From an uncultured Lewinella sp. (lineage in GTDB: Bacteria; Bacteroidota; Bacteroidia; Chitinophagales; Saprospiraceae): DNA of 37,277 nucleotides. The notes beneath the pieces were generated by a model. That model searched no databases. It worked only from the letters and a program-made list of their open reading frames with translations, and was not told the origin of the DNA. Position 1 is the first letter of the stretch; each line of letters opens with the position of its first letter. A program made the translations under genes and the position numbers. Shown here one piece after another: positions 1 to 37,277 of the stretch. The DNA lies in the NCBI GenBank assembly GCA_913056515.1, contig CAJXMP010000008.1, positions 1 through 37,277 on the forward strand, in the 5' to 3' direction.

Positions 1-923
1 CTCAAGTTGACCAAGTTGAGTTTTCGTTGTAGATAATTTGAAGACCACCTGAGCATTTGTATTTTACTCAGGCTGATACTAGTCTGTTTTTGGTTTAATA
101 GACCTTTTACTAATCTGTACCCTTTCCCTGAACTAGTAAGTTTGAGATCATAGTTTTGAAGGAAGAATACTATAACAGAACCGACTATGGAAGCTAGGAG
201 CAACAGCATGAGCAAGGTAAGCGTTAGATATATCCCACCACGTTCAATAACACCGAACGACTCTTCTACAAAACGATCTGTGGCTTTTGCAAATATTTCA
301 CTCAGTTCACCATATAGTGTAAACCCAAAAGCAACAATAATACCTGCAGTACGCAGGTGATTTTGAACCAGACCGATTTTGATCAAGTCTCCAACACCTA
401 AACGGTGCAGAATTTGCTCTTCTTCCGTATGCTCTACAGCATTTAATGCTTCCTCTGGTAAAAGTTCTTCCTTCTTAGAATAGAGATAATTCCTCAGCAG
501 ATTTGCATCATTTTTCTTTAGTGCATGAATATGGATCTCTTTAGAGGCACTACCTGCAGTATCTACATCTAGTTGAACTACATTAAAGATTTTGTGAATA
601 GGGTTTTGATAAAAATCTATGGTTTGAATACGCTCTATGGGAATGGAGATATTACTCTTCACTAACCAACCCTTTCGAATGTGAAAGTGGGTGTCATCCA
701 CATAATAAAAGAATTTAAAATAAGACATGACAGAACTAATAGCGGAAATAATCCCGATAGCCATTATCCCAATTCCTATAAAGTCAATTTTGCTTGCCTT
801 TGGATTTAAAATAAGTACAACCAATATCGGTAATGTCTGTCTAAGGATCATCTGCATCACCCGATACAAAATCAAAAGTATAGCGACAGGTGACTGCCTT
901 TTGGCTTCTTTAAAGTTCACCAT
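1..923 (-). CDS. PH domain-containing membrane protein, YdbT-like (partial, C-terminus outside window)
   Basis: The reading frame starts at the ATG complementary to 921-923 and stays open to the window edge, giving about 307 visible residues. It shows two hydrophobic segments near residues 17-38 and 46-66, then a bacterial PH-like stretch (FHIRKGWLVKSNISIPIERI, then QTIDFYQNPIHKIFNV), a charged linker, and another hydrophobic segment near residues 225-250 followed by the start of a second PH-like repeat. This repeated TM plus bPH_2 layout is that of the YdbT family, inner-membrane proteins of unknown function. The start overlaps the end of the upstream PH gene by 14 nt, so the two are almost certainly cotranscribed; YdbS/YdbT pairs are common in bacteria. 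The function is not known. Confidence 0.85.
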   Translation of the reverse strand, partial: MVNFKEAKRQSPVAILLILYRVMQMILRQTLPILVVLILNPKASKIDFIGIGIMAIGIISAISSVMSYFKFFYYVDDTHFHIRKGWLVKSNISIPIERIQTIDFYQNPIHKIFNVVQLDVDTAGSASKEIHIHALKKNDANLLRNYLYSKKEELLPEEALNAVEHTEEEQILHRLGVGDLIKIGLVQNHLRTAGIIVAFGFTLYGELSEIFAKATDRFVEESFGVIERGGIYLTLTLLMLLLLASIVGSVIVFFLQNYDLKLTSSGKGYRLVKGLLNQKQTSISLSKIQMLRWSSNYLQRKLNLVNL

Positions 924-1452
924 CTTGCCCAGCTTTTGATTGAGCAGTTTGCTCACTTATAAAGGCTTTAATTTGCAGCGCTTCTTCATTTTGCAATCCT
1001 GGAATAGTAAGATCGCTCGATTGACCTCCAGCAGTAAAGATTCGAAGTTTGGACAACTTAAAAGAACGCTCTAAAGGGCCTTGGTGTACGCTGGCATGTT
1101 GAATTCTATTAAAAGGGATGACCATACGTTTTGTCCAAAAAAATCCTTGCTGGAAGTAAATATCTTTCTCCCGAATAATGTAACCTTCTACTTGATATTG
1201 TTTATGGATCAACCAAATATTGATTAAGCAAAGGGTCACGGGGAATAGTAATAAGAACAAGAAAAGTTCAAGCTGTGTTGGAAGTGCTAATAGGCCAAAT
1301 CCAAAAATACAAGTCGCCATTAGGAAATAGAACCCCACGGAATGAATACCCCTGATAGTTTTCCAACTTTTATCCAAGATGGTGATTTGTTCCAAGTTGT
1401 AACTTGGGAGTTGATCGACCTGGACTACCTCATTTTTTTCTGCTTCTTCCAT
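910..1452 (-). CDS. PH domain-containing membrane protein, YdbS-like
   Basis: This 180-residue protein has a polar N-terminus, two close hydrophobic segments at about residues 36-82 (a membrane hairpin), and one bacterial PH (bPH_2) domain from about residue 90. The domain carries the usual signature order: a turn (REKDIYFQQGFFWTKRMVIP), then the FNRIQHASVHQGPLERSFKL region and LRIFTAGGQ. YdbS-family proteins are small membrane proteins usually encoded beside a larger YdbT protein, as here (14-nt overlap). It lies 24 nt after mfd on the same strand, so an mfd-ydbS-ydbT transcript is likely. Nothing in the sequence gives a substrate or partner. The family call is firm; the role is unknown. Confidence 0.88.
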   Translation of the reverse strand: MEEAEKNEVVQVDQLPSYNLEQITILDKSWKTIRGIHSVGFYFLMATCIFGFGLLALPTQLELFLFLLLFPVTLCLINIWLIHKQYQVEGYIIREKDIYFQQGFFWTKRMVIPFNRIQHASVHQGPLERSFKLSKLRIFTAGGQSSDLTIPGLQNEEALQIKAFISEQTAQSKAGQDGEL

Positions 1453-1476
1453 AGTGGATATTTCATGTACTTTGTC

Positions 1477-4400
1477 TTATAATGAATCTCTACCCTGTTT
1501 AAGTTCATCTAAAAACTCTTTGGCTTCTTTTAAATTAGGAATTCCCTCTTTAATTACAATCAAATTCTTAGGAGTTTGCTTGAATTTCAAGCCTAGTTTG
1601 TAACCCGATTTCACGATAAAATCAAATAACTTTTGGAATCCCTCCGTTTCATAGTACATGGATTGTGGGTTTTCTACAAAGAAGCATCTCATTTTCTCAT
1701 TCTTTATTATTAATCGTTCGAAGCCGAGGTCTTTACAAATCCATCTGAGTTTTAAACCATCAAACAATTCATAAACTTGTGGTGGGATTTTACCAAAGCG
1801 ATCTGTTAATGATTGAGCGAATTGATCCAAATCTTCTGCCGATTTGAGGTTATCTAGTTTGGTGTATAAATTCAGCCTTTCTTGAATGTTGGAAACATAT
1901 TCATCGGGTATGAGCATTTCCACATCTGTTTCCATATGAACTTCCTTGACAAAGGATTTTTTGGACTCCATTTCTTCTTTGAACAACTCCTTAAAGGCGT
2001 TTTCTTTAAGTTCCTGAATGGCTTCCTCTAAGATTTTTTGATAAGTTTCATATCCAATTTCATTTAAGAAACCACTTTGTTCACCACCTAAAAGATTTCC
2101 TGCCCCTCTGATATCCAAATCTCTCATGGCAATATTAAATCCAGAGCCCAAATCACTATATTCTTCCAATGTTTTCAGTCGTTTTCTAGCCTCCTGGGTC
2201 AGGGTAGACATTGGTGGACAGAATAGATAACAGAATGCCTTTTTGTTTGATCGGCCCACTCTTCCCCTTAATTGATGGAGGTCACTCATTCCAAATTGAT
2301 GCGCATTATTAATAATTATGGTATTCGCATTTGGAATGTCTAAGCCAGTTTCAATAATGTTAGTAGAAATTAATACATCATATTTCCGATCGATAAAGTC
2401 TAAGAGGACACGCTCCAAATCTTTACTTTCCATCTGGCCATGTGCTACAGCTATGTCAATATCTGGGCATAACCTTTTCACCATCGTGGCAATATCTTGT
2501 AGGGATTTCACTCTATTGTGTACAAAAAATACTTGTCCACCTCGGTTGACTTCATAGTAAATAGATTCTTTAATGATACGATCACTAAAGACCCTTACTT
2601 CTGTATGTATGGGTTGTCTATTGGGTGGTGCTGTTCGAATAACGGATAAGTCTCTTGCAGCCATTAAGGAAAATTGTAAGGTTCGTGGGATTGGAGTTGC
2701 AGTTAGGGTTAAGGTATCCACATTTACTTTAATATTCCTCAATTTTTCCTTTGCGGAAACGCCAAATTTTTGCTCTTCATCAATCACAAGCAAGCCTAGG
2801 TCTTTAAATTCTACCTGTTTGTTCAGGATGGAATGCGTACCAATTAATATGTCTAATTTTCCAGACTTTAGTCTTTCGTAAATTTCTTTCTTTTGTTTGT
2901 TGGTTTTGAATCTGTTGACATAATCTACTGTGACACCAAAGGATTCCAATCTACCATTAAAGGTTTTGAAGTGCTGTAATGCTAGTATGGTCGTAGGAAC
3001 TAAAATGGCTGCCTGTTTTCCAGAAACCACGGCTTTAAATGCTGCCCGTACGGCTATTTCAGTTTTCCCAAAGCCTACATCTCCGCAGACCAATCGGTCC
3101 ATGGGGTGCGGTTTGACCATATCCGCTTTAACATCATTAGTTGCCGTAAGTTGATCCGGAGTATCTTCATATAAAAAGGATGCCTCTAGCTCATTTTGAA
3201 GGTATCCATCTGCTTCAAATGCAAAACCTGGACTGGCCTTTCTTTTGGCATATAACTTGATCAGTTCGGCAGCAATATCTTTTACGCGTTTCTTGGCTTT
3301 TGATTTAGTGTTTTTCCAGGCTTCTGAACCTAGTTTATTGAGTGAAGGCACTGTCCCTTCCTTAGACGAGTATTTTGAAATTTTATGTAACGAGTTGATA
3401 CTCACATAGAGTACATCTCTGTTTTTATAAAAAAGTCTAACGGACTCCTGGGTGTGCCCATTTATATTCAATTTTTCTAATCCAGAGAATTGACCAACTC
3501 CATGGTCAATATGGGTGACAAAATCACCAGGTTTAAGCTCCCTCAACATTTTTATGTTTAAAGCTTTATCCTTGGAAAAGCCTTTCCTAAGCTTGAATCT
3601 GTGGAATCTCTGGAAAATTTGATGGTCTGTATAACAAGCAATGCCCAAGTTTTTAGATAGGAATCCTGCACTTAAACTTTTGAGTATAGGTATGAACGTT
3701 ATACTTGCTTCCAAGTCAGCAAAAATGGCATAAAAACGTTCAACTTGCTTGGGGTTATCTGTGAAGATATAATTCTTGATCCCATTGGATGTATTGTTCT
3801 GAAGATCTTGAATTAATAGTTTAAAGTTTTTATTAAAATTTGGTTGAGGTTGAATATCAAATGCTAGTGTTTGTTGGGCGATAACTCCATGGTGATTGGT
3901 ACCATAGCTAATCAATTTGAAGTTTTGAATTTGATCACTGATATCAGCAGGTTGAATGAAGGCTCTATCTTTAAAAATTTCTTCACTTTCTCCACGGTCT
4001 AGCAGCGAGACTTCCTCTTCAAAGAGTTCTGCCTTTTCCAAGCAATTCTTCAACCGCTCACCACAGTTATGGATGTCATTAATCCATATGATATCATCTT
4101 GCCCTAAGACCTCCAAGATGGATACCTTTTCCTCTTGTTTGAATTGCGTATTGATATTCGGTACTAAAGTTATCCGGTGGATATTTTTAACTGATAATTG
4201 ATTGGATGGATCAAAGAATCGAATACTTTCCACTTCATCATCAAATAACTCTAATCGATAGGGGTATTCATTTCCGTACGAAAATAAATCAATAATTCCC
4301 CCTCTGATAGCATATTGTCCAGGTTCATAAACGAAGTCTTCTTGGGTAAAACCAAACTCATTCAAGGTGTAGATCATGGCCTCTACATCTAGTGACTCTC

Positions 4401-4845
4401 CCTTGCTGATGATTAATTGGCTTTCTTTTAGCACAGTTGGTGATACAACCTGTTCAAAGATGGCTTCTGGATAGGTTACGATGACTTTGGAACGTCCTCC
4501 TTGCGTGAATTTATTGATCGTCTCTGTTCGTTGAAGAACATTTGTTTTGTTGATTTCCTCAAAGTAGGCAGGTCGTTTAAAGCTATCTGGAAAGAATAAG
4601 GGGGCATGTTCACTAAGTTGCTCTATGTTGTTCAGGAGATATGCTGCGGATTCCTTGTCCTCCTCAATGATTAAGAAGTTCTTTTGAACTTGCTCTTGCG
4701 TAATGCTGAGCAAAAAACTGTCAATAGCCCCTTTTAGCCCCTCTAACTTTATGTGGTCTTTATTGTCGTTACTGACAATAGATATTAGCTGCTTAACAGC
4801 ATCTGTAGTTCCTATTATCTCTTTTAAATCATTCAGGTCTTTCAC
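1477..4845 (-). CDS. mfd: Transcription-repair coupling factor Mfd
   Basis: Mfd is an ATP-driven translocase that removes RNA polymerase stalled at DNA lesions and recruits UvrA for nucleotide excision repair. The 1122 residues match the family length (about 1100-1150). In order: a UvrB-like N-terminal module (IRGGIIDLFSYGNEYPYRLE, near residue 180); the RNA-polymerase-interacting CarD-like domain beginning near residue 435 (GDFVTHIDHGVGQFSGLEKL); Walker A near 590 (GDVGFGKTEIAVRAA); the DEEQ box near 688 (VIDEEQKFG); TATPIPRTL; motif VI (LRGRVGRS); and a C-terminal TRCF domain. The start 9 codons before the conserved helical N-terminus is the first ATG in frame. It is followed on the same strand by two PH-domain genes. 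No truncation or missing motif was seen. Confidence 0.97.
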   Translation of the reverse strand: MKDLNDLKEIIGTTDAVKQLISIVSNDNKDHIKLEGLKGAIDSFLLSITQEQVQKNFLIIEEDKESAAYLLNNIEQLSEHAPLFFPDSFKRPAYFEEINKTNVLQRTETINKFTQGGRSKVIVTYPEAIFEQVVSPTVLKESQLIISKGESLDVEAMIYTLNEFGFTQEDFVYEPGQYAIRGGIIDLFSYGNEYPYRLELFDDEVESIRFFDPSNQLSVKNIHRITLVPNINTQFKQEEKVSILEVLGQDDIIWINDIHNCGERLKNCLEKAELFEEEVSLLDRGESEEIFKDRAFIQPADISDQIQNFKLISYGTNHHGVIAQQTLAFDIQPQPNFNKNFKLLIQDLQNNTSNGIKNYIFTDNPKQVERFYAIFADLEASITFIPILKSLSAGFLSKNLGIACYTDHQIFQRFHRFKLRKGFSKDKALNIKMLRELKPGDFVTHIDHGVGQFSGLEKLNINGHTQESVRLFYKNRDVLYVSINSLHKISKYSSKEGTVPSLNKLGSEAWKNTKSKAKKRVKDIAAELIKLYAKRKASPGFAFEADGYLQNELEASFLYEDTPDQLTATNDVKADMVKPHPMDRLVCGDVGFGKTEIAVRAAFKAVVSGKQAAILVPTTILALQHFKTFNGRLESFGVTVDYVNRFKTNKQKKEIYERLKSGKLDILIGTHSILNKQVEFKDLGLLVIDEEQKFGVSAKEKLRNIKVNVDTLTLTATPIPRTLQFSLMAARDLSVIRTAPPNRQPIHTEVRVFSDRIIKESIYYEVNRGGQVFFVHNRVKSLQDIATMVKRLCPDIDIAVAHGQMESKDLERVLLDFIDRKYDVLISTNIIETGLDIPNANTIIINNAHQFGMSDLHQLRGRVGRSNKKAFCYLFCPPMSTLTQEARKRLKTLEEYSDLGSGFNIAMRDLDIRGAGNLLGGEQSGFLNEIGYETYQKILEEAIQELKENAFKELFKEEMESKKSFVKEVHMETDVEMLIPDEYVSNIQERLNLYTKLDNLKSAEDLDQFAQSLTDRFGKIPPQVYELFDGLKLRWICKDLGFERLIIKNEKMRCFFVENPQSMYYETEGFQKLFDFIVKSGYKLGLKFKQTPKNLIVIKEGIPNLKEAKEFLDELKQGRDSL

Positions 4846-4892
4846 GGAGCAATATTACTAAGATTGTATGAAATAATCGGCTGTAATCGAAT

Positions 4893-4923
4893 AAAAAAGG
4901 TGCAGACTTTGCTGCACCTTTTT
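4893..4923 (-). terminator. Rho-independent terminator after fadD
   Basis: A perfect 7-bp GC-rich stem (ggtgcag/ctgcacc, loop of 6) is flanked by six A on the left and five T on the right. It can therefore act in either direction. It sits just after the fadD stop on the minus strand, upstream of mfd. Confidence 0.85.
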
Positions 4924-4926
4924 GCT

Positions 4927-6591
4927 TTATTTTTCTTCTCGAAGCGCTCTTCTTAGAATCTTACCTACATTTGTTTTAGGTAGCTCATCTCTAAACTCAA
5001 TTTCTTTAGGCACTTTATAACCTGTAAGCCCTTCTCGACAATATTCTAATAGTTCTTTTTCTTTTAATGACTTATCCTTTTTAACGACAAAGATCTTAAC
5101 GACTTCTCCAGACTTCTCATGAGGTATACCTATTGCTGCTACCTCAAGTACTTTTTCGTTAGAAGCTACAAAGTCTTCAATTTCATTGGGATAAACATTG
5201 AATCCAGATACTAATATCATATCCTTTTTACGGTCTACAATTTTGAAGAATCCATCTGCTTGCATGACACCAATATCTCCGGTGCAAAGCCATCCATCCT
5301 TGATTGTATCAGCGGTAGCATCAGGACGATTATAATATCCCTTCATTACCTGAGGTCCTTTGGTTTGGATTTCGCCGACTTCTCCTTGAGGAAGTGGTTT
5401 TCCAGCATCATCTACTATTCGTACATCTGTAGATGGAACAGGCATACCAATCGTACCAATCTGTCCGGTCTCATCTAATGGATTACATGAGATAACTGGA
5501 GATGCTTCGGTCATTCCGTAGCCTTCAGATAATGGGACTCCAGTAATTTGCTGCCATTTTTCTGCAACAGGTCGTTGTACTGCCATACCACCACCTACAG
5601 TGACTTTTAAATTGGAAAAATCCAGTTCAGTAAAGGCTTTATTATTGAGTAGGGCGTTGAATAAGGTGTTGACACCTGTTATTAATGTTGGAGGATCTGC
5701 CTTCATAGCAGAAACGACAGATTTCAAATCTCTAGGATTAGTAATCAGAATCGTTTTTGTTCCAATAGACATTAATGCTAAACCATTTACTACAAAAGCA
5801 AAGATGTGGTACATAGGTAGCGGTGACAAAGCGACTTCTTCCTTTTCTTTCAAGAAAGGCATCATGATACTTCTAATTTGAAGCATATTGGCTACCAAGT
5901 TTTTATTCGTGAGCATGGCTCCTTTGGATACACCTGTGGTTCCACCTGTATACTGAAGTAAGATTACATCTTCAGGATCTCCTGTTACAGTGTTGAGTTT
6001 GTATTTCTTTCCTTGTGCTAATGCCTCTTTGAAAGAGTCAGTATTGTTTAAGGTAAAGGCTGGCACCATTTTTTTAACCTTGCGAACCACAAAGTTGGTT
6101 AGTACACCTTTAACCCCTCCTAATAACTCTCCAATACTAGTAACTACAATATTTTTGATGCCTGTATCATTGATGATTTTTTCCAAATTATGGGCAAAGT
6201 TTTCACAAATGACAATGGCTTTTGCTTCCGAGTCTTTGAATTGATGATGCATTTCACGTGCTGTATACAAAGGGTTGGTGTTGACCACCACTAGTCCCGC
6301 CCTTAATGCACCAAACAAGGCAATAGGGTACTGCAATAAGTTGGGCATCATCAAGGCAATTTTATCTCCTTTTTCTAAGCCTTTTTGTTGAAGATATGCT
6401 CCAAAAGCGTATGACTTAGCGTCTAATTCTTTAAAGGTAATCTGTGCCCCCATACATTTAAAGGCGACCTGATCGGGATACTTTTTGAATGTTTCTTCTA
6501 CCATAGACACTAATGTTGGGTAAGTGTCTGGATTTATTTTCACTGGAACTCCAGATGGATAGTTCTCTAACCAAATTTTATTTTCGCTCAT
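4927..6591 (-). CDS. fadD: Long-chain fatty acid--CoA ligase (FadD-type)
   Basis: This enzyme activates long-chain fatty acids to acyl-CoA with ATP through an acyl-adenylate, for beta-oxidation or lipid synthesis. Its 554 residues match FadD. Visible motifs of the ANL superfamily: the P-loop LLQYTGGTTGVSKGAML near residues 209-225, GYGMTEASP near 356, the GWLCTGDIG aspartate region near 434, the hinge DRKKDMILVSGFNVYPNEIE, and the C-terminal catalytic lysine K544 in GKILRR. The N-terminal stretch (INPDTYPTLVSMVEE and KYPDQVAFKCMG) resembles the proteobacterial FadD branch, as far as I can judge from memory. It stands alone, with its own terminator downstream and a possible promoter about 70-95 nt upstream. 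Acyl chain preference cannot be read from sequence. Confidence 0.95.
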   Translation of the reverse strand: MSENKIWLENYPSGVPVKINPDTYPTLVSMVEETFKKYPDQVAFKCMGAQITFKELDAKSYAFGAYLQQKGLEKGDKIALMMPNLLQYPIALFGALRAGLVVVNTNPLYTAREMHHQFKDSEAKAIVICENFAHNLEKIINDTGIKNIVVTSIGELLGGVKGVLTNFVVRKVKKMVPAFTLNNTDSFKEALAQGKKYKLNTVTGDPEDVILLQYTGGTTGVSKGAMLTNKNLVANMLQIRSIMMPFLKEKEEVALSPLPMYHIFAFVVNGLALMSIGTKTILITNPRDLKSVVSAMKADPPTLITGVNTLFNALLNNKAFTELDFSNLKVTVGGGMAVQRPVAEKWQQITGVPLSEGYGMTEASPVISCNPLDETGQIGTIGMPVPSTDVRIVDDAGKPLPQGEVGEIQTKGPQVMKGYYNRPDATADTIKDGWLCTGDIGVMQADGFFKIVDRKKDMILVSGFNVYPNEIEDFVASNEKVLEVAAIGIPHEKSGEVVKIFVVKKDKSLKEKELLEYCREGLTGYKVPKEIEFRDELPKTNVGKILRRALREEK

Positions 6592-6658
6592 ACTATGATT
6601 TATTTATTATTGCAGCCCTGATTATATCTTAGGCTAAAGGCGATTTTTTGCTAGATTA

Positions 6659-6688
6659 CAAAATAGTAAATATAAAGCTAGGTACAAA
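6659..6688 (-). promoter_or_regulatory. Possible Bacteroidota promoter for fadD
   Basis: Read on the minus strand, TTTG (complement of 6685-6688), a 19-nt spacer and TATTTTG (complement of 6659-6665) approximate the Bacteroidota -33/-7 pattern. The -7 box is one base shorter than the TAnnTTTG consensus, so support is moderate. Confidence 0.45.
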
Positions 6689-6745
6689 AACAGGTATTTA
6701 AAAAGACTTTTTTGTTCGAGTATTTTGAAAAAATGATGACTTCTA

Positions 6746-6777
6746 TTTGTAGGTTAAGAAACTTTACTTTATTTTTG
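6746..6777 (+). promoter_or_regulatory. Bacteroidota-type promoter of rpmH
   Basis: TTTG at 6746-6749, a 20-nt spacer, and TATTTTTG at 6770-6777 exactly match the known Bacteroidota sigma-ABfr consensus (TTTG, 19-21 nt, TAnnTTTG). It lies 48 nt before the rpmH start. It is the clearest native promoter in the window and contrasts with the sigma-70 promoter at 35,933. Confidence 0.8.
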
Positions 6778-6825
6778 CCCCACTTTTAGAGTAATTAAGT
6801 AGAAAATCGTTTAAAGCGAAATAAA

Positions 6826-6981
6826 ATGAAAAGAACGTACCAACCATCACGAAGAAAGAGAACGAATAAGCATGGATTCAGATCCAGAATGAGTAGCAAG
6901 AATGGTAGAAAGGTGCTTGCTCGTCGCAGAGCTAAAGGACGTGCTAAACTTACGGTTTCAGACGAAAGACGTTTGAAGTAA
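6826..6981 (+). CDS. rpmH: 50S ribosomal protein L34
   Basis: This 51-residue, strongly basic protein begins [20 protein letters not shown], the hallmark L34 N-terminus, and ends in an Arg/Lys-rich tail ([20 protein letters not shown]). L34 is a small rRNA-binding protein of the large ribosomal subunit. It is preceded by a consensus promoter at 6746-6777 and followed by a perfect hairpin at 7010-7033, so it looks monocistronic. In many bacteria rpmH is followed by rnpA; that is not the case here. Confidence 0.97.
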
Positions 6982-7009
6982 CCAATAGGTAGCTATTGTT
7001 CTTTGGAAT

Positions 7010-7036
7010 GGGGTATAATTGATATTATACCCCTTT
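7010..7036 (+). terminator. Hairpin terminator after rpmH
   Basis: A perfect 10-bp inverted repeat (ggggtataat/attatacccc, loop tgat) ends 52 nt past the rpmH stop and is followed by three T. The T-run is short, so termination efficiency is uncertain. Confidence 0.6.
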
Positions 7037-7050
7037 CCTGTTTCTAGATT

Positions 7051-7082
7051 AAAAAAGGAGGACTAAAAAGCCCTCCTTTTTT
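7051..7082 (-). terminator. Terminator after the TPR gene
   Basis: Six A, ggagg, a 10-nt loop, cctcc and six T form an 11-bp stem that is symmetric in both directions. It directly precedes (in plus coordinates) the stop of the minus-strand TPR gene at 7085, and could also stop readthrough from rpmH. Confidence 0.8.
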
Positions 7083-7084
7083 AA

Positions 7085-8899
7085 TTATTGAAGTTGATCG
7101 CCACGCATAGCTCGGTATTTTTCTCTAGCTTCCACAGCATACACAGAACCGGTAAATTCAAGGAATAAGCGCTCGTAAAGGTTTTTAGCTTTTTCCGGTT
7201 CATTGAGTTTTGTTTCATACAATTGGGCTAGTTTAAACATGGCATTATCTGCTCGGATTTCTTCTACATGCTCCGTAATAATTCGCTCATAAAGTTCAGC
7301 AGCTTGTTTATAATCTTGTTGTTCTTCAAACATATTCGCCTGGAAATAGTACACATCATCTTGTAGGCTATGGTCAGGGAATTGGACTAATAGTTGATTA
7401 AATACTTCGTTGGCTGCTTCAAATTTATTTTGGAAGATTAATAGTTCAGCATCAGCAAATAGCTGCAGGCTTTGTTCAGTGGTATCTAGGCCTAAATTGT
7501 CCATTATAAATACGGATATATCTAAGGCATCATTTGAGATCAATTTAGACGTTGAATTTTTAAGTACATCGAACTGTGCTTGTGCCCAAGTAAAATCCCC
7601 ATTGAAGTAGGAAAGTCTTGCATTTCTTAATCTTGCTTCATGGCCTAATATTCCTTGACCAAAATCCTTGTCCACTTGTGAATAAAGTAAAGTCGATTCC
7701 CAAATTTCTCCAGTCATTAGATAATAATCGGCCAAGCTCAACTTAGCTTCAGCTTCAGCAGAGGGATCTAGGCCTTGAAGTTTAAGTAACTGTGTAAGTG
7801 TCTCAATAGCTTTTGGTAAGTCATTCAAGTATAATGCCTCCAATTCTGCTAACTCAATAATAATGTATACCGTTCTTGGATTGAAACCTAGTTTGTTGAG
7901 GAACTCATAATATTGGTCCACTAGGGATTGAATGTCTTCTGCTGCATAGTTGGGATCTGCTTCAATCTTCTTTCTTTTAGCATATAGATTCCATTTTTGA
8001 GCATCAAAGAAATAAGGAGAGTACTGACTTTTCTCGGTCACTATATATTCAAATGCTCTAGATGCTACCTCCCAATCTTCGTCTTCAGCGGCTATTTGTC
8101 CAATATTATATACTCGACCTCCTTCTTCCTCATTTCTTTTATCCAAGGCGATCATTTGTCTTAAGGCGTTTTTATAATCTTTACGTTGTATAAAAACCCA
8201 AGCTAGCATTTCATTGAATGCATAGACTGATGTATTAGATTGTACTCTCTGATAGAGTTGATTTTGAAGTTCTAGGTAATCCTGTTCAGAGAAAAAGCGT
8301 TGGAATATGGTTTGTATAGAGGTCATCCGCGATTCCTGATAAGCAATGGCATCTAGATAAGCAGTGATCATCTCTTGTGTATTACCCATTCTTCTGTGCA
8401 GGTCTGCTTGGTAATAGGCAAAGATGTTTTTGTCTTTTAATAATTCTGCTCCTTGCTCATAGGTTTTAACAGCCCAGTCATATTTAGTGATTTTGTTGAA
8501 TGCTTGCGCTAAACGAATGATTTGGTGCCGTTCCTTAGGCAGATTGGCTAAAGCATTGTTGTATTGTTTTTCTGCTTTTTCAGGCTTGAATTGTAGTTCA
8601 TAAATATTCCCAAGTATGACACTCCAACTAACGGACTTAGGACGCTCCTTTATGATACGCTTTAAGTCTTTTTCTGCTTGATCAAATTCTTCTAGATATA
8701 CAAGGCAATCGATGTACCTTCCAAAATAGTATTCATTATTTTTTTGTGCATTATACAGTTTCAGGTATAGTGTTCCAGCTTTCTCAAACTCTCCATCATT
8801 GTAGTATTGCTGCGCTAGTTTAGACTCTTGGGCAGAAAGACTAGTGATGGCAAAAAAAGATAAGAATATTAAACCTATATAATACTTCATTTTGAACAT
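7085..8899 (-). CDS. Secreted tetratricopeptide repeat protein
   Basis: The protein (604 residues) begins with a signal peptide (MKYYIGLIFLSFFAITSLSAQ, cleavage likely after Ala near residue 23) and is then almost entirely TPR-like helical hairpins, with recognisable units such as YYNDGEFEKAGTLYLKLY, GNIYELQFKPEKAEKQYNNA and, near the C-terminus, DYKQAAELYERIITEHVEE and EPEKAKNLYERLFLEF. The fourth codon (Met at 8890) gives a more standard signal peptide than the first Met at 8899, so 8890 may be the true start. Such periplasmic TPR proteins usually act as scaffolds, for example in envelope assembly or gliding/secretion machineries, but nothing here assigns this one. It is flanked by terminators on both sides, so it is probably transcribed alone. 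Confidence 0.85.
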   Translation of the reverse strand: MFKMKYYIGLIFLSFFAITSLSAQESKLAQQYYNDGEFEKAGTLYLKLYNAQKNNEYYFGRYIDCLVYLEEFDQAEKDLKRIIKERPKSVSWSVILGNIYELQFKPEKAEKQYNNALANLPKERHQIIRLAQAFNKITKYDWAVKTYEQGAELLKDKNIFAYYQADLHRRMGNTQEMITAYLDAIAYQESRMTSIQTIFQRFFSEQDYLELQNQLYQRVQSNTSVYAFNEMLAWVFIQRKDYKNALRQMIALDKRNEEEGGRVYNIGQIAAEDEDWEVASRAFEYIVTEKSQYSPYFFDAQKWNLYAKRKKIEADPNYAAEDIQSLVDQYYEFLNKLGFNPRTVYIIIELAELEALYLNDLPKAIETLTQLLKLQGLDPSAEAEAKLSLADYYLMTGEIWESTLLYSQVDKDFGQGILGHEARLRNARLSYFNGDFTWAQAQFDVLKNSTSKLISNDALDISVFIMDNLGLDTTEQSLQLFADAELLIFQNKFEAANEVFNQLLVQFPDHSLQDDVYYFQANMFEEQQDYKQAAELYERIITEHVEEIRADNAMFKLAQLYETKLNEPEKAKNLYERLFLEFTGSVYAVEAREKYRAMRGDQLQ

Positions 8900-9011
8900 A
8901 CTATTGTATATCGATTGGATTGAATAACCAAGATAGGTTAAAACATAACAACTGAAAGGTCAAATTTATTAATTGTAAGGAAGATTTTAATTTTTATAGA
9001 TGTAGTTCCAC

Positions 9012-9042
9012 AAAAAAAGAGGTCTTCATGACCTCTTTTTTT
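9012..9042 (-). terminator. Terminator after the TonB cluster
   Basis: The stem gaggtc/gacctc (loop ttcat) is extended by A7/T7 tails on both sides. It lies 4 nt past the last TonB gene on the minus strand. Confidence 0.85.
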
Positions 9043-9046
9043 AAAT

Positions 9047-9622
9047 TTAAATACTGAATATAATGGGTAAGGTATATTGAACCCTTACTGCCTTTCCTCT
9101 TTGGGTGCCGGGTGTCCATTTGGGCATTTCGTTAACTACTCTCATAGCTTCATTATCTAATGATTTATGTACACCTCGAAGGACTTTCGTGGTTGAAACT
9201 GAACCATCTTTTTCAATTACAAAGCTGACGATTACTTTTCCTTGTATTCCTTTGTTTTTTGCCTTTTTGGGATACACTACTTTTTCTGAAAGGAAGGTTA
9301 TCAGGTTTTTATTAGAACATGCATTCGCATCAGCTTCCGCTTCTTCTGCACAACCTTCAAATCTAGGGGCTGTTTCAACCACTTGATATAATGGTTCTTG
9401 ATCCGTTGATGTTGGATTTTGTGCATTTGCTTGAATACATCCGAATAATAGTAAGGATGCAAAAAATAGTCGTTTCATAATCTTGAATTTATTTAAGTTA
9501 TGTGTTGAATTTATTCGTTTACCTAATATAGCTAATTGTATGATGATCAATAGACTAAAACTTGCTAAGAGATAACTTACAATACCTATATAGATGATTA
9601 TCGATGGCATATGGTCTTTCAT
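9047..9622 (-). CDS. Short TonB C-terminal domain protein (paralogue 1)
   Basis: The C-terminal 100 residues form a TonB domain: GKVIVSFVIEKDGSVSTTKV, EAMRVVNEMPKWTPGTQRG and VRVQYTLPIIFSI. TonB proteins transmit proton-motive force to outer-membrane receptors. Two starts are possible. From 9622 (191 residues, 11 nt after the previous gene) the protein has an N-terminal membrane segment like the first one of its paralogues. From Met at 9478 (143 residues) it begins MKRLFFASLLLFGCIQANAQ, a good signal peptide, and would be periplasmic. Unlike the two paralogues it lacks the proline-rich linker and the usual TonB anchor, so it cannot span the periplasm in the normal way. It may be a shortened duplicate or a soluble periplasmic relative. 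It keeps the two cysteines around FEGCAEEAEADANAC. Confidence 0.8.
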   Translation of the reverse strand: MKDHMPSIIIYIGIVSYLLASFSLLIIIQLAILGKRINSTHNLNKFKIMKRLFFASLLLFGCIQANAQNPTSTDQEPLYQVVETAPRFEGCAEEAEADANACSNKNLITFLSEKVVYPKKAKNKGIQGKVIVSFVIEKDGSVSTTKVLRGVHKSLDNEAMRVVNEMPKWTPGTQRGKAVRVQYTLPIIFSI

Positions 9623-9633
9623 TGGCTTATAGA

Positions 9634-10518
9634 TTAATGAAGTGTAAAACTCACTGGTAGCGTGAATTGGACTCTAACAGCCCTACCTCTTTGTTTACCT
9701 GGGGTCCACTTAGGCATATCATTTACCACTCTTAATGCTTCCTCATCACAGCCCCCTCCAATACCTCTTAGAATTTTGGCAGAACTGATACTTCCATCTT
9801 TTTCTACTACAAAAGAGATAATAACTCTTCCTGAAATACCATTTTCTAAAGCAATTCGAGGGTAGTTTAAATGTTCTCCTAAGTAGGCAAAAAGTGCTTC
9901 ATTTGCGCATTGTTTTTGTTTTGTTTTATCATTCAACTCACATACACCGAAGTAAGGCTCTTCCTCTACAATTTTGAAAATCTTTTCCACATCTCTTTTG
10001 GGTGGCTCGAACTTTGGAACTGCTTTTTGTGCAGCAGGTTCATTTATTACGCGGCCCATAGTGACTCCAACTGGTACGGGAGGAGTGATCAAAGCAACAA
10101 TAGTATCTGGTTTGATTGGATCCCCTTCTATTACGTTAAATCTTATAGGGTCTGGCTTAGGTATTTCTTTTTTTACACTTGGGGTCCGAGGTGGATCTTC
10201 CATTGCTATAATATCACCATAGTATATATCTACAAGTTCAACCTGCTGAATAGGTTTTGCTAATAGCGTCCAATTCAAACTAAGGTAAACAAACAGGCAG
10301 GACAGAAATAAACCTAGACCAAAGGATCTTCCTCTTGATTTAAGTACTTGATACTGTCTATATTTTCTGATGCTTTGTTGTCTGTTGCGCTTAGCTAAAA
10401 CCTGTGGTCTTTGTAAGTATAAGCGACTTATAACAATTGCACCAAATACAATCAAAAGTATAATTACTAGGGATAGTATGGGACTAATTGGATTTTGGAA
10501 TGACCAACTCATAAGCAT
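9634..10518 (-). CDS. Energy transducer TonB (paralogue 2)
   Basis: This 294-residue protein has two predicted membrane segments (about residues 13-33 and 65-85), a proline-containing periplasmic linker (EPPKRDVEKIF and PPVPVGVTMG), and a C-terminal TonB domain (ISGRVIISFVVEKDGSISSA, GGGCDEEALRVVNDMPKWTP, VRVQFTLPVSFTL). The second segment corresponds to the normal TonB anchor; the first is an extra N-terminal one. The domain contains the Bacteroidota cysteine variant (FGVCELNDKTKQKQCAN). It follows paralogue 3 on the same strand after 208 nt that include a terminator, and precedes paralogue 1 by 11 nt. The receptor served cannot be told; no TonB-dependent receptor or ExbB/ExbD lies in the window. 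Confidence 0.88.
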   Translation of the reverse strand: MLMSWSFQNPISPILSLVIILLIVFGAIVISRLYLQRPQVLAKRNRQQSIRKYRQYQVLKSRGRSFGLGLFLSCLFVYLSLNWTLLAKPIQQVELVDIYYGDIIAMEDPPRTPSVKKEIPKPDPIRFNVIEGDPIKPDTIVALITPPVPVGVTMGRVINEPAAQKAVPKFEPPKRDVEKIFKIVEEEPYFGVCELNDKTKQKQCANEALFAYLGEHLNYPRIALENGISGRVIISFVVEKDGSISSAKILRGIGGGCDEEALRVVNDMPKWTPGKQRGRAVRVQFTLPVSFTLH

Positions 10519-10687
10519 TATTTTTACGATGAAAAAATGGTTTCTGATCCTATTAATGGAGTCAGAAATTTAAGTTGGATCCAATGATCAATGCATTATT
10601 GATCAATAAGGTAACTCAGTAATTAGCTACCTGAACGTTCAATATATAGATGTGGAAAGGAGGGTTTGTGGTGTGTTAGAAGGGAAA

Positions 10688-10722
10688 TAAAAAAAGCTCC
10701 GATGTGTATCGAAGCTTTTTTG
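10688..10722 (-). terminator. Terminator after TonB paralogue 3
   Basis: An imperfect stem (aagctc-cgat with atcg-aagctt, loop gtgt) is bordered by A and T runs. It lies 5 nt past the stop of the TonB gene at 10727, separating it from paralogue 2. The remaining bases between the two genes (10519-10687) show no other signal. Confidence 0.75.
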
Positions 10723-10726
10723 TTTT

Positions 10727-11611
10727 TTATTGAAGTGTAAAGGCAACTGGAAGCGTAAATTGAACACGAACAGGTCGTCCTCTTTGTTTACCAGGATTCC
10801 ATTTAGGCATGTTTTCGACAACTTCTTTAGCTGCTTCATCACATCCCCCTCCGATTCCACGGAGTACTTTTACATCGGTGATACCACCATCTTTTTCTAC
10901 CACGAAAGATAAAATAACACGGCCTGTAATACCGTTCTCTCTCGCGATCACTGGGTATTCCAAGTTTTCACTTAGATACTTGAAAAGTTTTGAGTCTGCA
11001 CAGGTCTTTCGATCTGCTTTTTTCTCTTTTTCACACCCAGGGAAAAGTGGCGCATCTTCCACTACTTGGAAGATCTTGTCCACCTTCGGTTTCGGAGGTG
11101 GCGGTGGAGGTGGTGGAGGAGCAGTCTCCTTCGGTGCCTCTACTATAGTTTCTTCCGTAATAGTATTATCGACAAATTCTATTTCTTCTTCAATTTCTAC
11201 CTCATCTGGTACCTCTTCAATCACCGGAGGTGGTGGAGGAGGAGGTGGTGGAGGTGGTTCCGCAGTTCTTGGTGTCTCCATTTCGATGATTTCATCCACT
11301 TCGAACATATCACCTACATCAGTGTACGCTTGAGCCTTCTCTGTCCAATTAAAGGCAAAGACTATAAATGAAATGGCAAGCAATAGTGAGAAACTAAGTA
11401 CAGGGCCTCTTAAAGAAAATACGTCTACTGAAGCATATTTCTTTCTGCCTGTAGTAAAGCTATTAGGATCATCCTGTGGCTTTGACTTCAGTGCTTTTTT
11501 AGACTCTGAGCTTAAGTAACTACGGAGTGCGAAAATTACAATCAGGACAAGTGCCGCTACTCCTAAGAATATGACAAACGGACTTGTATTAATCTGCAGA
11601 TTCCAATCCAT
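10727..11611 (-). CDS. Energy transducer TonB (paralogue 3, polyproline linker)
   Basis: The protein has 294 residues: an extra N-terminal membrane segment (about residues 10-31), a basic/polar cytoplasmic-type loop, the usual TonB anchor (about 70-90, ending FAFNWTEKAQAY), two polyproline tracts of about 11 and 9 prolines separated by an acidic block (VPDEVEIEEEIEFVDNTITE), and a complete TonB C-terminal domain (ITGRVILSFVVEKDGGITDV, EVVENMPKWNPGKQRGRPVR). The cysteine pair FPGCEKEKKADRKTC and the GGGCDEAA cysteine are present. The proline tracts extend the protein across the periplasm. The start lies 3 nt after the VanZ-like gene, so the two are coupled. This paralogue is the most canonical of the three. 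Confidence 0.92.
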   Translation of the reverse strand: MDWNLQINTSPFVIFLGVAALVLIVIFALRSYLSSESKKALKSKPQDDPNSFTTGRKKYASVDVFSLRGPVLSFSLLLAISFIVFAFNWTEKAQAYTDVGDMFEVDEIIEMETPRTAEPPPPPPPPPPPVIEEVPDEVEIEEEIEFVDNTITEETIVEAPKETAPPPPPPPPPKPKVDKIFQVVEDAPLFPGCEKEKKADRKTCADSKLFKYLSENLEYPVIARENGITGRVILSFVVEKDGGITDVKVLRGIGGGCDEAAKEVVENMPKWNPGKQRGRPVRVQFTLPVAFTLQ

Positions 11612-11614
11612 AAT

Positions 11615-11968
11615 TTAATGTTTAAAAAAAAGTTTCTTAATCAGTATCATTCCTACCAAAGCTCCAAGAGCATTGGCTATAATATCTGACCATTCAAAAT
11701 ATCTTCCAGGAAAAAAAGCAAATTGCAGGATTTCCATGAGGATTCCAAAGGCCAAGCAAAATAGAAATATTTTAGCATTTGCCCAATTTTTAAAGGCCAT
11801 TAAGCAAAGTCCGCTTAATATTGCGTACATGCCAAAGTGACCTATTTTATCTATTGGGAGGTCTTCTAGAAATCCTTTGGGTACCTGAAGGCTTGGATTC
11901 CAAGACAAGTAAAGGATTAATAAACACCAAAGTGCAACTAAAATGCGATACTTGTCAAACATTTTCAA
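11615..11968 (-). CDS. VanZ-like family membrane protein
   Basis: The 117 residues form four hydrophobic segments with VanZ-family markers: YLSWNPSLQVP near residue 20, the DKIGHFGMYAILSG helix, and the C-terminal FEWSDIIANALGALVGMILI. VanZ-like proteins are small integral membrane proteins; VanZ itself gives low teicoplanin resistance, but most family members have no known role, and none should be assumed here. The gene ends 3 nt before TonB paralogue 3. The first Met (11968) is followed two codons later by another (11962), either of which could be the start. Confidence 0.85.
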   Translation of the reverse strand: MKMFDKYRILVALWCLLILYLSWNPSLQVPKGFLEDLPIDKIGHFGMYAILSGLCLMAFKNWANAKIFLFCLAFGILMEILQFAFFPGRYFEWSDIIANALGALVGMILIKKLFFKH

Positions 11969-12027
11969 TGATCATTATTGGGTAGATGCACGGCATTTTA
12001 AAAATGGTGTGTGCACGCAAAAAAAAA

Positions 12028-12399
12028 TTATCCAATTAGTGCTTCGTAGTCAGCTTTGCTCATCAAGGCATCTACATCTGCAGGATCATTTACTTTTATT
12101 TTTACTATCCAGCCAGCACCTTCTGCATCTTCATTAATGATGGCAGGATTATCTCCGTCGTCTTCACTTATTTCGGCATTAAACTCTAAAACCTCTCCTG
12201 CAACGGGTATAAAAAGATCTGAAGTAGTTTTCACAGCCTCAACTGTTCCAAATACATCACCTGCTTCCAAGCTTTCACCTACTGTATCTACTTCTACGTA
12301 AACGATCTCTCCTAATTCGCCTTGTGCGAAATCTGTAATACCTACAGTGGCTACATCACCATCTAGAGTAATCCACTCGTGATCTTTAGTATATTTCAT
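12028..12399 (-). CDS. gcvH: Glycine cleavage system H protein
   Basis: GcvH carries a lipoyl arm that shuttles the aminomethyl group between the P, T and L proteins of glycine cleavage. The 123 residues match the family. The lipoylated lysine is K57 in GTVEAVKTTSDLF, and the flanking hammerhead fold is recognisable (HEWITLDGDVATVGITDFAQ, GELGEIVYVEVD, and the C-terminal EGAGWIVKIKVNDP). The P, T and L genes are not in the window, so the system is dispersed. It lies downstream of the citrate synthase gene on the same strand, but a strong terminator separates them, so it probably has its own promoter. Confidence 0.97.
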   Translation of the reverse strand: MKYTKDHEWITLDGDVATVGITDFAQGELGEIVYVEVDTVGESLEAGDVFGTVEAVKTTSDLFIPVAGEVLEFNAEISEDDGDNPAIINEDAEGAGWIVKIKVNDPADVDALMSKADYEALIG

Positions 12400-12480
12400 G
12401 TCAAATAAATATGGTTTAAAAACTCGGATAAATATATAACTAAATATGTACTTATTCGCAGTTTAAACCTGATTATTTGG

Positions 12481-12511
12481 GCATAAAAAAAGCCGCCCGA
12501 AGGCAGCTTAT
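12481..12511 (-). terminator. Strong UUCG terminator after citrate synthase
   Basis: Read on the minus strand, an 8-bp stem (aagctgcc/ggcggctt) closes a TTCG tetraloop and is followed by a T-run. It starts 3 nt past the citrate synthase stop. UUCG loops are especially stable, so this is a confident intrinsic terminator. Confidence 0.9.
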
Positions 12512-12513
12512 TT

Positions 12514-13824
12514 TTATGCATTTTCTTTTACATAATTTTTTATCCATTCGGTGGTCAAAGATTTCGGTCTTTCTAGTGGTAGACCAAGTGCTCTGGACCA
12601 ACATTGAGCGGCTAAAACACCCAAGGCTCTTGATACGCCGAATAATACCGTATAGAAACTATATTCTGTCATACCGTAATGAACTAGAAGTGCACCTGAG
12701 TGTGCATCAACGTTTGGCCATGGATTTTTAACCTTACCCAAACCTTTTAGAATTTCTGGCACTACATCAAATATATTCCAAACTACATTCACAATATCAT
12801 CATCATGAATATATTCTTCTGCATATACTTTTTGAGCAACAAAACGTGGATCAGGTCTTCTTAATACCGCATGGCCATATCCAGGAACAACCTTTCCAGC
12901 ATTTAGTGTTTCATTCACATAGTCAGCAATCTGCTCTTTGGAAGGTGTTTTTGTTCCAAGCTTCTCTAACATTTCAAAGATCCACTTAATAACTTCTTGG
13001 TTTGCTAGACCATGAAGGGGGCCAGCTAATGAACCCATACCTGCTGCAAATGACAAATAAGGATCACTTAGAGTAGAACCTACTAAATGTACCGTATGTG
13101 CCGATGCGTTTCCACCTTCATGATCTGCATGAATAGTAAGATATAGTCGCATCAAATGTTTGAAGTCAGGGTGATTCATACCTAGCATATGAGCGAAGTT
13201 TGCTGCCCAATCCAGATTATTATCAGCTTCGATGTGTTCATCGTTGTGATACGTTTTTCTATAAATATGAGCGGCAATACCAGGAAGCTTAGCAATCAGA
13301 TTCATGGTATCTTCATAAGTAGACTCCCAATATTCTTTCTTGTTCATCCCTTCATTATAGCGCTTAGCAAAAATACTATCGTTTTGAAGTGATGTGATTC
13401 CCAAAATAAATTGGGTCATCGGGTGTGTAGTCTTAGGTAGGTTGTTCAACAACTCCTTAGTGTGGGCAGGAATGGTAGATCTGGAAGCCCATTCTTTAGC
13501 TAACCATTCTACTTCCGCTTCAGTTGGTACCTCACCAACTAGCATCAACCAAAATAGTCCTTCTGGTAAGGGTTCCTTACCATCTGGTCCTTTAGGTAAA
13601 ACTTCTTTGAGTTCGGGGATAGAGTAGCCTCTAAATCGTATGCCTTCAATTGGATCTAATTGGGAAGTCTCCCAAACCATCATTTTTACGCCTCTTGCAC
13701 CTCCATACACCTGACTCAAAACAACTTCATCAACTTTCATTGATCCATGCTCTTTGAGCATAGATTTGATTTCAGTGGCAAGTGCGGATGCTTTTTCTTT
13801 AAACTTCTGCTTTAATGGATCCAT
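12514..13824 (-). CDS. Citrate synthase, mitochondrial/eukaryotic type
   Basis: Citrate synthase condenses oxaloacetate and acetyl-CoA at the entry of the TCA cycle. The 436 residues carry the catalytic triad H271 (AGPLHGLANQEV), H318 (VVPGYGHAVLRR) and D373 (NPWPNVDAHSGALL). The sequence is strikingly like the animal and fungal mitochondrial enzyme rather than E. coli GltA: LDPIEGIRFRGYSIPE, PLPEGLFWLMLVGEVPTE, YLTIHADHEGGNASAHT, SDPYLSFAAGMGSLAGPLHG, YTVLFGVSRALGVLAA and LPLERPKSLTTEWIKNYV all align by eye with that branch. The zinc-like N-terminal domain of type II (NADH-inhibited) enzymes is absent. No targeting peptide is present, and flanking genes are ordinary Bacteroidota genes, so it is a genuine bacterial gene of this subtype. 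Confidence 0.95.
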   Translation of the reverse strand: MDPLKQKFKEKASALATEIKSMLKEHGSMKVDEVVLSQVYGGARGVKMMVWETSQLDPIEGIRFRGYSIPELKEVLPKGPDGKEPLPEGLFWLMLVGEVPTEAEVEWLAKEWASRSTIPAHTKELLNNLPKTTHPMTQFILGITSLQNDSIFAKRYNEGMNKKEYWESTYEDTMNLIAKLPGIAAHIYRKTYHNDEHIEADNNLDWAANFAHMLGMNHPDFKHLMRLYLTIHADHEGGNASAHTVHLVGSTLSDPYLSFAAGMGSLAGPLHGLANQEVIKWIFEMLEKLGTKTPSKEQIADYVNETLNAGKVVPGYGHAVLRRPDPRFVAQKVYAEEYIHDDDIVNVVWNIFDVVPEILKGLGKVKNPWPNVDAHSGALLVHYGMTEYSFYTVLFGVSRALGVLAAQCWSRALGLPLERPKSLTTEWIKNYVKENA

Positions 13825-13870
13825 TTATGTGTAATAATATTTTTGTGTATTAAGTAATGTAAATAGTCTT

Positions 13871-14278
13871 TTAATTTTCAGCTAATGCCAATGCTATGTC
13901 TTGTTCAGATTTACCGGCTTGCTCGTATTCTGATCGGATTAAATAATCAGAGGTACGCACTCTACCCATCAATGATCTGAATTCCTTCTCTTGTTCTTCT
14001 CTTAGAATTAAAGATATACCGCCAAAGAAACCATTTCTAATAGCTTTCCTTTTTTGGATGTATAAATTTAGATCTGTTGTTTTCAGCTGACTCACTTCAG
14101 CAATTTGGTTCGCTCTTCGTTCAATGATTCGCTGTAGTTCTACATTTTGTTTTTGATCTAAGCTTAAGTAAGCTGAAATTTCTTCCTGGTTATTCGGATA
14201 TTCAACACCTTTGAATGTTCCCTGAGCATGCAAATTGAGTGTAAAAAGAATGGCTAAAAGTGAAGCGTAAAATTTCAT
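13871..14278 (-). CDS. Small secreted protein, possibly Spy/CpxP-like
   Basis: The protein has 135 residues with a clear signal peptide (MKFYASLLAILFTLNLHAQG, cleavage near residue 19). The mature part is predicted to be mainly helical and charged. LSLDQKQNVELQRIIERR followed by a basic helix (YIQKRKAIRNGF) and LREEQEKEFRSLMG is reminiscent of the LTxxQ helical proteins (Spy/CpxP periplasmic chaperones), but the match is weak and the family is not assigned. It lies upstream of citrate synthase on the same strand with a 46-nt gap and might be cotranscribed. The function is unknown. Confidence 0.7.
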   Translation of the reverse strand: MKFYASLLAILFTLNLHAQGTFKGVEYPNNQEEISAYLSLDQKQNVELQRIIERRANQIAEVSQLKTTDLNLYIQKRKAIRNGFFGGISLILREEQEKEFRSLMGRVRTSDYLIRSEYEQAGKSEQDIALALAEN

Positions 14279-14424
14279 ATGAACTGCATTTATTTATGAC
14301 ACGCTAAATTACGATTTTATGTGAAAATAAGAAGTTTATGATTTGCCTATTTCTTTGATGCCAATCAACTTTGCCAAAAATTTTACTGAAATAAGTTAGA
14401 TTTACCCCAAAAGTGTAAATTCTT

Positions 14425-15012
14425 ATGATGGTAATGGTTCAAGACAAGATTGTTTCGTCTGCCTTATTTGATGAAAAGTTTGCGTGTAATCTGAATGCTT
14501 GCAAAGGTGCTTGTTGTTGGGAAGGGGATTATGGTGCACCTTTAGAGCAAGAGGAATTGGAAGTTTTAGAGTCATTATACCCTTTGTACAAGCCTTTTTT
14601 GTCTCCCGAAGGAATAGAACGAATAGAGCAGGAAGGGTTTTATGAAATAGTAGCTGAAAATGGACTTCCGGCCACTACTTTAATGCAGAATGGGGCCTGT
14701 GCCTATTTGACCTATAATGCAGATGGCTCAGGCTACTGTGGAATAGAAAAAGCCTTTCACGCTGGAACTATAGATTATCAAAAGCCCATTTCTTGCCATT
14801 TATATCCTGTACGTATAAATAAGAACGAATCTCTTGCATTCGAAGCCTTAAATTATGATGTATGGGATATCTGCAGTGCAGCTTGTACCAAAGGCGCTCA
14901 AGAGTCCATTAGAGTTTATGAATTTGCTAAAGATGCGCTTATTCGAAAATATGGTCCTGCATTCTATGATGAATTGGATGCAGTTGCTCAAGATTTAAAA
15001 AGCGAAAATTAG
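14425..15012 (+). CDS. DUF3109 family cysteine-cluster protein
   Basis: This 195-residue protein has the DUF3109 signature: FACNLNACKGACCWEGDYGA with C21, C26, C30 and C31, then further cysteines in NGACAYL, SGYCGIE, SCHLYPVR and DICSAACTKG. The YkgJ/DUF3109 superfamily is thought to bind an Fe-S or zinc centre, and no reaction is established. Three Met codons lie at the start (14425, 14428, 14434). Known family members begin about one residue before the MVMVQDKIVS position, so 14428 is the most likely start. It is transcribed divergently from the secreted protein at 13871-14278. A short hairpin near 15083-15101 follows but lacks a T-run. Confidence 0.88.
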   Translation: MMVMVQDKIVSSALFDEKFACNLNACKGACCWEGDYGAPLEQEELEVLESLYPLYKPFLSPEGIERIEQEGFYEIVAENGLPATTLMQNGACAYLTYNADGSGYCGIEKAFHAGTIDYQKPISCHLYPVRINKNESLAFEALNYDVWDICSAACTKGAQESIRVYEFAKDALIRKYGPAFYDELDAVAQDLKSEN

Positions 15013-15195
15013 TTTTCATACCTATATTTGGCATATTTAAATTCTCCTTTTGAAAAAAGGTGCAAACACATTACATTTGCAAGGCTTTTTAGGCTAAAAA
15101 GTCTAATATAAGCTAATATTATACTCGATTTAGATATAACTTATTGATTTTCAGTTTTGTGGGTTGTCCCACAGCTAACTATTACAGTTTAAATT

Positions 15196-17307
15196 ATGAT
15201 ACAGAAGATTAGAAATAACATGTCTTGGCTCCTAATTCCACTTGTGGGGCTTGCTTTGTTATCTTTTATACTAATGGACGCTCAGTTTTCATTAGGTGGG
15301 GGAGCGAATGAAGTTGGAGCAATTAATGGTGAGTCCATTAGCTATGAAACATTTAATGATAAACTTAGGTCGGCATATCGTGGCCAATCTACTGGACATG
15401 ATCAAGTGAACCAAGTATGGTCTTACTTCTTAGACACAGAGGTTGTTTGTAAAGAAGCAAGAGCAATGGGACTTGGAGTGAGTGACGCTGAGATGGAAGA
15501 ATTGTTATATGGCGTAAACAAAAGCCCTATTATTATTCAAGCATTTTCAAACCCACAAACAGGTCAACTAGACCAACAAGCATTAGAAGCTTACCGCACT
15601 GGTACTAATCTTGACGGAACAGAGATGGCAACAGATCAGTTGAAGTGGTGGTCATATGTGCAAGAACTTGTAGCTAATGAAAAGCTAAAAGAGAAATATG
15701 TAAACATAGCAACCAAAGGTATGTATGTACCCACTTGGGAGGCTGAATTACTTGCTCAAAGAAATGCTGAGTCAGTGGATTTCGCTTACGTTAAAATTCC
15801 TTACTTGAATATTGATGATAGTAAAGTGAATGTAACGGATGCAGATTACAAAAGATATATCAAAGAGAATCAAACTAAACTGGAAGCTCCAGAAGAGCAA
15901 CGTCGTGTAGCTTTCGTTACTGTTGATATAGCTCCTACAGCTCAGGATAGTTTAGATATTAAAAATGAGGTTGCAGAGATTGGTACTCGTATGGCTGCTG
16001 CAGAAGATGATGCACAATTTGCTCAATCATATGCAGGAGAATACACAGATGCTTATGTAGAATATAGCACGCTTAATTCAGCTATACAAGAAGATGTAGA
16101 AAATGCAGCTCTAGGTACTGTTGTAGGACCTTACTTTGATGGGACTCAATACAGAGTAGCTAAAGTTTTAGATAAGAAAGTCATTGCGGATTCTGTTCGT
16201 GCTCGCCACATTTTGTTGAGAGCTAATACACAGGAAGAGGCACTAGCTGCAACTCAAACACTAGAGACGTATAAGAGCCAAGTAGAGAATAATGAAATGT
16301 CTTTTGATTCATTAGCTATTCAATATAGTGCAGACGGTTCTGCTTCAAGTGGTGGTGACTTAGGAATGGTTGGTAGAAGAACAGGGTTTGTTGCTCCTTT
16401 TGAAAACGCGATCCTATACAACTTAGAGGAAGGTGAAATGGAGATTGTCTACACACAATTTGGTGTGCACTTAATCCAAGTAACGGATAAGAAATATATC
16501 TCTAATGATGAGATGGTGAAAGTATCTTATGTTGGAAGAAATATTATTCCTTCAAGTGAAACCTTGGATAATGCAGAAGCAATTGCTATCAACTTTACTG
16601 ATGCCGCTGATATTGATGAAATGAGAACAATGGCAAGTGAACAAAATTTAGTGGTTCGTACTTCAAATGCATTCAAGTCTTTTGATAATTTCCTTTCCAA
16701 TTTAGGAACTGGTGGAGATGCTAGAAATATTATTCGTTGGGCATTTGGAAATGACAGAACGGTTGGTACTGATGTTCAACCAGGTGATGTAGCTTCTAGA
16801 TTGTATACCTTCAATAATCCAGTAACTAATGCTACAGATAAATTTGTTGTGGTAGCCTTAGAGTCTGTTGTTGGAAAAGGTGTCCCTTCAGTTGCTGAAG
16901 CAAAAGTTTCTAGTGAGTTGAATGTTATCAATATGCTTAAAGGTGAATTGATGCAATCAGAAATAACTGGAACAAATCTTGCAGATATTGCACGAGAGTA
17001 TGGTGTAGCTGTTGATACAGCTTCCAATGTTTCATTCTCAGCTGGATTAATCAATGGCTTGGGATCTGAACCAAAAGTTATTGCAAAAGCATTTAATGCT
17101 ACTCCTGGTCAAGTATCAGATGTGATTGTTGGAAAGTCAGGTGTATTTGTAATACAGCCAATTACTGCACCAAGAACTGGTCAGGCGGATGCTAGTAGTG
17201 TAAAGCGTTCAAGTGTTACACAATTAGCTGGTCAAGTTAGCACAAGATTAGTAAATGATGCTAAAGCAAGTGCAAAAGTAGAATCCAAACTATCCAAGGT
17301 ATATTAA
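15196..17307 (+). CDS. PpiD-like membrane-anchored periplasmic peptidyl-prolyl isomerase/foldase
   Basis: This 703-residue protein starts with a short cytoplasmic tail and one membrane anchor (about residues 12-28, WLLIPLVGLALLSFILMDA), the topology of PpiD, which chaperones outer-membrane and periplasmic proteins leaving the Sec translocon. A SurA_N-like region follows (EVGAINGESISYETFNDKLR). One parvulin domain lies near residues 334-432 (RARHILLRANTQEEAL, SADGSASSGGDLGMVGRR, FGVHLIQVTDK). The remaining part is an extended helical/beta C-terminus. The length fits Bacteroidota PpiD (about 700). The gene ends 24 nt before a strong terminator at 17331. It converges with nothing nearby and is probably monocistronic. 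Confidence 0.93.
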   Translation: MIQKIRNNMSWLLIPLVGLALLSFILMDAQFSLGGGANEVGAINGESISYETFNDKLRSAYRGQSTGHDQVNQVWSYFLDTEVVCKEARAMGLGVSDAEMEELLYGVNKSPIIIQAFSNPQTGQLDQQALEAYRTGTNLDGTEMATDQLKWWSYVQELVANEKLKEKYVNIATKGMYVPTWEAELLAQRNAESVDFAYVKIPYLNIDDSKVNVTDADYKRYIKENQTKLEAPEEQRRVAFVTVDIAPTAQDSLDIKNEVAEIGTRMAAAEDDAQFAQSYAGEYTDAYVEYSTLNSAIQEDVENAALGTVVGPYFDGTQYRVAKVLDKKVIADSVRARHILLRANTQEEALAATQTLETYKSQVENNEMSFDSLAIQYSADGSASSGGDLGMVGRRTGFVAPFENAILYNLEEGEMEIVYTQFGVHLIQVTDKKYISNDEMVKVSYVGRNIIPSSETLDNAEAIAINFTDAADIDEMRTMASEQNLVVRTSNAFKSFDNFLSNLGTGGDARNIIRWAFGNDRTVGTDVQPGDVASRLYTFNNPVTNATDKFVVVALESVVGKGVPSVAEAKVSSELNVINMLKGELMQSEITGTNLADIAREYGVAVDTASNVSFSAGLINGLGSEPKVIAKAFNATPGQVSDVIVGKSGVFVIQPITAPRTGQADASSVKRSSVTQLAGQVSTRLVNDAKASAKVESKLSKVY

Positions 17308-17330
17308 TCTTTTAGGATAGACAGTAATAT

Positions 17331-17363
17331 AAAAAAGGTGAGTAGTTTTACTGCTCACCTTTT
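17331..17363 (+). terminator. Terminator after ppiD
   Basis: The stem ggtgag...ctcacc (inner pairs tag/ctg around a small loop), with A6 before and T4 after, lies 24 nt past the ppiD stop. Its presence argues that the next gene does not start at 17338, inside this hairpin. Confidence 0.85.
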
Positions 17364-17391
17364 GTATTTTGTAGAGACAGACTATAAATCT

Positions 17392-18234
17392 ATGCAGCAA
17401 GATCGTTTTTTTCTACCCAAAACCAGGTTGGATGCCATGCAGCAAAAAGGGTATTTTTTGTGGCCAATGGAAGTCCTAAAACAAGTCTTTCAAACCTTGA
17501 CGGAGGATAAGGGTCGACTAGTATTTCCATTCTTATTTTTATTGGGTTTAGCGGAGGTGGTGAGTATGTTTGGGTACTGGGCGGTATGGCTACTCAATGT
17601 TTTCCTTGATCCTTTTGTGGTTGCTTTCGTTTTGTTCCAATTGATGAACAAGCGCGTTCAACTTCAAACTGATTTCGCTGGATTAATCAAAGCTAGGTGG
17701 CAGGCACTACTTGGGATGAATGTATTGTATTATCTCATTCTTCTTGTAATAGCTTCTCCAATAATCTTTACATTATGGAATTATAATATTCTGGATCAAT
17801 TCGATCAAGAGGGTTTTGATATTAATGCAGCATTGGAGGCTTTGCCAGAGCATATTTCTATGATATTCTCCATTGTACTTTTTGCGATTTTATACTTGTT
17901 GATTAGTTTTTGGTGGAGCACCATTTTAGTGCTCTTCTTTGACTTAAGCCCAATGGAGGCCATACGAAAGAGTTTCTTATTGGTCAATAAGCGGTTGGGT
18001 CGTCAGATAAACATAGCCTTGTTTATTGGTCTAATTTTTCTACTGATACAAACCTTTATAGCGTCATTTATTGGATTGCCTTCATGGGCTCAAAAAGCTA
18101 TTGGTTTGGTTAGTATGGGCTTTTTGAATGTGTATATATACATCATGATATTTGAGACCTTTGCTCAAGCTTATTTTTATCTGCCAGTTGTGATTAAGCA
18201 AAAAGAGAAAGAAGAGCTTGGGAATCAAGATTAA
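17392..18234 (+). CDS. Multi-pass membrane protein of unknown function
   Basis: About 280 residues with five to six hydrophobic segments (for example VFPFLFLLGLAEVVSMFGYW, NVLYYLILLVIASPIIFTLW, ISMIFSIVLFAILYLLISFW, ALFIGLIFLLIQTFIASFIG). The frame is open from 17338, but 17338-17363 is the ppiD terminator, so the start is placed at Met 17392; Met 17434 or 17467 are also possible. The general pattern, with a MEAIRKSFLLVNKRLG loop before the fifth segment, resembles membrane proteins that carry a 'glycerophosphoryl diester phosphodiesterase membrane domain' or the BPSS1780 type, but no family is certain. The stop codon overlaps the stop of the convergent CNNM gene. Confidence 0.75.
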   Translation: MQQDRFFLPKTRLDAMQQKGYFLWPMEVLKQVFQTLTEDKGRLVFPFLFLLGLAEVVSMFGYWAVWLLNVFLDPFVVAFVLFQLMNKRVQLQTDFAGLIKARWQALLGMNVLYYLILLVIASPIIFTLWNYNILDQFDQEGFDINAALEALPEHISMIFSIVLFAILYLLISFWWSTILVLFFDLSPMEAIRKSFLLVNKRLGRQINIALFIGLIFLLIQTFIASFIGLPSWAQKAIGLVSMGFLNVYIYIMIFETFAQAYFYLPVVIKQKEKEELGNQD

Positions 18235-19520
18235 GCCTCAGGTGTATCTTCTTTACTATCTATTTGATCTTGCTCCTCCTTATTCAAGACTACTAAAAGG
18301 ATGGTTTCAATCTTGGTATTGGTTACAGCTTCGATAATGAATTTGTAATTTTCCAAGTAGATTTCACCGGCAGCTTCAGGAATATTCTCCGTGGTCATAA
18401 CTAAATACCCAGATAAGGTGTGGTAGTCTCCAGATGGGAAACTTAGTTCAGGGTATTTTTCTGTTATTTGATCTAATTCTAATCTTCCAGAGAATCGATA
18501 TGTAAATTCATCTAATTGCTCATTGATGTAATCTGGAGCATCGTGTTCATCTGCTATCTCTCCAAAGATTTCTTCTAAGATATCCTCTAAGGTGATAATT
18601 CCGGCTGTTCCTCCAAATTCGTCCACTACACAAGCTATGGAGATATTATTCTTGATGAATTGATTCATCAGTTGTCTAACGTGCATGGATTCAGGCACAT
18701 AGGGCAGCTTGTTACAAACTTTCCTAACGGTTTTGGGGCCAGTCATCATTTGTTGGTGATGGGTGTACCCTAAAATATTATCAATGTCGTCTTCATAAAT
18801 CAACACCCTAGAGTGTTTAGAGCTTTTGAATGCTTCAATGAGTTCAGGAATACTAGAGGAAATATCTAATCCTACTATTTCATTTCTAGGCACCATACAT
18901 TCACGAACTCTAACTTCTCGAAGATGTAATGCCTTTTCAAATAGTTCAGTGTCAATTTCCTCTTCTGCCTTTGTATTAGAGGATTTGATGAAGTTTTCAA
19001 GATCTAATCGAGTAAATACTTCTTGGTCATTCTCTAATTCTGCACCAAAGAATCGGGTTAGAATAATATTGGAGAAGCTGGTAATAATTCTTGCTGGAAG
19101 CACTAAAATGAACTCAATAAATTTGAGCGGAAAGGCTAAGGCCAGTAGGATTTTGTCCGAGTACAGTCTGAAAATACTCTTTGGTAGGAACTCCCCAAAT
19201 ATGAGCACGACTATAGTAATCACCAAGGTTGAACTTAATAATAGACCTAGATTTGAAAAGGGTATAAATTGTTGAAAGAAGGGTTCTAATTTTTCAGAAA
19301 GTAATTCAGAAAAAATAACCAAGGCTATGTTGTTTCCAACCAATAAGATTCCTAGAAATTGAGAGGGCTTAGAGAAAAAGCCATATACAATCCTTCCTTG
19401 ACGAGTACCGTTATTCCCGAGTAATTCTACCCTTAGCTTGTTCGCAGATAAGAATGCTATTTCTGAACCAGAAAAAAGACCTGAAAGAAGTAAGAAAATG
19501 GCGATGACTACGTAATCCAT
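18231..19520 (-). CDS. CNNM/CorC (HlyC-like) family transporter with CBS domains
   Basis: This 429-residue membrane protein has the CNNM order: a transmembrane DUF21 domain in the first about 180 residues (LLLSGLFSGSEIAFLSANKL, LGILLVGNNIALVIFSELL, LIFGEFLPKSIFRLYSDK), two CBS domains from about 200 to 330 (RVRECMVPRNEIVGLDI, KNNISIACVVDEFGGTAGII, TLEDILEEIFGEIADEHD), and a C-terminal CorC_HlyC domain (YRFSGRLELDQITEKYPE). Relatives move or sense Mg2+ or Co2+; GldE in gliding Bacteroidota belongs to the same family. The name 'hemolysin' often attached to this family is misleading. It lies 6 nt after lptC, an arrangement common in this phylum. Confidence 0.92.
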   Translation of the reverse strand: MDYVVIAIFLLLSGLFSGSEIAFLSANKLRVELLGNNGTRQGRIVYGFFSKPSQFLGILLVGNNIALVIFSELLSEKLEPFFQQFIPFSNLGLLLSSTLVITIVVLIFGEFLPKSIFRLYSDKILLALAFPLKFIEFILVLPARIITSFSNIILTRFFGAELENDQEVFTRLDLENFIKSSNTKAEEEIDTELFEKALHLREVRVRECMVPRNEIVGLDISSSIPELIEAFKSSKHSRVLIYEDDIDNILGYTHHQQMMTGPKTVRKVCNKLPYVPESMHVRQLMNQFIKNNISIACVVDEFGGTAGIITLEDILEEIFGEIADEHDAPDYINEQLDEFTYRFSGRLELDQITEKYPELSFPSGDYHTLSGYLVMTTENIPEAAGEIYLENYKFIIEAVTNTKIETILLVVLNKEEQDQIDSKEDTPEA

Positions 19521-19526
19521 ATCAAG

Positions 19527-20093
19527 TTATTGGGTTCTGCTATTATCAGAAGGTTCATCTTCCATTTTGATGAAAGCTTCTGGCGCATTCACCTTTAAAT
19601 ATGTGAAATTTTGATCAGATTCAAAACCATGGGCATAGATAGTTTCATTTGCTCGGGTAATTGTTACAAATCTATTGGTGTATAATTTTTCTGAGCTTTC
19701 GTCCCAAGTGAGTTCTTCTGTTTCGAATTGTTCTCTGTCCATGATATTCCAAACTACCGAATCACTCACTATTACTTTTTTCTCCTTGTCGTTTCTAATG
19801 GCATATTTTGATGTTAATACGCCTGTGATGTTTTGGTTTTGATCAAAAAACTCTACATAAATCCCTTCTGGGAAAATTTGATCACTGCTATTTTTCGCAC
19901 CTTCTTTTCTCCACATTACAGGACCGGAGAACCTTACCTTCACTACTGCGGAATCACTGTAAATGGTTGTAAAAGATTCAACCACTTCCATCTGAGCTTC
20001 TTCTTCAGAGAGGTATTCTTCTACTTCTTGCTTGGAGCAAGAATAGGTTATGAGTAGAAATGTAACTATATATAGAAAGCTAAACTGCTTCAA
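19527..20093 (-). CDS. lptC: LPS export ABC transporter periplasmic protein LptC
   Basis: The 188-residue lipoprotein-like protein starts with a signal sequence and lipobox ending at C19 (LLITYSCSK). The mature part is beta-rich with the LptC layout: EGIYVEFFDQNQNITGVLTS, YAIRNDKEKKVIVSDSVVW, then ELTWDESSEKLYTNRFVTIT and the YAHGFESDQNFTYLKV ending. LptC passes lipopolysaccharide from LptB2FG to LptA. Classical LptC is membrane-anchored, whereas Bacteroidota versions are often lipoproteins, as here. It overlaps the upstream transporter gene by 14 nt and precedes the CNNM gene by 6 nt, so all three are one operon. No other lpt gene is in the window. Confidence 0.9.
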   Translation of the reverse strand: MKQFSFLYIVTFLLITYSCSKQEVEEYLSEEEAQMEVVESFTTIYSDSAVVKVRFSGPVMWRKEGAKNSSDQIFPEGIYVEFFDQNQNITGVLTSKYAIRNDKEKKVIVSDSVVWNIMDREQFETEELTWDESSEKLYTNRFVTITRANETIYAHGFESDQNFTYLKVNAPEAFIKMEDEPSDNSRTQ

Positions 20094-20961
20094 GGTTTTT
20101 AGTTTTTTTACGTGTCAAAAATACACCGAAAAGTATTAAAGTCATACCCGCTGCGTGGATTAGAGATATTTTTTCACCATCTAAAAAGCCCCACATTAAG
20201 GCTACAATTGGAATGAGGTAACTGACCATGGATGCAAAAACAGCATCTCTAATTTGTACTAAATGAAAGAATAAAACTGAAGCCGCTACCGTACCTCCAA
20301 GCGATAACACACCAACATAAGCTAGGCCTTCAAGTCCATTACTTTGTTTTAACGGAATCCATACTTGTTCATTGCATAGGATAGCAATTCCTAGTGGTAA
20401 TAAAAAAGTGAATGCTGATGTACTGATGTCAAAACTAGATTTATTGGGTAGTTTACTGCCAACAGTATTGGAGCTTAAAGCGTAAAACAAACAAGCTAAT
20501 ACGACCAAAGCAGTAAAGCCGAGTGTTTGCAAATCAAATTGAGCTTGTTCATTACCTAAAGCCATCAATAATAAGGCTCCTGATAAACCAACGATGACAC
20601 CAATTACTTGATTTCTATTAATAGATTTACTAAAGAATAGAATACCTGTAATAAGCGTGAATAGTGGCGTTAAAGAACTTAGTATGCCAGTTAGAGAGCT
20701 ATTGAGCTTGGTTTGTGCGAAAGCAAAAAGAAGTGCAGGAAATCCTGAGCCAAGTAGGCCTACTATCAAGTAATATTTCCAGTTTTGCCAGACTATTTTT
20801 TTGAAATTCTTAATGAAGAAGGGTAAAAAGAATAAGCTAGAAATCAATATTCTCAGACCTGCAAGTTCCATCGGCTCAAACACTACAAGCGCCTTTTTCA
20901 TTAAGATATAAGAGCTTCCCCACACTAAGGCTAACACTATTAATATTGACCAACTTTTCAT
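20080..20961 (-). CDS. EamA/DMT-superfamily membrane transporter
   Basis: The 293 residues form ten hydrophobic segments in two five-helix EamA repeats, typical of drug/metabolite transporters. Repeat 1 begins MKSWSILIVLALVWGSSYIL with the conserved WGSSY; the junction has the typical NSSLTGILSSLTPLFTLITG; repeat 2 contains LSLGGTVAASVLFFHLVQ and YLIPIVALMWGFLDGEKIS, then the final helix AAGMTLILFGVFLTRKK with a positive tail. The substrate cannot be read from sequence. It is the first gene of the DMT-lptC-CNNM operon. Confidence 0.93.
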   Translation of the reverse strand: MKSWSILIVLALVWGSSYILMKKALVVFEPMELAGLRILISSLFFLPFFIKNFKKIVWQNWKYYLIVGLLGSGFPALLFAFAQTKLNSSLTGILSSLTPLFTLITGILFFSKSINRNQVIGVIVGLSGALLLMALGNEQAQFDLQTLGFTALVVLACLFYALSSNTVGSKLPNKSSFDISTSAFTFLLPLGIAILCNEQVWIPLKQSNGLEGLAYVGVLSLGGTVAASVLFFHLVQIRDAVFASMVSYLIPIVALMWGFLDGEKISLIHAAGMTLILFGVFLTRKKTKNLEAV

Positions 20962-21035
20962 CTACGCTAATTTGGCTACAAATATAGCTTCTTGTTTGGA
21001 TAATAGCTGTTGCTAAAGAACTTGGTATAAATATT

Positions 21036-21043
21036 TATTTTTG
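21036..21043 (+). promoter_or_regulatory. Bacteroidota -7 box directly before the YkgJ-like gene
   Basis: TATTTTTG fits TAnnTTTG and ends only 4 nt before the ATG at 21048. No good TTTG box lies at the right distance upstream (GTTG at 21009-21012 is 23 nt away). If used, the transcript would be nearly leaderless. Confidence 0.4.
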
Positions 21044-21047
21044 GCTT

Positions 21048-21530
21048 ATGGATAGAAGTTTGTTAAAAGAAAAGGCCAAACAGGCAAAAAAGTCTAATAA
21101 GAAATTGATTCAACGTTTGTCCAAAATGAATGGCAGGGCGGTGGATCAAGAGGTGCATGTGCTCCATGAAGAAGTATTTGAGGAATTGGATTGCTTGACT
21201 TGTGCCAATTGTTGTAAAACTACCTCTCCTTTATTCCGGACAAAAGATATCGAAAGATTATCCGCTCATTTGAATATGAAGCCAGGAGATTTTGTACAGC
21301 AATACCTCAAACTGGATGAGGAAGAAGATTATGTATTTCAATCGGCCCCTTGTCCTTTTTTAGGAGCGGATAATTATTGTTCAGTGTATGAGGCTAGACC
21401 CAGAGCGTGCAGAGAATACCCACATACTGACCGTAAACAATTTCAATCTATCCTGAATCTAAGTCTCTCAAATACTGCTATTTGTCCTGCTGTGTTTGAA
21501 ATCTTTGAGCGACTCAAACAAAAGATTTAA
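21048..21530 (+). CDS. YkgJ family cysteine-cluster protein
   Basis: The protein has 160 residues: a basic N-terminal helix (MDRSLLKEKAKQAKKSNKKL) and then the YkgJ cysteine pattern: C49, C52, C55, C56 (CLTCANCCKTTSP), C102 (APCPFLGADNYCSVYEARPR with C111), C121 (ACREYPHTD) and C146. The CxxCxxCC...PCPFL...CxxYxxRPxxCRxYP arrangement is diagnostic and is expected to bind an Fe-S or zinc cluster. The cellular role is unknown. It is a second member of the superfamily in this window (see 14425-15012). It faces away from the DMT-lptC operon, with an 86-nt divergent intergenic region. Confidence 0.9.
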   Translation: MDRSLLKEKAKQAKKSNKKLIQRLSKMNGRAVDQEVHVLHEEVFEELDCLTCANCCKTTSPLFRTKDIERLSAHLNMKPGDFVQQYLKLDEEEDYVFQSAPCPFLGADNYCSVYEARPRACREYPHTDRKQFQSILNLSLSNTAICPAVFEIFERLKQKI

Positions 21531-21617
21531 TTTTTGTGACCAAATCGATATTATTTCATTAATTGCCATTCATAATTATTAACTTTGTTAGCAATTCATC
21601 ACTAAAAATCTGTTATC

Positions 21618-22562
21618 GTGTTGCCACTACTTAAAGAAGTCAAATTGTTCTCTGGAACTTCATCCAAGTATTTATCTGAAAAAATTGCTGATTTTTATGG
21701 TGCCCCTTTGGGTAATTTAGAGATTAAGCGATTCAGTGACGGTGAAATGCAGCCGGTTATTCAAGAGTCTGTTCGAGGCGCTTATGTCTTTTTTATTCAG
21801 TCTACTATACCGCCTTCTGAAAATATAATGGAGTTGCTATTGTCTATTGACGCAGCTAAGCGTGCTTCTGCAGGTCATATCACTGCTGTTATACCTTACT
21901 TTGGTTATGCAAGACAGGATAGAAAGGATAAACCTAGAGTGCCTATTTCTGCTAAATTATTAGCCAACGTTATTCAGGCTTCTGGTGCCAATCGTATTAT
22001 GACTATGGATTTGCATGCAGATCAGATTCAAGGATTCTTTGACATGCCTGTAGATCACTTGAAAAGTGAAGCTATTTATATCCCTTTCTTAGAAGGGAAA
22101 GATTTAAGCAACGTGACATTTGCCTCTCCGGACGTTGGTGGCGTGAAGCGTGCTAGAACCTACAGTAAACATTTTGATCGCCCATTAGTAATCTGTGATA
22201 AATACAGAGAGAAAGCAAATGAGGTTGCAGGTATGACGGTAATTGGTGATGTGAAAGGTGCGCATGTGATATTAGTAGATGATATGGTAGACACTGCAGG
22301 TACTTTATGTAGAGCGGCTAAAGCACTTATTGATGCTGGCGCAGAGAAGGTTAGTGCTATGTGTACTCATCCTGTACTTTCTGGTAAAGCATATGATAAT
22401 CTCAATGCATCTGTACTAGAGGAGCTGGTTGTTTGTGATACTATTCCATTAAAACAAGAGTCTGATAAGATCAAGGTGCTATCTACTGCGAAACTATTTG
22501 CAAGAGCTATTCGAAATATGCATGAACACCGATCTATTTCTGCCCTTTTCGTTGAAGGTTGA
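21618..22562 (+). CDS. prs: Ribose-phosphate pyrophosphokinase (PRPP synthetase)
   Basis: This enzyme makes PRPP from ribose 5-phosphate and ATP for purine, pyrimidine, NAD, His and Trp synthesis. The 314 residues fit class I Prs. Visible: the ATP-binding region YFGYARQDRKDKPRVPISA, the catalytic segment MDLHADQIQGFFDMPVDHL, and the PRPP-binding loop VDDMVDTAGTL near residues 220-230. The start is a GTG at 21618, since no ATG precedes the conserved LFSGTSSKYLSEKIA region. A TAnnTTTG box (TAACTTTG, 21580-21587) lies 30 nt upstream. The usual neighbour rplY (L25) follows after 111 nt. Confidence 0.97.
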   Translation: MLPLLKEVKLFSGTSSKYLSEKIADFYGAPLGNLEIKRFSDGEMQPVIQESVRGAYVFFIQSTIPPSENIMELLLSIDAAKRASAGHITAVIPYFGYARQDRKDKPRVPISAKLLANVIQASGANRIMTMDLHADQIQGFFDMPVDHLKSEAIYIPFLEGKDLSNVTFASPDVGGVKRARTYSKHFDRPLVICDKYREKANEVAGMTVIGDVKGAHVILVDDMVDTAGTLCRAAKALIDAGAEKVSAMCTHPVLSGKAYDNLNASVLEELVVCDTIPLKQESDKIKVLSTAKLFARAIRNMHEHRSISALFVEG

Positions 22563-22673
22563 TAAATAAATATTTAGCAAAGTGATTTTTTTGCGTAGTG
22601 GTGTTTTTTTTATTGAAAAATAATTATCTTTGCGTGCCTAATTAAGGAAAGAATAGAATAAAAAGTATAAATC

Positions 22674-23279
22674 ATGAATACGGTAGCTATATCAGGAGAA
22701 TTAAGATCTGAGTTAGGAAAGAAGCACTCAAAAGCTGCAAGAAATGAGGGAAAAATCCCTTGTGTGATGTATGGTGGTGAGCAAAATATCCATTTCACAG
22801 TAACACCAAACGATATTAAGAGTATGGTATATACTGCTGATTTTAAATTGGCAGATGTTACAGTTGATGGTAATACTTACAAAGCTATCTTGAAGTCATA
22901 TACAATGCACCCTGTTACAGATGAATTGACGCATATCGACTTTCTTCAGTTGGTTGATGGACAGCCAGTTAAGGTTGATATTCCTGTGCGTTTCAAAGGA
23001 GAATCTCCAGGGGTAAAACTAGGTGGTAAGTTGATGCAATCTCTAAGAAGAGTAACAGTAAAAACATTACCAGAGCACCTAGTAGACGAGTTATTCCTTG
23101 ATGTTTCAGAATTGGAATTAGGAAATGCTGTGCGTGTAAGAGAAATTGAAGCACCTGACACCATTCAAATCATGAATGATGGAGCAATTCCAGTTGCGAT
23201 TGTAGAAGTACCACGTTCTCTTCGTTCAGCTGCTTCAGCTGCTGCGAAAGAAGAAGTAGGAGAAGCAGCAGCAGAATAA
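22674..23279 (+). CDS. rplY: 50S ribosomal protein L25/general stress protein Ctc
   Basis: This L25 form of 201 residues has the N-terminal 5S-rRNA-binding domain (VAISGELRSELGKKHSKAAR, NEGKIPCVMYGGEQNIHFTV, HPVTDELTHIDFLQLVDGQP) and the longer Ctc/TL5 C-terminal domain (KVDIPVRFKGESPGVKLGGK, RVTVKTLPEHLVDELFLDVS) with an Ala/Glu-rich tail. It binds 5S rRNA at the central protuberance. The prs-rplY order is widespread. A TAnnTTTG-like box (TATCTTTG, 22625-22632) upstream suggests its own promoter. A strong hairpin terminator lies at 23304-23337. Confidence 0.95.
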   Translation: MNTVAISGELRSELGKKHSKAARNEGKIPCVMYGGEQNIHFTVTPNDIKSMVYTADFKLADVTVDGNTYKAILKSYTMHPVTDELTHIDFLQLVDGQPVKVDIPVRFKGESPGVKLGGKLMQSLRRVTVKTLPEHLVDELFLDVSELELGNAVRVREIEAPDTIQIMNDGAIPVAIVEVPRSLRSAASAAAKEEVGEAAAE

Positions 23280-23303
23280 TTTACTTTTACGTAACTTGTC
23301 AAC

Positions 23304-23337
23304 AAGGCATAGGGTTCGCCCTATGCCTTGTTTTGTT
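23304..23337 (+). terminator. Terminator after rplY
   Basis: The stem aaggcataggg/ccctatgcctt with loop ttcg is followed by a T-rich tract. The stem is perfect and GC-rich. It also argues against a nitrilase start at 23328, which would lie inside it. Confidence 0.92.
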
Positions 23338-23354
23338 TTAAGCCATTATCATTT

Positions 23355-24122
23355 ATGAAAATTGCATTAGTACAAATTCCACTCGTTTGGGAATCTCCAG
23401 CGGACAACCGCCAGGCTATTGAGCAATACTTGGATAATCATGATTTAACTCAAATTGATTTAGTATTACTTCCCGAAACATTCACAACAGGATTTTCTAT
23501 GTTGGCTACTCATCTAGCTGAGTCCATGGAAGGGGAAACAGTTGCCTGGATGAAAAGACAAGCTCAGAAGTATCAGGTTCTTTTGGCAGGAAGTATAATG
23601 GTCCAAGAAAATGGACATACCTACAATAGATTTATAGTAGTCCATGCAGACCGTCTGCTATGCACTTACGATAAACGTCATTTATTTGGATTAGGGGCGG
23701 AACAAGAATTGATTACAGCAGGAGCAGAAAGGAAAAGTTTTACCTACAACGATTGGACAATCAATCTTCAAATTTGTTATGATTTACGTTTTCCAGTTTG
23801 GCTGAGAAACACCGATGAAACGGACTTGATTTTGTTGGTTGCTAATTGGCCTGCTCCACGGATTCAAGCCTGGCGATCCTTGTTAGTTGCCAGAGCAATA
23901 GAAAATCAATGCTATGTGGTAGGTTTGAATCGAACTGGGGAGGATGGAAATAAACTTCAATATACCGGTGACTCCTTAGTAGTTGACCCTACAGGAAAGA
24001 TACTTTTAGATGCAGGTCAATCAGAGGGTGTAGTTGATGTAGAACTAGACTTAGACTTTTTGAAAGCTTTTAGGCATAAATTCCCTTTTTTGAATGATAG
24101 AGATGCTTTCATAATAAAATAA
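23355..24122 (+). CDS. Carbon-nitrogen hydrolase, omega-amidase (YafV/NIT2)-like
   Basis: The 255 residues (from Met 23355, MKIALVQIPLVWESP) have the nitrilase triad E41 (LLPETFTTGFSM), K107 (CTYDKRHLFG) and C141 (LQICYDLRFPVWLR). The motifs ICYDLRFPVWLR and LLVARAIENQCYVVGLNRTG, together with the size, fit the omega-amidase/YafV branch, which hydrolyses alpha-ketoglutaramate or alpha-ketosuccinamate to keto acids and ammonia. That subgroup call is an inference from motif context. An earlier in-frame Met (23328) lies within the rplY terminator and is not used. A weak terminator (24124-24155) follows. Confidence 0.9.
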   Translation: MKIALVQIPLVWESPADNRQAIEQYLDNHDLTQIDLVLLPETFTTGFSMLATHLAESMEGETVAWMKRQAQKYQVLLAGSIMVQENGHTYNRFIVVHADRLLCTYDKRHLFGLGAEQELITAGAERKSFTYNDWTINLQICYDLRFPVWLRNTDETDLILLVANWPAPRIQAWRSLLVARAIENQCYVVGLNRTGEDGNKLQYTGDSLVVDPTGKILLDAGQSEGVVDVELDLDFLKAFRHKFPFLNDRDAFIIK

Positions 24123-24123
24123 A

Positions 24124-24158
24124 AAAAGAGGCGACCAAAGTGGCCTCCTCCTTTTATC
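24124..24158 (+). terminator. Weak terminator after the nitrilase gene
   Basis: A run of A is followed by gaggc...gcctc with an inner cca/tgg pairing, then a T-containing tract. It is imperfect; support is moderate. Confidence 0.5.
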
Positions 24159-24249
24159 CTTTAACTAATCTATAATTACTTACGATTTATTGAATCAAAA
24201 AGTTGCCCTAAGGCTCCACATTTTAAAACAAATGACATTTTTTTTAACT

Positions 24250-24282
24250 TTTGTCAAATAGCTTTCAATGTTAATACGTTTG
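24250..24282 (+). promoter_or_regulatory. Bacteroidota promoter of the NlpC/P60 lipoprotein gene
   Basis: TTTG (24250-24253), a 21-nt spacer and TACGTTTG (24275-24282) match the Bacteroidota promoter consensus. The ATG at 24318 is 35 nt downstream. Confidence 0.7.
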
Positions 24283-24317
24283 AATGATTAATATATGAAA
24301 AACCATTAACCAAAGTT

Positions 24318-24845
24318 ATGCGAAACCACTTATCTATAGCCATCCTTTCTTGTTTGTTATGCTCTTCCTGTATTCTATTTAAGCCAGCGTCCAGTGTGAC
24401 TACTACAGAGACTCGTCCTTCTAAATCCAAATCTAAATCTAGTTCTTCAGGTAGTTATAGTGAAGTTCTGCAGATAGCAGAAAGTTTAAAAGGAGTACCC
24501 TATAAATATGGTGGAACCACCAAGCGCGGATTCGATTGTTCAGGATTCACCTCCTATGTATACAAGCGCAATGCTATCGAAATACCGCGAACAAGTCGTG
24601 CTCAAGAGGATTATATGGATCGAGTGTCCATTAAGCAACTTCAAGCAGGTGACTTTGTTTTCTTTAGGCCTAATAAAGTTGGAAAGGTGTTTCATGTGGC
24701 CTTGGTGGTGAATAATGATCGAACAGGGCTGACTGTAATCCATGCCACCTCTTCAAGAGGCGTTGTAAAAGAAAATATTAGTCAATCTTCTTACTGGACC
24801 AAAAAATACTGGACAGGTGGACGACTTCCTAAGAGTGCATTTTAA
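24318..24845 (+). CDS. NlpC/P60 (C40) peptidoglycan endopeptidase lipoprotein
   Basis: The 175 residues begin with a lipoprotein signal (MRNHLSIAILSCLLCSSC; C18 the most likely lipidated residue, C15 possible), then a Ser/Lys-rich linker (about residues 34-47), and one NlpC/P60 domain. Catalytic residues are C74 (RGFDCSGFTSYVYK), H126 (KVFHVALVVN) and H142 (TVIHATSSRGVV), as in cell-wall dipeptidyl/DL-endopeptidases such as Spr/MepS. The protein should act at the outer-membrane inner face or the periplasmic side and cut peptide stems during growth. The domain is complete. It has its own promoter upstream and lies 72 nt before adk. Confidence 0.92.
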   Translation: MRNHLSIAILSCLLCSSCILFKPASSVTTTETRPSKSKSKSSSSGSYSEVLQIAESLKGVPYKYGGTTKRGFDCSGFTSYVYKRNAIEIPRTSRAQEDYMDRVSIKQLQAGDFVFFRPNKVGKVFHVALVVNNDRTGLTVIHATSSRGVVKENISQSSYWTKKYWTGGRLPKSAF

Positions 24846-24886
24846 GATTTGCTAGACAGATAATTTTTATAGAAGCTTGATTTATG

Positions 24887-24894
24887 TATTTTTG
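24887..24894 (+). promoter_or_regulatory. Possible -7 box before adk
   Basis: TATTTTTG matches TAnnTTTG and lies 23 nt before the adk ATG. No clear -33 box is at 19-21 nt, so this is a partial match. Confidence 0.4.
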
Positions 24895-24917
24895 TTGTCT
24901 CAAATCAGCGCATACAT

Positions 24918-25490
24918 ATGATCAATTTAATTTTATTTGGCCCTCCAGGATCAGGGAAAGGAACTCAAGCTAAGAAACTTGTAGATAAGTATAATTTATT
25001 GCACATCTCTACTGGTGATCTTTTCCGTTATGAAATGGGGAACGATACTCCTTTAGGTAAAGAGGCAAAAAGCTATATTGAAAAAGGGGCATTAGTGCCA
25101 GATTCAGTTACGGTCGGTATGCTAAAAAATAAAGTTGATGCCAATCCTGATGTGGCTGGATACATCTTCGATGGCTTTCCGAGAACTATAGCACAAGCGG
25201 AAGCATTGAATGCACTTTTGGAAGAAAAAGAACAGACTATTAGTCGCTTGTTAGCACTGAAAGTAGAGGATGAAGAAATCATCAAGCGTATTTTAGAGCG
25301 CGGCAAAACCTCTGGACGATCAGACGACAATGATCGTTCTATTATTCAAAATCGTATCGACGTTTACAATCAAGAAACCAGTCCAGTTTTTGACTTTTAT
25401 GCACAATTCAATAAGTCTATTTCTATTGAGGGCATGGGAGACATCGATACCATCTTTGATAGGTTAGATAAAGAGGTGTCTTCTATATAG
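24918..25490 (+). CDS. adk: Adenylate kinase
   Basis: Adenylate kinase interconverts ATP + AMP and 2 ADP. The 190 residues have the P-loop GPPGSGKGTQA (residues 8-18), the AMP-binding HISTGDLFRYEM region, GYIFDGFPRTIAQAE, and RSDDNDRSIIQNRIDVY. The LID is short, lacking the zinc/long insertion of the 214-residue E. coli form, so this is the short-LID type often seen in Bacteroidota and in cytosolic eukaryotic AK1. It heads a five-gene run adk-obg-phosphotransferase-RapZ-like-elaA with spacings of 30, 2, -8 and 6 nt. Confidence 0.97.
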   Translation: MINLILFGPPGSGKGTQAKKLVDKYNLLHISTGDLFRYEMGNDTPLGKEAKSYIEKGALVPDSVTVGMLKNKVDANPDVAGYIFDGFPRTIAQAEALNALLEEKEQTISRLLALKVEDEEIIKRILERGKTSGRSDDNDRSIIQNRIDVYNQETSPVFDFYAQFNKSISIEGMGDIDTIFDRLDKEVSSI

Positions 25491-25520
25491 GACAGCAATC
25501 AAGTAATAAGAGCGGAAGAT

Positions 25521-26519
25521 ATGGCGGAGCAGAATTTTATAGATTACGTTAAAATCCATTGTAAGTCTGGTGCCGGTGGTGCGGGCTCTATGCATTTCCA
25601 TAGGGAGAAATACATCGCACGAGGCGGACCTGATGGTGGTAATGGAGGAGATGGAGGTCATGTCATTTTAAGGGGGAATAGGAATGTTTGGACCTTACTT
25701 GCCTTAAAGTACCGTAAACACATTGTAGCTGGAAGTGGGGCTAATGGCGCAGGAGCACTGAAGACTGGGAAGAAAGGAGAGTCCATTATTCTAGAAGTTC
25801 CCCTAGGTACTATTGCAAAAGATTTTGAGACTGGTCAAGTGGAGTTTGAAATTACAGAGGATGGGGAAGAAAAAATCTTACTTCCTGGAGGTCGAGGAGG
25901 TCTTGGGAATGCGCACTTTAAAACCGCTACTAATCAAACGCCTAGATACGCACAGCCTGGAGAAGATGGTGAAGAGTCTTGGAAGGTTTTAGAGCTCAAG
26001 ATGTTGGCCGATGTAGGGCTAGTAGGTTTTCCAAATGCTGGAAAATCAACTCTATTGGCAGCTATGACCGCTGCAAAACCCAAAATTGCGAATTATGCCT
26101 TTACTACCCTAGTACCAAATCTAGGGATGGTGAAGTATAGGGATACTCGTTCATTTGTAATGGCAGATATACCGGGGATTATAGAAGATGCGCATAAAGG
26201 TAAAGGACTAGGACACAGATTTCTGAGGCATATTGAACGCAATGCTACCCTTTTATTTATGATCTCTTGCGAATCGGAAAACATAAAAGCAGAATATGAG
26301 ATTCTGTTAAAAGAGTTGGCTCAGTTCAATGAAGAACTCATACATAAGCCTAGAGTGCTTGCTATTACCAAGGCCGATCTTATTGATGAGGAACTCAAAG
26401 AATGGATTTCGGCAGAATTACCTGTGGATCTCCCTCATATTTTTATTTCGTCTGTTACCAATTATAATGTCCAGGAGTTGAAGGATATGCTTTGGAATGT
26501 AATGTCAAAAAATAGATAA
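25521..26519 (+). CDS. obgE: GTPase Obg/CgtA
   Basis: This 332-residue GTPase has the glycine-rich Obg fold in the first about 158 residues ([33 protein letters not shown]), then the G domain: G1 GFPNAGKST near 170, G2 [13 protein letters not shown]3 [17 protein letters not shown]4 ITKADL and G5 ISSVTNYN. It assists late assembly of the 50S ribosomal subunit and stringent response signalling. The C-terminal OCT domain of some Gram-positive Obgs is absent, as usual here. It lies 30 nt after adk and 2 nt before the next gene. Confidence 0.97.
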
Positions 26520-26521
26520 TC

Positions 26522-27535
26522 ATGGATTTAGTCAGCATCAAGTTCGCAGAAATACTCGCAACTTTTTGTGATGAGTCCATTGATTCGATTACACCACTTG
26601 AGCAATCTGGTTCTAGTCGAACCTATTATAGAATACATACCTCTTCGGCTTCATATATTGGGACACAGGGTCTGGATGTTTCTGAGAATTTAGCTTTTAT
26701 TTATTTTTCAAAACATTTTTCATCCTCAGGTATTCGTGTACCTCAAGTTTTAGGTCAAAGTGCCGATAACCGATTCTATATACAAGAAGACCTAGGTGAT
26801 CAATCGCTGTATCAGTTACTACTTTCAGGGACTTTCGCTCATTCCAATCAACTATATCAATACTATCAGGAAGCCATTGATTTATTGGTTGAAGTGCACA
26901 CGAAAGGCAGTCAACACATCAATTTCAGTCAATGTTATCCTACTGCTGAATTTAATCAACGCGCCATTGCTTGGGATTTGGATTATTTTAAATATTATTT
27001 TCTCAAGCTAAATGATATCGTTTTTGATGAGTATGCATTATATGGTGAGTTTGATGTTTTAACTCAAGCTGCTGCTGCAATTGAACGACCGAGTTTTATG
27101 GTTAGAGATTTTCAATCTAGGAATATCATGTTGGCAGGAGATAAGCTTGCATTTATAGACTTCCAGGGTGGACGGAAGGGACCATTGCAATACGATTTGG
27201 TTTCTTTGTTGTGGCAAGCTAAGGCCAATTTACCTATGGATTGGAAGGAGTCCTTAAAAGATTATTACTTTAATCAAATACGGTTGTTTTACCAGCAAGA
27301 TAAAGCTGATTTTGAGAAAGGCTATTGGTTGTTTATTTTGATTAGAACGATGCAGGTTTTAGGGGCTTATGGATTAAGAGGGATTGTACAACGAAAGGAA
27401 CATTTCTTACAAAGTATCCCTTTTGCTTTGGAAAATCTGAGATACCTCTTAGAAGAGCAATATGATCAGTTACCAGATATTCCTAGTATTCGTCAAGTAT
27501 TTTTGAATTATTATAAACAATATCAACATGTCTAA
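26522..27535 (+). CDS. APH-family phosphotransferase, AmgK-like sugar kinase
   Basis: The protein (337 residues) belongs to the aminoglycoside phosphotransferase/choline kinase fold. The catalytic loop VRDFQSRNIML carries D196 and N201, and the Mg-binding D213 is in LAFIDFQGG. The continuation RKGPLQYDLVSLLWQAKANL is typical of AmgK-type kinases, which phosphorylate MurNAc or GlcNAc at C1 in peptidoglycan recycling. The N-terminal lobe has a nucleotide-binding pattern (SGSSRTYYRIHTSSA). Antibiotic resistance is not indicated. It is 2 nt after obg and overlaps the RapZ-like gene by 8 nt, so it is translationally coupled. The usual partner MurU nucleotidyltransferase is not in the window. The sugar specificity is an inference. 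Confidence 0.85.
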   Translation: MDLVSIKFAEILATFCDESIDSITPLEQSGSSRTYYRIHTSSASYIGTQGLDVSENLAFIYFSKHFSSSGIRVPQVLGQSADNRFYIQEDLGDQSLYQLLLSGTFAHSNQLYQYYQEAIDLLVEVHTKGSQHINFSQCYPTAEFNQRAIAWDLDYFKYYFLKLNDIVFDEYALYGEFDVLTQAAAAIERPSFMVRDFQSRNIMLAGDKLAFIDFQGGRKGPLQYDLVSLLWQAKANLPMDWKESLKDYYFNQIRLFYQQDKADFEKGYWLFILIRTMQVLGAYGLRGIVQRKEHFLQSIPFALENLRYLLEEQYDQLPDIPSIRQVFLNYYKQYQHV

Positions 27536-27938
27536 ACTGCATATTTATATCTATTCTTTTTCGTATCGCAATGGATTTCCTGTAGATGATCATGGGCATG
27601 GTGGTGGTTTTGTATTTGATTGCAGAGGGATTCATAATCCTGGCCGTTTTGAACCGTATAAAAAATTGACAGGAAGAGATCAGGCTGTGAAAGATTTTTT
27701 GGTAGAAGAGTCCAAGATTGAGGAATTCTTAGATGAGGTGTTTCCAGTTGTGGAGAGATCTGTAAAAAAATATATAGATCGTGGATTTGATGCGCTTTCT
27801 GTTTATTTTGGTTGTACTGGTGGACAACATCGTTCGGTATATTCTGCAGATGCATTAGGGAGTTATCTAAGTGATAACTATGATGTTGAAGTAGATGTGC
27901 ACCATATAGAGCAGGAAAAAAAGAACTGGATAAATTAA
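27528..27938 (+). CDS. Stand-alone RapZ C-terminal-like domain protein
   Basis: The 136 residues correspond only to the C-terminal half of RapZ (E. coli RapZ is 284). Visible are IYSFSYRNGFPVDDHGHGGG with FDCRGIHNPGR, then the phosphate-binding-like loop VYFGCTGGQHRSVYSADALG and a DVHHIEQEKK end. In E. coli this half binds GlmZ/GlmY small RNAs and glucosamine-6-phosphate. The N-terminal ATPase half is missing here without trace. The start overlaps the sugar kinase gene by 8 nt (ATGTCTAA), indicating coupling, and ElaA follows after 6 nt. The context suggests an amino-sugar or cell-wall link, not a proven role. Confidence 0.87.
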   Translation: MSKLHIYIYSFSYRNGFPVDDHGHGGGFVFDCRGIHNPGRFEPYKKLTGRDQAVKDFLVEESKIEEFLDEVFPVVERSVKKYIDRGFDALSVYFGCTGGQHRSVYSADALGSYLSDNYDVEVDVHHIEQEKKNWIN

Positions 27939-27944
27939 GTTGAG

Positions 27945-28391
27945 ATGCGTTTTCACATTTGTACATTTCAAGAACTTCAATTGGAAGAATTATATGCTTT
28001 CATGGCCCTACGCCAAGAAGTGTTTGTAGTTGAACAAGACTGTCCTTATTTAGATGCAGATGGGAAGGATCAACTTGGATGGCATGTTATGTTATTTGAT
28101 GAAAAAGGCCAATTAGGCGCATACACTAGACTTTTACCTCCAGGGGTGTCTTATGAAAAGTACAGTTCTATCGGTCGAGTAGTAAGTAGTGAACATGTAA
28201 GAGGTAAAGGGTATGGTAAAGCAGTGATGGAACGCAGTATTCAAGCCATCAAAGAATTATTCCCTGAAGCGGCCATAAAGATTTCCGCACAAACTTATCT
28301 ACTTAAATTTTACAATGATTTAGGCTTCCAAGAGGTAGGAGAAGAATATTTAGAAGATGATATTCCGCACATAGGAATGATCAGGGAATAA
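27945..28391 (+). CDS. elaA: GNAT family N-acetyltransferase, ElaA-like
   Basis: The 148 residues align by eye along their length with ElaA: ALRQEVFVVEQDCPYLDADG, LGAYTRLLPPG, IGRVVSSEHVRGKGYGKAVM (acetyl-CoA-binding motif A), LLKFYNDLGFQEVGEEYLED and DDIPHIGMIRE at the C-terminus. The GNAT substrate of ElaA is not known. It is the last gene of the adk operon, and a hairpin terminator spans its stop codon. Confidence 0.9.
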   Translation: MRFHICTFQELQLEELYAFMALRQEVFVVEQDCPYLDADGKDQLGWHVMLFDEKGQLGAYTRLLPPGVSYEKYSSIGRVVSSEHVRGKGYGKAVMERSIQAIKELFPEAAIKISAQTYLLKFYNDLGFQEVGEEYLEDDIPHIGMIRE

Positions 28392-28412
28392 GTCTATCCC
28401 CTGATCTATTTA
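28380..28412. terminator. Bidirectional terminator shared by elaA and the phosphohexomutase gene
   Basis: The inverted repeat gatcaggg/ccctgatc (inner arms aata-tatc) begins inside the last codons of elaA and its stop. The convergent minus-strand gene ends 5 nt beyond. There is no long T-run, so efficiency is uncertain. Confidence 0.6.
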
Positions 28413-28416
28413 TCTA

Positions 28417-29820
28417 TTAGTTCAAGAGACTTGTATGTGTAGCATCAAGAATTCGTCTAACCTCTTCATGTGTTGATCCTTGAGCATATACTCTAAGTAC
28501 AGGTTCCGTTCCTGATGGTCTAATCATAACCCATTTTCCTTCATCCAGTATAAATCGGTAACCATCAATATCTTGGGTGCCAATAATTGGATATGAACCA
28601 ATGGAGGTGATAGAACCTGCTTTACATTTTTCAATGATTTCTTGCTTTTTACTTTCTGCTAAGTGCAAATCATCTCTATCATATTCAAATGGTCCAACTA
28701 TAGCATAGATTTCTTCTAATAATTCGGTTAATGACTTTCCTGTTTTAGCCATGAACTCTAGAATAAGTAAACCCATCCATATACCATCTCTTTCAGGTAT
28801 ATGCCCTTTCACAGCTAGTCCACCTGATTCTTCTCCACCAACTAATAAGTCCGTATGAGTCATGATCTCTGCAATATATTTGAAGCCAATTTTGGTCACT
28901 TCAAAATCTAAATCATAATGTTCGGCTAGGGTTTTCATCTTATCGGTAACGGAGAAGGTTACAACTACTTTACCATCTTCTTTTTTGTATTCTTTCATAT
29001 ACTTGAGCAGCAGCAAAAGTAGTCTATGACTATCTACAAAATTTCCATTTTCATCATACATGCCAATTCGATCTGCATCACCATCATTAGCCAGTCCTGC
29101 ATGAATAGATGGATCGTTTTTAATGGTATTGGATAGCTCTGTTAAGTTTCTGTGTATAGGTTCAGGGGCCTGTCCATTGAAGGAAGGATTTACTTCACAA
29201 TGTAAGAATACTGAATCAGGTAGTAATCTTTTTACAGCAGATTGCCCTGCACCATACATCGCATCATAAGCTAATTTGATTCCTGCGTTTCTAATCAAAT
29301 CCATGTCAAAGTTTGCCTCCACATGGTCAATATACATTTGCTCTAGATCCATATACTCTAGTAGACCTTCAGCTTGTGCCTGTTCAACGGACATCACTGG
29401 AGTACTAGCTGTATCTGGAATCAATGCTTCTACTTCTGCAATTTGTGCGGGAATCATGGGACCACCTAAGCTGGATTTTAATTTATATCCGTTGTAATCT
29501 GGTGGATTATGGCTAGCTGTGATAACCACACCAAGCGTAGAGTTTGTTTTAAGGGTCGCCAATGAAACCATAGGAGTAGAGGCAAAGCGATCGGAAAGGA
29601 TCGATTTGATGCCTTTTGATGCTAATACACCAGCAGTTGTCTCTGCAAACATTTTACCTGCGAATCTGCAATCATAACCTATCACGGCAGAGTTACCTCC
29701 ATTTTTTAGGATCCAATCTGCTGTAGCTTCTGAAACTCTTCTTACATTTTCTACGGTGTAATCTTTTGCTATAATGGCTCTCCAGCCATCTGTACCAAAT
29801 TTGATTTTATTCATAAACAT
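28417..29820 (-). CDS. Phosphoglucomutase/phosphomannomutase family protein
   Basis: The 467 residues form the four-domain alpha-D-phosphohexomutase. The phosphoserine is S103 in VITASHNPPDYNGYKLK; the Mg-binding loop is D246, D248, D250 (NDGDADRIGM); the sugar loop is GEESGG at 329-334 followed by HIPERDGI; the phosphate-binding loop is RPSGTEPVLRVYA near the C-terminus. The enzyme interconverts 1- and 6-phosphates of glucose, mannose or amino sugars. The GEESGG loop fits Glc/Man mutases. Either Met at 29820 or the third codon (29814, MNKIKFGTDGWRAI) may be the start, and the latter fits family members better. It converges with elaA. Confidence 0.93.
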   Translation of the reverse strand: MFMNKIKFGTDGWRAIIAKDYTVENVRRVSEATADWILKNGGNSAVIGYDCRFAGKMFAETTAGVLASKGIKSILSDRFASTPMVSLATLKTNSTLGVVITASHNPPDYNGYKLKSSLGGPMIPAQIAEVEALIPDTASTPVMSVEQAQAEGLLEYMDLEQMYIDHVEANFDMDLIRNAGIKLAYDAMYGAGQSAVKRLLPDSVFLHCEVNPSFNGQAPEPIHRNLTELSNTIKNDPSIHAGLANDGDADRIGMYDENGNFVDSHRLLLLLLKYMKEYKKEDGKVVVTFSVTDKMKTLAEHYDLDFEVTKIGFKYIAEIMTHTDLLVGGEESGGLAVKGHIPERDGIWMGLLILEFMAKTGKSLTELLEEIYAIVGPFEYDRDDLHLAESKKQEIIEKCKAGSITSIGSYPIIGTQDIDGYRFILDEGKWVMIRPSGTEPVLRVYAQGSTHEEVRRILDATHTSLLN

Positions 29821-29966
29821 AATTTTGCTTGGGATTGTGGGTTATCCTCGCGTGCTTTTGTATTTTGCTTTCAAGTTTGCAAAGCAAAAATATAAATACT
29901 TTGGTCAAAGTCTTAGGAAATTGAGTATAGTTCCTTGGGTTCCACGATTAAATTACGGTAAAGTAC

Positions 29967-30614
29967 ATGAGAGATACCTACAGGCATAAGGGCATGAGGC
30001 GAAAGCTAGTTGAAGAACTGCGCGAAAAAGGAATACGAGATGAGCGAATTCTACAAGCATTTATGCAATTACCTAGGCATTATTTTTTAGATGATGCTTT
30101 TGATGAATGGGCCTATCAAGACAAACCTTTTCCAATAGGTAACGAGCAGACGATTTCTCAACCGTACACCGTTGCTTTTCAAACAGCTCTATTAAATGTT
30201 GAACCTGGTCAGAAGATACTGGAAATAGGAACTGGTTCCGGTTTTCAAGCGGCCATATTAGCACTATTGGGTGCCAATGTAAACACTATTGAGCGGCACC
30301 AAGAGTTGTCAGAGAAAGCAGAGTTGCTGTTGGGTAAGATAGGTATAAAGCGTGTGCGATGTTTTTTTGGGGATGGATATGTTGGTCTACCCAATTTGGC
30401 TCCTTTTGATCGTATCTTATTGACATGTGGTGCCAGCGAAATTCCAGAGGCCTTGTGTAAGCAATTGAAAATAGGTGGGCAGATGGTCGTTCCTGTTGGG
30501 GATAAAGTACAATCCATGTATCGTATTACGAGAACTAGCCCTCAAAGTTTTGAGCGGGAGCAGTTTGGCGATTTTCGTTTTGTTCCCTTTTTAAAAGGAA
30601 AAGCAGGGCAATAA
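29967..30614 (+). CDS. pcm: Protein-L-isoaspartate O-methyltransferase
   Basis: PCM methylates isoaspartyl residues to repair damaged proteins. The 215 residues have VEELREKGIRDERILQAFMQ, the hallmark NEQTISQPYTVAFQTALL, the SAM-binding motif I LEIGTGSGFQAAIL near residue 81, and post-motifs TCGASEIPEAL and GGQMVVPVGDK. A later Met (residue 10) could be the start, but the 29967 start is in line with Bacteroidota homologues as far as I can tell. The short upstream gap faces the phosphohexomutase gene. The stop lies within a hairpin shared with the convergent lipoprotein gene. Confidence 0.95.
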   Translation: MRDTYRHKGMRRKLVEELREKGIRDERILQAFMQLPRHYFLDDAFDEWAYQDKPFPIGNEQTISQPYTVAFQTALLNVEPGQKILEIGTGSGFQAAILALLGANVNTIERHQELSEKAELLLGKIGIKRVRCFFGDGYVGLPNLAPFDRILLTCGASEIPEALCKQLKIGGQMVVPVGDKVQSMYRITRTSPQSFEREQFGDFRFVPFLKGKAGQ

Positions 30615-30625
30615 CCCTGCTTCTA
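30599..30625. terminator. Bidirectional terminator between pcm and the lipoprotein gene
   Basis: The perfect stem agcaggg/ccctgct (loop caataa) lies over the pcm stop codon and 5 nt short of the convergent stop at 30630. A-rich and T-rich flanks suit either direction. Confidence 0.7.
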
Positions 30626-30629
30626 TATG

Positions 30630-31169
30630 CTAATCATTCACTGTTCTACCTTTGGCCCTTTTGGTATTATAATTGGTTATGTCTGTTTTCTTGATGTCAA
30701 TCATTAATCCGGATAACATCCGATTAGCATTGACAAAATATTTAGTGCTACCGTAGGTAACCTTTCCTTTTCGTCTATCCCACTCTGAGGCTAACAGAAT
30801 GTATCGCCCATTGGCTTTTGGATTAGGGCCAAAGATTAAGAATTTTGAATCGTCTGTCGCATCAAAGGAAACGGCTATTTGATTTTTGGACGGTTGAAAG
30901 AGCATAACCCCTTTTGTACCTTTTTGAATAACAATCTCTTTGATGTTTCGTCCTGATTCAACATTGACCTCACCATTTTCAATGTTGGAGCGTTTGCCAG
31001 TTTGAATCTGGCGTAAGACTATATCTTCGCTAGCATAAAACTGAATTTTCTTGAGGTCATTTTCATTCCAATTATATTGCTCAACCATATCTTGTGTAAA
31101 CATCTGGTAAGAGTGGCAAGAGCTTAGGCTAAGCATTAGAACCAACAATAACAAACTTAATCTATACAT
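30630..31169 (-). CDS. Conserved lipoprotein of unknown function
   Basis: The 179 residues start with a lipoprotein signal ending at C18 (LMLSLSSCHSY). The mature part includes YNWNENDLKKIQFYASEDIV, several short beta-type stretches (VVIQKGTKGVMLFQP-like region near residue 88), SFDATDDSKFLIFGPNPKAN and GKVTYGSTKYFVNANRM. I do not recognise an assigned family; similar lipoproteins are found in other Bacteroidota. Its neighbour tadA is upstream on the same strand after 81 nt, so they may be cotranscribed. Confidence 0.75.
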   Translation of the reverse strand: MYRLSLLLLVLMLSLSSCHSYQMFTQDMVEQYNWNENDLKKIQFYASEDIVLRQIQTGKRSNIENGEVNVESGRNIKEIVIQKGTKGVMLFQPSKNQIAVSFDATDDSKFLIFGPNPKANGRYILLASEWDRRKGKVTYGSTKYFVNANRMLSGLMIDIKKTDITNYNTKRAKGRTVND

Positions 31170-31250
31170 AGGGCTTTTTATTTTAAATATAGGCTTGGGG
31201 CGATTATCATGCCTTTTCTTAAAACTATTTAACTAGGGTTTTAAATAATT

Positions 31251-31688
31251 TTAACGCCTTTTAGCAAAAAAGGACTTTAATAGTGTGCTGCAAGAAGCGT
31301 CTAAAATACCCGGAACAACTTGAGTTTTAGGATGTAATAGACTTTCATTAAAGCGCATACAGCCTCTTTTTTCGTCATAGGCACCAAAGACGATTCGCCC
31401 AATTTGTGACCAATAAAGTGCTCCAGCGCACATCACACAGGGCTCTAAAGTAACATACAAGGTGCATTCATTTAAATACTTGCTATTAAGTGCATGGGAA
31501 GCTGCTGTAATGGCTAAGAGTTCTGCATGTGCAGACACGTCCTTCAATTGCTCTGTTTGATTGTGGGCCTTAGCTAGAATCTGGTGATTAGATACAATGA
31601 GAGCACCTACAGGAATTTCACCTGCATCATGTGCTTTTTGAGCTTCTTTAAGCGCCAGCTTCATGTAATATTCATCATTTAGAATCAT
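31251..31688 (-). CDS. tadA: tRNA-specific adenosine deaminase TadA
   Basis: TadA converts A34 to inosine in tRNA-Arg(ACG). The 145 residues contain the zinc and catalytic residues H54 and E56 (VSAHAELLAI) and C84, C87 (EPCVMCAGALYWSQI), with the following RIVFGAYDEKRGCM. The protein is of normal length for the tadA/nucleoside deaminase subfamily, although guanine deaminase relatives share this motif. tRNA-Arg is not in the window. It faces away from guaB. Confidence 0.92.
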   Translation of the reverse strand: MILNDEYYMKLALKEAQKAHDAGEIPVGALIVSNHQILAKAHNQTEQLKDVSAHAELLAITAASHALNSKYLNECTLYVTLEPCVMCAGALYWSQIGRIVFGAYDEKRGCMRFNESLLHPKTQVVPGILDASCSTLLKSFFAKRR

Positions 31689-31774
31689 TCCTTAATTGCT
31701 TTAATGGTCACTTGACTTCATTTTTGTGAAAAAAAATCTGCTTCGGGTAAAATTTCAAATTAAATTAATAATAG

Positions 31775-33283
<1,509 letters not shown>

Positions 33284-33294
33284 ATCAGTGCTAT

Positions 33295-33732
33295 ATGCTT
33301 CGAGTTGACCATCAAGGTAAGATTTCAGCTGGGGAATTTGTTTTATTATACGATGGGATTTGTGTCTTATGCGAATCTTACATGCTCTTTTTGATGAAAA
33401 GAGATAAAAAGAAACAAGTTCGATTCGCTGCGTTACAATCTAACTTTGGACAGATGATTAAGGAGCAGTTGGAAGCGCAAGGAGCACAAGACTTAGATTC
33501 AGTTTTGTTAATTGATTCTAATGGGCAAGTATGGGTGAAGTCGGATGTAGCTTTACGAGTGAGTAAAACTATGTCTGGCCTCTGGCCTATGAGTCAAATA
33601 CTTTTGATTTTACCTAGAGGATTTCGTAATTCCATTTATGACTGGGTGGCGAGAAATAGGTATAAGTGGTTCGGGCAAAAAGAAGTCTGTGAAATTCCTT
33701 CGGCGGCAGATCGCATTCGTTTTCTAGAATAA
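33295..33732 (+). CDS. DCC-family (DUF393) thiol-disulfide protein
   Basis: The 145 residues have the DCC signature: LLYDGICVLCESYMLFLMKR with C23 and C26 and the preceding aspartate D20, then FAALQSNFGQMI. The fold is thioredoxin-like. The CxxC suggests redox activity, and partners are unknown. It lies 11 nt after guaB and 67 nt before asnS. The protein has no membrane anchor. Confidence 0.9.
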   Translation: MLRVDHQGKISAGEFVLLYDGICVLCESYMLFLMKRDKKKQVRFAALQSNFGQMIKEQLEAQGAQDLDSVLLIDSNGQVWVKSDVALRVSKTMSGLWPMSQILLILPRGFRNSIYDWVARNRYKWFGQKEVCEIPSAADRIRFLE

Positions 33733-33799
33733 TCAGAATAATTTCAAAATATTGGTATTTTCGCGTTAATCATTTAATGCACATCCAAAATTATTTGTA

Positions 33800-35233
33800 A
33801 TGGCAAAGCATACAGATATTGCAAGAGTCCTGGCAGAGCAAAAGACAGGCGAAAAAATAGAGGTTAAAGGTTGGGTAAGGGCTTTTAGAGCCAATCGATT
33901 CATTGCACTTAATGATGGAAGTGGTGCCAATAATCTTCAGGTCGTTGTAGATTTTGAGCAATTTGATGAAAGTGTTATTAAGGGCATTTCATTCCATTCT
34001 TGTATTGCAGTCTCTGGAACTTTAGTAGAATCTCAGGGAAGTGGTCAGGCCGTTGAATTACAAGCTGATACTATTGAAATTTTGGGTGGTAATGATTTAG
34101 AAAAATATCCATTGCAGCCGAAGCGCCAGACTATGGAGTTCTTAAGAGAAAATGCGCACTTCAGAATGCGTACGAATACCTTTAGCTCTGTTTTCAGATT
34201 GAGACACGCCCTAGCATTTGCAGTGCATAGCTTCTTTAATGAGGAAGGGTTTTATTATATGCATACTCCAATCATTACTGGATCCGATGCGGAGGGTGCT
34301 GGTGAGATGTTTCAAGTAACGACACTAGATGTAAAAGATTCACCTAAGACGGATGAGGGACAAGTAGATTATAGTCAAGATTTTTTCGGAAAGGCGACTA
34401 ACTTGACTGTATCTGGTCAGCTACAAGCTGAGATTGGTGCACTAGCTATGGGTAAAGTCTATACCTTTGGACCTACTTTTCGAGCAGAGAATTCAAATAC
34501 TTCTAGGCACTTAGCTGAGTTTTGGATGATTGAACCAGAGGTGGCATTCGCTGATCTGAAAGATAATATGGATTTAGCAGAGGCATTTGTGAAGTATTTA
34601 ATCAATTATGTATTGGACAAATACATGGATGATTTGAATATTCTAGATGCTAGAATACAGCAAGAAGAAAAGAATATGAAAGCGGAGCTTAGAAGGCCAA
34701 TGGGTCTTATAGAAACCCTTCGCTTTGTGGTAGATAATGAATTTGCACGAATTACTTACACGGAAGCTATAAATCTGCTTCGTTCTTCTAAGCCTTACAA
34801 AAAAGGTAGATTCGAATACGATGTAGAGTGGGGAGTAGATTTGCAGGCTGAGCATGAACGTTGGTTAGTGGAAAAGAAATTCCAAAAACCAGTGATTGTG
34901 ACAGATTATCCAAAGGACATTAAAGCATTCTATATGCGAATGAATGATGATGGAAAGACTGTAGCTGCCATGGATATTCTATTCCCAGGCATTGGGGAGG
35001 TAGTTGGTGGATCGCAGCGTGAAGAACGTTTAAATGTTCTAATGGATCGTATGACAGAGATGGATGTGCACCATGATGAGTTAGATTGGTATTTAGATTT
35101 AAGAAGATTTGGCGGAAATAAGCATGCTGGATTTGGACTTGGTTTTGAGAGAATCGTTCAATTTATCACCGGGATGACAAATATCCGCGATGTAATTGCC
35201 TTTCCTAGGACACCTGGCAGTGCTGAATTCTAA
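33800..35233 (+). CDS. asnS: Asparaginyl-tRNA synthetase
   Basis: AsnS charges tRNA-Asn. The 477 residues have an N-terminal OB-fold anticodon-binding domain (VKGWVRAFRANRFIALNDGS) and the class II catalytic core: motif 1 region FNEEGFYYMHTPIITGSDAE, motif 2 TFRAENSNTSRHLAEFWMIE, and motif 3 GFGLGFERIVQFITGM. The specificity loop GEMFQVTT fits AsnRS. A bidirectional terminator follows at 35251. It is the last typical Bacteroidota gene before the repeat region. Confidence 0.97.
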   Translation: MAKHTDIARVLAEQKTGEKIEVKGWVRAFRANRFIALNDGSGANNLQVVVDFEQFDESVIKGISFHSCIAVSGTLVESQGSGQAVELQADTIEILGGNDLEKYPLQPKRQTMEFLRENAHFRMRTNTFSSVFRLRHALAFAVHSFFNEEGFYYMHTPIITGSDAEGAGEMFQVTTLDVKDSPKTDEGQVDYSQDFFGKATNLTVSGQLQAEIGALAMGKVYTFGPTFRAENSNTSRHLAEFWMIEPEVAFADLKDNMDLAEAFVKYLINYVLDKYMDDLNILDARIQQEEKNMKAELRRPMGLIETLRFVVDNEFARITYTEAINLLRSSKPYKKGRFEYDVEWGVDLQAEHERWLVEKKFQKPVIVTDYPKDIKAFYMRMNDDGKTVAAMDILFPGIGEVVGGSQREERLNVLMDRMTEMDVHHDELDWYLDLRRFGGNKHAGFGLGFERIVQFITGMTNIRDVIAFPRTPGSAEF

Positions 35234-35250
35234 GGGTATGTATATCTGAT

Positions 35251-35286
35251 AAAAAAGGGCTAACGGATTCCGTTAGCCCTTTTTTT
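35251..35286 (+). terminator. Terminator after asnS
   Basis: A 10-bp GC-rich stem (gggctaacgg/ccgttagccc) has A6 on the left and T7 on the right, so it works in both directions. It lies 18 nt beyond the asnS stop. Confidence 0.92.
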
Positions 35287-35306
35287 GTAGTAATAGCAAT
35301 AAAAAA

Positions 35307-35325
35307 GGCCAACTCTAGGTTGGCC
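35307..35325 (-). terminator. Hairpin 1, minus-strand terminator-like
   Basis: The stem ggccaac/gttggcc with loop tctag is followed on the minus strand by six T (A6 at 35301-35306). There is no T-run on the plus side. An outer match of aatagca (35292-35298) and tgctatt (35331-35337) could extend it. Confidence 0.6.
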
Positions 35326-35345
35326 TCAAATGCTATTAAACAAAT

Positions 35346-35362
35346 TATAATCTCATGAAAAA
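35346..35362 (+). repeat. 17-bp motif copy 1
   Basis: tataatctcatgaaaaa, identical to copies at 35469 and 35765. Copy 1 and copy 2 share 24 bases including seven more on the left. The hairpin at 35307-35325 lies 20 nt upstream. Confidence 0.85.
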
Positions 35363-35431
35363 TGTTTCGTATATATAACTCAATTTCTTGAGTTTTAGTT
35401 TCTTAGTGCTTTTTTTAAGAGTTGTTAAAAA

Positions 35432-35454
35432 AGTCGCACCACTAAGGTGCGACT
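35432..35454 (-). terminator. Hairpin 2, minus-strand terminator-like
   Basis: The stem agtcgcacc/ggtgcgact with loop actaa is followed on the minus strand by a run of T (A-run at 35427-35432). No plus-strand T-run. Confidence 0.6.
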
Positions 35455-35468
35455 AGCTATCAACAAAT

Positions 35469-35485
35469 TATAATCTCATGAAAAA
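35469..35485 (+). repeat. 17-bp motif copy 2
   Basis: tataatctcatgaaaaa, 123 nt after copy 1. Hairpin 2 ends 14 nt before it. Confidence 0.85.
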
Positions 35486-35709
35486 AACTATATTCTTTAC
35501 TTGCAACTTTGGAATGGACTCCTCCATCATTTTGAAGGAGCATTCCACAAAATCTACTGTCGGTTTTTGAGTCACGTACCTCATCCAGAATTAGATCTTT
35601 GTGGTTTTGGGACGAAAAAATTGTAAGTGCTAATTTATTTTTCTCATAGAACCCAAGTTCCATAAGTAGACTTAAGCAAGTGTGTATTTCAAATTTTAAC
35701 CGCTAGAAT

Positions 35710-35732
35710 GAGGTCGGAATAAATCCGACCTC
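35710..35732. repeat. Hairpin 3, perfect inverted repeat
   Basis: The stem gaggtcgga/tccgacctc (9 bp, loop ataaa) has no adjacent T-run on either strand, unlike hairpins 1 and 2. It lies 32 nt before motif copy 3. Confidence 0.7.
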
Positions 35733-35764
35733 GATGTTTTAGTATAATCGGTTTTTGAGACTTA

Positions 35765-35781
35765 TATAATCTCATGAAAAA
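35765..35781 (+). repeat. 17-bp motif copy 3
   Basis: tataatctcatgaaaaa, 296 nt after copy 2. Bases left of the motif differ from copies 1 and 2. It is the last sign tying this side of the window to the asnS region before the change of origin. Confidence 0.8.
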
Positions 35782-35932
35782 AGCGGTTTATTATATCTTG
35801 ACAGCTCGTTTGCTGTACTTTTTAATGGTTAAGTAAGCTTGATTATTGTTGGATTTATATCCCTTTATTCCCGCTTACAATACAAATATGCAACCGAAAT
35901 GACAGCCGCTCAATGACAAATTTTAATTTTTG

Positions 35933-35961
35933 TTGAAAAAAAATGATATTAGCATTAAAAT
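35933..35961 (+). promoter_or_regulatory. Sigma-70 type promoter of rpsU
   Basis: TTGAAA (35933-35938), exactly 17 nt, TAAAAT (35956-35961) match the proteobacterial -35/-10 consensus (TTGACA/TATAAT) closely. This is not the Bacteroidota promoter form. The expected start is near 35968, about 31 nt before rpsU. Confidence 0.75.
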
Positions 35962-35998
35962 AGCGGACCTTAAACGAACTATTAACAAATAATAATTT

Positions 35999-36211
35999 AT
36001 GACAACAATTAAAGTAAAAGAGAACGAACCATTTGACGTTGCATTACGAAGATTTAAGCGTCTTGTTGAAAAAACAGGTCTTATGAATGATCTTCGTGCT
36101 AAAGAATTTTACGAAAAACCTACATGGGAGCGTAAAAGAAAAGCAGCGGCTGCGGTAAAAAGACAATATAGACGTCTTCGCAACCAAATGTTACCTCCAA
36201 AAATGTATTAA
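35999..36211 (+). CDS. rpsU: 30S ribosomal protein S21, betaproteobacterial type
   Basis: The 70 residues read as betaproteobacterial S21: [20 protein letters not shown], then REKE-type [20 protein letters not shown] and an ending [12 protein letters not shown]. Bacteroidota S21 is a different, shorter sequence beginning MLIIPIKDGE, as I recall it. S21 binds the 30S platform and helps initiation. A sigma-70 type promoter precedes it, and yqeY follows after 10 nt. Confidence 0.93.
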
Positions 36212-36221
36212 TCCCTCCGAG

Positions 36222-36665
36222 ATGTCGATCCGACAAACAATCTCAGATGATATGAAAACCTTCATGCGAGCCAAAGATACGGCTCGTCTTGGAGCTATTC
36301 GTCTTCTTCAGGCCTCAATTAAACAAAAAGAAGTTGATGAGAGAATTGAATTAAATGATGACCAAATTCTAGCTGTCATTCAAAAAATGCTTAAACAAAG
36401 AAAAGACTCAATCGAGGCTTATCAACAAGCGAATAGACAAGATTTGATTGATCAAGAACAATTAGAGATTGAAGTGCTAACCAAATATATGCCAGAACCA
36501 TTATCGGATGAAGAGATAAATCAATACATTGAAGAAGCAATAGCTACAACTGGAGCTGCTGATATGAAAGATATGGGTAAAGTCGTTGGTGTTCTCAAAT
36601 CAAAAGTAGCTGGCCGTGCCGATATGGGTGAAGTGTCAAAATTAGTCAGACAAAAACTCTCATAA
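36222..36665 (+). CDS. yqeY: GatB/YqeY family protein, betaproteobacterial type
   Basis: The 147 residues show the YqeY pattern: MRAKDTARLGAIRLLQASIK, KQKEVDERIEL, DDQILAVIQKMLKQRKDSIE, LTKYMPEPLSDEEI, and KDMGKVVGVLKSKVAGRADM ending in SKLVRQKLS. Related to the GatB tail, possibly a tRNA-interacting protein, but the function is not proven. The sequence resembles betaproteobacterial homologues rather than Bacteroidota ones. The order rpsU-yqeY-dnaG is the betaproteobacterial arrangement, with dnaG 42 nt downstream. Confidence 0.92.
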   Translation: MSIRQTISDDMKTFMRAKDTARLGAIRLLQASIKQKEVDERIELNDDQILAVIQKMLKQRKDSIEAYQQANRQDLIDQEQLEIEVLTKYMPEPLSDEEINQYIEEAIATTGAADMKDMGKVVGVLKSKVAGRADMGEVSKLVRQKLS

Positions 36666-36707
36666 ATCACTTATAAAAATTGAAATAATTTCAGTTATCA
36701 TTATGTG

Positions 36708-37019
36708 ATGATCCCTGAGTCATTTATTCAAGAAATCTTAAATCGAATTGACGTTGTCGATGTTGTTGATCAAAGAGTGAAACTAAAAAAAGCTGGAGCA
36801 AACTATGTTGCATGTTGCCCCTTTCATCAAGAAAAATCCCCCTCTTTCACAGTTAGCCCCTCCAAACAGTTTTATCATTGCTTCGGATGTGGCGCCCATG
36901 GATCCGCCATTAGTTTTTTGATGGAGTACGACGGATTAACATTTATTGAATCTGTTCAATCAATTGCAAATCAGCTTGGTTTAGCCGTCCCAAATGATCA
37001 ATCTAATGCTCAAAAAGGT
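36708..37019 (+). CDS. dnaG: DNA primase DnaG, N-terminal fragment (betaproteobacterial type)
   Basis: The frame begins at ATG 36708 (GTG at 36705 is also in frame). The first 104 residues are the N-terminal CHC2 zinc-binding domain of DnaG: IPESFIQEILNRIDVVDVVD, then C37, H40 (CCPFHQEKSPSFTVSP), C58 and C61 (FYHCFGCGAHGSAISFLMEY), and FIESVQSIANQLGLAVPND. Primase normally has about 580-640 residues, so the TOPRIM core and the helicase-binding domain are missing. The frame continues, without a stop, into ribF-like sequence near residue 105. It is thus a fragment joined to another gene, and cannot give a working primase. Confidence 0.92.
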
Positions 37020-37277
37020 AAGGCAGATGATTTTAAGTTAGAAGAAATTCCGCCACAAGATATTGAGGATAGTATAGTAAGTAGTACCAAAATTAGGAAG
37101 GCACTTTTAGATGGAGATGTTCATCTTGCAAAGGAATATTTGGGAGATTTATACACCATATCTGGTAATGTAGAAGAGGGTCTTCAGCGAGGTACGACTA
37201 TTGGTTATCCAACCGCAAATGTGAGAGTTGGAAGTAGCTTCAAGTTGATTCCCAAGAATGGTGTGTATGCAGTGTGG
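37020..37277 (+). CDS. ribF: Riboflavin kinase/FAD synthetase RibF, internal fragment (Bacteroidota type)
   Basis: From about codon 105 of the frame starting at 36708, the sequence reads FKLEEIPPQDIEDSIVSSTK, IRKALLDGDVHLAKEYLGDL, RGTTIGYPTANVRVG and KLIPKNGVYAVW. SSTKIR is the end of the FAD synthetase nucleotidyltransferase domain, and GYPTAN is the flavokinase signature. This is RibF from about residue 140 onward, of a Bacteroidota type. The first about 140 residues, with the HxGH nucleotide-binding motif, are not present. The window ends within the flavokinase domain, so the right end is also open. Confidence 0.88.

Follow-up and report, generated by a model that had tools for sequence, protein, structure and literature searches.

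A contig end in an uncultured Lewinella draft genome very probably joins DNA of three organisms

The right end of contig C8 in this Bacteroidota draft genome is almost certainly a chimera of three genomes produced by a short-read metagenome misjoin rather than by gene transfer, judging from sequence comparisons with relatives of all three putative parents. The window, by which we mean the whole stretch of DNA analysed, is the complete contig C8 with its 37,277 bases, and the block in question lies at its right end. The draft assembly to which it belongs (G000) comprises 3.19 Mb in 358 contigs and is 87.4% complete and 3.9% contaminated. Three parents with sharp limits can be told apart, each segment matching a different genome: the host body of the contig, a block of the OM43-b group of Methylophilaceae, and a fragment of ribF from another Bacteroidota. 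The features referred to below are as follows.

1–35944: host Bacteroidota contig body (ten ORFs of 26522–35233 scanned with Pfam; 1–26521 judged from the ORF list by eye)
33800–35233, plus strand: asnS, the last host gene, followed by an intergenic stretch common to the same-genus genomes G001 and G002
35925–35944: word at the left join, AATTTTTGTTGAAAAAAAAT; LSUCC0717 has it exactly, G001 and G002 each at 19/20, with the last 17 bases unbroken
35925–37050, plus strand: OM43-b (Methylophilaceae) block, comprising upstream region, rpsU, yqeY and a 5′ portion of dnaG, as delimited by DNA alignment to LSUCC0717
35999–36211, plus strand: rpsU, ribosomal protein S21 (OM43); TIGR00030 at 79 bits and PF01165; frame of 70 aa, identical in length in LSUCC0717
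36222–36665, plus strand: yqeY, YqeY-like protein (OM43); PF09424; 99% amino acid identity to LSUCC0717
36705–37277, plus strand: artefactual open frame running from the DnaG zinc ribbon (OM43) into the start of a RibF riboflavin kinase domain, open at the contig end
37030–37050: word at the right join, ATTTTAAGTTAGAAGAAATTC; dnaG of LSUCC0717 has it exactly, and G352 matches it at 15/21 at the homologous ribF place
37030–37277, plus strand: ribF fragment of a third organism, also Bacteroidota, for which G352 is the closest genome found (86% amino acid and 77% nucleotide identity)

Parents of the three segments

The host side of the left join was compared with G001 and G002, the only genomes labelled as the same genus among 40 (the host's own genome counted in). 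Host asnS is 90% and 89% identical to theirs at the amino acid level, and the intergenic DNA 3′ of the gene aligns with G001 as far as 35944. Contig C72 of G002 aligns over 35305–35944 at 82%, ending at the same base as G001. Both relatives are uninterrupted at this join: G001 and G002 are homologous to each other through the break point, at 77% over 1604 columns and without an insert, and the window departs from them at 35944. Related Bacteroidota with the same arrangement had been named in the original prediction as a finding that would speak against a chimera; the three-part arrangement is absent at the homologous place in G001 and G002.

From 35925 to 37050 the window aligns with LSUCC0717 (CP103436) without gaps, intergenic DNA included, with 1109 of 1126 bases identical (98.5%); KB13 DNA is 95.8% identical to the block. 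According to PMC10872708, LSUCC0717 is the reference for group OM43-b and clusters with KB13. Gene order in the rpsU-yqeY-dnaG locus of both strains is identical to that of the block. Ungapped identity to LSUCC0717 drops to 0.13–0.53 per 30 bases beyond the block limits. None of the 17 mismatches falls in the first 353 bases, which extend from the upstream region through rpsU into yqeY, and five of them cluster at 37010–37022, near the right join. The top two matches to YqeY, among the best 80 loci with one genome per species and further loci matching beyond these, are LSUCC0717 (99% amino acid identity) and KB13 (97%); identity of the block YqeY to the yqeY products of G001 and G002 is 35–38%. 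Unlike the locus in LSUCC0717 and KB13, the window has its dnaG broken off after 115 OM43 codons from a GTG start at 36705, whereas the locus of LSUCC0717 runs on into an intact dnaG, with a full-length frame of 579 aa.

The original prediction had recognised rpsU, yqeY and a 5′ part of dnaG as betaproteobacterial and had guessed at an OM43-type donor, and both statements are borne out by the profile matches and the LSUCC0717 alignment. Its sigma-70 promoter fared less well. A sigma-70-like site with 10/12 matches does exist at 35933–35961, is identical in LSUCC0717 and is part of the OM43 block, but it is one of 9 such sites in 35200–37277, where shuffles give 7.5 ± 2.7. On the reading favoured here, the block is without biological function in the host.

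At the right join the DNA match to G352 starts at 37030, where identity climbs from 0.17–0.37 to 0.67–0.83, and the match to LSUCC0717 stops at 37050. The right flank is short, with 227–248 bases before the contig ends. Matches to the ribF piece were found in 373 of 395 genomes of the class; G352 is the best of them, and the second and third best (76% and 74%) belong to the genus of G352. This genome carries the label 'same class', which places it outside the host's order. Compared with G001, G002 and LSUCC0717, the ribF part (37030–37277) agrees with neither the host genus nor OM43. We considered and rejected the piece as host ribF: C56 carries the full host gene, with 70% identity to G001 and G002, and the piece shares only 49% identity with the RibF encoded there.

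The limits of the foreign DNA, originally placed at 35880 and 37032, are therefore corrected to 35925/35944 and 37030/37050. The expected return to Bacteroidota at ~37.02 kb holds as far as the phylum is concerned but not for the host, the amino acid identity of the ribF piece being 86% to G352 against 47% to both G001 and G002 of the host genus. The view that the same kind of DNA stands on both flanks has to be abandoned, since the right flank comes from a third organism and three genomes are joined, not two.

The 21 bases of the right join encode F-K-L-E-E-I in dnaG, and G352 ribF has F-E-L-E-E-I in the same frame. Because the word is read in one frame in dnaG and in ribF, the hybrid DnaG-RibF frame stays open, and Pfam finds PF01807 at residues 4–98 and PF01687 at residues 146–191 of the frame at 36705–37277. 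The match of G352 to the word (15/21) is no better than its overall identity of 77%. A functional DnaG-RibF fusion was also considered and rejected, given that dnaG of LSUCC0717 is full-length, ribF of G352 is full (316-aa frame) and the join word lies in the same frame in both.

Host gene copies and other hybrid contigs

The original prediction had proposed looking in the same genome bin for independent host copies of the genes. This was successful for ribF, which is full-length on C56, and not for rpsU, which was not found as a host gene in the assembly contigs. Host yqeY is present on C14, with 80% and 76% identity to G001 and G002. The only S21 match in the assembly is the block's own; G001 and G002 each have one, in frames of 61–64 aa. 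In G001 the gene lies on contig C369 at 1105–1290 and adjoins a FIST-type gene, so named from a reading of its sequence. C205 begins inside the assembly copy of this FIST-type gene and, if the order is the same, ends ~335 bases short of rpsU. As C205 stops short of the rpsU site, a gap can explain the missing gene. C90 matches the other side of G001 rpsU, but the adjoining gene differs and synteny there is not fully clear. As a candidate right neighbour of C8, contig C252 carries a homologue of the next gene in G001 (74% over 625 columns), and C252 beyond that homologue gave no alignment to the intergenic DNA of G001.

A search with DnaG and RibF returned five contigs, of which three are hybrids (C8, C231 and C202). 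In C231, at 3178–4191, a single reading frame passes from a DnaG zinc ribbon to a universal stress protein. C28 starts with 156 bases that are 94% identical to the C231 dnaG and continues as a normal DnaG. At 1–1364 of C202, an E1/transketolase gene (30% GC) and an opposite-strand ribF-glycosyltransferase gene both lack their 3′ ends, the two breaking off within one stretch of ~45 bases. With only 46–47% identity between the RibF of this contig and those of G001 and G002, its Bacteroidota part is probably not the host's either.

We also surveyed every 20th contig from C80 to C340. Two of the 14 taken were all N, leaving 12 readable contigs in which ORFs were judged by eye and suspicious ones were run against Pfam. 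At least one of the 12 is a clear hybrid (C280), at least one has an adapter end (C180), and at least one looks foreign by eye over its whole length (C220). In C280, at 1703–3443, a SIR2 domain breaks off at position 91 of 180, beyond which the frame continues in an unrelated reading; with C231, this brings to two the other hybrids with in-frame joins. C180 terminates at 5832–5873 in untrimmed Illumina adapter. The adapter word, sought in the window and 23 loci (two of them all N), was present only in C180. The left end of C140 is odd by eye, and no Pfam family was found there. Since the other hybrid contigs are short (3.4–5.1 kb), little can be read from the fact that their joins lie less than 1.5 kb from an end.

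C220 itself encodes a phosphate-binding-like protein (PF12849) and a FrhB-like protein (PF04422, PF04432), and its GC content varies between 0.47 and 0.30 along the contig. Our guess is a phage or cyanobacterial source.

Misjoin, physical chimera or transfer

Under the assembly misjoin that we favour, the assembler would have lengthened host C8 at its right end by way of two false overlaps. Host sequence would have met a ~20-base word that a co-occurring OM43-b strain also carries upstream of rpsU; from there the path would have followed the OM43-b genome for ~1.1 kb. Within dnaG, a second word, of up to 21 bases and fitting the ribF of another Bacteroidota, would have diverted the path into that gene, where it stopped after ~230 bases. 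We infer that the assembly graph, and not a library or amplification step, was the source of the fault, that the sample was mixed, and that a small starting k of ~21 was used in the assembly. Shared words of this length are expected by chance between genomes of 3.2 Mb and 1.3 Mb with these compositions, namely ~33 20-mers and ~9 21-mers, in an estimate that assumes independent bases and is probably too low for AT-rich runs. With the exact parent strains, the true overlaps may fall short of 20 and 21 bases. Apart from C8 itself, the assembly matched the LSUCC0717 locus (6.4 kb searched) only in a 128-base stretch at 71%, and the G352 locus (3.2 kb searched) nowhere.

Shared k-mers are given as a cause of chimeric contigs, chiefly among closely related species, in PMC7299287. 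The end of C8 resembles the inter-genome chimeric contigs described there in its abrupt switch of genome, in join words that may fit both neighbours, in its position near a contig end and in the occurrence of several such contigs in one assembly. It differs in that three unrelated parents meet within ~1.4 kb and that one join keeps an open frame by chance.

A physical chimera, in which library ligation, PCR or multiple-displacement amplification linked DNA of the three organisms and the product was then correctly assembled, seems to us very unlikely. The adapter left at the end of C180 testifies to imperfect library handling, and joins at short homology are also known from amplification, both of which would suit such a product. 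It would nevertheless require two close physical joins, each with a ~20-base word fitting both sides, and a product abundant enough to assemble.

A real and very recent transfer of OM43 rpsU-yqeY-dnaG′ into the host, perhaps replacing host rpsU, would be of wider consequence, as it would make the OM43 gene the host's only source of S21 and mix ribosome parts across phyla, but we regard it as extremely improbable. Replacement would predict no S21 besides that of the block, and none was found in the assembly, with G001 and G002 having their own; a gap beside C205 can account for the missing host rpsU, the host keeps its own yqeY, dnaG is cut, the third-organism ribF on the far side demands a second transfer at the same spot, host DNA does not resume before the contig ends in the ribF piece, and G001 and G002 lack the arrangement at this place. 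No tRNA was found in the window by ARAGORN, and Rfam gave nothing at gathering score there. No mobility gene was recognised, either as a Pfam family in the block and the ten preceding ORFs (26522–35233) or by eye in the remaining window, and no direct or inverted repeats of at least 14 bases bracket the block.

At its end the contig switches twice within 1.4 kb, to two further genomes, each time at a word of ~20 bases that may fit both neighbours; transfer would hardly produce this pattern, and k-mer assembly of a mixed sample would do so readily. The original prediction had likewise preferred a chimeric join to a transfer, a choice upheld by the uninterrupted relatives, the origin of the right flank and the other hybrid contigs. 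The significance of the misjoin is that of a quality warning only: a naive reading of the draft would lead to false claims of transfer and to false fusion proteins (DnaG-RibF, DnaG-Usp), and contig ends of this draft need trimming or checking against reads.

Intergenic DNA downstream of asnS and a RibF fusion

The host stretch 3′ of asnS (35234–35944) resembles a tandem array of minus-strand small-RNA genes, a likeness to which the sequence lends modest support. A 24-base word is exactly repeated at 35339–35362 and 35462–35485, with a shorter copy at 35765–35782, and is found again, one mismatch apart, in three further genera that were searched. Terminator-like hairpins followed by T runs lie on the minus strand at 35327–35305 and 35454–35432. 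Mean column identity of the stretch to G001 and G002 is 84%, and 75 bases at 35533–35607 are unchanged. Of the 135 predicted base pairs, four show changes on both sides, and 10 cannot form in one of the sequences. The folding z-score of 35505–35625 is −2.7 on the minus strand and −1.5 on the plus strand. Rfam gave no family at gathering score for the stretch, with Bacteroidetes FopS (RF04319) at 21.4 bits against the 56 needed.

The host RibF on C56 (10547–12577, minus strand), comprising FAD synthetase and riboflavin kinase, is fused in frame with a family 2 glycosyltransferase. A limited literature search found no paper on such a fusion. RibF matches in seven of the eight relatives searched lie in frames of 685–732 aa, the frame in G011 having 349 aa, and these lengths suggest that the fusion may be general in the host's family.
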